The position numbers and the translations under genes were made by a program. The notes beneath the pieces were generated by a model, which did not search any database, was not told where the DNA came from, and worked only from the letters and a program-made list of their open reading frames with translations. Shown in pieces: positions 1-64,000 of a DNA stretch of 64,000 bases. The stretch spans positions 930,001-994,000 of the forward strand of contig NZ_CAAHFG010000003.1 of assembly GCF_900890425.1 (NCBI RefSeq). Reading direction: 5' to 3'. Numbering within the stretch: the first letter of the stretch is position 1; every line of letters starts with the position of its first letter. This DNA is from Pontiella desulfatans (GTDB lineage Bacteria; Verrucomicrobiota; Kiritimatiellia; Kiritimatiellales; Pontiellaceae).

Positions 1-26
1 GTGTTCAAGCCCCTCCGGACCCACCA
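1..26 (+). tRNA. possible tRNA or tmRNA 3' end, cut by the window edge
   Basis: The first 26 bases look like the 3' end of a tRNA-like gene: a T-loop TTCAAGC, a possible T-stem 3' strand CCCTC, an acceptor 3' strand CGGACCC, then ACCA. The three visible bases of the T-stem 5' strand pair at two of three positions. The rest of the gene lies left of the window, so identity cannot be read. Such 3' ends are common integration sites, which would fit the broken gene and insertion sequence just downstream. Confidence 0.35.
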
Positions 27-242
27 CTCTTTTGTTTCATCTTGTCCAATGTTTACAGGGGTTTGGTACATATTTTGCGCTTCGTCCCTCTCCTTGATAG
101 CCCCTGATATTTTACGCAAAAACCCGATCTTTGACCAAAGAAGTGGCAAAGAAGTGGCAAAGATTTTGGCCGCACCCAACGCGGGGGAATCAACGGCAAG
201 CACGATGCCGATCCGTAGATCCCGTAATGGCGGGCAAAAAAG

Positions 243-566
243 TCAGTTCCTCGAGAGGAAGCCTTCGATTGTTTCCATCAGTAGCTTGGCCAGTCGGTTC
301 AGCAGGAAGATGTCCTCTGGACGGGCCTGCTTCAGTTCCAGCGTTTCCAATACGCCCCGATGCTGCAGCATCAGATCCTCGGCCGGCAAGCGGGAGGTTT
401 CCGCCTCGTTGCCGAAGCAGTAGGGCGAAAGGTAACGCTGTCATGCAGATTGCGGTGGGCGCAGCAACGCGGGTCCGACGGCAGGATAAAGTCAAGGGAA
501 CGCCCCTCCCGGACAGAGACATAGAGATCTTCATATGCGCGGTAGCCGCAGATCGGCTCTCCCCGC
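243..566 (-). pseudogene. frameshifted gene remnant of unknown function, cut by the IS3 element
   Basis: Reading leftwards from the IS end at 567, one frame gives a plausible segment containing YEDLYVSVREGRS and LPSDPRCCAHRN. Near 425-435 the reading moves to another frame with SPYCFGNEAETSRL and LKQARPEDIFLLNRLAKLL, ending at a stop at 243-245. The two segments together look like one damaged protein whose 5' part was lost at the IS. I do not recognise the family; the cysteines (CC, YC) are the only notable residues. Bases 27-242 show no gene I can support. Confidence 0.4.
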
Positions 567-595
567 TGACGTGCCCCCATATGCGAGTCCACGTT

Positions 596-1505
596 TTAAG
601 TTAGGATTTGGGTTAAGTCAACAGCTGGTGGGGAGCGCAGTGGCACCACGGCCAACGGCCGGGGTCTGACGGCCTCCGGTACCGGAGGCCGATAGCCCAG
701 CGAGCTATGCGGTCTGACCGTGTTGTATCCCTGACGCCACCATTCGCACAGAACCTCCACTTCCCTCAACGTATCGAAGATTTCGAGATTAAGAAGCTCA
801 TCCCGCATCTTGCCATTAAAGGATTCGATGTATCCATTCTCCCACGGGCTGCCAGGCTCGATGTAGAGCGTTTTTACTCCGAGCTTCTGCAGCCACTCAC
901 GCAGTTTCACGGCTATGAACTCGCTTCCGTTGTCTGAGCGAATGTATCCAGGAATGCCCCGGTGAATGAACAACTTTCCAAGCGCCTCCAGAACATCCTT
1001 GCTCTGCAGTTTCCTCGCCACCTTGATCGCCAGACATTCCCGGGTGAACTCATCGATAATATTGAGTATCCGGAACGCCCGACCATCATGGGTACGACTA
1101 TGTACAAAGTCATAACTCCATACATGGTTTTTTCCCGAGGGGCGCAGCCGCACGCATGATCCGTCATTCAACCACAGTCTACGCCGCTTGGGCTGTTTAG
1201 ACGGCACCTTGAGCCCTTCCCGTCGCCACATCCGTTCGATCCGTTTATGATTCACTTTCCATCCCCGATGCCGAAGCATGGCGGTTATACGCCGGTAACC
1301 ATAGCGGCCGTACTGTGTCGCCAGTTCAATCATCTCCTGCACCAGCATAGGTTCATCTTCTTTGATCCTCAGTTCCCTGCGCTGGGTGCTGCGGGGTTGT
1401 CCAAGAACCCGGCATGCCCGGCGCTCAGAGATCCGGTCTATACCGAAGCTATCCCGTATATGAATAATCGCCCGCCGGCGTTTGGCAGGCGTCAGAAGTT
1501 TCCCG
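596..1505 (-). CDS. IS3-family transposase OrfB (DDE integrase), expressed by -1 frameshift
   Basis: This is the catalytic integrase frame. The part from an internal ATG at 1348 is 250 residues, but the frame is open upstream to the overlap with orfA and encodes a sensible N-terminal extension (KLLTPAKRRRAIIHIRD), so the natural product is probably OrfAB made by frameshifting at 1498-1504. The rve core shows the acidic triad in WSYDFVHSR, RSDNGSEF and SPWENGYIESFNGKMRDE. The C-terminal YNTVRPHSSLGYRPP is typical of IS3 transposases. No internal stop is seen, so the element may be active. Confidence 0.88.
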
Positions 1506-1770
1506 AGGCGGCTTCCTTCAGGATCGCTTTATCCAACTCAGCTTCGGCCAGCAGCTTTTTCAGCCTGCTGTTTTCTTTTTCGAGATCCTTAAGCCGCTTG
1601 GCATGGGAGACCTTCATGCCTCCGTATTCCTTACGCCAGCGGTAATAGGTCTGTTCGGCGATCCCCAGCTTCTTACTGGCCATGGCCACCGTGTTACCTT
1701 CGGCCAGCAGGATCTCGGCATCTCGGAGTAATCCGATGATCTGTTCCGTCGTGTATTTCTTAATAGGCAT
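1492..1770 (-). CDS. IS3-family transposase OrfA
   Basis: This 92-residue protein is the DNA-binding first frame of an IS3 element. It carries a helix-turn-helix region (MASKKLGIAEQTYYRWRKEYGG, about residues 30-51) followed by a leucine-zipper-like helix (LKDLEKENSRLKKLLAEAELDKAIL), as usual for OrfA. A strong GGAGG precedes the ATG, fixing the start. Its 3' end overlaps the orfB frame. The minus-strand heptamer G GGA AAC at 1504-1498 is a canonical -1 slippery site and would fuse OrfA to OrfB to make the active OrfAB transposase. Confidence 0.9.
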   Translation of the reverse strand: MPIKKYTTEQIIGLLRDAEILLAEGNTVAMASKKLGIAEQTYYRWRKEYGGMKVSHAKRLKDLEKENSRLKKLLAEAELDKAILKEAASGNF

Positions 1771-1817
1771 CTTGCCCTCCTTATCAGGTTTATACCCGCA
1801 GAAAACTAACTCTGCGA

Positions 1818-3851
1818 GTGGGTTCCTTTAAAGGGGGCACGTCAGAAGCGATACATACAGATTCAAGTTGGAAGGTATCGGCAGACCCGAGCTGGAATAA
1901 TGATGCCCCGCTCATGGCACGCTTTCATCCCGAACGATGTGATGATGTAGATTTTCGTATGGCATTCTGGGACTGGATGACGCTGGATTATGAGGACAGC
2001 GATTGGGAAAAAGCCACTGTGTTAAAACGTACGGTCGGTTGGCCCAGTCCGCAGAAAAATGAGCGACCTGGCCATCTGGTTCCTCCGTGGACGACGTTGG
2101 TTGAACGGGATATTCCGTATTTGATGGAAGGTCATATCGCGGCTGGTTCGCCGGTTACCCCGGGCGTTAACGTTGAGGGCGCCGGCCAATGCCGTGTTGA
2201 AATTTATGATGTGGGGCAGGTCCTTTATGGCCGTCCGTCGCTGGAGATTGAGGCCCCGGAAGGAACGGTGGTTGATATTATGTCGGTACCGTATCTGCTG
2301 AGCGGTGAAATCCGTAAGACGATTGCGGCCTCCCGCTACACCGACCGGTTGATTTGTTCCGGGGAGCGGGATCAATGGACCGCCTTTTACGAAAAGCCGG
2401 TGCGCTGGCTGGCGGTGGTGTTCCGCACGGCAGCTGAGGACGCTGTACTACATGATGTATCTATCAGTCGCAGTGCTTATCCTTTTGTTGAGCAGGGTTC
2501 AGTGAACATCCCGTCTGCTCCAGAACTTGAAATGATATGGCATGCTTCGGCGGAAACCATCCGGGTCTGTACGAGTGACGCGTATACCGACAATTACCGC
2601 GAGCGCCGCCAGTATGCCCAGACCGCCTATTATGCCTGTCTCGGAAACTATCCGGTTTTTGGTGATACCGCGCTACAGCGGCGCTATCTGATCCAGATTG
2701 CCCAGGAGCAGCTGGCCAACGGAATGATGCCGGCCTACGCGCCGCGCCATGGAGGAGACTTTATGGTGATCCTGGATTCCAACTGTTTCTGGATCCGCGG
2801 CCTGCATCAATACCTGATCCATTCGGGGGATGAAGAGACGGTGCGGGCGCTGCTGCCGGCGGCCCGCAAGCTGATGGAACTGTTTGCCGGCTACTCTAAT
2901 CAAGACGGTCTGATTGATTCGCCGCCGTATCCCTACTGGCTCGACCATGTCGTTCAGGACCGGCGCGGGGCTAACTTCTGCCTGAATGGACACTATCTCG
3001 GCGCGGTGGAGGATTTTGCTGCCGTACTGCAGTTTTTCGGCGAAGACGATGCCGGTGCATTTGCGGCGTTGGGACAGCGGATGCGAGCAGGGCTTACGGA
3101 GTTTTATGTAGAAGATCGCAGCCTGTTTTGCGATGCCATGATTGATGGAGTGCATTCGGACCTGTTCAGTGAACATGCCAATGCCATGGCGCTGGCGATG
3201 GGGATTGCATCGCCTGAGCAACAGAAGGCCATTGCTGAAAAGCTGCTGGCTGCCGGAACCGGCGATTTTGTGAAACATGATGACGGCACGATTATGGTAA
3301 CGCCCGCGATGTCGTATTTTCTGCACAAAGGGCTGTGTGAGGCCGGTTTTATCGATGAATCGTTTGCCCTGCTGGAGGAGCGCTTCAACCCTATGCTGGA
3401 AGAAGAGCATAATGGAACGTTATGGGAAGAGTGGTGGCTGGATGCCACCGGCCGTAGCGGGAAACGTAGACCATTCCCCGCCGGTCGGAGCGATGCTCAG
3501 ACGGAAAGTGCATTTCCACCGGCGCTCATGACTGAATACCTGTTGGGTATCAAGGCGGTGTCGCCGGGCATGCAACGGGTCAAACTTAACTATTATGCGT
3601 CAGAACGTATTCTTCATCGCAAAGGTTCTGTGCCGACACCCCGCGGATTGATCACGGTTGAATGGAAAGCGGATGCTTCATCCATTCAGCTAAACCTGAC
3701 AGTCCCGGAAGAGACGGAAGTGGCTCTGGACAGAGCCGGTTTAGGCCGTTCTGACAGCCGGCATATGCTGGTTAACGGAGAGAGGACGCCCTTTGAAGGG
3801 CCGTATCTGAAGCTGTCGCCGGGTACCTACCGTGTTGTGGTGGAGCGGTAA
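1818..3851 (+). CDS. GH78 alpha-L-rhamnosidase, 5'-truncated by the IS3 element
   Basis: The frame encodes most of a family GH78 rhamnosidase: the strand with HTDSSWKVSADPSW, the catalytic (alpha/alpha)6 barrel with SDAYTDNYRERRQYAQ and ANFCLNGHYLGAVEDF, and a C-terminal beta-sandwich ending in PGTYRVVVER. Related proteins carry roughly 110-130 more residues at the N-terminus, a beta-sandwich domain and start that are missing here. The first nine codons come from the IS end and the nominal GTG at 1818 has no ribosome binding site. The reading frame is otherwise intact, so the loss is probably recent. It would remove terminal rhamnose from glycans. Function after truncation is doubtful. Confidence 0.85.
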   Translation: MGSFKGGTSEAIHTDSSWKVSADPSWNNDAPLMARFHPERCDDVDFRMAFWDWMTLDYEDSDWEKATVLKRTVGWPSPQKNERPGHLVPPWTTLVERDIPYLMEGHIAAGSPVTPGVNVEGAGQCRVEIYDVGQVLYGRPSLEIEAPEGTVVDIMSVPYLLSGEIRKTIAASRYTDRLICSGERDQWTAFYEKPVRWLAVVFRTAAEDAVLHDVSISRSAYPFVEQGSVNIPSAPELEMIWHASAETIRVCTSDAYTDNYRERRQYAQTAYYACLGNYPVFGDTALQRRYLIQIAQEQLANGMMPAYAPRHGGDFMVILDSNCFWIRGLHQYLIHSGDEETVRALLPAARKLMELFAGYSNQDGLIDSPPYPYWLDHVVQDRRGANFCLNGHYLGAVEDFAAVLQFFGEDDAGAFAALGQRMRAGLTEFYVEDRSLFCDAMIDGVHSDLFSEHANAMALAMGIASPEQQKAIAEKLLAAGTGDFVKHDDGTIMVTPAMSYFLHKGLCEAGFIDESFALLEERFNPMLEEEHNGTLWEEWWLDATGRSGKRRPFPAGRSDAQTESAFPPALMTEYLLGIKAVSPGMQRVKLNYYASERILHRKGSVPTPRGLITVEWKADASSIQLNLTVPEETEVALDRAGLGRSDSRHMLVNGERTPFEGPYLKLSPGTYRVVVER

Positions 3852-3883
3852 GCATGGCTAAATGCTTGAATGAAGGTTATAGA

Positions 3884-5515
3884 ATGAAACATTGGATATC
3901 GATTCAGCTTATAAGCCTGCTGTTTTCAGCAAGCCCCCTGATTGCCAGTGGAACGGCATATTATCTGAGTTCTTCAAGCGGAAATGATTCGGGAGAGGGT
4001 ACGCCTTCCAGTCCCTGGAAAAGTTTGTCCCGAATCAACAGCACGAAGCTGAAGCCTGGTGATGAAATCTATTTCAAAAAGAATGACCGCTTTGATGGCC
4101 GTTTTGTGCTGAATGGGTCGGGAACGAAAGATCAGCCCATTCGGATTACATCCTATGGTGAAGGTCCACTTCCGGTCATAACCGGTCATTCGGACGGGGG
4201 TGATTTTCAGGAAGCGGTCTATGTGCTGAACAACGATAATATTGTTTTTGACAGACTCGAGATTCAGAATGAACGCACCCGTTCGCGGTCCGGTGTAAAG
4301 GATGATGATGCCTATGGCCTGCATGTTCATAATACCGGAGGCCGGGTGATGAAAAATATCATCGTCCGTAACATGGTTTTTAAGAATGTTTACGCCGTGA
4401 AGCCCATGCTGAATCCGGATGACTTTGATGGGATTGAAGTGGCCGGTATTCGGTTTTCATCCTCCAGAAACCGGAGGGGTCATCCTCCTAAAAACATCCG
4501 CAATATCCTGGTTGAAGATTGCCTGTTCAGTGATATCCAGCGATTGGGTATTCATATCAAACATAGTGGAAGTCAGGACGGGGCGCGTGATCCGATCAAT
4601 CACAATGAAAATGTGATCGTCCGAAATAATGAGTTTCATCATCTGGGAGGAACCAGTGTGCTTCCGATTCGCACGTATAACTGTCTTATCGAAAACAATC
4701 TGTTTAATCATCCGGGCTCCAGCAAAGATTCCCGCATGCCGGGGCGGGGCAGTTCGGTGTGGACCTGGCGATGTGTGAACACGGTCATTCAGCGCAACAC
4801 CTGCCTGAGTACGCGGGGCTATCTGGATTCCCACGGCATTCATATTGACCATGAAAATATCAATACCTTCGTGCAGTATAATTACATGGAAGATTGCGAA
4901 GGGGGCTTTGTTGAAATTCTCGGCGGGAATTCCAATGCAGTGTATCGCTTCAACATCAGTGTGAACGACGGGTGGCGTGATAATCCGAACTGGGGCAGCA
5001 GCAATCATACGCTGTGGATCAATAATGTGGGCCCCGGAAAAAAAGAACATCACTGCACGCATTCCTATATCTACAATAATACGGTTTTCATGGATCGGGA
5101 TTTCAGTACCGCCATTGAAATGAATGCAAAGAACACCTTTATTTACAACAATCTCTTTGTGAATGAAGGCGGTGGTGAAATCGGCGGAAAACGGGTGATG
5201 GTCAAAAACAACGACACACCGCTTTTTCTGAAAAACAACTTATATTCCGGAGGAATCAATTCGGAGTTTACCGATATGGATTCTGATCCGGTGATGGCTG
5301 AACCGATGTTTTCCGGCAGCGGGGAAGGTGCTGAACGATTTCGGCTTGCTGTAAACAGTCCGGCGAAACATGCCGGTGTTCCCGTTGCCGGTCCTCCGAT
5401 TCCCGGCGCTGGGAAGGGCGTCTTCAAACATCTGCCGCCATATCCCACCGAGGATTATTTCGGCAATCCGATTGATCTTTCCCGCGGAACGCCAACGCTG
5501 GGAGCAGGGAAATGA
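3884..5515 (+). CDS. secreted right-handed parallel beta-helix protein (lyase or hydrolase-like)
   Basis: I start this at the ATG at 3884 because it begins a clear signal peptide (MKHWISIQLISLLFSASPLIASG). The frame is open from 3854 but the extra residues look non-coding. The mature protein opens with AYYLSSSSGNDSGEGTPSSPWKSL, the usual entry to pectate-lyase-like beta-helices, followed by repeated strands such as NIVFDRLEIQNE and NVIVRNNEFHHLGG. This fold is used by polysaccharide lyases (for example PL6) and several glycosidases, so the exact activity cannot be named. It lies 32 bases after the GH78 stop and overlaps the next gene by four bases (ATGA), so it is part of an operon acting on extracellular glycans. 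Confidence 0.75.
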   Translation: MKHWISIQLISLLFSASPLIASGTAYYLSSSSGNDSGEGTPSSPWKSLSRINSTKLKPGDEIYFKKNDRFDGRFVLNGSGTKDQPIRITSYGEGPLPVITGHSDGGDFQEAVYVLNNDNIVFDRLEIQNERTRSRSGVKDDDAYGLHVHNTGGRVMKNIIVRNMVFKNVYAVKPMLNPDDFDGIEVAGIRFSSSRNRRGHPPKNIRNILVEDCLFSDIQRLGIHIKHSGSQDGARDPINHNENVIVRNNEFHHLGGTSVLPIRTYNCLIENNLFNHPGSSKDSRMPGRGSSVWTWRCVNTVIQRNTCLSTRGYLDSHGIHIDHENINTFVQYNYMEDCEGGFVEILGGNSNAVYRFNISVNDGWRDNPNWGSSNHTLWINNVGPGKKEHHCTHSYIYNNTVFMDRDFSTAIEMNAKNTFIYNNLFVNEGGGEIGGKRVMVKNNDTPLFLKNNLYSGGINSEFTDMDSDPVMAEPMFSGSGEGAERFRLAVNSPAKHAGVPVAGPPIPGAGKGVFKHLPPYPTEDYFGNPIDLSRGTPTLGAGK

Positions 5516-6933
5516 TCGGTATACTTCGGACACTGGTGATTACAGGACTGTTCTGGACGGTGACGGGATTTGCAGCTCCTGCCCTTTTCGATATGACCGA
5601 AATCCGTGATGCCTCCACATTGAAAGAGGATGTTCAGCAGGATTGGCATACCGTTTCCGGGAAAATGGAAACCCGGCAAAAAGTGATGACGATCAGCGTC
5701 GGCCAACTCTGGCCGGGTCAGGATTATCGGGTGCCGGTGCGGTTGATTGTTCCTGCTGACACGAAAGCAAAAGGTTTCTGGCTGACGGGTGGACATCAGC
5801 TGAAAGGATTTGAGGGCGATGCCGCACTCAATCGTTTAGAGGCAGAACTGCTGGAGGGTGGTGTCGGCATTGTACATACGATTGTGCAGGAACCGGGCTC
5901 CTGGGGACAGAAGACGCTGGGTAATGAAATGTATTCGCGTTTTCTGAAAACCCTGAATCCCCGATATTCGATTCAGTATTGGGGATGGCCGGCTTCACTG
6001 ATGCGGGCGATTACAGCGGCGTATGCTGAAGAAGTTCATTTTGAGATGGGGAAAGTAGCCGTTTCCGGCGGCTCTAAAAACGGGGCATCTCCCTCGGTGG
6101 CCCTGATTCATGATGAACGCATCACTGCCCAACATGGCACGGTTTCGCCGCTTTGGGAATCTCCATTGCGTCTTTGCGATTCGAAGGCCTGGAATAGATT
6201 ACGGGACTACAATAAACAGGCCGGCGTCAAACGCCCGCACCGCTTCCTCGGTGGAACGTATGGCCCGGTGTATAACGAGGATGCGCTCCGACTGGGAAGA
6301 AGCTGGGCGGAATTGGAGCAATTAGCTGGAGAAATGGCCGATGCGGTCTTTATCTCCAAAAATTTCCAGGCATTGGAAAAACGCGGCGCGGCCCTGTTGT
6401 TTGAGCCGGGGACACATGATTTTGTCTGTTTTGATGTGGCCTGGGGCGGGGAGCACTATCCGGAAATTCCGGTATTTTACCCACCCAATTCCGGCCATGG
6501 GAAAAAGGGCAACCATCCCGGCACTATAAAAGGGGTGCAGAATCGTGAAGCGCTGCTGCTGCATCACTTCTTCCCCGGTAAGACCGATTCCTTACTTCCG
6601 GTTCCGGAAATGGAAATACATCGTGAAAATGACGAAGTGGTTGTGACCACAACGTTTCCTGAAAATCAATCGGCCGAAGGAGGGCGCTTGTATTGGATGT
6701 TTGACCGTCCGCCGGAAGGGTCGGATGCCTACCTGAAGCAGTTGATGACCGATGAAAACTGGGTGGAAATGGAATGGGATGAGGATAATACATGCTGGTC
6801 CGGACGTATTCCGGTCCGGAATGGGGCGGCAAGCGTTGATCTTTTTTCGAGTCATTGGAAGCGCGTTGAAGCGCCGGGAAGAAGACTGCAAACCGCAATT
6901 TCTTCTCCCTACAGGCGGGTCGTTTTGAAGTAG
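5512..6933 (+). CDS. secreted alpha/beta hydrolase, PhoPQ-activated pathogenicity-related family
   Basis: The 473-residue protein starts with a signal peptide (MIGILRTLVITGLFWTVTGFAA). It has the nucleophile elbow VSGGSKNG with Ser188 and a later PGTHDF segment that may supply the acid/histidine pair, as in the PhoPQ-activated pathogenicity-related (PqaA-like) hydrolases. Motifs such as LTGGHQLKG and QYWGWPASLMRAI also fit. In glycan loci such proteins are plausible esterases, but the substrate is unknown. Its start codon overlaps the stop of the beta-helix gene, implying translational coupling. One copy of the TTCCA-N5-TGGAA palindrome lies inside it (6364-6378), encoding FQALE. Confidence 0.7.
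   Translation: MIGILRTLVITGLFWTVTGFAAPALFDMTEIRDASTLKEDVQQDWHTVSGKMETRQKVMTISVGQLWPGQDYRVPVRLIVPADTKAKGFWLTGGHQLKGFEGDAALNRLEAELLEGGVGIVHTIVQEPGSWGQKTLGNEMYSRFLKTLNPRYSIQYWGWPASLMRAITAAYAEEVHFEMGKVAVSGGSKNGASPSVALIHDERITAQHGTVSPLWESPLRLCDSKAWNRLRDYNKQAGVKRPHRFLGGTYGPVYNEDALRLGRSWAELEQLAGEMADAVFISKNFQALEKRGAALLFEPGTHDFVCFDVAWGGEHYPEIPVFYPPNSGHGKKGNHPGTIKGVQNREALLLHHFFPGKTDSLLPVPEMEIHRENDEVVVTTTFPENQSAEGGRLYWMFDRPPEGSDAYLKQLMTDENWVEMEWDEDNTCWSGRIPVRNGAASVDLFSSHWKRVEAPGRRLQTAISSPYRRVVLK
6364..6378. repeat. TTCCA-N5-TGGAA palindrome
   Basis: Copy with central GGCAT, inside the alpha/beta hydrolase gene, read as FQALE. Confidence 0.6.
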
Positions 6934-6990
6934 CGTGTTTTGAGAGGTTGAAGATGACGTTTTGTGGAATGAGTGGTCTTATCGGCAGAC

Positions 6991-7035
6991 CTGTAGGTTT
7001 CACCAGATGTTTTTTTCGGGGGTCTGAGATAGATT
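6991..7035 (+). promoter_or_regulatory. CTG-N9-CCAG box with -10-like hexamer
   Basis: CTGTAGGTTTCACCAGATG at 6991-7009 is a one-step variant (CCAGATG) of the box found before nine other genes. A -10-like TAGATT starts 27 nt after the CCAG at 7030. The sulfatase start is about 98 nt downstream. Confidence 0.5.
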
Positions 7036-7106
7036 CAGGGGTAATTGTAATCGTGGAATAACTGTGTATTGCATAAGTTGTACTGCATAAATAACTTGGG
7101 TATTTT

Positions 7107-8648
7107 ATGAGAAATAGATTTTTAATGGGTATCGGGCTTGCGGGAATGCTGGCGGTTTTGGCTCAGGCAGCCGATCAACCGAATGTAGTCATTATTTACG
7201 GCGATGATGTCGGATATGGCGATGTAGGCGCCTACGGTTCGGAAAAGATTCCTACCCCGAATATTGACCGTTTGGCGGCACAGGGGTTGCGTTTCACAGA
7301 TGGGCACTGTTCAGCCGCCACCTGCACACCCTCTCGTTTTTCCATGCTTACAGGGATTCATGGGTTCCGCCACAATGCGCGGGTGCTTCCGCCAAATGCT
7401 CCGCTGATTGTTCCGACGGATAAACTGACCCTGCCCAAGCTGTTTAAAAAAGCAGGCTATCAGACGGCCGTGATCGGAAAATGGCATCTGGGCATTGGAG
7501 AAAAGGGAACGCCGGTCGACTGGAATGGAGATGTAAAACCCGGTCCGCTGGAAGTCGGGTTTGATTATTCCTTCCTGCTGCCGTCCACCAACGACCGCGT
7601 ACCCTGTGTGCTGATGCGTAATCACCGGGTGATCGGTCTGGACCCAAAAGACCCGCTCTATGTCGGGAATAAACTGAAAGAGGTCCAGAAACCGGGGAGT
7701 ACGCAATATCCGGATGGCCGGACCAATCGTGAAGCGATGACATTTTATCCCAGCACGCATGGTCATGATAACAGCGTGATCAACGGCATCGGCCGTATTG
7801 GCTATCAGTCGGGCGGAAAGTCCGCGCTTTGGGACGATGCGACGCTCTCGGATGTATTTGTGGAGGAAATGAAGAGCTACATCGCAGACCACAAAGAGAA
7901 ACCGTTCTTCCTCTACTTTGCTTCGCAGGATATCCATGTGCCGCGTGTGCCGCATCCGCGTTTCCGTGGAGCAACCAAACTGGGCTATCGCGGCGATGCC
8001 ATGGTGCAGTTTGACTGGACCGTCGGCGAAATCATGAAAACGCTTGAACAGCATGGTTTGACGGAAAATACCATCGTGGTTTTTTCCAGCGACAATGGAC
8101 CGGTTTATGACGATGGCTATGAAGACGGCACCACCGTCCTCTGCTCTGAAGAGGAAGGAGAAAAGGGACATGATGGTTCCGGCATCTGGCGCGGTGGAAA
8201 ATACCAGATTTATGAAGGCGGCACCCGGGTTCCGTTCATAGTCAGCTGGCCGGCGAAAATCCAGCCGGGAACATCGGATGCCTTAGTGAATCAGATCGAC
8301 CTGCTGGCTTCATTTGCCGACCTGCTGGATCAGCCGTTGGCCAAAGATGACGCGGCAGACAGCCGCGGTACATTGGATGCTTTCCTCGGCAAGGATGAGG
8401 TGGGCCAGGAATATATGATCGAGGAATCCTTCGGGCTGGCCCTGCGCAATGGCGACTGGAAATATATCGAACCGTCTCAGCCTCAATGGCCCAACGGCCG
8501 CCCGGCGATTGAGCGATCGCTTTACCATCTTGAAAAGGATCCTTCGGAAACCACCAATGTAATTGCGGAGTATCCTGAAGTGGCCGATGAAATGGAACAG
8601 CAACTGAAGAAAATGGTTGAGAGCGGCGGGATCCGTTCGTTGAAGTAA
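7107..8648 (+). CDS. exported sulfatase (S1 family, formylglycine-dependent)
   Basis: This 513-residue protein has a signal peptide (MRNRFLMGIGLAGMLAVLAQA) and the metal-binding opening NVVIIYGDDVGYGD. The active-site signature C73-T-P-S-R77 has its cysteine where maturation to formylglycine is required. Further metal and sulfate ligands are visible in GKWHLGIGEKG and FSSDNGP. It would remove sulfate esters from an exported-pathway polysaccharide; the linkage cannot be inferred. It is preceded by a CTG-N9-CCAG box and followed three bases later by a GH50-like gene, so the two are likely co-transcribed. No anaerobic sulfatase-maturating enzyme gene is in the window. Confidence 0.92.
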   Translation: MRNRFLMGIGLAGMLAVLAQAADQPNVVIIYGDDVGYGDVGAYGSEKIPTPNIDRLAAQGLRFTDGHCSAATCTPSRFSMLTGIHGFRHNARVLPPNAPLIVPTDKLTLPKLFKKAGYQTAVIGKWHLGIGEKGTPVDWNGDVKPGPLEVGFDYSFLLPSTNDRVPCVLMRNHRVIGLDPKDPLYVGNKLKEVQKPGSTQYPDGRTNREAMTFYPSTHGHDNSVINGIGRIGYQSGGKSALWDDATLSDVFVEEMKSYIADHKEKPFFLYFASQDIHVPRVPHPRFRGATKLGYRGDAMVQFDWTVGEIMKTLEQHGLTENTIVVFSSDNGPVYDDGYEDGTTVLCSEEEGEKGHDGSGIWRGGKYQIYEGGTRVPFIVSWPAKIQPGTSDALVNQIDLLASFADLLDQPLAKDDAADSRGTLDAFLGKDEVGQEYMIEESFGLALRNGDWKYIEPSQPQWPNGRPAIERSLYHLEKDPSETTNVIAEYPEVADEMEQQLKKMVESGGIRSLK

Positions 8649-8650
8649 AG

Positions 8651-13745
<5,095 letters not shown>

Positions 13746-13823
13746 AAAACTTCGTTATCATTAAGCGGCCATTTTTATGGACGGGAAATGTGCGCTGACC
13801 TGTGGGGCACAGATCCCTACCTA

Positions 13824-14930
13824 TTACCCGGCATCAAACAGCGATAGATCCCACTGGTCATGCCAGTGAATGCTATAGCGGGTTTCGTCATCAAACGTGA
13901 GCGGCAGCCATACATAGCGGCCGTCGATGGCATTTTCCGGGCACCAGATGTCGAAGAGGGCGATGTAGGCATCTTCTTTCCCGTGTATATGGAGGACATA
14001 GGTGCTTTGTGCGCCGAAGGTTTTTTCCGGCCCCAGGTTGTTTTGCGGATTAGTACCGTGGCAGGGATTCTCCAGTTCGGTCCAGAGACCGAGCAGGGTG
14101 TCGGCGGCGAGGGCGGAGCGGGCGGCATTCGGGGCCCAGCCGGTGCAGCCCGAAGCCAACAGGAAATATTTCCCCTTCCGTTTAAAGAGGGCCGGAGCCT
14201 CCATGAAGCGGGTAGGGAACAGGCGCACATAGTTCCCGGTATGGCCGGTATAATCATCCGTCAGCTCGGCAATATGCAGGGTGGCGTTGTGCTCTGAGGC
14301 ATAGACATGATAGGCCTTGCTGTCATCATCAACAAACAGGTTCATGTCCCGGGCCATCTGCCCGCCTTCATAATGAGAGCCCAGTAGATTGTAGTGCTGG
14401 TGAAGGTGGGTTTGTTCGCCAATGAACTCTTGATCCCGGGCCTGGGCGGCGGCGATGGATTCCGGATCTTTCTGGTCTTCTGTTACGTTGACCGGCCAGT
14501 GTCCGGCATTGGGTCGCAGGCTGTGTTTAAAGGTGAACGGTCCGGCCGGACTATCGGCCACTGCAACGCCGCTGCGGGCCGTGGAATAGCCTTCCCCTTT
14601 GCGTTCCAGATGAAACCACATTACAAATTTTCCGGTCTTGGCATTAAAGATCACTTTCGGCCGTTCCAGGATACAGCCTCTTGCAATCTCGCTGTGTTCA
14701 TCGTCCGATACGGTCAGGGCAATGCCTTCGTCGGTCCAGTTATACAGGTCGGGGGAGGAATAACAGTGCACGCCGACCATGGCCACGTTTCCGGCGGTGC
14801 CTTCAATCTTGTGTTCCCCATACCAGTAATAAGTGTCGTCGTGAAAAAGCAACCCGCCGCCGTGGGCATTGATCGGGGTTCCGTCGGTGTCGTTCCAGAT
14901 GGATCCGGGGGTGAAGTATTTGTAGTTCAT
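13824..14930 (-). CDS. cytoplasmic GH43 glycosidase (galactan-exo-hydrolase-like)
   Basis: The 368-residue protein lacks a signal peptide. Its opening (IWNDTDGTPINAHGGG, then YYWYGEHK) is the start of the five-bladed propeller of GH43 enzymes in the branch containing exo-beta-1,3-galactanases and beta-galactosidases (subfamilies 24 and 34). Candidate acidic residues lie in NDTDG, GCILERPKV and EAPALFKRKGKYFLLAS. The subfamily is inferred from motif memory and needs a profile search. The gene lies 73 bases downstream of the XylR-like regulator on the same strand, so it is probably read from the regulator's promoter and belongs with the intracellular galactoside genes on the other strand. Confidence 0.75.
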   Translation of the reverse strand: MNYKYFTPGSIWNDTDGTPINAHGGGLLFHDDTYYWYGEHKIEGTAGNVAMVGVHCYSSPDLYNWTDEGIALTVSDDEHSEIARGCILERPKVIFNAKTGKFVMWFHLERKGEGYSTARSGVAVADSPAGPFTFKHSLRPNAGHWPVNVTEDQKDPESIAAAQARDQEFIGEQTHLHQHYNLLGSHYEGGQMARDMNLFVDDDSKAYHVYASEHNATLHIAELTDDYTGHTGNYVRLFPTRFMEAPALFKRKGKYFLLASGCTGWAPNAARSALAADTLLGLWTELENPCHGTNPQNNLGPEKTFGAQSTYVLHIHGKEDAYIALFDIWCPENAIDGRYVWLPLTFDDETRYSIHWHDQWDLSLFDAG

Positions 14931-15003
14931 AATCGTTTAAGGTATGGGCTCCGGCCGGCTTCCGGAAAGAGCCTGGTTAAGCGGGCATCGGTTTGACCCC
15001 AAA

Positions 15004-16167
15004 TTACAATTCATCTTCGTATCGGTTCGGGTGGGCCTGCTTCCTGAACTCATTCGGTGTTTGTCCCATGGCTTTGCTGAAGAAATGATTCATGTACTGC
15101 GCAGATGAAAAACCAAGCTCTTCGGCAATTTGTCCGGCATTTCGATCGGTATTCAGCAGCATGTTTTTAACGCGCTCCAACCTGCACCGGCTTATTTCGT
15201 CCTGGATACTGCAGTTCATGGCGCGTTTAAACACCCATTGAAGCGTGCGCAGGGGAACGTCGATTTCTTTGGTGATTTCGGCGACACTGAGATGACGGTG
15301 GCTGTTGTTTTTAATATAGCTGAGAGCGGTGGCTACGCGCAGGTCCTCTACCGCGAGGATATCCGAGGACTGGCGTGCAACCAGCCCCTTGGGCTCGACA
15401 TGGGTCAACGGCTCTTCAAGATGTTCACCCTGCAGGAGACGGTCGAGCCGGGCTGCGGCCGCATACCCCACGCCTTCCCAGTTCAGGTCAATACTGCTCA
15501 GGGGAACCTCGGTATACGGGCAGATGACGGGATCGTTGTTGGTGCCGATCAGGGCCACCTGTTCCGGCACCGCAAGTCCGAGGCGGTGGCAGGCCCTCAT
15601 CAGCAGGGCCGCGCCCTCGTCTTCAATAGCATATACGGCGATGGGCCTGGGCGAATCGGTTAGCCACTTTTCGAGCATCGCACGGTCTTCGGGATTGGGA
15701 CTGAATGAGCCTTTCTGATGATCGGTCTGCGGCATATGCCAGTTGGCGGCGGAATATCCTTTTTCGCCAATGGCATGGCAGAAACCGCCGCGCCGCTCGT
15801 CAACATACCAGTGTGACTGCGTGCTGAAGACGGCGAACTCTTTAAAACCCCTCTTCAGGAACTCCTCCGCAGCCAGGCGTCCGGCCTTGGTGTTGTCGGG
15901 ATACACCCGCGGTATATCCAGCGAACTGTAATGACTTAAGTCGATGGCCGGCACATCGTACTTTTCAACCAGGCGGGAGCGTCGCAGGTCATTCGGGCCA
16001 AGCATGACGATCTGCCCATCGGCTTCAGGTATATCGAGTGCCAGGCCCATGTGAGGCATGGCCACGATATCCCACTTCTTGGTCTTGGCATATTCCAGAA
16101 TGCCCTGGTGAATGCGCACGTCATACCAGCGAAGCGATAGCGCGATGAGTTTTCTGCTGTGATCCAT
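15004..16167 (-). CDS. XylR-type AraC-family transcriptional regulator
   Basis: This 387-residue protein combines an N-terminal periplasmic-binding-protein-like sensor (LacI/GalR fold, residues about 5-275, with VALIGTNNDPVICPYTEVPLSS) with a C-terminal AraC double helix-turn-helix (residues about 280-380; LSVAEITKEIDVPLRTLQ and AGQIAEELGFSSAQYMNHFF). The arrangement matches XylR. It is divergent from the GH112 operon across a 239-base intergenic region with several TGCGCAAT half-sites, and upstream of GH43. It probably activates both units when a galactoside binds the sensor. The ligand is not known. Confidence 0.9.
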   Translation of the reverse strand: MDHSRKLIALSLRWYDVRIHQGILEYAKTKKWDIVAMPHMGLALDIPEADGQIVMLGPNDLRRSRLVEKYDVPAIDLSHYSSLDIPRVYPDNTKAGRLAAEEFLKRGFKEFAVFSTQSHWYVDERRGGFCHAIGEKGYSAANWHMPQTDHQKGSFSPNPEDRAMLEKWLTDSPRPIAVYAIEDEGAALLMRACHRLGLAVPEQVALIGTNNDPVICPYTEVPLSSIDLNWEGVGYAAAARLDRLLQGEHLEEPLTHVEPKGLVARQSSDILAVEDLRVATALSYIKNNSHRHLSVAEITKEIDVPLRTLQWVFKRAMNCSIQDEISRCRLERVKNMLLNTDRNAGQIAEELGFSSAQYMNHFFSKAMGQTPNEFRKQAHPNRYEDEL

Positions 16168-16185
16168 AATCTATTACCTGGCTTA

Positions 16186-16340
16186 TTTGCGCATTTTATA
16201 TGATTGATTGTAAAATAGTGCAAGTAAGAATTGGTTAAGTATTAATAAAAAGTGCCATATATGCTTGTTTATCTAAACTAAAGTGCGCAATAAAATAAAA
16301 ATAATAATGTACAAGCGCAATGGCGGATGTCATATTGCGC
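16186..16340. promoter_or_regulatory. divergent promoter region with TGCGCAAT half-sites (candidate XylR-like operator)
   Basis: TGCGCAAT occurs at 16284-16291. GCGCAAT at 16315-16321 faces its exact complement ATTGCGC at 16334-16340 with 12 bases between, and TTGCGCA is at 16187-16193. The half-sites lie on both sides of the AT-rich divergent promoter, as expected for an operator serving the regulator and the GH112 operon. The 7-bp dyad could also form an RNA hairpin in the GH112 leader. Confidence 0.5.
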
Positions 16341-16406
16341 GTTTTCAATGGAGCCCTTCCTGTTTAAGGGGCTGTATGGATGTAACCACCTTATCGGAGA
16401 GAAAAT

Positions 16407-18593
16407 ATGAGCGAAAAAATACATGCAAAAAAAGGCGGATTCACGCTGCCGGCGCAGGCCGGTCTGGACGAGGTCGTATTGGATCTGGCCAAGCGCTGGG
16501 GAGCCGATGCCTTCCGCGATTCGGACGGCACGGTCCTTTCGGAATCCATCACAGAACTGGGGTATGACATCTATTCCACCCTCTGTCTGATCCGTGCAGA
16601 TCAGGAGTGGAACAACGAGCACCCGGAGGATAATCAGCAGAAATATCTGTTTTCCACGCCGCAGACTGCGCGTGAGGCTGTGATGGAAATCGATATTCTC
16701 GAGCGCTACTCCAAAGAACAGTACCGTATCGATGAAATTAACGATGCCGCAACATACTGGGAAGTCGTCAACCGTACGACCGGTGCCATTGTTCCGGTTT
16801 CCGACTGGGATTATGCCGATGGCATCGTGACGGTCCGCAATTGCGAAAAATGGAATGTCTACAGTGTCAATTTTCTCGTCTATCAGATCTGGGAAACCAC
16901 GTCGATGTACAACCACATCACCAACGACTGGGGCGATGCACCGCACCAGTCCGGCATCGACCCGCGCAAGGCCGAAACCCGCGAGCACATTGCAAAGTTC
17001 CTCGACAAGTGGCTGGAAACGCATCCGAATACCGACTGGGTCCGCTTTACTTCTATGGCCTATCAGTTCCCGATCATCACCAACCCGAAACGTGAAACGC
17101 TTTATCAGGACTGGTATGGGTACCTGGACTGCATGTCTGCACAGGCACTCGATGAGTTTGAGGAAAAGAAAGGCTATCGCCTGCGTCCGAATGATCTCAT
17201 CGATGACGGCTATTTCAACTCCACCGACCGTGTGCCGACCAGGGCGTATCTGGACTGGATCGAGTTTACCCACGAATTTATGGTCGGCTGGGCCAGGGAC
17301 TGCGTGAAGCAGGTACACGATGCCGGAAAGAAAGCCATCCTGTTCTACTGCGACCACTGGATCGGTACCGAGCCGTATAAGCCGGCTTTTCAGGAAATCG
17401 GCTATGACGGCATTATCGGCCCGTGCATCAACGGACGCGAAGTACGCCGCGTGGCTGATGTGCCGGGGGACCTGGTGAAAGAACTGCGCTTCTATCCCTA
17501 TTTCTTCGAAGTGGATCTGTTGAATGAGCCGACCTTTAAAGAGGGCGGTGATCCGGTTCGCGACTGCAAAAAATACTGGATGTGGATCCGCCGCGCGATG
17601 CTGCGTAAGCTGGTGCACCGCATCGGCTATGGCGGCTATCTCGACCTGGCGATCAAGTATCCGGACTTTATTAAGTACCTGGAGTATCAGACCCGGGAAT
17701 ACTATGCGATTTGCGAACATACCGGGTTTACGCCGGTTCAGAATGCTCCGTTCAAAGTGGGCATCCTGAATGCCTGGGGGCGCGATCGTTCCTGGGGCTT
17801 TGATCAGTCGTGGCCGCTCGGTGGCATCACGGAATCGCTCTCCGGGCAGCCGTTCGATATCGAATGGATCAGCTTTGACGATATTCGGGGCGGTGTGCCT
17901 GAAGAATTCGGTGTGATCCTCAACTTCGGTCTGGCCGGCACCTCCTGGAGCGGCGGCGAAAACTGGACGGATCCGCGCGTGGTTTCCTCCATCCGCGAAT
18001 TTGTAGACAACGGCGGCGGTTTCCTCGGACTGCTGGACCCGACCGCCCACGAAAACGGCGGCGCATTTTATCAGTTGTGGGACGTGCTCGGCGTGCAGAA
18101 GGAATACGGCCTTTCGAACGATACGAAGAAAGTCCTTCCGACCGACATTTCGGAAGGACACTTCCTTGCGGAAGACCTGGCGTCGACCGATCCGAAGCTC
18201 GGCAAGCATGTGCAGACCATCTATCCATGCATCGAATCCACGCAGATTGTTGCGAAGGATGACGAAGGCAGCGTCACCATTGCCACCAACGATTTCGGAA
18301 AAGGACGCGGGGTGTACCTGGCCGGGTTCGAGCTGGGCGCCGAACAGAACCGTCTGCTGCAGCGCGCCATCTGGTATGCCGCCGGCCGTGAAGAAGACAT
18401 GAAGAAAACGTGGTTCTCTTCCAATATTGAAACCGAGATTGCGGGCTACCCGGAAACCGGAAAATATATCGTGATCAACAGCTCGAATGAGCCGCAGACG
18501 ACCACGATTACGGACGGGCAGGGTAACACCAAAACGGTTGAGCTCGACGCAAACGCATCGCAGTGGTTCGACTTCGCCGGAAACAAAATTTAA
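16407..18593 (+). CDS. GH112 galactosyl phosphorylase (lacto-N-biose/galacto-N-biose or galactosyl-rhamnose type)
   Basis: The 728-residue cytoplasmic protein matches GH112 phosphorylases along its length: GGFTLPAQAGLDEVVLDLAK at the N-terminus, MYNHITNDWGD, the catalytic FYCDHWIGTEPYKPAF with D316 as likely acid, and the late SGGENWTDPRVV. These enzymes split a beta-galactosyl disaccharide with phosphate to give galactose 1-phosphate, saving ATP. Known specificities are Gal-beta-1,3-GlcNAc/GalNAc and Gal-beta-1,4-rhamnose; the sequence alone does not let me choose. It is first in an operon with a symporter and GH42, divergent from a XylR-like regulator, so it probably handles imported galactosides. 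Confidence 0.9.
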   Translation: MSEKIHAKKGGFTLPAQAGLDEVVLDLAKRWGADAFRDSDGTVLSESITELGYDIYSTLCLIRADQEWNNEHPEDNQQKYLFSTPQTAREAVMEIDILERYSKEQYRIDEINDAATYWEVVNRTTGAIVPVSDWDYADGIVTVRNCEKWNVYSVNFLVYQIWETTSMYNHITNDWGDAPHQSGIDPRKAETREHIAKFLDKWLETHPNTDWVRFTSMAYQFPIITNPKRETLYQDWYGYLDCMSAQALDEFEEKKGYRLRPNDLIDDGYFNSTDRVPTRAYLDWIEFTHEFMVGWARDCVKQVHDAGKKAILFYCDHWIGTEPYKPAFQEIGYDGIIGPCINGREVRRVADVPGDLVKELRFYPYFFEVDLLNEPTFKEGGDPVRDCKKYWMWIRRAMLRKLVHRIGYGGYLDLAIKYPDFIKYLEYQTREYYAICEHTGFTPVQNAPFKVGILNAWGRDRSWGFDQSWPLGGITESLSGQPFDIEWISFDDIRGGVPEEFGVILNFGLAGTSWSGGENWTDPRVVSSIREFVDNGGGFLGLLDPTAHENGGAFYQLWDVLGVQKEYGLSNDTKKVLPTDISEGHFLAEDLASTDPKLGKHVQTIYPCIESTQIVAKDDEGSVTIATNDFGKGRGVYLAGFELGAEQNRLLQRAIWYAAGREEDMKKTWFSSNIETEIAGYPETGKYIVINSSNEPQTTTITDGQGNTKTVELDANASQWFDFAGNKI

Positions 18594-18611
18594 GCAATAA
18601 GGAGCCAGATC

Positions 18612-20153
18612 ATGAGCGGAACAAACGAAATAACAAATGACGTCAGCGACCGTGCTGCGGCTAAAAAGAGCGGCAAGCTCAGCTTCAAGGAGAAGTTTTC
18701 CGTCGGGACCGGCGGATTGACCGTTTCTCTTGGTAACCAGAGTGTCCGGACGACCGGGCAGGGTGTTCTGAACATGATTCTCGGGATTCCCGCCCAGTGG
18801 GTGGGAATCGTACTGGCTATTCCGTTGCTGTGGGATGCGATTACCGACCCGATTATGGGTAATTTCTCCGATAACTTTAAGTCGAAGCATGGTCGTCGCC
18901 GTCCGTTTATTTTTGGCGGCGCGATTCTGATGGGACTGACCTTTGCCAGTATCTGGATGATTCCGATGGGGTGGAGCGATGCGGGTAAGCTGACCTGGTT
19001 TCTGGTGACCAGTCTGCTGTTTTATACCGCCTACACCATCTTCTCGGTTCCGTTCATGGCGCTGACCTATGAGATGACGCCGGATTACGACGAGCGCACG
19101 GCGGTGCAGGGCTATGTCACCTTCTGGAACCGCCTGGGCGAGATGACCTATATGGGTCTGATTCCGCTCTCGCTGATCTTTGTTGCGCGCAAATACGGCT
19201 ATGCCGACAGTAATGATCTGACTGCGCTCCAAAAAATGGAAGGGATACGTGTTGCGGCAGCAATTTACGGCGGGATCGGCATGACTCTGTTCGGTATGTT
19301 GCCAGCTTTCTTTGGTAAAGAGCGCAATTACGAGCTCAACCTGAAAGAGCATCAGGGCAAAAAAGATCCCTTCTGGCAGTCGGCTAAGCTGGCTCTTCAG
19401 AACAAGGCTTTTGCGATTCTCTGTTCGTTGGCCGTGTTCACGATTATTGCCGGCGTGTTTGCCAGCAACATGGATTGGTACTTGCTGATTTATTATCTGT
19501 CTGACGGTGATGTAGCTCTCGGTACGCAGTGGAAGCTCATCGTGACGATCGGCTATGCAGTTGTCGGTGTTCTCGGTATTCCGCTGATCGTCTGGTTGAC
19601 GGGAAAAATGAGTAAGATTCACGGGTTCATGTTCATTTACGGTATGATGATTCTCAATGCGCTGATCCGCTGGATTGTTTATCGACCGGGTCGTTTTGAT
19701 GATCCGCTTGTCTGGGGCAGTCTCGCGGAATCCGGTTCTTCGCTGGCCGCCATTGCAAAATCGCTGATCTGGCTCGACCCGCTGACCGGAGGCTTTTTCT
19801 GGATCGGAGTCGGGGTTTTGGGGCAGTCCTTGATTGCGGATGTGTGCGACGACGACGAAATCAAAAACGGACACCGCCGCGAGGGCATGTTCGGGGCCAT
19901 CTACGGATGGGCCAGCAAGGCCTCTTTCGCGTTGAGCTTTGTGCTGATCGGTATTTTCCTGGCTATGATCGGCTTTGATCCGGCTCTTTCAGAACAGACG
20001 CCGGCCACCTATTTCAATATGCGCGTGGCCATGTGTGTTGGCGCGGCCGGTCCGGCGATTCTCTGTTTCGTGCTGTTGGCCTTCTATCCGCTCAACAAGA
20101 AAAAGGCTGAGGAAAACCGCGAAAAACTCGAAGCAAAGCGCGGCGAATCTTAA
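18612..20153 (+). CDS. GPH-family sugar:cation symporter (MelB-like)
   Basis: The 513-residue membrane protein has about twelve hydrophobic segments. The first cytoplasmic loop carries DAITDPIMGNFSDNFKSKHGRRRPF, the glycoside-pentoside-hexuronide symporter signature (DPxxG, GRRRP). A second recognisable segment is MALTYEMTPDYDERT. It should import a disaccharide or short galactoside with Na+ or H+. AAGGAG seven bases before the ATG and only 18 bases to the GH112 stop show co-transcription, and the substrate is probably the disaccharide used by GH112 or GH42. The C-terminus ends in a lysine- and glutamate-rich tail. Confidence 0.92.
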   Translation: MSGTNEITNDVSDRAAAKKSGKLSFKEKFSVGTGGLTVSLGNQSVRTTGQGVLNMILGIPAQWVGIVLAIPLLWDAITDPIMGNFSDNFKSKHGRRRPFIFGGAILMGLTFASIWMIPMGWSDAGKLTWFLVTSLLFYTAYTIFSVPFMALTYEMTPDYDERTAVQGYVTFWNRLGEMTYMGLIPLSLIFVARKYGYADSNDLTALQKMEGIRVAAAIYGGIGMTLFGMLPAFFGKERNYELNLKEHQGKKDPFWQSAKLALQNKAFAILCSLAVFTIIAGVFASNMDWYLLIYYLSDGDVALGTQWKLIVTIGYAVVGVLGIPLIVWLTGKMSKIHGFMFIYGMMILNALIRWIVYRPGRFDDPLVWGSLAESGSSLAAIAKSLIWLDPLTGGFFWIGVGVLGQSLIADVCDDDEIKNGHRREGMFGAIYGWASKASFALSFVLIGIFLAMIGFDPALSEQTPATYFNMRVAMCVGAAGPAILCFVLLAFYPLNKKKAEENREKLEAKRGES

Positions 20154-20183
20154 CCATCACTATTCTGAAACAAGAGAAACACT

Positions 20184-22181
20184 ATGAAAAAATTTGAACT
20201 ACCAAATATCTATTTCGGGGGCGACTACACGCCCGAGCACTTCCCGAAGGACGTGATGGCCGAGGACATGCTCCTCATGAAAAAAGCGGGCGTGAATATT
20301 GCCACAATCAACGTATTCAGCTGGGGGCAACTCCAGCCGGATGAAGACACCTGGTGTTTTGAGTGGTTGGACGAAATCATGGATACGCTCGCTGCGAATG
20401 GCGTGGTTGCCGACCTAGGAACCGCGACGGCTTCGACTCCGGCGTGGATGGCGAAAAAGTATCCGGAGATTCTGCCGACCGATGAAACCGGTCTGCGCTG
20501 GAATCACGGCTCGCGTCAGTGCTTCAATCCGAACAGCCCGAAATATCGTGAATTGAGCGCGACGCTGGTTCGTAAACTGGCCGAGCGCTATAAGGATCAT
20601 CCGGCGCTGTCAATGTGGCACGTGAATAACGAGCTCTCCCAGATGGTCGGTCAGGACTTCAGCGAAATCTCGATCAATAAATTCCGCAACTGGTGCAAAG
20701 ATAAATATGGTACCTGCGAAAACCTGAACCAGAGGCTGGGTCTCTATTTCTGGGGCAACAATATCTATGACTGGGACGAGTTGATGCCGCCGATGAAGAC
20801 GGCCCATCAGCACAGCACCAGTCTGTTGCTCGAATGGAAACGGTTCATCAACGAGTGCTATATGGAAGTGGCCAAGGCGGAAATCGATATCCTGCGCGAA
20901 ATAACGCCGGACGTTCTGATCACCACCAACTTCCTCTACGAATACAAGATGCTCGATTATCACGCTTGGGCGGACATGATCGACTTCATCTCAGTCAGCT
21001 CCTTCCCCGACCCGAAAACCACCAACCACCCGGGCGAGGCGGCGCTCAGCCACGATATTATGCGCGGTCTGAAAGATCAACCGTTCGTGCTGTTGGAGCA
21101 GGCCCCGAGTCAGGTCAACTGGCGGCTGGCGAATGTGAACAAAAAACCGGGCGTGATGCGGCTTTGGAGCCATCAGGGAATGGCGCGCGGTTCCGACGGA
21201 TTCCTTTTCTTCCAGTGGCGTGCTTCTGTTCACGGCTCGGAAAAATTTCATTCGGCGATGGTTCCGCATATCGGCGAAAACTCGCGCGCTTTTCGCGAGG
21301 TGACTCAGCTCGGAAACGAGTTGCCCAGCCTAAGCGAAGTGGTCGGCAGCGACGTACAGGCGGATGTCGCCATTGTGATGGATTACAACAACTGGTGGAC
21401 CTGCGAATTTACGCCGGGCCCGACGGCGCTGCTCAACTATCTCGAAAACTTGCAGGCATATCACTATCCGCTGCACGAGCAGAATATCACAACCGATGTT
21501 GTTCCGGTTGATCGCGATTTCTCGAAATACAAGGTCGTGATCGCGCCCATTATGTACATGGTCAAGCCGGGCTTCAAAGAGGCGGTTGAAAAGTTCGTGG
21601 CCGAAGGCGGAACCTTCATCACCACCTTCTTCAGCGGGGTCGTGAATGAGGACGACGAAGTATTCAATGGCGGTTATCCCGGTCCGCTCAGCGACGTACT
21701 CGGCCTGAAGGTTGAGGAGTTTGAAGCCATGAAGCCGTACATCAAGAACAGCATGAAGATGAAGGATGGACAGGAGTTTGAGGCGCGCCTGTGGTGCGAT
21801 ATTCTGCAGTTGGATTCCGCGGAATCGCTGGCCGAGTACGGTTCCGACTTTTTCAAAGGGTCACCCGCGCTGACGGTCAACAGCTTCGGGAAGGGCAAGG
21901 CCTACTATGTCGCCACGCTGCCGGACAAGGCGTTCATGCAGCAGTTCCTGAAACAGGTCTGTGCAGAACAGGGCGTCGAACCGGTGGTTGATGCACCTGA
22001 AAATGTTGAAGCCGTGGTGCGGTCGAATGGCGATCAGGATTACCTGTTTGTGATGAACCATAACTATGAACCGGTTGATGTCACCTTGCCGGAAGGTGAA
22101 TATTTTGATCTGCTGACGCAATCTACAGTAGAAGGCACCATAAGTATGGATGCCGTGCAGTCTTTGATCTTAAAGAAATAA
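20184..22181 (+). CDS. GH42 beta-galactosidase, cytoplasmic
   Basis: The 665-residue protein has no signal peptide and begins directly with FGGDYTPEHFPKDV, the GH42 entry strand. The acid/base is E150 in WHVNNELSQM and the nucleophile is E305 in FVLLEQAPSQVNW, both in the expected sequence contexts. The trimerisation domain (VIMDYNNWWTCEF) and C-terminal beta domain follow. Length is normal for the family. As third gene of the GH112 operon it would hydrolyse imported beta-galactosides that the phosphorylase does not take. The leader is weak (aagagaaac before ATG), so translation may be lower than for the symporter. Confidence 0.93.
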   Translation: MKKFELPNIYFGGDYTPEHFPKDVMAEDMLLMKKAGVNIATINVFSWGQLQPDEDTWCFEWLDEIMDTLAANGVVADLGTATASTPAWMAKKYPEILPTDETGLRWNHGSRQCFNPNSPKYRELSATLVRKLAERYKDHPALSMWHVNNELSQMVGQDFSEISINKFRNWCKDKYGTCENLNQRLGLYFWGNNIYDWDELMPPMKTAHQHSTSLLLEWKRFINECYMEVAKAEIDILREITPDVLITTNFLYEYKMLDYHAWADMIDFISVSSFPDPKTTNHPGEAALSHDIMRGLKDQPFVLLEQAPSQVNWRLANVNKKPGVMRLWSHQGMARGSDGFLFFQWRASVHGSEKFHSAMVPHIGENSRAFREVTQLGNELPSLSEVVGSDVQADVAIVMDYNNWWTCEFTPGPTALLNYLENLQAYHYPLHEQNITTDVVPVDRDFSKYKVVIAPIMYMVKPGFKEAVEKFVAEGGTFITTFFSGVVNEDDEVFNGGYPGPLSDVLGLKVEEFEAMKPYIKNSMKMKDGQEFEARLWCDILQLDSAESLAEYGSDFFKGSPALTVNSFGKGKAYYVATLPDKAFMQQFLKQVCAEQGVEPVVDAPENVEAVVRSNGDQDYLFVMNHNYEPVDVTLPEGEYFDLLTQSTVEGTISMDAVQSLILKK

Positions 22182-22203
22182 CGGGGCAACCCTGGAGAAG
22201 ACG

Positions 22204-24246
22204 ATGTTTTTGAAAACGATATTGACGAGTATGGCCTGTATGATGGTTTCCGCAAGTCTGGCCGCACTTCCGAGAGTAAAAGCAGTCGGAGACTGCAAAC
22301 TGTTGAAATCGGATTCCGATGAATTGGCGGTTAAACTGAAGGGCGCGTCCGGTAAAGGATCACTGGTGCTGCGCTACGATTCTGAACAGCTGGATCTTTC
22401 GGATTTCAGCCATCTTGCAGTCGAGGCCGAAAATGAAACGGCCGGACGCATAGAACTTCGCGTTAAGGCGACGAGCGACCCGAACGATCCGCTGCGCCAG
22501 ATTGACGGGCGCTGTTTTATCGAGGCCGGTCAGGAGCGTGAGCTTCAGGTGCTGGTCTTTCGTGATGCTTTGCCGGCAGGCTCTCCGTGGAGTAAATATT
22601 TCAGTCGAACCAAAGCACTTCCGGGGTATCAGAAAAAATGGATTTTTCCGAAGGACAGCAAGGTGCTTCAGGTGGATCTTACCGTGATCTGGGATGGTTT
22701 GAACGGGCAGGATAATACCGTTGAATTCTCGCTGCCGCGGGGGGCGGGCGAATATGCACTGGATAAAACCACGCCCGATGATCTGCCGCAGCCGCTGGTG
22801 GACGAAGCCGGTCAGCTGGTCAGTGAAACCTGGGATGGCAAGGTGATGGACCTCGCTGAACTTCCCAAGGATGGAAAAACGGATCTCGGAAAATACAGTT
22901 CGAACGGGCCGCTGCCTGAATACAGCAAATTCGGGGGATGGTTGAATGGCCCGCGCCAGAAAGCGACGGGACGTTTTTATACCAAAAAGATCGATGGAAA
23001 ATGGTGGTTTGTTGATCCGGAAGGGTATCTGTTCTGGTCGCTGGGTGTTACCGGAGTCGGATTCGGTGAATCAACGCTGATTACGGGACGTGAACAGTTT
23101 TTTCCTGAACCAAGTACTGATAAAGATCCCCGGCTCTGGACAGCAGATGACCGCGAGCTCGAAGAAGGGGAAGTCGTCTTCAACTATCTCTACAGCAACC
23201 TGAAGAAAAAGTATGGTGAAACCTGGATCACCGATCACACGAAGGTTTGTCTGGGCCGCATGCTCGAGTGGGGGCTGAATACCTGCGGTGCCTGGCCTAT
23301 CGAATCCGTTCTGGGTCAGAAGCGGGTGCCCTATACCCTCATTATTCATCCCGGTCAGCAGAGTGTCGGCGGGTTCGATAAAGTGCCGGATCCGTTTTCG
23401 GAAGAGTTCAAAAACGGGCTGCGGGCGGAAATGAAGGCGCTCGGTGAAAAATATGCTAATGACCCGTGGAACCTGGGCATCTTTATTGATAACGAACTGC
23501 ACTGGAGCAACGGGAACCGACTGCCTATGCAGATCATCGACCAGGATTCATCGGTTCCGGCAAAACGGGGCATGATTGCATGTCTTAAAGTAAAATATTC
23601 CAACATCAAAGTGCTCAATAAAGCCTGGGGAACCGACTTTGCTTCGTTTGATGCCATCCGGAAGCCCGGAGATGATATATCGGGTAAGGAAGCGCTTTGG
23701 GAGGATATGGCTCTTTGTCTGGAGTATCATGCCGATGCCTACTTTTCCCAATGTGCGGCAGCGGTTAAAGAGTTCCTTCCGGGTACGCTTTATCTGGGAT
23801 GCCGTATTCACGGCGCAGTTTATGGCAGTGCGAATCCCGTTGTTCAGAAAGTCGCGTCACGTCATTGCGATGTGGTGAGCTTCAATATCTATAAAGTTTC
23901 GCCGAAGGGCTTTGATGCGCCGATGGAAGTGGATCGTCCATGGCTGATCGGTGAATTCCATTATGGAACCGGTACGCATGGTATCTGGGGCCGCGGATTG
24001 ATTCCCTCCATGGATGTGAATCATCAGGCTGAACTGTTTGAAGCATACATCGATGAAGTGCTGGAGCATCCAAACGTTGCGGGAGCGCACTGGTTCCAAT
24101 GGGCGGACCATGTGACGACAGGGCGCTATGACGGTGAAAACTACCGGATAGGTTTTGTGAGCATTGTCGACCGCGCGTATCCGACGTTGGCCGAAGCGGC
24201 TCAGGATGCTGCGCAGAGCATGTATGAAAAACGTGCTGAAAAATAA
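22204..24246 (+). CDS. secreted GH50-like beta-galactanase/agarase, second copy
   Basis: The 680-residue protein has a signal peptide (MFLKTILTSMACMMVSASLA), a beta-sandwich N-terminal domain and a barrel entered by KWWFVDPEGYLFWSLGVTG. Candidate catalytic glutamates are E431 (FIDNELHW) and E584 (LIGEFHYGTG). The end of the barrel (HWFQWADHVTTGRYDGENYRIG) matches the paralogue at 8651. It follows GH42 by 22 bases and precedes a sulfatase by 13, so this XylR-linked operon makes exported as well as cytoplasmic enzymes. Substrate is probably a galactan, exact linkage unknown. Confidence 0.75.
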   Translation: MFLKTILTSMACMMVSASLAALPRVKAVGDCKLLKSDSDELAVKLKGASGKGSLVLRYDSEQLDLSDFSHLAVEAENETAGRIELRVKATSDPNDPLRQIDGRCFIEAGQERELQVLVFRDALPAGSPWSKYFSRTKALPGYQKKWIFPKDSKVLQVDLTVIWDGLNGQDNTVEFSLPRGAGEYALDKTTPDDLPQPLVDEAGQLVSETWDGKVMDLAELPKDGKTDLGKYSSNGPLPEYSKFGGWLNGPRQKATGRFYTKKIDGKWWFVDPEGYLFWSLGVTGVGFGESTLITGREQFFPEPSTDKDPRLWTADDRELEEGEVVFNYLYSNLKKKYGETWITDHTKVCLGRMLEWGLNTCGAWPIESVLGQKRVPYTLIIHPGQQSVGGFDKVPDPFSEEFKNGLRAEMKALGEKYANDPWNLGIFIDNELHWSNGNRLPMQIIDQDSSVPAKRGMIACLKVKYSNIKVLNKAWGTDFASFDAIRKPGDDISGKEALWEDMALCLEYHADAYFSQCAAAVKEFLPGTLYLGCRIHGAVYGSANPVVQKVASRHCDVVSFNIYKVSPKGFDAPMEVDRPWLIGEFHYGTGTHGIWGRGLIPSMDVNHQAELFEAYIDEVLEHPNVAGAHWFQWADHVTTGRYDGENYRIGFVSIVDRAYPTLAEAAQDAAQSMYEKRAEK

Positions 24247-24259
24247 GAGAGGAAGCGGA

Positions 24260-25912
24260 ATGATAAAAACTATTGGAAAATCGTTCATTGCTGCGGTCGG
24301 ATGTCTCGCCATAAGTGCGGGCGCGCAGAAGCCGAATATCGTATTCATAATGCTCGATGATTTCGGGTATTCACAACTGGAAGCCTTTTCGAGGGGACTG
24401 ACGGTTGAAGATATCGATCCCAAAATGCTGGCCCACGTGGCTGAACATTCTGAATATACGCCGGAGCAGGCTTTCAAACAGCTGAAAAAGGCTTCGCCGA
24501 CTCTCAGTCGCATGGCTGATAAGGGAGTCCGTTTTAACAATGCATTTGCCTGCAGTAACCTTTGTGCCCCTTCTCGAATCGGGGTGGCGACGGGTATCCT
24601 GCAGAACCGCTGGGGTATCTATCGTAACATCGACACCGAAGCTCACGGTCTGAAACCGAACTCCCATCTGGCGGAACGTTTGAAAGAGCGCGGGTATGCC
24701 ACGGCACATGTGGGTAAGTGGCATGTGGGCTCACGCGATCGCGATATGGTGCAGCGCTTTCTGAAAAAGCATGATGTGAAGAATCCGGAAAAATACAGTT
24801 ACTACACGCTGGAAAAGGATTATCCGCATATCATGAAGGAGTTGAAGAACGCGGGGTATCGCGGTTCCGTCGTGCCCAAGGATCATCCGCTCAATAACGG
24901 GTTTGATTATTATTTCGGCTACAACATGTGGGAGTGTATTTATTACAAAGCCCAGAATGTATGGGAAAACTTCGAACATGCCGGAGTTGTCAAAAAATAT
25001 AACACGGACGCTTTCACAGAAAAGGCACTGACCTTTATGGAGAAGAGCCTGGATGAGGATAAGCCATTCTATGTTCAATTGCATTATCACACGGCACACC
25101 ATCCGCTGAAACCGAAGGCGCCTGCAAAATATTTCAAACGGTTTGATTCGGGCGTTTACGATCTCGATAACTTTTATGCCCACGTTTTCGGGGTTGATGA
25201 ATGTGTCCGTCAGATCGAGACGTTTCTGGCCGAGCGCGGTGAAGCGGAAAATACCATCTTTGTATTTACTTCCGATAACGGCGGTGCGGTCGGTGCCGCG
25301 TCGCCTTTACCCGGCAATGCGCCATTTTCCGGACATAAGGGGATGCTGAATCTCGGCGGCTTCCGTGTGCCGTTGTTTTTCTACTGGCCGGCCGAAATTA
25401 AAAAGCCGGCGGTTAAAGAGCAACTGGTTTCAACGCTGGATATCCTGCCGACCCTTGTCGATGCCGGGGGCGGAACACTGCCGGAAGGGCTGGACGGTCA
25501 GTCTTTACTGCCCTGGATGCTCGAAGGTGAAACGTCCAAGGTTCGGGATCACCTGGCCATTGGCGGAATCCATGCCCGGGTCTGGGCCTTTAACGGATAT
25601 ACCTCATTCTTCACCCATAATGTGTCCCGCGAAAAAGCGCCTTCGGGGTATATTGTCGCGGACGATACATATATTCTGCGGTACGTGTCGGAAACCATTC
25701 CGGATCTTTATAAAGATGCGGTGGATGGCATCCCTGCACATTATGTGCTGTACGACTACACCAAGGATCCCGGTGAACAGCATAATATTGCTGATCAGTT
25801 TCCGGAAAAAGTTGAGCAGCTGAAAGGCGTCTGGAAACGCGAATCGGCTGCATACCCGAAACCGGTTGCCTGGGGTGAGGATAAGTGGAAAGCGATGCAG
25901 GATTATAAGTAA
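24260..25912 (+). CDS. exported sulfatase (S1 family)
   Basis: I start at the ATG at 24260, which has GAGAGGAAG just upstream and opens a signal peptide (MIKTIGKSFIAAVGCLAISAGAQ); the frame is open further upstream inside the previous gene. The 550-residue product has NIVFIMLDDFGYS, the formylglycine signature C102-A-P-S-R106, HVGKWHVGSRD and FTSDNGGAVG. An insertion of about 40 residues between the metal-binding opening and the signature (EDIDPKMLAHVAEHSEY) is unusual. It is the last gene of the GH112 operon and would desulfate the polymer cut by the adjacent GH50-like enzyme. Confidence 0.92.
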   Translation: MIKTIGKSFIAAVGCLAISAGAQKPNIVFIMLDDFGYSQLEAFSRGLTVEDIDPKMLAHVAEHSEYTPEQAFKQLKKASPTLSRMADKGVRFNNAFACSNLCAPSRIGVATGILQNRWGIYRNIDTEAHGLKPNSHLAERLKERGYATAHVGKWHVGSRDRDMVQRFLKKHDVKNPEKYSYYTLEKDYPHIMKELKNAGYRGSVVPKDHPLNNGFDYYFGYNMWECIYYKAQNVWENFEHAGVVKKYNTDAFTEKALTFMEKSLDEDKPFYVQLHYHTAHHPLKPKAPAKYFKRFDSGVYDLDNFYAHVFGVDECVRQIETFLAERGEAENTIFVFTSDNGGAVGAASPLPGNAPFSGHKGMLNLGGFRVPLFFYWPAEIKKPAVKEQLVSTLDILPTLVDAGGGTLPEGLDGQSLLPWMLEGETSKVRDHLAIGGIHARVWAFNGYTSFFTHNVSREKAPSGYIVADDTYILRYVSETIPDLYKDAVDGIPAHYVLYDYTKDPGEQHNIADQFPEKVEQLKGVWKRESAAYPKPVAWGEDKWKAMQDYK

Positions 25913-26034
25913 AGGTTGATTTGAATGCTGCCCGCAGGAGCTTTTCCGGGATTTTTGAAGTAGAGAATACGGATGCTTCGAGTCCGGCGGTAAAGCGATT
26001 GAAACTCTACCTTCAGTGTAGTAGGTTATCAGCT

Positions 26035-28191
26035 ATGGAAATTAGGATTCCGATTTCAATTCCCCCCATCGTTTGCCGTGTTCAGCATGTGGCTCTGGTT
26101 ACTGTTTTTGGAGGCGTTTTCCTTCAGGGTCATATTGCTTCTGCTGAACCGGTCGACCCATGCTATCCTTCGGAGCTGAAGGGGGCAAAAGAGGGGGCGG
26201 CTAGCCAGAGTCGCTTTCTGCCAAATCGTATCCGGCAACTGGAGGACGAGGAATGGCAGCTCCTGGACCGGATCTCCCGTCTTCCGCAGCACGACCCGAA
26301 ACCGCTGCCTGATCATCTCGGCTACCATTCCATACCGAGGGAACCGGACGATCCAGAAGGGCTGAGCACTCATATCAGTGCGCAGTTTGAGTATGATCCA
26401 GGGCTTGGCGCGATCGCTTTGGCTCCGGCCTTTGTGCCGGGGGAAGCGGGGGGGTATTCATTTCCCCGTCGTTTCAAAATCGAGGTGATTGACCGGGGTG
26501 CACGATGGATCGGGGACAAGGCGGGTGCATATTATATTCCGTCTCCTCCCTACGAATGGACTGAAGTCGTTAACTGGATGGATGAGGACTTTCCGGATCC
26601 CGGTCCGTATCCCGTTTTTTTTGAAATCGGGAATCCCCGTGTGCATCAGCTCCGGATGACCCTGATGGATAAGGAGGCATCGACGTATAATGCTTTGGGC
26701 GAAATGTATCTGTTCCGGCAACCTGAAAACAGCGATCGTCTTGGAGATAACATGATGGCCTGGACGACGGTGCAGCTTACCGCGTCAAACGCCCTGTCTA
26801 AACCGCCGCTATGGGATGCAACATATCTGGCCGATGGGCTGGTCGGACTGGGTATGCCGTTAAGCGAAGAGTTGTCTGATGTCGGCGACTTTATGATTGC
26901 CTGGGGTGAAGAGGAACCTCAGGAGGAAGCTGTACAGATTATGTTGGATCTGGGTGAGGCCCAGCAGATTGGCCGCGTACAGCTTTGGCCGGCTGAAGCC
27001 CCTATGGGCATGGCCATCCCGCATTTCGGTTTTCCTGGAAAAGTGAGGGTGGAGCTCTCCGATGATCCGGAATTCAATAACGTCATCCTTGTTGAAGAAA
27101 GCACGCTTCACGAGCATCTGAATAAGGACAATTTGCTGAATATAATAACTCAGGGTAAAAAAGTGCGGTATCTTCGGCTGACTCTGAATGATTTCCCGAG
27201 TTATAAAGGGAAAACCATAATGGGGCTGGGCGAGGTCCGGGTTTCCGAGTTTGATGATGTATGGTCGATCAATTGCGCAGTAACCGCAACCGGTATGCCG
27301 GAGGGAAGTATAGCGCAATTGCCCCGCCTGGTCGATGGGTTCAGCCGGAGACGGCAGATTCTGCGGGAAGCGGAATGGATTAAGGGGTTGGCACAGCGCA
27401 GGCCACTTGACCGGCGCCTGACAGAGGTCCGGAAGGAACTGGATCTGGCCCGGGTTGCCTGGAACCGCTTTAAACTGCGTGCCAGTATATGGGGAGGCGG
27501 CCTGCTGTGCCTGGCACTTCTGGCGGCGATGGGATTACAACGCCTGCAGCGCCGGCATGTGCTTAAACGGTTGAAGCTCCGTATTACGCGGGATCTGCAT
27601 GATGAAGTGGGAAGCAGCCTGGGTGGCATAACGCTGGCAGCCCGCCGGATGGAGGATGCCGGTGCAACCCAGAAGGATCTCACCGAACTCTCTCTTATGG
27701 CGCGTGAGGCATCGGCAGCCCTTAAAGATGTGGTATGGGTGCTGGACCAGTCCAGAATCCGGTTGCCGGAATTGTTGAAGAAACTGGCTGAACGGGCTGA
27801 GCGCGTACTGGTAGGCATGGAACTTGTCGTTTCCATGCCGGATACGTGCCCCGACCGGGAGGTGCCATTACCGTTTAAACGGCACCTGCTGATGTTTTTC
27901 AAGGAGGCGATTCATAACTGTTCCCGGCACTCAGAAGCCACCGAGGTGGAACTCGCCATTTTCGTTCGGGATGATATGCTGACTGTGCGTATACATGACA
28001 ACGGAGTTGGATTTGATCCCGATGCCATACGGGATGGCTGGGGGGTCAACAGTATGGGGAAACGGGCGCAGGAACTTGGAGGCAGGATGGAGCTCATTTC
28101 AGAACCCGGTAAGGGGACAACGATACAGTTGTCTGTGCCGTTAAGTGCATTGCTGCATAAGACGGACCATACCTACAAAACCTCCAACTGA
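26035..28191 (+). CDS. sensor histidine kinase with discoidin-like extracytoplasmic domains (copy 1)
   Basis: The 718-residue protein begins with a signal or anchor helix (VALVTVFGGVFLQGHIASA). Two beta-sandwich regions (about 90-235 and 255-410) follow; the second, with VQIMLDLGEAQQIGRVQLWPAE and VRVELSDDPEFN, resembles F5/8 type C galactose-binding-like domains. A membrane helix (IWGGGLLCLALLAAMGL) leads to an HPK7-type kinase: H522 in RDLHDEVGSSLGG, N-box FFKEAIHNCSRH, G-boxes DNGVGFD and GWGVNSMGKRAQELGG. Discoidin domains often bind sugars, so a glycan signal is inferred. TTG at 25921 with AAAGG upstream is an alternative start adding 38 residues. A NarL-type regulator lies 130 bases downstream. 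Confidence 0.88.
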   Translation: MEIRIPISIPPIVCRVQHVALVTVFGGVFLQGHIASAEPVDPCYPSELKGAKEGAASQSRFLPNRIRQLEDEEWQLLDRISRLPQHDPKPLPDHLGYHSIPREPDDPEGLSTHISAQFEYDPGLGAIALAPAFVPGEAGGYSFPRRFKIEVIDRGARWIGDKAGAYYIPSPPYEWTEVVNWMDEDFPDPGPYPVFFEIGNPRVHQLRMTLMDKEASTYNALGEMYLFRQPENSDRLGDNMMAWTTVQLTASNALSKPPLWDATYLADGLVGLGMPLSEELSDVGDFMIAWGEEEPQEEAVQIMLDLGEAQQIGRVQLWPAEAPMGMAIPHFGFPGKVRVELSDDPEFNNVILVEESTLHEHLNKDNLLNIITQGKKVRYLRLTLNDFPSYKGKTIMGLGEVRVSEFDDVWSINCAVTATGMPEGSIAQLPRLVDGFSRRRQILREAEWIKGLAQRRPLDRRLTEVRKELDLARVAWNRFKLRASIWGGGLLCLALLAAMGLQRLQRRHVLKRLKLRITRDLHDEVGSSLGGITLAARRMEDAGATQKDLTELSLMAREASAALKDVVWVLDQSRIRLPELLKKLAERAERVLVGMELVVSMPDTCPDREVPLPFKRHLLMFFKEAIHNCSRHSEATEVELAIFVRDDMLTVRIHDNGVGFDPDAIRDGWGVNSMGKRAQELGGRMELISEPGKGTTIQLSVPLSALLHKTDHTYKTSN

Positions 28192-28212
28192 GGTTGCGTT
28201 GCACCCTCATTT

Positions 28213-28303
28213 GGAATAACGAATAACGAGTATCGAATTTTGACGTGTTGGAGGGCTGTGCTTCCTTTGGAAGTGAACAGACTCTGTTCCTTGTTCGATA
28301 TTC
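28213..28303. repeat. intergenic palindromic repeat between kinase and regulator genes
   Basis: This tract has short direct repeats (GAATAAC GAATAAC), the inverted pair TATCGAA/TTCGATA at its two ends, and two small perfect hairpins, CTTCC-TTT-GGAAG (28261-28273) and GAACAG-ACT-CTGTTC (28275-28289). It does not look coding. It resembles dispersed intergenic repeats but only one copy is in the window, and it could reduce or separate expression of the regulator from the kinase. Confidence 0.45.
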
Positions 28304-28321
28304 TATAAGGGAGTGAGGTAG

Positions 28322-28957
28322 ATGATACCGATTAATATTTGGCTGGTTGAAGATGACGCGAACTATCGCCGGAACCTGCGCATGTCGCTGGAGCTGGAAG
28401 AGCACATTACGGTGGAGCGGGTTTTTCCGTCCTGCATTGAGTTTTTCGAAGCGCTGGAAACGAATCAGGCACCTGATGTGGTGCTGATGGATCTGGGCCT
28501 GCCGGGTATGAGCGGACTGGACGCCATTCGTAAGTTATCCACTGAAGCTCCGGATCTGGCCGCAATGGTTCTTACTGTTTTCAAGGATAAACAAAAGGTG
28601 CTGGAGGCATTGGATGCCGGTGCTGCCGGATATCTGCTGAAGGAGTCTGAAGGGCCTGATATTGTTAAAGCGTTGCAGCAGGTCTTTATGGGCGGGTCCG
28701 CTTTAAGTCCAGCGGTTGCCAAGATTGTTGTTCAGGAGCTCCGCAAGCCGGCGCCCTCTGATGAATTCAACCTTTCCCAACGGGAAATCCAGGTGTTGGA
28801 AAAACTCGCAGATGGTCTGGCGGTTAAAGAAATCTCAGATGTGCTGAATATCAGTATCAGTACAGCGGGTTTTCACCTCTCCAATATTTATAAAAAACTA
28901 CAGGTCCAGTCTCAGACCGGGGCCGTGGCCAAAGCGCTTCGTTCCGGCCTCATCTAA
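28322..28957 (+). CDS. NarL/FixJ-family response regulator (copy 1)
   Basis: The 211-residue protein has an N-terminal receiver with the acidic pair EDD near the start, phosphoacceptor D57 in VVLMDLGLPGMSG, the conserved threonine in VLTVFKD and the lysine in YLLKES. A C-terminal LuxR-type helix-turn-helix follows (FNLSQREIQVLEKLADGLAVKEIS, then STAGFHLSNIYKKLQV). It pairs with the discoidin-like sensor kinase directly upstream. Its DNA target is not shown by sequence, but the CTG-N9-CCAGTAG boxes nearby are the obvious candidates. Confidence 0.93.
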   Translation: MIPINIWLVEDDANYRRNLRMSLELEEHITVERVFPSCIEFFEALETNQAPDVVLMDLGLPGMSGLDAIRKLSTEAPDLAAMVLTVFKDKQKVLEALDAGAAGYLLKESEGPDIVKALQQVFMGGSALSPAVAKIVVQELRKPAPSDEFNLSQREIQVLEKLADGLAVKEISDVLNISISTAGFHLSNIYKKLQVQSQTGAVAKALRSGLI

Positions 28958-28971
28958 GGGTTCAGCTCTAC

Positions 28972-29016
28972 CTAGAGAAATAACCAGTAGATGACTTCTC
29001 GAGTACATCGTATCTT
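28972..29016 (+). promoter_or_regulatory. CTG-N9-CCAGTAG-type box with -10-like hexamer
   Basis: CTAGAGAAATAA then CCAGTAG (28984-28990); CTA replaces the usual CTG. TATCTT starts 27 nt after the start of CCAGTAG, at 29011. The orphan receiver starts 65 nt downstream. Confidence 0.5.
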
Positions 29017-29054
29017 ACCTAGGTGCAAAATAAGGATTTTCCGAGGTAAGAAGA

Positions 29055-29432
29055 ATGAACGTTTGGATTGTAGAAGATGATGCCGGATACCGCCGGAACC
29101 TACGGATGTCGCTTGAAATTGAAGAGGGCATCACGGTTCAGCGCGTCTTCCCATCATGCATTGAGCTGTTCGATGAACTTAAATCGGGCAATGTACCCGA
29201 AATGATTCTGATGGATTTAGGGCTGCCCGGAATGAGTGGGACAGAGGCCATTCGCCAGCTGACGCATATGGTCCCTGACGTTTCCGTTCTGGTATTGACG
29301 GTCTTTAAGGAAAAGGAAAAGGTCGAGACCGCTTTGGAGGCCGGTGCTGCAGGGTATCTGCTAAAGGAATCCGGCGGCCCGGAAATTATTAAGGGTCTGT
29401 GGGCTGTTTACGAAAGCCGTGTACCTGCCTGA
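29055..29432 (+). CDS. orphan receiver-domain protein, response regulator lacking its DNA-binding domain
   Basis: The 125-residue protein is a receiver domain very close to that of the neighbouring regulator: VEDDAGYRRNLRMSLEIEE, D54 in MILMDLGLPGMSG, VLTVFKEKEK and YLLKES. It stops just after the receiver (AVYESRVPA), where the regulators at 28322 and 39392 continue into a LuxR-type helix-turn-helix. No kinase accompanies it. Either it is a decaying third regulator copy or a functional single-domain receiver that competes for phosphate. It has its own box-type promoter, which favours expression. After the stop the sequence carries two palindromes instead of a helix-turn-helix frame. Confidence 0.85.
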   Translation: MNVWIVEDDAGYRRNLRMSLEIEEGITVQRVFPSCIELFDELKSGNVPEMILMDLGLPGMSGTEAIRQLTHMVPDVSVLVLTVFKEKEKVETALEAGAAGYLLKESGGPEIIKGLWAVYESRVPA

Positions 29433-29485
29433 TTGATATGGGGTCAGAAATTATTCATTCGGATGAATGTCCGGAATCGTCTCTT

Positions 29486-29500
29486 TTCCAATGATTGGAA
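29486..29500. repeat. TTCCA-N5-TGGAA palindrome
   Basis: Copy with central ATGAT in the intergenic tract after the orphan receiver; flanking bases extend it to CTTTTCC...GGAAAAG. Confidence 0.65.
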
Positions 29501-29550
29501 AAGTACACCTAAATTCAAGACGGGACTGTTGCCGGGCCGTAAAGCCGGAA

Positions 29551-29565
29551 GTCCAATGCTTGGAA
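29551..29565. repeat. TTCCA-N5-TGGAA palindrome, one mismatch
   Basis: GTCCA-ATGCT-TGGAA, a second intergenic copy 65 bases after the previous one. The rest of 29433-29628 shows no supported gene. Confidence 0.5.
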
Positions 29566-29628
29566 AATAGCAATATTCCTGAACGTATAAGCGGCCTGCG
29601 CTACCTGAAGGCCGCAACGCGATCCAAC

Positions 29629-29647
29629 CTGTCTAATCCACCAGTAC
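29629..29647 (+). promoter_or_regulatory. CTG-N9-CCAGTAC box
   Basis: CTGTCTAATCCA then CCAGTAC, differing from the common box in the last base. A complementary TTTACTGGTG lies at about 29674-29683. The vWA-like gene starts 66 nt downstream. Confidence 0.45.
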
Positions 29648-29712
29648 ATTTTAAAGAGGGACATGATACCTTATTTACTGGTGTGGAATAGGTACGTAAT
29701 TAGGAGTACAGT

Positions 29713-31083
29713 TTGAAAGCGAACAGAAAAGGTTTTTTCGGCAGCCACGCAAAATCGAGCGCGGCGGTGGTGAGTCTGGCAATTCATGCGCTGCTGGTGG
29801 TGGTGGCCTTATCCTTTGTGGCGGTGACCGTTATCACGAAGGAAGAAAAAGCGTTTGAAGCCAAACCCGTGAATCGACCGAAAATGCAGCTCAAAAAACT
29901 GCAGGTTCCGGTTAATATCAAAAAGAAGTCCGTCAAAAAACCAAAGCTGCGCAAGCGAATTGTGGTTCAGCCGAAAATGAATCAGAATATGCCGGACATT
30001 AAGATGCCCGAAATTACCGGTGTGAAAGGCGGTCTGGGCGCCGGAGCCGTAGGGGGGTTAGGCGGTGGTGAAGGCCTGGGTTTCTCTATGCCCGAAATTG
30101 AGATTTTCGGGGTGAAGGGCAAGGGCGAAAAGATTTTTCTGATTCTCGATACCGGCAATCATATGCTCATCGATGAAATGGGCGGCATCCCGGCCTATAA
30201 CATTATCAAGGATGAAATGGTCCGCATTGTCGAAGAGCTTCCGCCCACGGCGTTGTTTAATGTCTGTATCTTTCAGGGCGGGCAGGTGCAAACCCTTTTT
30301 CCGGCGCTGGTGGCCGCTACTGATTCGAATGCGGCAAAAACCAAGGCCTGGCTGGATCCGCTTAATGCCTCCGCCAATGCTGCGAAGTCGGGAAATTTCG
30401 GTATTCAAACGCTCGGTTCGGGGGGCGTGAACAAAAGCGGAAATTACCGCATCGGTAAATTTGCTGAACCTCTGAAAAAAGGCGGATCTATTTACGGAGA
30501 TGAATGGAGTGGCGGACGAGTCTGGTATGATGCCGCCATGTGCGCCATGCAGCAACAGGCGGATACGGTATTCATCCTGAGTAACTCCTGGGGGCATCAG
30601 CGGGTGGCCTTGGAAAACGTTCCGACGATGGACGAGTGGAAAAAAACAACGTCCGCTGGAAAGAAGTGGGTTGAAAATGTGGAGAAAGGGCGGGCAAAGC
30701 TCGCTGAGGAAAATGCCCAGCGCAAAGCCGCAGGACAACCGCCGAAAGTGATTTCGGGTGGTGAATATGGAATCATCCGCACCTATTTTGATGGCACGCA
30801 GCGTCCGCCGGAGCCGGATTACTACTATTACAAACCAAAGGATTTTGCTCAGGCGTTTGTGATGATGAAAGATCAGTATCGGCCGAAGGACGTGCAGACG
30901 GCCAGCGGTCTTAAAAAGAAGAGTGGGAAGGTTGATTTCTCACTTAACGTGGTGCAATTCATTCGACAGGATGCTGGCTCGGATGAGCGTTCCTCGGCCA
31001 ACTTCAGTCAGTTGACTCAAATCTGCAAAGGTCAGTATCAAACCGTTTCAGGCCTTGAAGAAATTCAAAGCTACGTCAAATAG
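29713..31083 (+). CDS. TonB-like membrane-anchored protein with vWA-like domain
   Basis: The 456-residue protein probably starts at TTG 29713, because TAGGAG lies six bases before it. An N-terminal membrane helix (AAVVSLAIHALLVVVALSFVAV) with the SLAIH pattern of TonB is followed by a lysine/proline-rich stretch (KKSVKKPKLRKR), a glycine-rich linker, and a domain with FLILDTGNHMLIDEMGG and ADTVFILSNSW that resembles a von Willebrand A fold with an altered metal site. ExbB/ExbD genes, which often accompany such proteins, are absent here. Function unknown; it may couple envelope energy or sense surface material. It has its own box-type promoter. Confidence 0.6.
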   Translation: MKANRKGFFGSHAKSSAAVVSLAIHALLVVVALSFVAVTVITKEEKAFEAKPVNRPKMQLKKLQVPVNIKKKSVKKPKLRKRIVVQPKMNQNMPDIKMPEITGVKGGLGAGAVGGLGGGEGLGFSMPEIEIFGVKGKGEKIFLILDTGNHMLIDEMGGIPAYNIIKDEMVRIVEELPPTALFNVCIFQGGQVQTLFPALVAATDSNAAKTKAWLDPLNASANAAKSGNFGIQTLGSGGVNKSGNYRIGKFAEPLKKGGSIYGDEWSGGRVWYDAAMCAMQQQADTVFILSNSWGHQRVALENVPTMDEWKKTTSAGKKWVENVEKGRAKLAEENAQRKAAGQPPKVISGGEYGIIRTYFDGTQRPPEPDYYYYKPKDFAQAFVMMKDQYRPKDVQTASGLKKKSGKVDFSLNVVQFIRQDAGSDERSSANFSQLTQICKGQYQTVSGLEEIQSYVK

Positions 31084-31084
31084 G

Positions 31085-31255
31085 ATGCGGCATCTTATTG
31101 TGGTAACCGATGCGTTAGGAAAAGTAGTTTCCTATAAAGCTTCCAGTGAAAACCTGTTTGAAAATATGGAAAACCTAAGAACAGTGCCCGTCGGTAAGTA
31201 TTTTGATGAAGACTGCAACCGCTGCCAGCCCACCCGTTTGAAGTCGATATATTAG
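31085..31255 (+). CDS. small hypothetical protein
   Basis: A 56-residue frame starts one base after the stop of the vWA-like gene and ends just before a poor region. Its product (MRHLIVVTDALGKVVSYKAS..., with DEDCNRCQ near the end) looks protein-like and carries a possible Cys-x-x-Cys pair. It has no recognisable family and no clear ribosome binding site of its own, so translation would rely on coupling. Bases 31256-31379 beyond it hold no gene I can support. Confidence 0.3.
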   Translation: MRHLIVVTDALGKVVSYKASSENLFENMENLRTVPVGKYFDEDCNRCQPTRLKSIY

Positions 31256-31379
31256 CCTTTTATGATTGGGTCGGAAGGCAATCTTAATCAAGGTCTGCCC
31301 TGCATAGGGAGAAACCGTAATGGGGTGCGCTACCTAGTACATAGAGGCCTAGAGACGTTTTGTTGAATCGTTTCAGAGC

Positions 31380-31398
31380 CTAGAGGTTTCGCCAGTAG
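31380..31398 (+). promoter_or_regulatory. CTG-N9-CCAGTAG-type box
   Basis: CTAGAGGTTTCG then CCAGTAG (31392-31398), with a partial extra copy (CCTAGAGACGTTTTG) about 30 bases upstream. A weak CACTAT lies 27 nt after CCAGTAG. The GH150-like gene starts about 89 nt downstream. Confidence 0.5.
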
Positions 31399-31486
31399 AT
31401 CTAAATCCTCATTCATTGCACTATCCCTTGTTATTTCGTGCACTAAGGCACGCGACAACGGTCTGTTTATAATCAGGATGTGCGCG

Positions 31487-34400
31487 ATGAATAGTTGGAA
31501 AAAAGCAGGTTGTGTATCTGCAGTTTTAAGTCTGTTTCAGTCTGCAGACGCCCAAAGTGCTTTCCAACCCTACAATACGCAGGGCGATAACCTGATTCAT
31601 GTGACCACCGCGGACTTTGATGAAGTCGGTTCAAAAGACTATGTCGTTGGCATGAGTATTGAGGGCAAAGTGATTTCTTTTCAACGACCGGATCTGATTG
31701 TGGATCCAAATTCCGCAACCAATCGGTTATGGGAATACCAGACGCCGTGTTCGTTTAACATTATGATCGATGCGGGGGAGGCGACTACCAATTATCCGGG
31801 GGATGAAATTCTGGTTCCGGGTACGGATGGTCATTTGAGAATCATTTCAGCATCGGGTTCGCTCCTTGCGGATTGGTCGGTCAGCGCGGGAGCACTGTAC
31901 TGCGTGGATGCAGGCCAAACCTCGTCCGGCGAAATCCGAATCATCACCGGTGGTGTGGATGGGCAGATAACCATTCTGGATGAAAACGGAACCATTCTTT
32001 CAAACAACCGTCCGCCGTCCTGGGGTGTGATCCGGCGGGTGGTCGTGGGTAACTATGATGGCGTTGGGGGAGATGAAGTCATTGCGTTCTACGATAATAA
32101 TGCATTTTCCGGCGGTAATTATTTTACCATCATTGATCTCGAAACGTTAACCGCACCGTCTTATTGGAACCCGGTCGAGCTGGTGGTTAACGATGTGCAG
32201 CAGTCCATGGGATGGACGGATAAACAGTTGCCGCACGCCTATGATATGGATGGCGACGGCGATGACGAACTCGTCGGGCATTGGGGCGTGCTGCATCCGG
32301 AAAACGGGGCCGGAACACAGGCATTATCGACCCTGCTCACAACGGGCGAGCGGCTGCGGTTCAAGGAGGAATATACGGATGTCTATATGGATACGGACAC
32401 CGGAAAATATCTGCTTCAGCAGGGGATTCCCGGTGACTTCCGCAATTGGAGTGCCTGGCCGGGGCCGGAAATGCTCACGATCTATGGCGATGATCTCTAT
32501 CTGGTGGACTATGACCTGACCGAAAGCGCCAACAACCGGTTCCGGGTAAAGGATTATGGCTATGCCCACACGCTCTATCATTTTACCGACGGGGCCCGAC
32601 TGGAAAGTCGCTCCGGCGGTCTTGATAAAATAGTACTGGCCGGGCCGCCTAACGGCGACGACCATTTCTATGTGGTGGATTTGAATTCCAATGATTGGAA
32701 AAGTCAGGCCAAGACCATCGACGGTAACGGGGTGCTCGGAACGGTGCGGAACACACTGGATGATCTCGAAGCGGATATCACTGCGTTTGCCGGTGCCAAG
32801 GCCGAAGCCGGGGAGCCCATCTGGTACGTTGACTATTTTGCCGGCTACCTCGGTACCTGGGATAAAACCGATCCGGGGTTGGTTGCAGCGCGTGCCGATG
32901 AGGTGGTCGCCGCAATGGATGAGTGGACTGATGAGTTATTCGGAATCGGATACGAACCCCAGCGCATCTATTTAACCGCCAGTATCAGTCCGGCGGCGAA
33001 TGGGACGACCGTGCAGCCCGCTGCCACTAACGGTCTGGAAAATGTCGCAGCCGCGCTGGCGCAGCGCGGGGCCCACTTCTGTCTGAACATCGGCAAAGGG
33101 CCCAATCTTTATATCAGTCCCGACCATTTGGCCGATATTTTCGAAGCCTCCATCCATAACGGACATTGCTACATGATGGCGCGCACCAAAGAGCTTTCCG
33201 AAGCGCATGACATCGATGTTTATAAACCGCATATGGATGCCGTAATCGCTCGCGCTTTCACACTGGGCGTTGCGCCGCCTAAGATCATGATCTGCACGAA
33301 AGGGGCCGTTTTTTCGATCATGACTCCGTCTCAGGCCTCTACCTATTTTCCCGCCTATAAAGATGTGTTTGTTCCGGGGGTTGAAAATTCGAACGTGAGT
33401 GATCTGGACTGGAGTTTTGCGGAGCGCGCCGGCCTGTGGCTCAACGGCGATGTGGAGAGCTGGGGCTGTAATTCGATCGGCGATAACCTGACGCCTAATC
33501 GGGTGACGGAATTCGGCGGGATGCGCAACGGGCATGTGGTGCTCCGGCATCTGCTCTCGCAATATGCTCTCGGTGCAGACGTCTATCGCATCACCTCGAT
33601 TCAGGGAAAAATGAATCCACTTTATGAACGCGACGGAACCGGTCCGGAATACAGCAGCGCCTACCGGCAGGGCATCTTTAATTTCCTCAAGATGGTCGAA
33701 GCGGGGATTTACCCCAACACCCCGCACCGCAGTCAACTCAAGGGGGTTTCTCCCGTGGCGGCCGCATTGTATCAGCCTAATTATGCCCGGCTTCGGCAAC
33801 TGACCTATAATCACAACTACAAAGATTACTCCGCGCCGACGCAGGATTATGTGATCAACCATCTGGCCTGCTGGGATGCGTATCGGGATGTGCCCGATGT
33901 CGACCTGACCGCCATCATGCTCAACAACCGGCGGCGCTGGGATAATCTGCTGCCCACTTCGCCCTGCGGCTTTGTGCCGGTGATTCCTTATGCGGACCGG
34001 GCTGAACTCGAAGCGAATGCCTGGTGCACACGCGCCTACCAGACCGACGGCGACCACTGGGACGAGTTCCAATCATTGGAAACCGCCCGCGATACGATTG
34101 TTGCTGAGCTCGTGGCTCAGCGAACCAATATGATGTTTTATGCGGACGGCGAATGCTTCTGGCAGGTGACGCAAAATCAGGCGGATCCCGATACCCTGTT
34201 CGTGGTGCTTATGGATTCAAATACCCTCACGCCCACGGATCGGACGGTTCAGTTCACCAAAGGAGCGGCGGCCGGAACCTGGCTGGTGTATGACCAGTTT
34301 GGCTCGCAGACGGAGCCACTGGCCACGCTCGTTGATTCCGGCGAGGGGGTATCGCTTGATATTCCCGCGGGGGGGCTCCGCTTGCTGATGCTTAAAAAAC

Positions 34401-35365
34401 TGCAGCCTATTGCAGAATCCGTGCTCGGTATTGCGTGGGATGGAGAAGTGGAACCGGCTTTAGCAGTTTATGGCATCAATGGCGTCATTACACCGGGCGG
34501 GCAGGGCATTCGCGCGGCGGCGTCATCGACCGATGGAACCTTCGGCGGATATGCCGGCGCGTCTGCTGAAGTGAACGGTGCATACGAAGTGCGTGGTGTT
34601 GAACACAGCACCGCAAAGAGCCGGATCAGCGTGGCCGTTACCAATAATACGGGATCGACCATTCAGCTGGAATCGCTGGAGTTCGATGTTGGCCGCTGGT
34701 TCGATGATTCACCAACCAACGTTACCGTCAGCTATCTTTCAGGTGACCTCACGGTTACAAACAACACGTCACTGGCGACGGTCACTGTCAGCAATATCCT
34801 CGGTTGGGCGGCGGATTATGAAGATTTTTCGGTTGGATTAACCAACCTCTCCGATTCTACGCTGGCGCATGGAGAGCATGCCGTGTTCCGGTTGGAGGGT
34901 TCCGAAGCCAATGGCCAATACACCGGCGGCGGAATCGATAATGTGGGCATCGTTGTTTCCGGCTTCGCGAATTATGACGCATGGGCCGCGAGCTTCGGAC
35001 TCTATGCTTCCAATGCCTGGAAAACCGCCGACCTCGAACCCGACGGCATGGACAACTGGACCGAATACATCTTCGGTGGCGATCCGAACAGTGATGATGC
35101 ATCCAGCATTCTTCCAACCTCTGGAATTGTTCCAATCCTTGGAACCAACTGGCTGGAATATGTCTACTGCCGCCGAAACGATTATCAGACGCGAGGATTG
35201 AACTACACCGTTGAGGCCACAACGAATCTGGCATCAGGAACCTGGAGTGCGTCCGCTGTGATAGATGTCGGTTATGGTGCCGTTGATGCGGAAATGGATT
35301 CGGTCACCAACCGGGTTTTGACCGAAGAGCCGGAACAGTTCATTCGTCTAAAGGTTTCGGAATAA
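31487..35365 (+). CDS. secreted giant beta-propeller enzyme, lambda-carrageenase (GH150)-like
   Basis: The ATG at 31487 is preferred since AGGA lies eight bases upstream; ATG 31478 has no such spacing. The 1292-residue product has a signal peptide, then an N-terminal FG-GAP-like beta-propeller (NLIHVTTADFDEVGSKDYVV, YDMDGDGDDELVGHWG; about 25-400), a long central domain without familiar motifs, a beta-sandwich module (about 975-1160) and a C-terminal module starting DLEPDGMDNWTEYIFGGDP. A propeller followed by a novel catalytic domain is the described layout of lambda-carrageenase, which cuts sulfated galactan. The assignment is from layout, not measured similarity. It carries several copies of the palindrome. 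Confidence 0.5.
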   Translation: MNSWKKAGCVSAVLSLFQSADAQSAFQPYNTQGDNLIHVTTADFDEVGSKDYVVGMSIEGKVISFQRPDLIVDPNSATNRLWEYQTPCSFNIMIDAGEATTNYPGDEILVPGTDGHLRIISASGSLLADWSVSAGALYCVDAGQTSSGEIRIITGGVDGQITILDENGTILSNNRPPSWGVIRRVVVGNYDGVGGDEVIAFYDNNAFSGGNYFTIIDLETLTAPSYWNPVELVVNDVQQSMGWTDKQLPHAYDMDGDGDDELVGHWGVLHPENGAGTQALSTLLTTGERLRFKEEYTDVYMDTDTGKYLLQQGIPGDFRNWSAWPGPEMLTIYGDDLYLVDYDLTESANNRFRVKDYGYAHTLYHFTDGARLESRSGGLDKIVLAGPPNGDDHFYVVDLNSNDWKSQAKTIDGNGVLGTVRNTLDDLEADITAFAGAKAEAGEPIWYVDYFAGYLGTWDKTDPGLVAARADEVVAAMDEWTDELFGIGYEPQRIYLTASISPAANGTTVQPAATNGLENVAAALAQRGAHFCLNIGKGPNLYISPDHLADIFEASIHNGHCYMMARTKELSEAHDIDVYKPHMDAVIARAFTLGVAPPKIMICTKGAVFSIMTPSQASTYFPAYKDVFVPGVENSNVSDLDWSFAERAGLWLNGDVESWGCNSIGDNLTPNRVTEFGGMRNGHVVLRHLLSQYALGADVYRITSIQGKMNPLYERDGTGPEYSSAYRQGIFNFLKMVEAGIYPNTPHRSQLKGVSPVAAALYQPNYARLRQLTYNHNYKDYSAPTQDYVINHLACWDAYRDVPDVDLTAIMLNNRRRWDNLLPTSPCGFVPVIPYADRAELEANAWCTRAYQTDGDHWDEFQSLETARDTIVAELVAQRTNMMFYADGECFWQVTQNQADPDTLFVVLMDSNTLTPTDRTVQFTKGAAAGTWLVYDQFGSQTEPLATLVDSGEGVSLDIPAGGLRLLMLKKLQPIAESVLGIAWDGEVEPALAVYGINGVITPGGQGIRAAASSTDGTFGGYAGASAEVNGAYEVRGVEHSTAKSRISVAVTNNTGSTIQLESLEFDVGRWFDDSPTNVTVSYLSGDLTVTNNTSLATVTVSNILGWAADYEDFSVGLTNLSDSTLAHGEHAVFRLEGSEANGQYTGGGIDNVGIVVSGFANYDAWAASFGLYASNAWKTADLEPDGMDNWTEYIFGGDPNSDDASSILPTSGIVPILGTNWLEYVYCRRNDYQTRGLNYTVEATTNLASGTWSASAVIDVGYGAVDAEMDSVTNRVLTEEPEQFIRLKVSE
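32686..32700. repeat. TTCCA-N5-TGGAA palindrome
   Basis: Copy with central ATGAT, read as SNDWK inside the GH150-like gene, at the end of the propeller. Confidence 0.65.
34067..34081. repeat. TTCCA-N5-TGGAA palindrome
   Basis: Copy with central ATCAT, read as FQSLE in the GH150-like gene; the paralogue has the same copy at the same place (55363). Confidence 0.65.
35008..35022. repeat. TTCCA-N5-TGGAA palindrome
   Basis: Copy with central ATGCC, read as SNAWK just before the C-terminal module; matched at 56307 in the paralogue. Confidence 0.65.
35112..35144. repeat. tandem pair of TTCCA-N5-TGGAA palindromes
   Basis: Two copies, 35112-35126 (centre ACCTC) and 35130-35144 (centre ATCCT), three bases apart in the C-terminal module of the GH150-like protein. 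The paralogue lacks them at the equivalent place, which suggests recent insertion. Confidence 0.65.
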
Positions 35366-35394
35366 ATACCCGGCGGGTCGTTACAGGAGAGTGA

Positions 35395-35413
35395 CTGGAG
35401 GTTTCACCAGTAG
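35395..35413 (+). promoter_or_regulatory. CTG-N9-CCAGTAG box
   Basis: CTGGAGGTTTCA then CCAGTAG. Here the outer bases form a perfect dyad CTGG-N8-CCAG. A weak CATAAA lies 27 nt after CCAGTAG. The sulfatase start is 91 nt downstream. Confidence 0.55.
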
Positions 35414-35503
35414 CTTTTTCGAGTCTCCTGCTTCATAAATACTTTTTCCCTCCAGCTGTGCGGGTCGCACTGAGGTGGGATGGATACCTACTGAGGAATG
35501 GAA

Positions 35504-37165
35504 ATGAGAGATGGTTTTTTGCTCTTACTGAGCGCTGTGATGTTGGGCGTAGCTGGAAACGCAATCGCGAATGATCAGCCGAATATCCTGTTTTTTGCGT
35601 TTGATGATCTGCGGCCGCTCGTCGGTGCGTATGGCGAGCCGGAACCGATTACGCCGCATCTTGATGCGCTGGCCAAAGAAGGGGTTCGGTTTAATCGCAA
35701 CTATGTAGCCTATCCGCTGTGTAATCCATCGCGCGCGACGATGCTGAACGGGATTCGGTTTGATAACCAGCCCACCAATGGGAAATGGCCGAATCATGCG
35801 CAGATGGTCAGTGTGCAGCAAACGTGGCCGCGTGTACTGCGCGAGGCGGGATATTGGACGGCGGCGCGGGGTAAGGTGTATCACGGGAATGTCCCCGGGC
35901 CGGATAAGTCGGCATGGGATATCGCGGGGGGCAAAGGCGGCGCGAACGATAAGAAAATCGTCGCCGCTGTGGTGGAGACCGGCGGGCGCGAGGAGCACAT
36001 TAAGCAATTCATGGAAACAAACCGTGGTCCGGCGGCACTGGCCTGGTTTTCGGTCGATGGCCCGGATAACCTCCTGAACGACGGCCAGACGGCTGATGAC
36101 GTGATTTCCTACATTACAGAAGAACGCGATCCGGAAAAACCGTTCGCCATCGTCTGTGGCTTCCTTCGCCCGCATATGCCGTGGGCCGCGCCTACGACAT
36201 ATTTCGATATGTACCCGGAGGATGCCGGTCAGCTGGCCTATATTCCGGAGGGGGCTGAAAAAACGGTGGATGAAGAAGAGATTTCCCCAAAGAATCAGAA
36301 TGAGGTTTGGAACGAAGGCGTTGATGATGCGACGGCGCAGAAGCTGATCCGCGGCTACATGGCCTGCACCTCCTACGTCGACGCGCAGATGGGAAGGGTG
36401 ATTCAGACGCTGAAAGATGAAGGGCTCTACGAGAATACGATTATCGTGGTGTGGGGCGACCATGGCTATCATCTTACTGATCATGGCTTATGGCGTAAAA
36501 ACACGGCCTATCATGTTTCCATGAGGTCGCCGCTCATGATCCGGGTTCCGGGCGGTCTTTCCGGTGCAACGGTGGATGCGGTGGTGGATAACACCGATCT
36601 GTATCCGACGCTGCTGGAGCTGACCGGTGTCGAGAAACCGGATGAGGTGCGTTTTCATGGCGACAGCCTCGTTCCGCTGCTGAAGAATCCAAAAGCGGAG
36701 TGGGACAACATTACCTATACCTGCGCAAAGGGCCGTTACGGTCTGGTGACGGATCGCTATCGCTTTACGGTTTCGGAAAATCGGGTATCTCTTTACGACC
36801 TGAAAAATGACCCGCATGAATGGAACAATCTGGCAACCCATCCGGAATACGCGGATCTCGTGAATGAGTTTAAGGCAAAACTTGATGCGGTGGCCTGGAA
36901 TTCTCCGACTGGAGATCCGCTGAAAACGGCTACACCGGCACTGGCTAAGACCGAAAAGAAAAAGCCCGTAAAAGAATGGGACTGGTTTTCGGTGCTGGAC
37001 ATGGACAAAGATGGATCCGTAACCGAAGAGGAATGGTTGAAGCACGCAAAAGCCAAATCAAAAAAGAAGGGTAAGCCCTACAACGAGGCCCGCGAGAAAG
37101 AAACATTTTCCCAGCGGGATGCCAACGGGGATGGAGTACTTTCACGACCGGAACTTGAAACGTAG
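35504..37165 (+). CDS. exported sulfatase with C-terminal EF-hand pair (iduronate-2-sulfatase-like)
   Basis: GAGGA at 35493-35497 sits six bases before the ATG at 35504 but only touches the ATG at 35498, so 35504 is the better start. The 553-residue protein has a signal peptide (MRDGFLLLLSAVMLGVAGNAIA), NILFFAFDDLRPLVGAYG, the signature C73-N-P-S-R77 and GDHGYHLTDHGLW, the pattern of the iduronate-2-sulfatase-like subfamily S1_7. An unusual tail of about 75 residues carries two calcium-binding loops (DMDKDGSVTEEEW, DANGDGVLSRPELE). It would remove sulfate from exported glycans, with calcium stabilising or anchoring it. It has a box-type promoter and lies next to the second sensor system. Confidence 0.92.
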   Translation: MRDGFLLLLSAVMLGVAGNAIANDQPNILFFAFDDLRPLVGAYGEPEPITPHLDALAKEGVRFNRNYVAYPLCNPSRATMLNGIRFDNQPTNGKWPNHAQMVSVQQTWPRVLREAGYWTAARGKVYHGNVPGPDKSAWDIAGGKGGANDKKIVAAVVETGGREEHIKQFMETNRGPAALAWFSVDGPDNLLNDGQTADDVISYITEERDPEKPFAIVCGFLRPHMPWAAPTTYFDMYPEDAGQLAYIPEGAEKTVDEEEISPKNQNEVWNEGVDDATAQKLIRGYMACTSYVDAQMGRVIQTLKDEGLYENTIIVVWGDHGYHLTDHGLWRKNTAYHVSMRSPLMIRVPGGLSGATVDAVVDNTDLYPTLLELTGVEKPDEVRFHGDSLVPLLKNPKAEWDNITYTCAKGRYGLVTDRYRFTVSENRVSLYDLKNDPHEWNNLATHPEYADLVNEFKAKLDAVAWNSPTGDPLKTATPALAKTEKKKPVKEWDWFSVLDMDKDGSVTEEEWLKHAKAKSKKKGKPYNEAREKETFSQRDANGDGVLSRPELET

Positions 37166-37167
37166 AG

Positions 37168-37186
37168 CTGTTCAGTTCGCCAGTTG
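37168..37186 (+). promoter_or_regulatory. CTG-N9-CCAGTTG box
   Basis: CTGTTCAGTTCG then CCAGTTG, one mismatch from the common box. CATCTT follows 27 nt after CCAG and TATACC at 37212. It lies 53 nt before the second sensor kinase, so the system may regulate itself. Confidence 0.5.
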
Positions 37187-37238
37187 TTTTCTGCAGAAAA
37201 ATGCGCCATCTTATACCGATAATGGCAGGTGGTGAGCA

Positions 37239-39368
37239 GTGAACCTCAGGTGGACCAGTATTATTTTGTCGGGATGGATCGTAGGGATGACGATCCAGGC
37301 CGAAGCTGTTGATCCGCTAAACGCTGAGGCGTACCGTTTGATGCTGCATGCCGAGGGGGCTGATCGGCCTCGATGGCTTCCTACAAGGATACAGAGGTTG
37401 GAAGAGGAACAGCGCGAGTTGCTGGCGTTAATCTCTGCTCTTCCGCAATTTGATCCCGCCTTGGTTCCTAACCGTCTGGGGTATCATTCCGGCTACGCCA
37501 AGCAGGATGGAGAATTATCCTCGCACCAGTTAACCGTCCATTTTGTCAACCGACCCGTGTTAGCGGGCATTTCAATGGTTCCGGCGATGAATCCCAGGGA
37601 TCGGCATGACAGCAACTATGCTTTTCCCCGTCGATTCAGGATCGAGGTCCTGGAATCGGAGCGAGGCGTTTGGTCTGAGCAGGAAAACCGGTTCGTGCAG
37701 GAAAACCTCAACTGGGTTGAGGTAGTGAACTGGATGGGGGAGGATTTTCCGGATCCCGGGCGATATCCCGTATTCTTCAGAATGCCGGACAGCAAAGTGG
37801 CGAAGATTCGTCTTACGGTTCCGGATGTTACTTCCGAGTTGGGCCATGCATTTTATGCCTTGAACGAATTATACCTGTTTCAAGGGGTGGATGGCCAGGT
37901 TGCCGATAATATGTCGGTTTGGGGATCCAGTTCCATTGAGCGGTTTGAGGTTTCGGATTCTTTTTCGCTGCAGCCGTTCTGGGATGTCGAATACCTGTAT
38001 GACGGGCTGGCCGGCCTCGGGGTGCCTCTGAGTGAAGAGCGGGTAGAGGAGGGGCAGGATTTTTTGGTTCGTTTTGGAGAAGAAGCATCTGAACCGGTTC
38101 AGATTGTCCTGGATCTGGGGACCGTAAAACAGGTTGGTCGTGTGGAGTTCTGGCCTACGGAAGCTCCGGACCGCATTGTGGCCCCGCTTTATGCTTTTCC
38201 CGGAACCATTCTGGTGGAGCTTTCCGATGATCCGGATTTTAAACGTGTAAAACGTATTCTGGTTGATGACGCCCGGGCGCAGATGTATCACAACAATATT
38301 CTGCGCATCATGTGCGATGCCTATGACGCCCGCTATATCCGGTTTACGATTGATGCGCTGCGGGAAGATCATGGGCAGCGCGTTCTGGGCATCGGTGAAA
38401 TCTCGGTTTCGGAGCATGGGCAGGTATTTTCTGAAGGATGTGAAATTTCTGCATCGGGAATTCCTGAGCATCATCTTCATACGCTGCCCCGGTTGGTGGA
38501 TGGCAACTGCAGGGGACGTCGGATTTTATCCGAGACCGAATGGATTATGGGGTTGGCGCAGCGCAGGCCGCTGGATCGCCGCCTGAATGAGGTGAATCAG
38601 GAGCTGCGTTCCTCGAGGGAAGCCTGGCGGAGTCATCAGTTGCGCTTGAGCATCTGGGGCGGCAGTCTGCTTTGTGTGGGGTTGCTGGTTGCCATGGGGT
38701 TGCAGCGGTTGCAGCGCCGGCGCATCCTTAAAGGGCTGAAGGTGCGGATTACCCGCGATCTTCATGATGAAGTGGGCAGCAGTCTTGGAGGCCTTTCATT
38801 AACGTCCGGCGGGCTGGCGAACATGACGGAGGATGCAAAGATGAAGTCCGCTTTGGATGACTTATCCCTAATGGCGCGAGAGGCCGCATCATCCTTGCGC
38901 GAAGTGGTATGGGTGACGGATCAGGATGTCATCCGCCTACCGGCACTCATTGAAAAAATGCAGGAACGGGCGGAGCGGATCTTAAGCGGTGTCGATGTGG
39001 TATGTGATATCCATCCTGATTTGCCCGACCTTGAGGTTTCCCTCAGCTGTAAACGGCATCTGATTATGTTTTTCCGGGAGGCGGTTCATAACTGTGCACG
39101 CCATGCCGGGGCAGGACGGGTCATGATGTCGGTCGGTATGGATTCGGAACGGATGCTGGAGATTTGTCTGGAAGATGACGGCTGCGGGTTTGACGTCCGG
39201 AAACAAAAGCGGGGATGGGGCGTGGACAGCATGCGACAACGGGCAGAGGAACTGAGTGGCGTGTTGAATATTAATTCAACGCCCGGTAAAGGGACCCGAA
39301 TCTGCTTAATCCTTCCGTTAACGTCGCTGCAGCGGGAACCGACCAAGGCGTATAATACGTCAAACTGA
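37239..39368 (+). CDS. sensor histidine kinase with discoidin-like extracytoplasmic domains (copy 2)
   Basis: The 709-residue protein starts at GTG 37239 with AGGTGGTGA upstream and a signal peptide (IILSGWIVGMTIQAEA). It has the same plan as the kinase at 26035: first beta-sandwich region with YAFPRRFRIEVLES, a discoidin-like second one with VQIVLDLGTVKQVGRVEFWP and ILVELSDDPDFK, a membrane helix (SIWGGSLLCVGLLVAMGL), H509 in RDLHDEVGSSLGG, N-box FFREAVHNCARH, and G-boxes DDGCGFD and GWGVDSMRQRAEEL. The kinase half is highly similar to copy 1 while the sensor half differs more, which suggests duplication followed by change of ligand. The cognate regulator follows 24 bases downstream. Confidence 0.9.
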   Translation: MNLRWTSIILSGWIVGMTIQAEAVDPLNAEAYRLMLHAEGADRPRWLPTRIQRLEEEQRELLALISALPQFDPALVPNRLGYHSGYAKQDGELSSHQLTVHFVNRPVLAGISMVPAMNPRDRHDSNYAFPRRFRIEVLESERGVWSEQENRFVQENLNWVEVVNWMGEDFPDPGRYPVFFRMPDSKVAKIRLTVPDVTSELGHAFYALNELYLFQGVDGQVADNMSVWGSSSIERFEVSDSFSLQPFWDVEYLYDGLAGLGVPLSEERVEEGQDFLVRFGEEASEPVQIVLDLGTVKQVGRVEFWPTEAPDRIVAPLYAFPGTILVELSDDPDFKRVKRILVDDARAQMYHNNILRIMCDAYDARYIRFTIDALREDHGQRVLGIGEISVSEHGQVFSEGCEISASGIPEHHLHTLPRLVDGNCRGRRILSETEWIMGLAQRRPLDRRLNEVNQELRSSREAWRSHQLRLSIWGGSLLCVGLLVAMGLQRLQRRRILKGLKVRITRDLHDEVGSSLGGLSLTSGGLANMTEDAKMKSALDDLSLMAREAASSLREVVWVTDQDVIRLPALIEKMQERAERILSGVDVVCDIHPDLPDLEVSLSCKRHLIMFFREAVHNCARHAGAGRVMMSVGMDSERMLEICLEDDGCGFDVRKQKRGWGVDSMRQRAEELSGVLNINSTPGKGTRICLILPLTSLQREPTKAYNTSN

Positions 39369-39391
39369 ATGGATATGAAGCGAGGAAAAAT

Positions 39392-40027
39392 ATGATACCG
39401 ATGACGGTTTGGGTAGTTGAGGATGATAGCGTGTATCGTCGTTCGCTGGAGGGCATGTTTGAGCGCAGGGAGAAGATTACCTGTGCGCACACCTTTCCTT
39501 CCTGCATAGAATTTCTTGAAGCCGTAGAGCAGGAACCGCACCCGGATATTGTACTTATGGATTTAGGGCTCCCGAAGATGAGCGGCATTGAAGGCATTAA
39601 GCGGTTGAAAAAACGGGCCCCTGAAATCACCGTGCTGGTTCTGACCACCTTCAAAGAAAAAGAAGCCGTATTGGAGGCGCTGGAAAACGGTGCGGCCGGA
39701 TATCTGCTGAAGACTGCGACTGAGGATGAGATCATCAATGGGATTCGTGACATCTTTATGGGGCAGTCTGTCTTGAGTCCGTCAGTCGCCAGGATCGTGC
39801 TCGAAGAGATACGGCGTCCGGCTCCCGAGGAGGCCTTCAACCTTTCTGACCGGGAAATTGAAGTGCTCGAACATCTGGCAGAAGATCTAGCTCCAAAGGA
39901 AATTGCCGCTAGACTGGATATTACGGTCCGTACGGCACGCTTTCACCTATCCAATATCTACGAGAAGCTACAAGTCTCCTCTCAAACGGGAGCGGTGGCC
40001 AAAGCGCTGCGAAGCGGAATCATCTGA
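39392..40027 (+). CDS. NarL/FixJ-family response regulator (copy 2)
   Basis: The 211-residue protein has the receiver landmarks VEDD near the start, D57 in IVLMDLGLPKMSG, VLTTFKEKEAV and YLLKTATEDE, then a LuxR-type helix-turn-helix (FNLSDREIEVLEHLAEDLAPKEIA, TVRTARFHLSNIYEKLQV). The recognition helix is close to that of copy 1 (TARFHLSNIYEKL against TAGFHLSNIYKKL), so both may bind the same or overlapping DNA sites. It is co-transcribed with the kinase directly upstream. The next gene, GH95, has a box-type promoter. Confidence 0.93.
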   Translation: MIPMTVWVVEDDSVYRRSLEGMFERREKITCAHTFPSCIEFLEAVEQEPHPDIVLMDLGLPKMSGIEGIKRLKKRAPEITVLVLTTFKEKEAVLEALENGAAGYLLKTATEDEIINGIRDIFMGQSVLSPSVARIVLEEIRRPAPEEAFNLSDREIEVLEHLAEDLAPKEIAARLDITVRTARFHLSNIYEKLQVSSQTGAVAKALRSGII

Positions 40028-40035
40028 TGGCTCAC

Positions 40036-40080
40036 CTGTTCAGTTAACCAGTAGTTCAAAACGGTTGTTCTCAGTAAAGT
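40036..40080 (+). promoter_or_regulatory. CTG-N9-CCAGTAG box with -10-like hexamer
   Basis: CTGTTCAGTTAA then CCAGTAG (40048-40054); TAAAGT starts 27 nt after the start of CCAGTAG, at 40075. The GH95 gene starts 91 nt downstream. The sequence also shows the repeated GTTCTCAGTA at about 40067 and 40085. Confidence 0.55.
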
Positions 40081-40144
40081 GGATGTTCTCAGTATAAAAG
40101 GGGACATCCGTTTATGTTCCCTATGAAATCAAGGGATTACAGAA

Positions 40145-45803
<5,659 letters not shown>

Positions 45804-45852
45804 GTATCTGTTGCAGGTTGGGTATCGAAGGCTTTCGCCTGCCTTGTCCAAA

Positions 45853-45896
45853 AAACAAACAATAATCCTGCATGCTGTGGGGCAGGCTGTTTGTTT
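45853..45896. terminator. candidate terminator hairpin after the GH2 gene
   Basis: AAACAAACA (45853-45861) pairs with TGTTTGTTT (45888-45896), with an inner CCTGC/GCAGG pair. The T-rich end makes it a plausible terminator. A second small hairpin CCATCC-TTC-GGATGG lies at 45906-45920. The 319 bases between GH2 and the GxxExxY gene otherwise hold only the repeats listed. Confidence 0.4.
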
Positions 45897-46011
45897 CCTT
45901 CATTTCCATCCTTCGGATGGCCGATTTTGGCCTCATCACGAAAGTGCGTCTTGAAAGTCAGATAACGTTGCTTCGACTGCCTTTGCCCACAGATCGATCA
46001 CTAACAAGCCA

Positions 46012-46056
46012 TCATTTTTACACCGCTCCGCGCTGTCGCTAATCGCTCAAAAATGA
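46012..46056. repeat. left hairpin of the GxxExxY cassette
   Basis: Stem TCATTTTT (46012-46019) with AAAAATGA (46049-46056); the 29-base loop contains GTCGCTAATCGCT (46035-46047). Confidence 0.65.
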
Positions 46057-46122
46057 CAGCTCTGACATTTTCCATTTAAAAAGTCTTTATGATTAGGTGT
46101 CCAGCTGTATTCTTATGAACCG

Positions 46123-46500
46123 ATGAATGATTTTCTATTTAAAGACGAGGGGTATCAACTGATCGGTGCAGCTTTGGAAGTGTATAATGAGCAGGGGCAT
46201 CATCTTTCGGAGGACATTTATCAGGCTTCCCTGGAAGCTGAACTTCAGCGTCGAAAAATCCCCTATGATCCTCAGTTCCGGTTGGATGTTTATTACAAAG
46301 GGTTCAAACTGAAACCATACTTTATTCCAGACCTCTTCGTTTTTGATGAAATCATTGTTGAGCTGAAGGCTGTAAAACAATTAATTCCTGAGCATGAATC
46401 ACAATTGCTTAACTATCTGGCCATCACCGGCAAAAAAGTTGGCTATCTCATAAACTTTGGCCACAAAGGCACACTGGAATGGAAACGTCTCGTACTTTGA
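46123..46500 (+). CDS. GxxExxY family PD-(D/E)XK nuclease-like protein
   Basis: The 125-residue protein matches the GxxExxY family: HHLSEDIYQASLEAELQ near the start is the name-giving region, and FIPDLFVFDEIIVELKAVK carries the acidic D...ExK core of PD-(D/E)XK nucleases. GYLINFGHKG is the usual C-terminal strand. Length is normal for the family. The biological role of these proteins is not established. It is isolated from the metabolic genes, lacks an obvious ribosome binding site, and is framed by inverted hairpin repeats, so it looks like cargo of a small repeat-bounded unit. Confidence 0.88.
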   Translation: MNDFLFKDEGYQLIGAALEVYNEQGHHLSEDIYQASLEAELQRRKIPYDPQFRLDVYYKGFKLKPYFIPDLFVFDEIIVELKAVKQLIPEHESQLLNYLAITGKKVGYLINFGHKGTLEWKRLVL

Positions 46501-46502
46501 GG

Positions 46503-46550
46503 CAGAAATTTAAGCGATTAGCGACGCGGCGCAGCCGGGATAAATTTCTG
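46503..46550. repeat. right hairpin of the GxxExxY cassette
   Basis: Stem CAGAAATTTA (46503-46512) with TAAATTTCTG (46541-46550). The loop begins AGCGATTAGCGAC (46513-46525), the complement of the core in the left hairpin. It starts two bases after the gene stop and could also end transcription. Confidence 0.65.
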
Positions 46551-46707
46551 TCGCCCATTCGTGTCGGATCTGTGGGCAAAACAACCCTATTCTGAATAGT
46601 CTAATCCAGTGCCGGAACGCACTTCCGTGAAGAACCCGATTTTGCGGCATCTGCTGCAGTTTTAAAGCATCGAGGTTTCAGCTTTCAAATCTTGCATCTA
46701 CAGTAAA

Positions 46708-48039
46708 CTAGGCCGTTCCCGAATCTAGGATCATGGGGTAATGTTGCCGGTTTCCAAGGTGAGGCGTGGAATATAGGGGCCAGAATATCAGTTTCTGTTC
46801 GGGCAGTTCTTCGTAGGGGCCATCACGCAAAACCCAGCCTTGTTCGCAGTTGGGGTATGTTTTCAGGCAGAGGTGCAGGCTTTTCAGGCGACCAGACGGC
46901 CCCGATTTGACCTCAACCGGATAAATCCGTCCGTCGCGGACCGCCAGATAGTCCACTTCTGCATTGGCGCTGCGGGCTGTTCTTGACCAATAATGAAGAT
47001 TTTCACCGTGCCAGGCCAGTAGCTCTTGCGCAACAAACTGTTCCGCAAGTTGTCCGTTGTAGACCGACAGAAGGTTTTCCTTTCCCACGGCGGCAGAGGG
47101 GGGGATGCCGCATAAATGCTGCATGATGCCGATGTCCAGCATGGCGGCCTTAAACCGTTTTCCGCCATCCGCGCCCAGGGGCAGACCGGACGGGTTTGCC
47201 GAAGCAACCCGCTGCATCAGCTTTGCCTTGCAGAGCAGGTCGAATGCCTTGTGGTTTGTTTTCCCCGTGGCATGTTCATAAAGGCGGGTGTAAAGGATCT
47301 GCTGCCCGACGGTTTTGGCCGCGGTCGCAAAAACCGTGTCCAGACATGTGTAATCGACGGATGGGCGGTATTTTGCAAAATCTTCCCGGTAGGATGTAAT
47401 AATTTCGGAGTGCACTTCGTAGGCCTCCAGCAAGGAGCCGGATTCCCGATATGCCGCAACGGCTTCCGGCATCCCGCCGACAAAAAAATAGTTTCGCAGT
47501 TGCTCATGGATGGCGGTGACAATTTCGGCCGGGTGGCCGCATGGAGGTTCCAGTAATTTTTCCGCCATAACCTCTTTGCCAATGGCCAGCAGAAATTCAT
47601 AGAACGTCATCGGCTGAAGGTGAAGATATTGCACCCGGCCGACAGGAACTGAAATTTCTCCAAAGGCGAATTCAAGCATTGAACCCGCGGCCACCACATG
47701 CAGTTCCGGCATTTGTTCGTAGAAATAGCGCAAGGCGGTGATGGCCCGCGGACAGCTCTGGATTTCGTCGATAAACAAGAGTGTTTTTCCGGGAATAATC
47801 CGGCCCGCGCTCGCTTCGATTACATTCAGCATGACCTCCGGACTGAGTTCTCCCGAGAACGCTCCATGGTAGTGCGGCTGGCTTTCCAGATTGATTTTGA
47901 CGTAACGGTCAAACTGCTTTGCCAGACAATTTTCAACCAGCCAGGTTTTCCCGACCTGTCGGGCTCCCCGGATAATCAATGGTTTCCGTCGGGCTGAATT
48001 CGCCCACTTTATAATTTTTTCTTCGGCGATCCGCTTCAT
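46708..48039 (-). CDS. AAA-type ATPase with DUF4143 domain
   Basis: The 443-residue protein has a Walker A motif in RGARQVGKTW, Walker B in LLFIDEIQ, and AGSMLEFAF/VGRVQYLHLQPMTFYEF, which identify the AAA_14 ATPase module (residues about 15-165). A C-terminal DUF4143 domain (about 215-400) with SRTARSANAEVDYLAVRDGRIYPVEVKSG shows a PD-(D/E)XK-like core. GGAGG six bases before the ATG at 48039 fixes the start over an upstream TTG. Such proteins are widespread in anaerobes, often in many copies, with no proven role. It is on the opposite strand from its neighbours and likely unrelated to glycan use. Confidence 0.9.
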   Translation of the reverse strand: MKRIAEEKIIKWANSARRKPLIIRGARQVGKTWLVENCLAKQFDRYVKINLESQPHYHGAFSGELSPEVMLNVIEASAGRIIPGKTLLFIDEIQSCPRAITALRYFYEQMPELHVVAAGSMLEFAFGEISVPVGRVQYLHLQPMTFYEFLLAIGKEVMAEKLLEPPCGHPAEIVTAIHEQLRNYFFVGGMPEAVAAYRESGSLLEAYEVHSEIITSYREDFAKYRPSVDYTCLDTVFATAAKTVGQQILYTRLYEHATGKTNHKAFDLLCKAKLMQRVASANPSGLPLGADGGKRFKAAMLDIGIMQHLCGIPPSAAVGKENLLSVYNGQLAEQFVAQELLAWHGENLHYWSRTARSANAEVDYLAVRDGRIYPVEVKSGPSGRLKSLHLCLKTYPNCEQGWVLRDGPYEELPEQKLIFWPLYSTPHLGNRQHYPMILDSGTA

Positions 48040-48147
48040 CGTCAACCTCCGGATACAGATAATGCCTGTAAATTATAGGATCAATCCCGAATGTCAATGG
48101 TAATACGTGATTAACAATGCCAAATATCAACTATATTGATGGTTTAA

Positions 48148-48333
48148 ATCGGCAGGATATTCGACATCAGTAGGCAGACGGTTCGAAAACATGTCGAGAA
48201 TCTCTTAAGCCAGTTGCACTCTGAAACCCGCGCTACCGCAGCACTGTTGGCCATGGACGCTCTGTCTGAGTGGACATACGGGTTTCATTCGATCCGAGCC
48301 TGCCCTGATCAACGGCCGCCGCCGCTTTTCTGA
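48148..48333 (+). pseudogene. remnant of a LuxR-type helix-turn-helix protein
   Basis: A 61-codon open stretch after an in-frame TAA encodes FDISRQTVRKHVENLLSQL and then ETRATAALLAMDAL. This is the second half of a LuxR-type helix-turn-helix (ISRQTVRKHVENLLSQL is the recognition helix region). There is no start, receiver or first helix upstream, so it is a decayed C-terminal fragment of a response-regulator-like gene. It directly precedes the box-type promoter of the next gene. Confidence 0.5.
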
Positions 48334-48334
48334 C

Positions 48335-48380
48335 CTGTTCATCTCTCTAGTAGACGGTTTGAAAAGGGACGTGATATAAA
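48335..48380 (+). promoter_or_regulatory. CTG-N9-CTAGTAG box with -10-like TATAAA
   Basis: CTGTTCATCTCT then CTAGTAG (one mismatch to CCAGTAG) at 48335-48353; TATAAA at 48375-48380 is 28 nt after the second half. The modular secreted protein starts about 131 nt downstream. Confidence 0.5.
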
Positions 48381-48483
48381 TGGGACATAGATTGAAAAAA
48401 AGGTTCGGCGGGTGCCGGATCCGATGTCGTGGTTTCCGCCGGGTGGCGGAACCGGAAGTGAATCAGTAAATAGGAGCAATGAG

Positions 48484-51400
48484 ATGAAAAGAGGCATAGT
48501 AGCACTGTTAACAGCCGTTTTCCTGGCCGGTGTCGGTACCGCCCAGGCATATATTGAAACGGATCTGATTATCGATGGAGGGTTCGACTCGTTTGCCGCC
48601 GGCAGCAATAATCCTGATGAGGGAACGAGCCCTTGGGACTCGACGGAAACCGGAAGCGGGATGAGAATGAACGCCCAATTCGGTAATGTAATTTCCCTTC
48701 CGAATGCAATTCAGTGGCAGTGGTACGGAGCCAATTCCGCAACCTTCCAAAATCTGGGAGTCACCGTTCAAAGCGGAAAAGACTATGAAGTAAGTCTTTG
48801 GCACGCGATTGGGACACCGCACGCGACTTATACAGGTGATACGACGTTCAAGGTTTCAATTCTTACGAGCTCGGACCTGGCAGGCCCCTACACGGAGGCC
48901 CTAGCTAGAACCAACGCTTCAACAGGAGTGGAAGACACCATGTACAACTATACGTCTACGTTCACTGCTGCAGAGCTTAGCGGCGTAGTGGGCCAGTACA
49001 TGCAGTTGCGGGTCGGAAAAATCTTTTCGGGCGCTAACGCGCAGTACAGGCTTTGGATCGATGAGGTCAAGTTCGGTCCGACGGGTACGCTGCCGGCGGA
49101 GCATCCCACGCTCGCAAGTTTTGACACCACATTCACCAGTGCTGATTTCATTGTTCCGGAATTGACCGGCTCGTTTAGCGGTGGGAACGGGGTGAAAAAC
49201 AATCACCAATCCACCGATGGAACGTTCGGGTCGGTTGTGAATCCGGGCGCTGACGTCCAGCCCCCCAGCGCGCTAGCTCTCGTTACCGCGACTGAGGGAA
49301 AAAGAACCGTGACGTTAACCATCGATAACACAAGCGCCAAGGATGTTTTCCTCGACGATCTCCATTTTGATTATGGGCGTGCGAGTGATGCTGCTCCTGA
49401 TGCGGTTACGGTTTCCTCTTCCGGAGACATCTCGGCAGGTACATTGACCAATATTACGGGGATCAGCACAAGCTTACTGACAGGCGATGCGGATGATTTC
49501 GACCTGGATTTGACCACCCTTCTGGCAGGCGATAACACGCTGGAACCCGGCGAACAGGCGGTATTCACCGTTTATCTCGAGGGTGCGGCAGGTAGCTGGA
49601 TTGGCACATTTATCGACAACGTACTCGTGGGCGGAACGGTTTCCGATCTTGAGCCGAACGTGTTGCAACTGAATCCTTCGGATGAGCTGGCCATGTCCTT
49701 CCCGGATGCAACCGATATCATTACCAATGATCTTGAAGTTTCCTATCTGGCCGGAAATCCGCCGACCAACGTGAATGTGTCTACCGTGTCCGTGATCAAT
49801 GATGCCTCCGGCGCATTCTCCGTGACTCCGACTTCGTTTGTTTTGAATGATCCGACGCCGTCCAACCAGGTGGTTGAGGTAATCTTCAACAACAATACGG
49901 CGCTGCTTGACCCCAATGAGGTTGCGACCGCCGATGTTCAGATCATTTGGAATGAACTCGGTTCGGCCGTTGTTTCCACATCGACCGTTCCGGTCAGTGC
50001 AACCCGTTTGGGATTCCTTGAGGAAAATGTTATTGCGGCCTTTTATTCCACGGGCGCGTGGAGTGCTGATTCGAGTGGCGGCGGCGATGCGGATATTGCT
50101 ATTAACGGAGTTGATACCGTAGTTAGCGGGATCCAATACGGAAATGGTGGTGCCGGCAGTACGGATACCTCCTACGGCACGCTGTTAGGCGATGCGCCGG
50201 TTATTGGCGGTGCGGGCCAGATGAAAGTGGACTACAACGGCGGCCACATCTATATCGCGGTGACCAATAATACGCAGAGTCCGGTCGAGCTGGATTCGCT
50301 CCATTTCGACGTTGCCAACAAATATGGCGATAATCCCGATGAATCGATCACCGTGACGCTCGACGGCGATCTTGGAAACGGCATTGTTCTCGCCACCGTC
50401 TCCAACCTGATGAACAGCACAAGTGGTCTGGCCGATTACGACGACTATGATGTTGATCTGACCGGTCTGGCTGACAACACGCTGGCAGATGGGGAAGGCA
50501 TTGTCCTGACGTTCACCTATGCAGGAACGGCCATCGGTATGCTCGACAACGTTGCATTGCTCGGCACCGGCATTGCCCCGGCGGTAATGGGTCGTATTGG
50601 AGGTTCTACGGCAACACTGGGTGTTTCCGGACTGGACCTCTCGGCCAGCCAGGATGTCGACCTGATTTATTATGAGGGTGATCTGGAAACCAATGTTGTG
50701 GTGACCGGCGTCAGTTTTGCCAATGAGGATGTTCCCGGTGCATTCAGTGCAGTCGGTTCTTTCCCCGTCCTGTTGCCGACAGCAGAAGTCACCAACAGCG
50801 CGGTCTTCTCTCTGGTATTCGATAACTCCGTGGCCAACCTTCCGGCAGGTGGAAGTGCTGCTGCGGAAGTCATCGTCGAATTTGATGAGCCCGGCGGCGG
50901 TTCCAGAACCTATTCGTTCGATGCCGTTGCCGTTCGTCCTGCGGATGCGCCGAGTGGTGTGATCGCTCTGTTCGACACCGAGTTCCTTGTTCCGGATTCG
51001 GCCTATATCGGCGTGCTCGGTTGGTGGGCAGAGGGCAATGGACTGGAGGGATCCCTGAATAAAGGTTCGGATGACGGCACCTATGGTTCGCTCGCGACGC
51101 CTGCCGCCCCGGTAAACAATGACACATGGAAGTTTACTGGAAACAGCCCTGTCACCACACTGACGATCACCAATAAATCGGTGGCGGCCATTGACCTGTC
51201 GATGCTGCACTTCGATATCGGAGTCTGGTATGCTGGCGTGAATGATTTCACGGTCTCCGTTTCCGGCGACGTGACCGCAAGCAACCTGCTGACCAGCGGT
51301 CTTACCGAACTGGGCGGGAATAATAACAACTACGACGACTATGATCTCGACCTGAGTGTGCTGCCGGACCATACGCTGGATGGTGGCGGATCGGTAACGT

Positions 51401-51879
51401 TCACCTTCGAACTGGAAGCGGTTGATCCGGGAGCCGAGTACATCGGCGTATGGATCGATAATATCGCACTCATGGGTACGGCCGATGTTTATGGCGGCTG
51501 GGCTCCTTATTGGGGATTGACCCCCGGTGTGAACGATGGTCCGAGCGACAACCCGGATGGCGACTCCAAAGACAACCTGATGGAATACGCGACCGGCGGC
51601 GATCCAATGACAGCTGACGCATCTGTTGCTAATACTTGGTTGGTAGAAGACGGTCTTACTACATGGTTCTATCATGTGCATGACGAGCGGCAGGACGATA
51701 CATCCCTGTCGTATGAAGTCGGATTGAAAGAGAACCTCCAATACAGTCCTTCCTGGACGAACGCGGGGCTGATAGAGGTTGGTACAACGATGGGGCCTGG
51801 TTTGTTTAAATCTGTGACCAATGTCACGGATATCGGCAACGTCGAGTTCATCCGCCTGCAGGTTGAACAGAGCAACTAA
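48484..51879 (+). CDS. secreted modular protein with three copies of a beta-sandwich domain (glycan-binding candidate)
   Basis: AGGAG at 48472-48476 fixes the ATG at 48484; the frame is open from 48412. The 1131-residue protein has a signal peptide (MKRGIVALLTAVFLAGVGTAQA), a CBM-like N-terminal domain (IIDGGFDSF... LWIDEVKFG), then three copies of a domain marked by LHFD, DD(Y/F)D-DL and IDN(V/I)-(A/L)-(L/V)-x-G (about 49130-49635, 50025-50575, 50960-51480). These alternate with two immunoglobulin-like modules. The C-terminus (NPDGDSKDNLMEYATGGDP) matches the tails of the GH150-like proteins. No catalytic motif is visible. Shared domains with the GH150-like enzymes suggest a surface binding protein for the same polymer. 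A box-type promoter precedes it. Confidence 0.6.
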   Translation: MKRGIVALLTAVFLAGVGTAQAYIETDLIIDGGFDSFAAGSNNPDEGTSPWDSTETGSGMRMNAQFGNVISLPNAIQWQWYGANSATFQNLGVTVQSGKDYEVSLWHAIGTPHATYTGDTTFKVSILTSSDLAGPYTEALARTNASTGVEDTMYNYTSTFTAAELSGVVGQYMQLRVGKIFSGANAQYRLWIDEVKFGPTGTLPAEHPTLASFDTTFTSADFIVPELTGSFSGGNGVKNNHQSTDGTFGSVVNPGADVQPPSALALVTATEGKRTVTLTIDNTSAKDVFLDDLHFDYGRASDAAPDAVTVSSSGDISAGTLTNITGISTSLLTGDADDFDLDLTTLLAGDNTLEPGEQAVFTVYLEGAAGSWIGTFIDNVLVGGTVSDLEPNVLQLNPSDELAMSFPDATDIITNDLEVSYLAGNPPTNVNVSTVSVINDASGAFSVTPTSFVLNDPTPSNQVVEVIFNNNTALLDPNEVATADVQIIWNELGSAVVSTSTVPVSATRLGFLEENVIAAFYSTGAWSADSSGGGDADIAINGVDTVVSGIQYGNGGAGSTDTSYGTLLGDAPVIGGAGQMKVDYNGGHIYIAVTNNTQSPVELDSLHFDVANKYGDNPDESITVTLDGDLGNGIVLATVSNLMNSTSGLADYDDYDVDLTGLADNTLADGEGIVLTFTYAGTAIGMLDNVALLGTGIAPAVMGRIGGSTATLGVSGLDLSASQDVDLIYYEGDLETNVVVTGVSFANEDVPGAFSAVGSFPVLLPTAEVTNSAVFSLVFDNSVANLPAGGSAAAEVIVEFDEPGGGSRTYSFDAVAVRPADAPSGVIALFDTEFLVPDSAYIGVLGWWAEGNGLEGSLNKGSDDGTYGSLATPAAPVNNDTWKFTGNSPVTTLTITNKSVAAIDLSMLHFDIGVWYAGVNDFTVSVSGDVTASNLLTSGLTELGGNNNNYDDYDLDLSVLPDHTLDGGGSVTFTFELEAVDPGAEYIGVWIDNIALMGTADVYGGWAPYWGLTPGVNDGPSDNPDGDSKDNLMEYATGGDPMTADASVANTWLVEDGLTTWFYHVHDERQDDTSLSYEVGLKENLQYSPSWTNAGLIEVGTTMGPGLFKSVTNVTDIGNVEFIRLQVEQSN

Positions 51880-51905
51880 TCCGCACATAGTGCGGTAAGA
51901 TCATG

Positions 51906-51940
51906 CACCTGCCTTGTGTTTCATCTCCACAAGGCAGGTG
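51906..51940 (+). terminator. rho-independent terminator-like hairpin
   Basis: CACCTGCCTTGTG (51906-51918) and its perfect complement (51928-51940) form a 13-bp stem with a nine-base loop, followed by TTTCGCATTT. It lies 27 bases after the stop of the modular protein. Confidence 0.75.
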
Positions 51941-51971
51941 TTTCGCATTTGATGCAGAATGCGTAGGGTAG

Positions 51972-51992
51972 GGATGGCTCTCCGAGCCGTCC
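51972..51992. repeat. short palindromic repeat before the second GH150-like gene
   Basis: GGATGGCTC-TCC-GAGCCGTCC, one G:T pair, followed by GCAC. It resembles the first arm of the repeat at 42483 in its GGAYG...CGTCCGC frame. Confidence 0.5.
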
Positions 51993-52056
51993 GCACAAAG
52001 GAATGGTTCGGTTTGGCATGCGTTATTGCCGTAGAAGTGAATCAAGGATCGTAAGC

Positions 52057-55000
52057 ATGAAAAAGCGGAAATGGATTGCAGGATTGATTTTGGTGTCAGT
52101 CACGGGGCTGATCGCATCGGTGGCGCAGGCGTCCGTGCCCTCTACAGTCTTTCAGGCCGGCTTCGAAACTTCGACTCTGATTAATGATACGGTTACGGCG
52201 TCCAATCTGGATGCGGGAACGGCGGTCGGGTCATGGACCGTTATAGATGACCAGGAATCGGACATCCGCTCAGGCAGCGGCAACAAGGCGTTATTGGCCG
52301 ATACGGGCACGTACAGCTTTGAGGCAAACTTTTCGGAGACCGCAGTTCTGACCAATAACGGGGTATCCATTTCGCTGGATACCTACATGCGCCGCACCGG
52401 CGATGCATCCTCCAGCGAAAACAACTTGAAGCCGCAGAAAATTGTCGGGCTCGCATCCCATGGCTATGAACTGTTCGATATCCGCATCACCGCCGGGATC
52501 TCGCATGAAAACGGGCAGCGGGTAGGATTTATCGATTCGCTGGGCGTCGAGCGCTATCTCGGCAGTTCCGGGGATGTAAACACCTATTCGGTGGACACGC
52601 CGAACAGCTCCATGTTCCAGACTTTGGAACTCACGTTGCACGAAACAACGATGGATATTTCGTACGACGGGGCCGTGCTGACCAACGGCATCGCCTATCG
52701 AAACCTCGGTATGTCACATCTCCGCAGCATCCGTCTGGCCGGCGTCAATGGCAATACCGGCGCGTTTTATGACAACATCGCCGTGAGCGCTTCCGTGGTG
52801 AGCACGAATGAAAACTGGCCGCGCACTGGTTTTGTGCCGCACAACACGCAGGGTGACAATCTGATTCATGTTCGCACGGCCGACTTTGACGGTGTCGGCG
52901 CGAAGGATTATGTGGTCGCCATGAGCGTCGATGAAAAGCTCATTGCGTTTAACCGCCCGGAGGACATCACCGATCCCGCCGCCGACAACCGGCGCTGGCA
53001 GGTGGATCTGCCGAATTTCGCCATCATGATTGAAACGGCGGATATTGATCAGAACAGCGGTCCGGAAGAGGTGCTGGTTCCCGGTACGGACGGACATCTG
53101 CGTATCTACACCGAAACAGGCGCATTGCGCGGCGATTGGCCGATCAGCGACGGCGCGCTCTATTGCGTCGGCGTCGGGCAGCAGTCGAATGGTGATGCGC
53201 GGATCATCACTGGCGGGGTAGACGGCGACCTCTATTTTTATGACGAAACCGGCTCGCAGATTGGCACCGTTCGTCCGCAAAACGTGGGCATCATCCGCCG
53301 CCTGGCGGTCGGCAATTTTGATGGCGTGGGCGGCGATGAAGTCATGATCTTTTACAGCATGAAGGGTTATGATGCTTATCGCTATATCGAGATCTATGAT
53401 CTGGACACGCTCGTGCGTCCCGCCTATTGGGATCTTACCGAACCGATGGAAGATGATGTGGCCCGAATCAATGCAAGCCCCGGCATGGGGTGGACCGATA
53501 AGCAGACCGCCTGGGTATACGACATGGATGGCGACGGCGACGACGAGGTCGTCGCCAATTGGGGGGTACTGCATCCGGAAAACGGCGGAACCAACACGAT
53601 CCTTTCCGCAGCGCTTCCGGATGGTGAAGATCTCTATCTCTCCGAGTATGAAAATTTCGCTGAAACCACTCCCACGGGGAAATATTTGCTCCAGCAGGGT
53701 GTGCCGGGGAATTTTCATGAGGGTTTCACCAACGCGGAAATGTTCACGCTCTATGGCGATGACCTTTATCTGGTGGACTACGATGTCAGCCGGTCGGTTG
53801 ATGTGGATCGCTTTCGCGTTGTCGACTATAGTTATGCCCACACGCTCTATCACTTTACCGACGGCGCGCGACTCGAGGACCGCAGCGGTGGTCCGGATAA
53901 AATGGTGCTGGCCGGCCCGGCGCACGGGGATGACCATTTTTATGTGGTGGATCTCTCCAGCGGAATGTGGAAAGAGGATGCAAAGCACATCGACGGCAAC
54001 GGTGTGCTCGGTGCGGTGCGCGACACGCTGGATGATTTAGAAGACGACATCGATGCCTTCGACGGCACCGTTGCGGAGGCGGGGCGGATGATCTCTTACA
54101 TCGACTTTTTCGGCACCACTCTAGGCTGGGAGATGACGCAGGAAGCTATTGAATCCTATGCCGACGGCGCGCTGAAGGCCATGCAGGAGGCGCGCGACCG
54201 GCTCGGTGGAACAGAGGGCTACATGCCCGAACGCGTTCGGTTTGTATCCAGCATGTTCGGCACAAAAATCTGGGGCGAGGGGCCGGATTCGACCGATCCC
54301 GATAAAACGGCGGAAGGCGTGGAAGCATTTTGTGCGGCGCTGGCGGAGCGCGGGGTTCATTTCTGTGTATCCCTCGGTCACCATAGTGTGGTGCATATGA
54401 GCCCGGAGACGCTGGCCGACTGTTTCGAGGCTTCAGTGGTTGATGGCGTCTGCTATCTCATGGGGCAGATCGGTGAGCAGGAAAGTGCCGTCCATATCGA
54501 TACCTATAAGCCGCACATGGATGCGGTCATTGAACGCGCGCAGTTGCTTGGGGTCGAACCGCCGCGGCTGATAACGTCGAAAGGGCCAATCTTTTCGGCC
54601 ATGTCGCCGGCGCAGGCCTCCACCTGGTTCCCGGCGTATAAAAAGGTGTTCACGCCGGGCACTGGGTCTTCCAATAACACGCTGCCGGAATTTTTCTATG
54701 CGGAACGGGTGGGGCTCTGGCTGAACGGCGATGTGGATGGCTGGTGCTCCAGCCTGGTCGGCGACAACCTCTCGGGCAACCGCATTGCGGAATGGGGCGG
54801 GGTGCGTAACGGCCACATTGTGCTGAGGCACATGCTTTCGCATCTTTCGCTCGGAGCGGACATCTTTCGCATCACGTCGATCGTTAATTCCGAAAACCCG
54901 CTCTACGAGCGCGGGGACACCACCGATCCGGAACTGGACCTGGCCAATCCTTACCGGCAGGGGGTCTGGAATTTCCTGAAAATGGTTGAGGCGGGTGTGT

Positions 55001-56670
55001 ATCCGAATGGCCCCGACCGCAGTCAGATCAAAGGCATTTCGCCCGTTGCCGCCGCGATGCCTGCGCCGAATACCGCCTCGTTGGAGCTGAATGCGATCAA
55101 ACACGATTACACAAAATATGCGACACACGCGCGGCCGCAGACCTATGTACTCAACGGCCTGAGCTGCTGGGATGGATACACGGATGTACCTGACTTTGAT
55201 ATCACCGCCATTCTGCACAATTCAAAGCGTCGTTGGGACAACCTGTTGCCGACCTCGCCCTGCGGCTTTGCTCCGATTGTTCCGCATGCCACTCGCGCCG
55301 AGGTCGAGGCCCATGCCTGGTGCCGCCGCGCCTACGAAACCGACGTCGACACCTGGGCCGAGTTCCAATCATTGGAAACCGCCCGCGACACCATCTCGGC
55401 CGAGCTGCTCGCGCAGCGCACCAATATGCTGTTTTACGTCGACGGCGAATGCTTCTGGCAGGTAACCGAAAACAAAAACGACCCGAACACACTGTTTGTA
55501 CTCGCGCTCGATAATAAGGTGCTGACGCCAACCGCCCGTACCGTGGCTCTCACAAAAGGAGCTGCCGACGGGGTTTGGGATGTCTATGACCAGTTGGGTT
55601 CTGCATCCGTGCCGCTCGGTACACTTGCTTCCGGAAGCGACTCGGTATCCATCGCGATTCCCGCCGGTTCGGTTCGAATCCTCGTGCTGAAAAAGAAGCT
55701 GCCGATTGATGCAACGGTGATGGGTATTGCCTGGGACGGCGAAACAACTCCGGCGCTGGCCATCAATGGCATCGATGGTGAAATTGTTCCGAGTTCTCAG
55801 GGGGTCCGGGCTGATGCGAATTCCACGGATGGGTTCTTTGGAGCCGATCTCAGCGGCGCATCAACTGCGGTCTACGGTGCTTATCAGGTGAAGGATTATG
55901 ATGATAATCCGGCATCGGGAGCGATCACCGTTTCGGTCACTAACAACGCCGGTTCAGCCCTGAAGCTGGAAACACTGCACTTTGATTTTGGCCAGTGGTA
56001 CGATGCGTCGCCCTCCAATGTGACCGTCCTTTACCGTTCCGGTGATCTCTCCTCCGTATCAAATGAAACGACGCTTGCGAACTTTAGTGCATTGACGCTC
56101 ACCGGCTGGATTCGCGGGGATTATGAAGATTTTGCGGTCGCACTGACCAATCTTTCCGATTCGACGCTTTCGCCCGGCGAGCACGCAGTTTTTGAACTGC
56201 GGGCCACCGTGGGGACGACCGCGTCCAGTGGAATCGATAATATCGCAATCGAGGTTTCCGGCCTCGGAAACTACGACGAGTGGGCCGCGGGGCACGGACT
56301 CTATTTTTCCAATGCCTGGAAAACCGTCGACCTTGAGCCGGACGGCCTGGATAACTGGACCGAGTATATCTTCGGCGGCGATCCCGGTATCGACGATACG
56401 GGCAGCATTCTTCCAGTGTTCCTGCCGCGCCGTAGCGAAGCGGAGGCGGGTGGAAATTATGAATACATCTACCGTCGCCGTAGCGATTATCTCGCCCGCG
56501 GCCTGAGCTACACCGTGGAGGCCACGACCAACCTGGTCTCCGGAGCCTGGAGCACCAACGGCGTGATTGACGCCGGGGTCGGGTTCCTCGATCCCGCAAC
56601 CGACTCCGTCACCAACCGCGTCTCCACTGAAGAGCTCCCGCAGCAGTTCCTCCGCCTGCGGGTCGAGTAA
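52057..56670 (+). CDS. secreted giant beta-propeller enzyme, lambda-carrageenase (GH150)-like, with LamG-like N-terminal domain
   Basis: AAGGA at 52044-52048 supports the ATG at 52057; the frame is open further upstream. The 1537-residue protein has a signal peptide (WIAGLILVSVTGLIASVAQA), an extra N-terminal LamG-like domain of about 220 residues (ending near SIRLAGVNGNTGAFYDNI) and then the same plan as the protein at 31487: beta-propeller (NLIHVRTADFDGVGAKDYVV, YDMDGDGDDEVVANWG), central domain (YADGECFWQV there, YVDGECFWQV here), beta-sandwich module and C-terminal DLEPDGLDNWTEYIFGGDP. The two paralogues are clearly homologous throughout. A box-type promoter is not seen; a terminator lies just upstream, so its promoter is probably between 51940 and 52040. 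Confidence 0.5.
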   Translation: MKKRKWIAGLILVSVTGLIASVAQASVPSTVFQAGFETSTLINDTVTASNLDAGTAVGSWTVIDDQESDIRSGSGNKALLADTGTYSFEANFSETAVLTNNGVSISLDTYMRRTGDASSSENNLKPQKIVGLASHGYELFDIRITAGISHENGQRVGFIDSLGVERYLGSSGDVNTYSVDTPNSSMFQTLELTLHETTMDISYDGAVLTNGIAYRNLGMSHLRSIRLAGVNGNTGAFYDNIAVSASVVSTNENWPRTGFVPHNTQGDNLIHVRTADFDGVGAKDYVVAMSVDEKLIAFNRPEDITDPAADNRRWQVDLPNFAIMIETADIDQNSGPEEVLVPGTDGHLRIYTETGALRGDWPISDGALYCVGVGQQSNGDARIITGGVDGDLYFYDETGSQIGTVRPQNVGIIRRLAVGNFDGVGGDEVMIFYSMKGYDAYRYIEIYDLDTLVRPAYWDLTEPMEDDVARINASPGMGWTDKQTAWVYDMDGDGDDEVVANWGVLHPENGGTNTILSAALPDGEDLYLSEYENFAETTPTGKYLLQQGVPGNFHEGFTNAEMFTLYGDDLYLVDYDVSRSVDVDRFRVVDYSYAHTLYHFTDGARLEDRSGGPDKMVLAGPAHGDDHFYVVDLSSGMWKEDAKHIDGNGVLGAVRDTLDDLEDDIDAFDGTVAEAGRMISYIDFFGTTLGWEMTQEAIESYADGALKAMQEARDRLGGTEGYMPERVRFVSSMFGTKIWGEGPDSTDPDKTAEGVEAFCAALAERGVHFCVSLGHHSVVHMSPETLADCFEASVVDGVCYLMGQIGEQESAVHIDTYKPHMDAVIERAQLLGVEPPRLITSKGPIFSAMSPAQASTWFPAYKKVFTPGTGSSNNTLPEFFYAERVGLWLNGDVDGWCSSLVGDNLSGNRIAEWGGVRNGHIVLRHMLSHLSLGADIFRITSIVNSENPLYERGDTTDPELDLANPYRQGVWNFLKMVEAGVYPNGPDRSQIKGISPVAAAMPAPNTASLELNAIKHDYTKYATHARPQTYVLNGLSCWDGYTDVPDFDITAILHNSKRRWDNLLPTSPCGFAPIVPHATRAEVEAHAWCRRAYETDVDTWAEFQSLETARDTISAELLAQRTNMLFYVDGECFWQVTENKNDPNTLFVLALDNKVLTPTARTVALTKGAADGVWDVYDQLGSASVPLGTLASGSDSVSIAIPAGSVRILVLKKKLPIDATVMGIAWDGETTPALAINGIDGEIVPSSQGVRADANSTDGFFGADLSGASTAVYGAYQVKDYDDNPASGAITVSVTNNAGSALKLETLHFDFGQWYDASPSNVTVLYRSGDLSSVSNETTLANFSALTLTGWIRGDYEDFAVALTNLSDSTLSPGEHAVFELRATVGTTASSGIDNIAIEVSGLGNYDEWAAGHGLYFSNAWKTVDLEPDGLDNWTEYIFGGDPGIDDTGSILPVFLPRRSEAEAGGNYEYIYRRRSDYLARGLSYTVEATTNLVSGAWSTNGVIDAGVGFLDPATDSVTNRVSTEELPQQFLRLRVE
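52615..52629. repeat. TTCCA-N5-TGGAA palindrome
   Basis: Copy with central GACTT, read as FQTLE in the LamG-like domain of the second GH150-like protein. Confidence 0.65.
55363..55377. repeat. TTCCA-N5-TGGAA palindrome
   Basis: Copy with central ATCAT, read as FQSLE, same position and sequence as 34067 in the paralogue. Confidence 0.65.
56307..56321. repeat. TTCCA-N5-TGGAA palindrome
   Basis: Copy with central ATGCC, read as SNAWK before the C-terminal module; matches 35008 in the paralogue. Confidence 0.65.
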
Positions 56671-56687
56671 TGCTGGGCGTTACATTT

Positions 56688-56702
56688 TTCCAATGTTTGG
56701 AA
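56688..56702. repeat. TTCCA-N5-TGGAA palindrome
   Basis: Intergenic copy with central ATGTT, 18 bases after the second GH150-like gene and just before the duplicated promoter block. Confidence 0.65.
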
Positions 56703-56705
56703 CGG

Positions 56706-56942
56706 CCTGTTGAATTGACCAGTAGATGGGCTGGGCGGGGTGCGCTATGATTTCATGCTTTGAGTCAAGCAGGCTTTCACCACAAAGGGACAGAGGCTCT
56801 GCGAATACAAAAACGCTGTGCCTCTGGCGAAGCGGGGGCAAATTGAACAAGAGTTCAGAGGGGAAAGATATGATGCGGTTAATTTCAGGTTTGGCGGTGG
56901 CTTCCGTACTTCTTTGTTCAACGGGGTTTGGTGCCGAGAGGC
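56706..56942 (+). repeat. promoter-plus-signal-peptide block, copy 1
   Basis: A 237-bp block shared with 58456-58692, six substitutions and no gaps by my count. It spans the CTG-N9-CCAGTAG box (56707-56725), TATGAT (56746-56751), the leader, the ribosome binding site and the first 24 codons, ending at the signal peptide cleavage region. Confidence 0.9.
56707..56751 (+). promoter_or_regulatory. CTG-N9-CCAGTAG box with -10 TATGAT
   Basis: CTGTTGAATTGA then CCAGTAG (56719-56725); TATGAT starts exactly 27 nt after the start of CCAGTAG. This is one of the best matches, 145 nt before the sulfatase start. Confidence 0.6.
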
Positions 56943-58435
56943 CCAATATCATTCTCATCCTGGCCGACGACATGGGTCCGGGCGAACCCAGCCACATGGG
57001 TGGTCTCGTCCCAACACCCGCCCTCGACCGCATGGCTAAGGAAGGTATGCGCTTCAGTGATGCCCACACGACTTCCTCCGTCTGCACACCGACGCGATAC
57101 GGGATTCTTACTGGCCGATACAATTGGCGTAGCCGCCTGAAAGGCGGCGTGCTTGTGAACCCGTCTTCCCAGGCTCTGATGGATCCAAAGCGGGTTAATT
57201 TGGGGACCTTCTTGCAGCAGCAGGGCTATCACACCGGCATGGTCGGCAAATGGCACCTCGGTGCCGATTGGCAGCTGCTCGACAAGCCGCCGGAGGGCAA
57301 GGGAACCACCGGCAAAAGCTATGATAAAGACTCGTGGCGTGTCGACTACAGTAAGCCATTCAAGAACGGCCCCGTCGACGTTGGCTTCAACGAAGCCTTC
57401 TTCATTCTGTCGTCACTCGACATGCCACCCTATTTGTACCTGCGCAACAACAAGTCGCTGTCGATCCCTACAGAAACCAAGGGTTGGAAACACAACGAAT
57501 ACAATGACTATAAACGCCTCGGTGCCGGTGCCGCTGATTTCGACGCACACACCGTGCTCGCAGACTTCGCTCGCGAGTCACGCGACTACATCAAACGCCA
57601 GGCTGCCGACAAAGAAAAACCGTTCTTTCTGTACGTTCCCCTTACCTCACCGCACACCCCGTGCACGCCGGGAAAGAAGTTCAAAGGTAAGTTTCCTCAG
57701 TACAGCCTCTACGCGGATCTTGTTGCCGAGACCGACTGGGTCGTCGAGGAGATCCTTGCAGAAGTCGTGGCTTCGGGGATCGATGACAACACCATGGTCA
57801 TCTATACCTCCGACAATGGCTTCGCTCCGTATGTGAAGATTCCCAAGATGCTGGAAGCCGGCTACAAGCCAAACGGTGACTGGCGCGGCTCCAAAGCAAC
57901 CATCTACGAAGGCGGCCATCGCGTGCCATTCCTGGTCCGCTGGCCGGGCAAAGTCAAGCCTGGTACGGTTAGTGATGTCACCGTGTGTACGACTGACTTC
58001 TTCGCGACGTTTGCCGAGGTGCTGGGAACGGCTGACGCGATTCCAGACAATGCTGCCGAAGACTCTTTCTCCTTTCTGAAGTCACTCAACGGAAGCAAGG
58101 ATGCCATCCGCCCGTCTACCATTCACCACTCGATCAGTGGGACGTTCGCCATTCGCAAAGGCGACTGGAAGCTGATCCTCGACAAAGGCGCAGGCGGCGG
58201 TTGGAGTAAGTCGAAAACAAGCGCCAAGCTCGTGCAACTCTACAACCTCGCCGACGATCCAGGCGAAACGAAGAATCTTGAGGAATCGAATCCAGAGAAA
58301 GTTCAGGAACTGGTCAAGGAGCTCGGTCAGGCATTCCGTAACGGTCGCACCACGCCTGGCCCGAAACAAAGCAACGAAGGCTGGCCGTTCCGCCACAAGT
58401 CACTGGCGAAGCAGTTCCCTGAGTTGGCGGAATAA
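56870..58435 (+). CDS. exported sulfatase (S1 family)
   Basis: GAGGGG six bases upstream supports the ATG at 56870. The 521-residue protein has a signal peptide (MMRLISGLAVASVLLCSTGFGA), NIILILADDMGPGEPSHMGG, the signature C72-T-P-T-R76 (threonine in place of the usual serine, which may slow but not exclude formylglycine formation), GKWHLGADWQ and YTSDNGFAPY. It would desulfate exported glycans. The signal peptide and leader are identical in origin to those of the next gene's beta-helix protein, part of a duplicated 237-bp block. It follows the second GH150-like gene, so both probably act on the same polymer. Confidence 0.92.
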   Translation: MMRLISGLAVASVLLCSTGFGAERPNIILILADDMGPGEPSHMGGLVPTPALDRMAKEGMRFSDAHTTSSVCTPTRYGILTGRYNWRSRLKGGVLVNPSSQALMDPKRVNLGTFLQQQGYHTGMVGKWHLGADWQLLDKPPEGKGTTGKSYDKDSWRVDYSKPFKNGPVDVGFNEAFFILSSLDMPPYLYLRNNKSLSIPTETKGWKHNEYNDYKRLGAGAADFDAHTVLADFARESRDYIKRQAADKEKPFFLYVPLTSPHTPCTPGKKFKGKFPQYSLYADLVAETDWVVEEILAEVVASGIDDNTMVIYTSDNGFAPYVKIPKMLEAGYKPNGDWRGSKATIYEGGHRVPFLVRWPGKVKPGTVSDVTVCTTDFFATFAEVLGTADAIPDNAAEDSFSFLKSLNGSKDAIRPSTIHHSISGTFAIRKGDWKLILDKGAGGGWSKSKTSAKLVQLYNLADDPGETKNLEESNPEKVQELVKELGQAFRNGRTTPGPKQSNEGWPFRHKSLAKQFPELAE

Positions 58436-58455
58436 TTCGGCCATTCACCGTTAAT

Positions 58456-58692
58456 CCTGTTGAATTGACCAGTAGATGGGGCGGGCGGGTTGCGCTATGA
58501 TTTCATGCTTTGAGTCAAGCAGGCTTTCACCACAAAGGGACAGAGGCTCTGCGAATACAAAAACGCTGTGCCTCTGGCGAAGCGGGGGCAAATTGAACAA
58601 GAGTTCAGAAAGGAAAGATATGATGCGGTTAATTTCAGGTTTGGCGGTGGCTTCCGTACTTCTTTGTTCAGCGGGGTTTGGTGCCGAGAGGC
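58456..58692 (+). repeat. promoter-plus-signal-peptide block, copy 2
   Basis: Second copy of the 237-bp block at 56706, exactly 1750 bp away. Homology stops at the end of the signal peptide, where the two genes become unrelated. Confidence 0.9.
58457..58501 (+). promoter_or_regulatory. CTG-N9-CCAGTAG box with -10 TATGAT
   Basis: CTGTTGAATTGA then CCAGTAG (58469-58475), TATGAT at 58496-58501, the same 27-nt spacing as copy 1. Confidence 0.6.
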
Positions 58693-61079
58693 TTGCGGGG
58701 CTGTCTCGGGCAGGCGAGCTGTATGTTAGCCCGGCAGGGGATGATGCGGCTGCTGGAACCCGTCAGGCTCCCTTCGCCACGTTGAAAGAGGCGCGTGAAG
58801 CGGTTCGGGAGTTGAAGAAACAGGATCCGTCGAAGGATATCACCGTCTGGTTTGATGAAGGGACCTATGCGTTCACCGAAACCGAGGTGTTCGGTCTGGA
58901 GGATTCCGGTTCGGAAAAGCAAAAGATCAGCTATCGCGCGTTGCCCGGAAAAGAAGTGGTCTTCAGTGCCGGTGCGCCGGTAACGAATTGGAAGACGTCT
59001 CACGGCGAGATCGTCTATGCCGAGCTGCCGGAAGCATGGACGGATCGGGTTCAGAACGCGAAGGCGTGGTACCCGTATGCGCTGTTTGATGCCGATGGGC
59101 CGCTGACCCGCTCCCGCAGCGTTGGCTTTGCGCCGCTCGATACCGCCGAGGACAAGGTGCCGGGTGAGTCGAACATCGGCCACTTTTTCATGCTGAAATA
59201 CAACATGGACCGCGACTTTATCCGCTGCCCGGAGGGCGTGCTGAAGCCCTGGAAAAATGCGGCAGATGTCGAGGTGTTCGGCATGCCGACCCACCAGTGG
59301 CTGGTGAACTATCTGCCGGTGGAGTCGCTGGATTACGAAAACAACCGAATCAACCTTTCCCTGGATGCGACCTATCCGGTGAAGCGGGTTTTTCCTTCCG
59401 CCGGCAGCGGAATGGAAAACGGGAAGTGGGTGCGCCGCTACCTGCCGGACTCACTCTGGATTGAAAACGCCATTGAGGATATCGATGAGCCCGGCGAATG
59501 GGCCTACGATTCCGCAGCCCGCCGGATCTATCTCTGGCCGCGCGCCCCGGGCGCGGAAGCAACGGTTCGGGTACCGATGCTGCGCGAGATCATCCGTGTA
59601 GAAGGCGTCAATGATACGAAAGGTGATGCGGACCGTCCGGTGAAGAACCTGCATTTTGAAGGCATTACCTTTGCCCACGGTAACCGTGATGTCTGGATAA
59701 AGGATAGCATCGGCCTGCAGCACGATTGGGAAATGTTTGATACCGACTCTGCCTTAGTCCGTTTCCGAGGCGCCGAAAATTGTTCGGTAAAAGACAGCGT
59801 CTTTCGCGATTCCGGTGGCACCGGCGTGCGGATCGACCTGTATGGTCAGGGCATCGAAGTGTCGGGGTGCAAAATGCACGACATCGGCCACACGGGCATC
59901 CTACTCGCCGGCTACGGCCCGGGCACCAAAGATGTCAACAAAGGCAATCTGATTTCCAACAACGACATTCACGACTTCGGCCAGCTCTACTGGCACGGAT
60001 GCGGCATTCATGTCTGGCAGAGCGGACACAACCGGATCACCCATAACCGCATCTGGCGCGGCCCATACAACGGCTTGGTGATGTGCGGTGTGCGGGGGCG
60101 CTGGATCCGCTCGATGGAGAAGGGCACGCCTATCCATCTTGCGTCGCTGAAAAGTTCGTTCTTTCCGAAAGACCTCCATGCCAAAGCGTGCGATTATGTC
60201 TATAACCGCCAGCGCGAGCTGATTCCAACCATCCGCTGGGACGAGATCGGCGAGCCGAAAACCGCCGACGAATTTGTGAAATTCCTCCATGCACGGCACA
60301 ATCTCTTTGAGGATAACGAGGTGCACAACCTGGTGGAGAAGATGGGCGATGGAAATGCCATTTATCTCTCCTGCACCGGGTTGGAAAATCGGTTACGCCG
60401 CAACCTCGTCTATAACGTGCCCACCATTCAGCCGTTTCGGTACGACGACGATCAGATCGGGACGATGGTCACCGAAAACATTATCGTCAACCTGAAGCCC
60501 GACTCCGAGCACGGCACGGTGGTGATGAAGCGCGGGAACGTCTTCAACAACAACATCGTTGTTTGGGACACCGAGCGGGGCCCCGGAGTCTCCGTCGGCG
60601 CCTGGCCTCCCGATTTCTCGGAGATCAGCGAGCCGCTGAGTGCTTCACGAAACATTCTGGTGAACCTGAATGCCAGGAACCACGATCGTTTTCTACATGT
60701 CAAGGCGGGCAAGTGGTACCAGCCGGAGCGCTGGGAAATTGACAACAACCTCTACTGGCATCCGGAAATGAAGGATGGCGGAAAAGTTCTGGCGAAGCGC
60801 ACACTGGATCTGTTGCCGGAAGGGCATGGAGTGGATGTCCACAGCCGGGCGGGCGATCCGCTTTTCCAATGTTTGGAAAAATGGGATTTTAATCTGAAGC
60901 CGGAATCGCCGGCCCTGAAGCTGGGCTTCAAGCCCATCGAACGATCGCAAATCGGCCTGCTCTCTGACCCCGCCTTCGAGCGCATTGCCCGCGAAGGGGT
61001 GCTGCCGCAAAGCCGCAGCTTCATCAACAGCCGCCCCAAATCGAGTTATGTATTAGAAGATGTCGGAGATCGTCTTTGA
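58620..61079 (+). CDS. secreted parallel beta-helix glycosidase-like protein (possibly GH141-like)
   Basis: The ATG at 58620 is preceded by AAAGGAAAG and opens the shared signal peptide (MMRLISGLAVASVLLCSAGFGA). The 819-residue protein enters the beta-helix with LYVSPAGDDAAAGTRQAPFATLKEA and continues with repeated strands (VKNLHFEGITFAHGNRDVW, NLISNNDIHDFG, NRITHNRIWRGPYNG). The layout resembles GH141-type enzymes (alpha-L-fucosidase and xylanase) and other beta-helix glycosidases, but I cannot point to diagnostic residues. It carries one palindrome at 60864. It lies between two sulfatases and shares the first one's promoter block, so it is inferred to act on the same polymer. Confidence 0.7.
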   Translation: MMRLISGLAVASVLLCSAGFGAERLAGLSRAGELYVSPAGDDAAAGTRQAPFATLKEAREAVRELKKQDPSKDITVWFDEGTYAFTETEVFGLEDSGSEKQKISYRALPGKEVVFSAGAPVTNWKTSHGEIVYAELPEAWTDRVQNAKAWYPYALFDADGPLTRSRSVGFAPLDTAEDKVPGESNIGHFFMLKYNMDRDFIRCPEGVLKPWKNAADVEVFGMPTHQWLVNYLPVESLDYENNRINLSLDATYPVKRVFPSAGSGMENGKWVRRYLPDSLWIENAIEDIDEPGEWAYDSAARRIYLWPRAPGAEATVRVPMLREIIRVEGVNDTKGDADRPVKNLHFEGITFAHGNRDVWIKDSIGLQHDWEMFDTDSALVRFRGAENCSVKDSVFRDSGGTGVRIDLYGQGIEVSGCKMHDIGHTGILLAGYGPGTKDVNKGNLISNNDIHDFGQLYWHGCGIHVWQSGHNRITHNRIWRGPYNGLVMCGVRGRWIRSMEKGTPIHLASLKSSFFPKDLHAKACDYVYNRQRELIPTIRWDEIGEPKTADEFVKFLHARHNLFEDNEVHNLVEKMGDGNAIYLSCTGLENRLRRNLVYNVPTIQPFRYDDDQIGTMVTENIIVNLKPDSEHGTVVMKRGNVFNNNIVVWDTERGPGVSVGAWPPDFSEISEPLSASRNILVNLNARNHDRFLHVKAGKWYQPERWEIDNNLYWHPEMKDGGKVLAKRTLDLLPEGHGVDVHSRAGDPLFQCLEKWDFNLKPESPALKLGFKPIERSQIGLLSDPAFERIAREGVLPQSRSFINSRPKSSYVLEDVGDRL
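60864..60878. repeat. TTCCA-N5-TGGAA palindrome
   Basis: Copy with central ATGTT, read as FQCLE in the beta-helix gene. It has the same centre as the intergenic copy at 56688. Confidence 0.65.
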
Positions 61080-61135
61080 AATGTTCATTCCCATATCTTT
61101 GGGGAGTCGTGCGGAAATCAAGAAGGAGAGACACT

Positions 61136-64000
61136 ATGAAAAAATTACTAACAGCTTGTCTGATACTGGGCACTTCGCTCGCGTTTGGGGCCAATCTGGA
61201 TCCTGCAAAACCGAATGTGGTGCTGATCTATTTTGATGATATGGGCTTCGGCGATATGGGTGCCAATGGGCCGACAGGGGTGAAGATTCCTGCCGACTCG
61301 AAATATCTGGATCCGGCCGTGCCGACGATTACGCCGCACCTTGATCGCTTTGCAGAGCAGGGCATGCGCTTCACGAACGGGCATTCGTCGGACGGCGTCT
61401 GCTCGCCTTCGCGCTACTCGCTGATGTGCGGTCACTATTCATGGCGCACCAGCCTGAAAAGGGGCGTTACCGGCGGCTACAGCAAAACATTCCTGGCGGC
61501 CGATCGTTTTACCATCGGCAAAATGTTTCAGCAGTACGGCTATGAAACGGCGATGGTCGGCAAGTGGCATATGGGCATGCAGTTCTTCAGCCCGGAAGGG
61601 AAGCCGGTGGATCTGAAAAATAATGCCAATGTGCTGAAGGAAAATAAAATCGACTTTTCCCGACCGGTTACCGACACGCCGTATCATCGCGGAGGGTTCA
61701 ACTATTATTTCGGCACCTCGGCCTCGCTCGATATGCCTCCTTACGCCTGGCTCGAATCGCGTAATGATGAAGTTCGCGTGCTCTACAAAGGCGCCATTGT
61801 TAAAGACGGAAAGGTCGACTTTTCGCAGGCTCGGTTTGCGACCAATGCCGACCTGGCCGAAGGCCAGCTTTTCAGTCGTCCGGGCAAGTACGGCCGGGCC
61901 GAAGGCTCCCCTTTCGGTCGTCCGGGCATGTACGACCCGACCTTTGTTATGGCCGACTACCTGCAGGTGCAGGCGCAGAAGTTTTCCGACATCATCAGCG
62001 CGCGCAAAAAGGATGACAAGCCGTTCTTTATCTATGTGCCGATGCCTTCGCCGCATGCGCCGCCCGCCAGCCAGAAGCAGTTTGAACGCAGCGCCGGCTG
62101 GGGCTATGGAGACTATGTGGTGCAGACCGACTTTTACACCGGGCAGATTCTCGACGCGCTCGGCGATCCGAACGACCCGAAAAGCCTCGCCGCCAATACC
62201 GTGGTCTTTATCACCTCCGACAATGGCCCGGAAACTGGCTCTTACAAAAACAGCCGCTTCGTCAATCACGATGCCAACGGTCCATGGGCCGGTCGCAAGC
62301 GCGATAACTACGAAGGCGGAACTCGTGTCCCGTTTGTTGTCCGCTGGCCCGGAAATGTGGCCCCTGGCGTTACCGATCATCCCTGCTGGCAGGGTGACTT
62401 TGTGGCCACGATGGCGGATGTGATCGGGCATAAACTGGCCGCCGATGAGGCTCCCGATGCCGAAAGTTTCCTGCCTGTGCTGCAGGGTAAACCCATGCCG
62501 AAGAACCGCCGATCCGGCTTTATCCAGCATTCGTCACAAGGTCAGTTTGCCTTCGTGGATTATACCGGTGAATGGAAGCTGATTGATGGTACTGGCGGGG
62601 GCGGGAATACGACCACCTGCGATGCCGACAATAAAGAGACGCTGAAAGCCGGTGAACTGCGCGGAACCCCGCGCCAGCTCTTCAACCTCAAGAAAGATCC
62701 CGGCGAACGCGTCAACCTCCTGCTTGATCCCAGCCCCGAAGCCCGGGCCAAAGAACAGGAGCTCTACGAGCTGCTCAACAGCATTCGTGGCAACACTGAA
62801 TTCGGCACGGCCGGCTCCAGCAACGTCCCTAGAGGAAGGAAAGAAGTGGGATCGATGGCCCCGTCTCGCTCAGCGGGTAACGACGACAAGGCATACACGG
62901 ATTTAGAGGCCGTCGCACAGGCCGCCGTGGAAATGAGCGGCGGGGACGACCACGGTCCGTTGCCGACGCGCTATCGCCTCGCAAAACCCGCGCCGTTCCC
63001 GGAGGGCGGTGAATGGTTCAAAGAAGCCGGACTCGGCCTGTTTATTCACTGGGGCCCGGCATCGGTGCCCGATATCACAAGTGTCTGGCGCATTCGCCAG
63101 CCGGTGAAAGACAGCGATCCGCTGCGCCCCAAAGTCACCCCGGAATTTTATTACGACAATGCCCCCAAGGGGTTCACGGCGTCAACCTATGATCCGGAAA
63201 AATGGATGGCTGCGGCGAAAAAGGCGGGTTTCCGCTATGCGGTACTGACGTCAAAACACCATGACGGTTATTCGCTGTGGCCCAGTGAATATACGGATCT
63301 CGGGGTACAAACCTATATGAACGGCCGCGACCTGCTGAAACCCTATGTGGATGCATTGCGGGCGCGTGATATGCATGTCGGATTCTACTTTTCCGGCGTC
63401 GATTGGAACCTCGACCGTAACTACATGAACTATTATTTCAGCCGCGGAAAAGAAGGGTGGGACTTTTATGGAAATCCCATGCCTCAGGATGCGGTTGAGC
63501 CGCTGCCAATGGAAATTATTGAGCAGAAGAAACAGATGGTCTTCGAAGTGATGGAACGCTACCGCCCGGATCTGTGGTGGTGGGACTCGGGGTTGCCGTT
63601 GACTGTCGAGGAAACCGCCGGGAAATATAATCCGGACATGGTCTTCAATAACCGCGGCAACTGGTACCACGGCAATCAACAGAAGGGGACCTATCCGGTG
63701 ACCCATTATGCAACGCCGGAAGGCTTCCCTTCGCTGGAGTGGAAGCATGTTAAGCAATTGGTTGAAGCTGGAACGCCGTGGGAAATCTGCATGACCTCCC
63801 AGCAGTGCGGATGGTTCTACGACGCCCCGAGGGGCGAACAGAGCGTGGCGCTTGAGGATATCATGTATGCCCTCGCTCGGGTGCGTTCCTGGCAGGGCAA
63901 TCTGCTGTTGAATATTTCCCCGCGTGCGGACGGCACGTTGCCGGAAGTGGTGTATGAAAACTTTGAAAAAATGGGCCGCTGGATGGCGTGGGGCTCGGTC
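61136..64000 (+). CDS. sulfatase-GH29 alpha-L-fucosidase fusion, incomplete at window edge
   Basis: From the ATG at 61136 (AAGGAGAG upstream) the frame stays open to the last base, 955 codons. The first part (residues about 25-540) is a sulfatase with a signal peptide (MKKLLTACLILGTSLAFGA), NVVLIYFDDMGFGD, C89-S-P-S-R93, GKWHMGMQFF and ITSDNGPETG. A linker of about 60 residues (AGSSNVPRGRKEV... EMSGGDDHGP) leads to a GH29-like fucosidase: GLGLFIHWGPASVPD, LTSKHHDGYSLWPSEY and the nucleophile D817 in LWWWDSGLP. I checked the frame at several points across the junction and found no stop or shift. A single chain would remove sulfate and fucose from the same residue. The 3' end lies beyond 64000. 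Confidence 0.88.
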   Translation, partial: MKKLLTACLILGTSLAFGANLDPAKPNVVLIYFDDMGFGDMGANGPTGVKIPADSKYLDPAVPTITPHLDRFAEQGMRFTNGHSSDGVCSPSRYSLMCGHYSWRTSLKRGVTGGYSKTFLAADRFTIGKMFQQYGYETAMVGKWHMGMQFFSPEGKPVDLKNNANVLKENKIDFSRPVTDTPYHRGGFNYYFGTSASLDMPPYAWLESRNDEVRVLYKGAIVKDGKVDFSQARFATNADLAEGQLFSRPGKYGRAEGSPFGRPGMYDPTFVMADYLQVQAQKFSDIISARKKDDKPFFIYVPMPSPHAPPASQKQFERSAGWGYGDYVVQTDFYTGQILDALGDPNDPKSLAANTVVFITSDNGPETGSYKNSRFVNHDANGPWAGRKRDNYEGGTRVPFVVRWPGNVAPGVTDHPCWQGDFVATMADVIGHKLAADEAPDAESFLPVLQGKPMPKNRRSGFIQHSSQGQFAFVDYTGEWKLIDGTGGGGNTTTCDADNKETLKAGELRGTPRQLFNLKKDPGERVNLLLDPSPEARAKEQELYELLNSIRGNTEFGTAGSSNVPRGRKEVGSMAPSRSAGNDDKAYTDLEAVAQAAVEMSGGDDHGPLPTRYRLAKPAPFPEGGEWFKEAGLGLFIHWGPASVPDITSVWRIRQPVKDSDPLRPKVTPEFYYDNAPKGFTASTYDPEKWMAAAKKAGFRYAVLTSKHHDGYSLWPSEYTDLGVQTYMNGRDLLKPYVDALRARDMHVGFYFSGVDWNLDRNYMNYYFSRGKEGWDFYGNPMPQDAVEPLPMEIIEQKKQMVFEVMERYRPDLWWWDSGLPLTVEETAGKYNPDMVFNNRGNWYHGNQQKGTYPVTHYATPEGFPSLEWKHVKQLVEAGTPWEICMTSQQCGWFYDAPRGEQSVALEDIMYALARVRSWQGNLLLNISPRADGTLPEVVYENFEKMGRWMAWGSV

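Follow-up and report, generated by a model that had tools for sequence, protein, structure and literature searches.

The 64,000-nucleotide stretch of the Pontiella desulfatans genome analysed here (the window, to which all positions refer) contains a 599-bp unit whose neighbours are a GH2 gene and an ATPase gene; it does not lie in rRNA. The unit carries a single gene, which encodes a GxxExxY protein, and its two ends are inverted copies of each other. The features of the locus are listed below.

45933 to 45949, no strand assigned: left outermost inverted segment, with a small hairpin (CACGAAAGTG) within it; 17 nt, 88% complementary to 46617 to 46633; its membership of the element is uncertain
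45982 to 46061, plus strand: left arm, the end of the element; long imperfect inverted repeat with 46503 to 46580; arm score 55 (95th percentile of the control, 28)
45982 to 45995, plus strand: left copy of the perfect 14-bp inverted repeat, TTTGCCCACAGATC
45988 to 45994, plus strand: motif unit 1, CACAGAT (scan with CRCNDAN)
45999 to 46005, plus strand: motif unit 2, CACTAAC (scan with CRCNDAN)
46012 to 46056, plus strand: left hairpin, stem TCATTTTT/AAAAATGA (folding and stem search)
46037 to 46043, plus strand: motif unit 3, CGCTAAT, in the hairpin loop (GTCGCTAATCGCT, 46035 to 46047)
46123 to 46500, plus strand: GxxExxY gene, 125 aa, PD-(D/E)XK nuclease fold, PD..ELK and helix-1 GxxExxY residues intact
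46503 to 46580, minus strand: right arm (inverted)
46503 to 46550, minus strand: right hairpin, stem CAGAAATTTA/TAAATTTCTG (folding and stem search)
46517 to 46523, minus strand: motif unit 3', CGCTAAT (scan with CRCNDAN)
46557 to 46563, minus strand: motif unit 2', CACGAAT (scan with CRCNDAN)
46567 to 46580, minus strand: right copy of the perfect 14-bp inverted repeat, GATCTGTGGGCAAA
46568 to 46574, minus strand: motif unit 1', CACAGAT (scan with CRCNDAN)
46617 to 46633, no strand assigned: right outermost inverted segment, pairing with 45933 to 45949
46708 to 48045, minus strand: AAA ATPase-type gene beside the element

The perfect 14-bp inverted repeat, which the preliminary description had correctly placed at the ends of the 599-bp unit, is nested in a longer imperfect one (83% over 23 nt, 75% over 36 nt). 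The inverted similarity spans both arms with gaps and reaches beyond the unit, to the segments at 45933–45949 and 46617–46633. When the inverted pairs of at least 20 nt within 700 bp of each other are ranked by length over the 64 kb, the first two belong to the GxxExxY element. The scan with CRCNDAN identifies left units at 45988, 45999, and 46037, inverted right units at 46574, 46563, and 46523, and one additional overlapping match. Placements in which each side has three or more inward-facing units occur in the 64 kb only at the element and at one other offset, 52575.

Each arm contains a hairpin. The folding z-scores of the DNA are -4.3 for the left hairpin (minus strand) and -3.75 for the right hairpin (plus strand). 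Only 10 positions of the window have perfect 8-bp stems with loops of 27–31 nt, and three of these are accounted for by the two hairpins of the element. The earlier observation of two hairpins with a common loop and unlike, yet paired, stems thus stands for the window copy. Selection on structure had been proposed on this basis, and the paired stems are consistent with it, but two hairpins in one element are no proof. The "conserved loop" represents inverted copies of one segment of the arm, namely the third motif unit with the bases around it. The hairpin is an extra feature of the window copy and places the third unit of each arm in a loop. A genome search for the loop sequence, which had been suggested, finds exact matches to GTCGCTAATCGCT in the 8.66-Mb genome only in the two hairpins of the element. 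One-mismatch matches elsewhere are as rare as those of a control pattern. Hairpins at both ends were recognized by eye in a minority of the family (loci L058, L150, L164, L199, L208, L218, and L225), and most relatives have plain arms of 27–30 bp without a hairpin. Together with the poor pairing outside the 7-nt motif across 123 elements, this argues against conserved-loop hairpins as a general rule.

The gene of the element is intact, and its product is a PD-(D/E)XK-type protein, as initially proposed. The protein is a full-length member of TIGR04256 (E 8e-36, 122.9 bits, cut-off 35) and matches PF13366, PDDEXK_3 (E 4e-37, 127.5 bits, cut-off 22). Residues E30, Y33, D70, and K82 (of the ELK motif), which are in place in the window protein, are invariant among 56 sequences. 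There is no known transposase in the unit, since the Pfam and NCBIfam matches of its single ORF are PDDEXK_3 and GxxExxY only. The AlphaFold2 model, calculated from the 56 window and locus sequences, is confident (pLDDT 94). The best PDB match of the model is SSO0001/Cas4 (4ic1; E 1e-4, TM 0.60), and lambda-type exonucleases are also among the best matches. The predicted fold of this putative nuclease is therefore close to those of Cas4 and lambda exonuclease of the RecB family; however, the window protein, with 125 aa, is much smaller than the matched nucleases (194–228 aa) and lacks their extra parts. No role for the GxxExxY family was found described in the literature searched. The host genome contains 14 GxxExxY loci, and no other copy is more than 54% identical to the window protein, which gives no indication of a recent burst. 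Of 20 close relatives, 19 have GxxExxY genes, with up to 17 matches in one genome. The search of phages yielded no homologue, and that of plasmids a single copy, from Treponema.

Inverted arms are a general feature of the single-domain members of the family. The sample comprised 145 genes, all complete and single-domain, taken from the order, from the phylum together with near relatives, and from a homologue scan; many of the genomes are split over many contigs. At a fixed score, 123 of the 145 genes (~85%) lie between inverted arms, compared to 6% in a mismatched-pair control and 1% in shuffled sequences; the remaining 22 are under the threshold. The median length of the elements is 458 bp. 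When the upstream flank was compared with the reverse-complemented downstream flank by one alignment score, the match between a gene's own flanks exceeded the 99th percentile of shuffles for 88% of 139 genes, versus 6% for mismatched pairs. In the host genome, all 11 single-domain genes have arms (those of L006 are weak by score but clear by eye), with units CACTAAT, three times, at L002, CGCAAAG at L003–L005, CACGAAG at L007, and CGCAGAG at L014. The three long two-domain genes (L009, L010, and L012) have none. Similar ORFs of about 270 aa, several with two copies of the domain and without arms, occur in many relatives; the long arm-less protein is perhaps a domesticated host gene.

The close homologues found by the scan are flanked by arms with CGCTAAT/CACTAAT motifs instead of the loop hairpins: all 13 assessable closest homologues, from Verrucomicrobiota and Planctomycetota, have units of the CGCTAAT or CACTAAT type in their flanks, which is the type of the unit contained in GTCGCTAATCGCT of the window. 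The prediction that GxxExxY genes always lie between inverted copies is thus supported in that nearly all single-domain genes have inverted ends, but these are not the hairpins of the window. The arms with motif arrays are the feature that the reading based on hairpins had missed. TIGR04256 and PF13366 are defined by the protein alone, and the flanking arrays are added here; no description of them was found in the literature searched, which left out most subscription journals.

A typical arm is composed of three 7-nt units with the consensus CRCNDAN, spaced 8–10 nt apart. The units are inverted at the opposite end; in 92 of 101 cases, the unit as read on the sense strand of the gene points inward. 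The score for triplets of similar 7-mers in the arms is 17.6, compared to 10.9 in shuffled sequences, and the largest class comprises the elements with six units (55 of 123). At the variable positions of the unit, identity is 84% within an element and 41% between elements. The similarity of units decreases steadily with the identity of the proteins (Mantel r 0.42, with none of 2000 permutations as high), and the seventh base of the unit changes nine times on the protein tree, versus 43.8 times for shuffled labels. The units of the largest protein clade end in G, whereas those of the window clade end in T or A. The unit follows the phylogeny of the protein, an association that plain co-inheritance could explain. 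Coupling between residues and units is dominated by phylogeny and was not taken as proof.

The elements fit closely between genes. For co-directional neighbours, the median distance is 0 nt from the upstream stop codon to the left arm and 10 nt from the right arm to the next start codon; only co-directional distances were used, because assigning the strand of a neighbour by its longest ORF is unreliable in GC-rich sequences (L003 was miscalled). The window copy is less typical, as it begins 178 nt past the upstream stop codon and its downstream neighbour is convergent. The best relative of the adjacent beta-galactosidase (70%, G032) has neither the element nor the adjoining ATPase gene.

Empty sites, a search for which had been suggested, were found in relatives at a trpE/trpG-like junction, the gene names being our reading of the sequences. 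In the order, 13 such junctions are empty, 10 contain a GxxExxY element or its remnant, and six contain a different, gene-less hairpin element; filled and empty junctions are too diverged from each other to delimit a target-site duplication. The GxxExxY copies at this site form one clade (support 100/99). However, a pair with TrpG proteins 95% identical has GxxExxY proteins only 68% identical (L078/L082), whereas in a pair from different families the values are 83% and 81% (L092/L027). The simplest reading of these sequence comparisons is that elements were exchanged or inserted anew at the junction; alternatively, old copies may have been lost unequally. The discordance with the host gene at one site is at most suggestive of homing. 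The states of the junction are also compatible with an old insertion followed by repeated loss, and among the loci compared, no transposition event, target-site duplication, or near-identical pair of filled and empty sites was found. Several unrelated hairpin-type repeats are located at the stop/start junctions that GxxExxY elements use (L085, L093, L096, L102, and L081/L095, trpE/trpG-like, and L109 before ribD), as though insertions commonly landed there.

The 599-bp unit most likely belongs to a family of small mobile elements in which the encoded nuclease reads the ends of its own element; both mobility and binding are inferred. We assign a probability of about 0.58 to the reading that it is one copy of a widespread, compact, inverted-ended family with a single GxxExxY gene, which is a selfish mobile or homing element with a co-evolving nuclease and end motif. 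The nuclease would bind the arrays of units at the two ends of the element, with three sites in each, and would help to cut or join these ends. Changes in the nuclease and the end motif would follow each other, and insertions would survive mainly at gene junctions, because no gene is broken there. The earlier proposal of a small mobile unit is thus plausible, given the near-general inverted ends and the empty junctions in relatives, but hairpins with conserved loops are not supported as its general basis. It is possible, more tentatively, that the elements constitute a new minimal self-mobilising or homing class, in which a Cas4-like nuclease of ~125 aa reads its own 3+3 array of an evolvable CRCNDAN motif, with many independent specificities across phyla and the S23p elements described below as a sister design.

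The strongest competing explanation, although improbable in our estimate, is that of an RNA element resembling an intervening sequence (IVS), in which the arms would form a stem in the transcript and the ORF would lie in its loop; the insert would be cut out by RNase III or the encoded nuclease and thus be harmless in an operon. The overall plan is that of the S23p IVSs, inserts of ~430 nt with one small ORF of unknown role and complementary ends of ~28 bp; the Coxiella IVS has 428 nt and a 28-bp stem whose loop contains the ORF (PMC4990558). The RNA folding z-score of the window element (-3.5) and the co-directional placement in operons also agree with this explanation. Furthermore, genes of the S23p type (four-helix bundle, TIGR02436) in the host genome (L065–L071) have inverted arms with tandem units in about six of seven full-length cases. 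Their units are different ones (GATGAGT, GAAATTG, GATGCTT, and TATTGCG), and these genes lie outside rRNA, unlike the described IVSs. Since S23p is the known IVS protein (PMC4990558), this parallel arm design keeps the RNA-stem explanation in contention.

The pattern of mismatches between the arms points the other way. In the 123 elements, arm-to-arm mismatch is 0.5–26% at the positions of the unit (mean 7.6%) and 45% in the linkers (p 1e-48); within the unit, base 7 is mismatched in 0.5% of cases, bases 3 and 6 in 1.6%, and base 4 in 26%. A stem selected in the transcript would tolerate G-U over A-C mismatches; however, there are 146 mismatches of the G-U type on the sense strand and 179 of the A-C type, and thus no enrichment of G-U. 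The accumulation of mismatches in the linkers while the units are kept favours recognition of a motif on DNA over selection of an RNA stem. In one element (L003), the odd unit sits at the outer end of one arm and at the inner end of the other, which breaks the pairing. The pattern therefore favours repeated recognition of a short DNA motif, although RNA pairing may have a role in some copies. A comparison of the element and its relatives with Rfam produced nothing credible, with one miRNA match far below the gathering score. The GxxExxY elements also differ from S23p IVSs in that they lie between protein genes rather than in a helix of 23S rRNA from which RNase III removes the insert, in encoding a nuclease instead of S23p, and in ends that appear conserved by motif rather than by pairing.

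It is unlikely that the arms are operators through which the protein or another factor regulates the gene or its neighbours in an immobile element. Inward-facing short repeats beside a gene, co-evolving with its protein, would suit such a function. Nevertheless, the arrays occur just as much downstream of the gene, they form the outer boundaries of inserts at otherwise empty junctions, and two remnants (L086 and L098) retain both arms after most of the gene was lost.

Even less probable is the mechanism suggested in the preliminary description, a non-autonomous unit moved in trans by a hairpin-recognising enzyme, for which an IS200/IS605-like or REP-associated Y1 transposase would be an example. 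The two clear hairpins of the window copy, the 19 Y1_Tnp matches in the genome, and the gene-less hairpin elements at shared junctions speak for it. However, most members of the family lack such hairpins, the class of the unit tracks the GxxExxY protein, which is unexpected for a shared trans enzyme, and no link between the Y1/HUH-type proteins of the genome and the element was found. An old, vertically inherited and often lost immobile cassette, with arms kept only as terminators or mRNA-stability hairpins, is very improbable: the single clade and the common gene-deleted remnants at the trp site would fit, but protein similarity within that clade conflicts with the host gene, other types of element occupy the same junction, and the arms are on both sides of the gene and kept by motif, not pairing.

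Gene-less structures were observed in the vicinity of several GxxExxY genes. The protein most similar to that of the window (78%, L239, G015:C28) is encoded between two direct copies of a structured gene-less element of ~320–400 nt with ends of the CACTAAT type, which was also detected at L242, L250, L251, L247, and L249. In five sequences, 41 of its 89 predicted pairs have compensatory changes, and the loop TAATC is complementary to the loop GATTA. Matches to a model of the 5' part of the element number 24 in genome G018, eight in G015, two in G035, and one in G037; no other genome of the order has any. There was no credible match to Rfam, and the element is possibly an undescribed mobile structured RNA. 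Homology of the window hairpins to this element was rejected, as the scores were not above those of shuffles and a covariance-model test gave no credible match. Downstream of the GxxExxY gene at L006 are near-identical tandem gene-less arm pairs (CTCACGGAGTTCACTAAGAGCACAGAGG ... CTCCGTGCCTTCGTGAG) that resemble internally deleted copies of an element. At L055, L058, L060, and L061, inverted arm pairs of the CGCTAAT/CACTAAT class that lack a gene directly adjoin gene-bearing elements.

The preferred reading, a mobile family with nuclease-read ends, shares features with several known systems. Like MITEs and repeats of the RUP, BOX, and ERIC types, the elements are small and intergenic, with inverted ends and gene-less derivatives; in contrast to MITEs, they carry a conserved gene, and their end sequence varies from element to element but is uniform within each. 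The window element has inverted terminal repeats, as insertion sequences and transposons do, but not a known transposase. Hairpins near an encoded or partner nuclease are reminiscent of REP/RAYT and IS200/IS605 systems; however, the window unit has no Y1 gene, and hairpins are absent from most members. The tags of REPs are GTAG/CGTC (PMC3733652).

The arrays provide the GxxExxY family with a testable substrate, because nearly all its single-domain genes lie between motif arrays that track the protein. Intergenic repeats of the CGCAAAG, CACGAAT, and CGCTAAT types, which are common but lack an explanation, may thereby be accounted for. The family would represent a natural series of matched protein–DNA specificities, provided that the nuclease reads the arrays.
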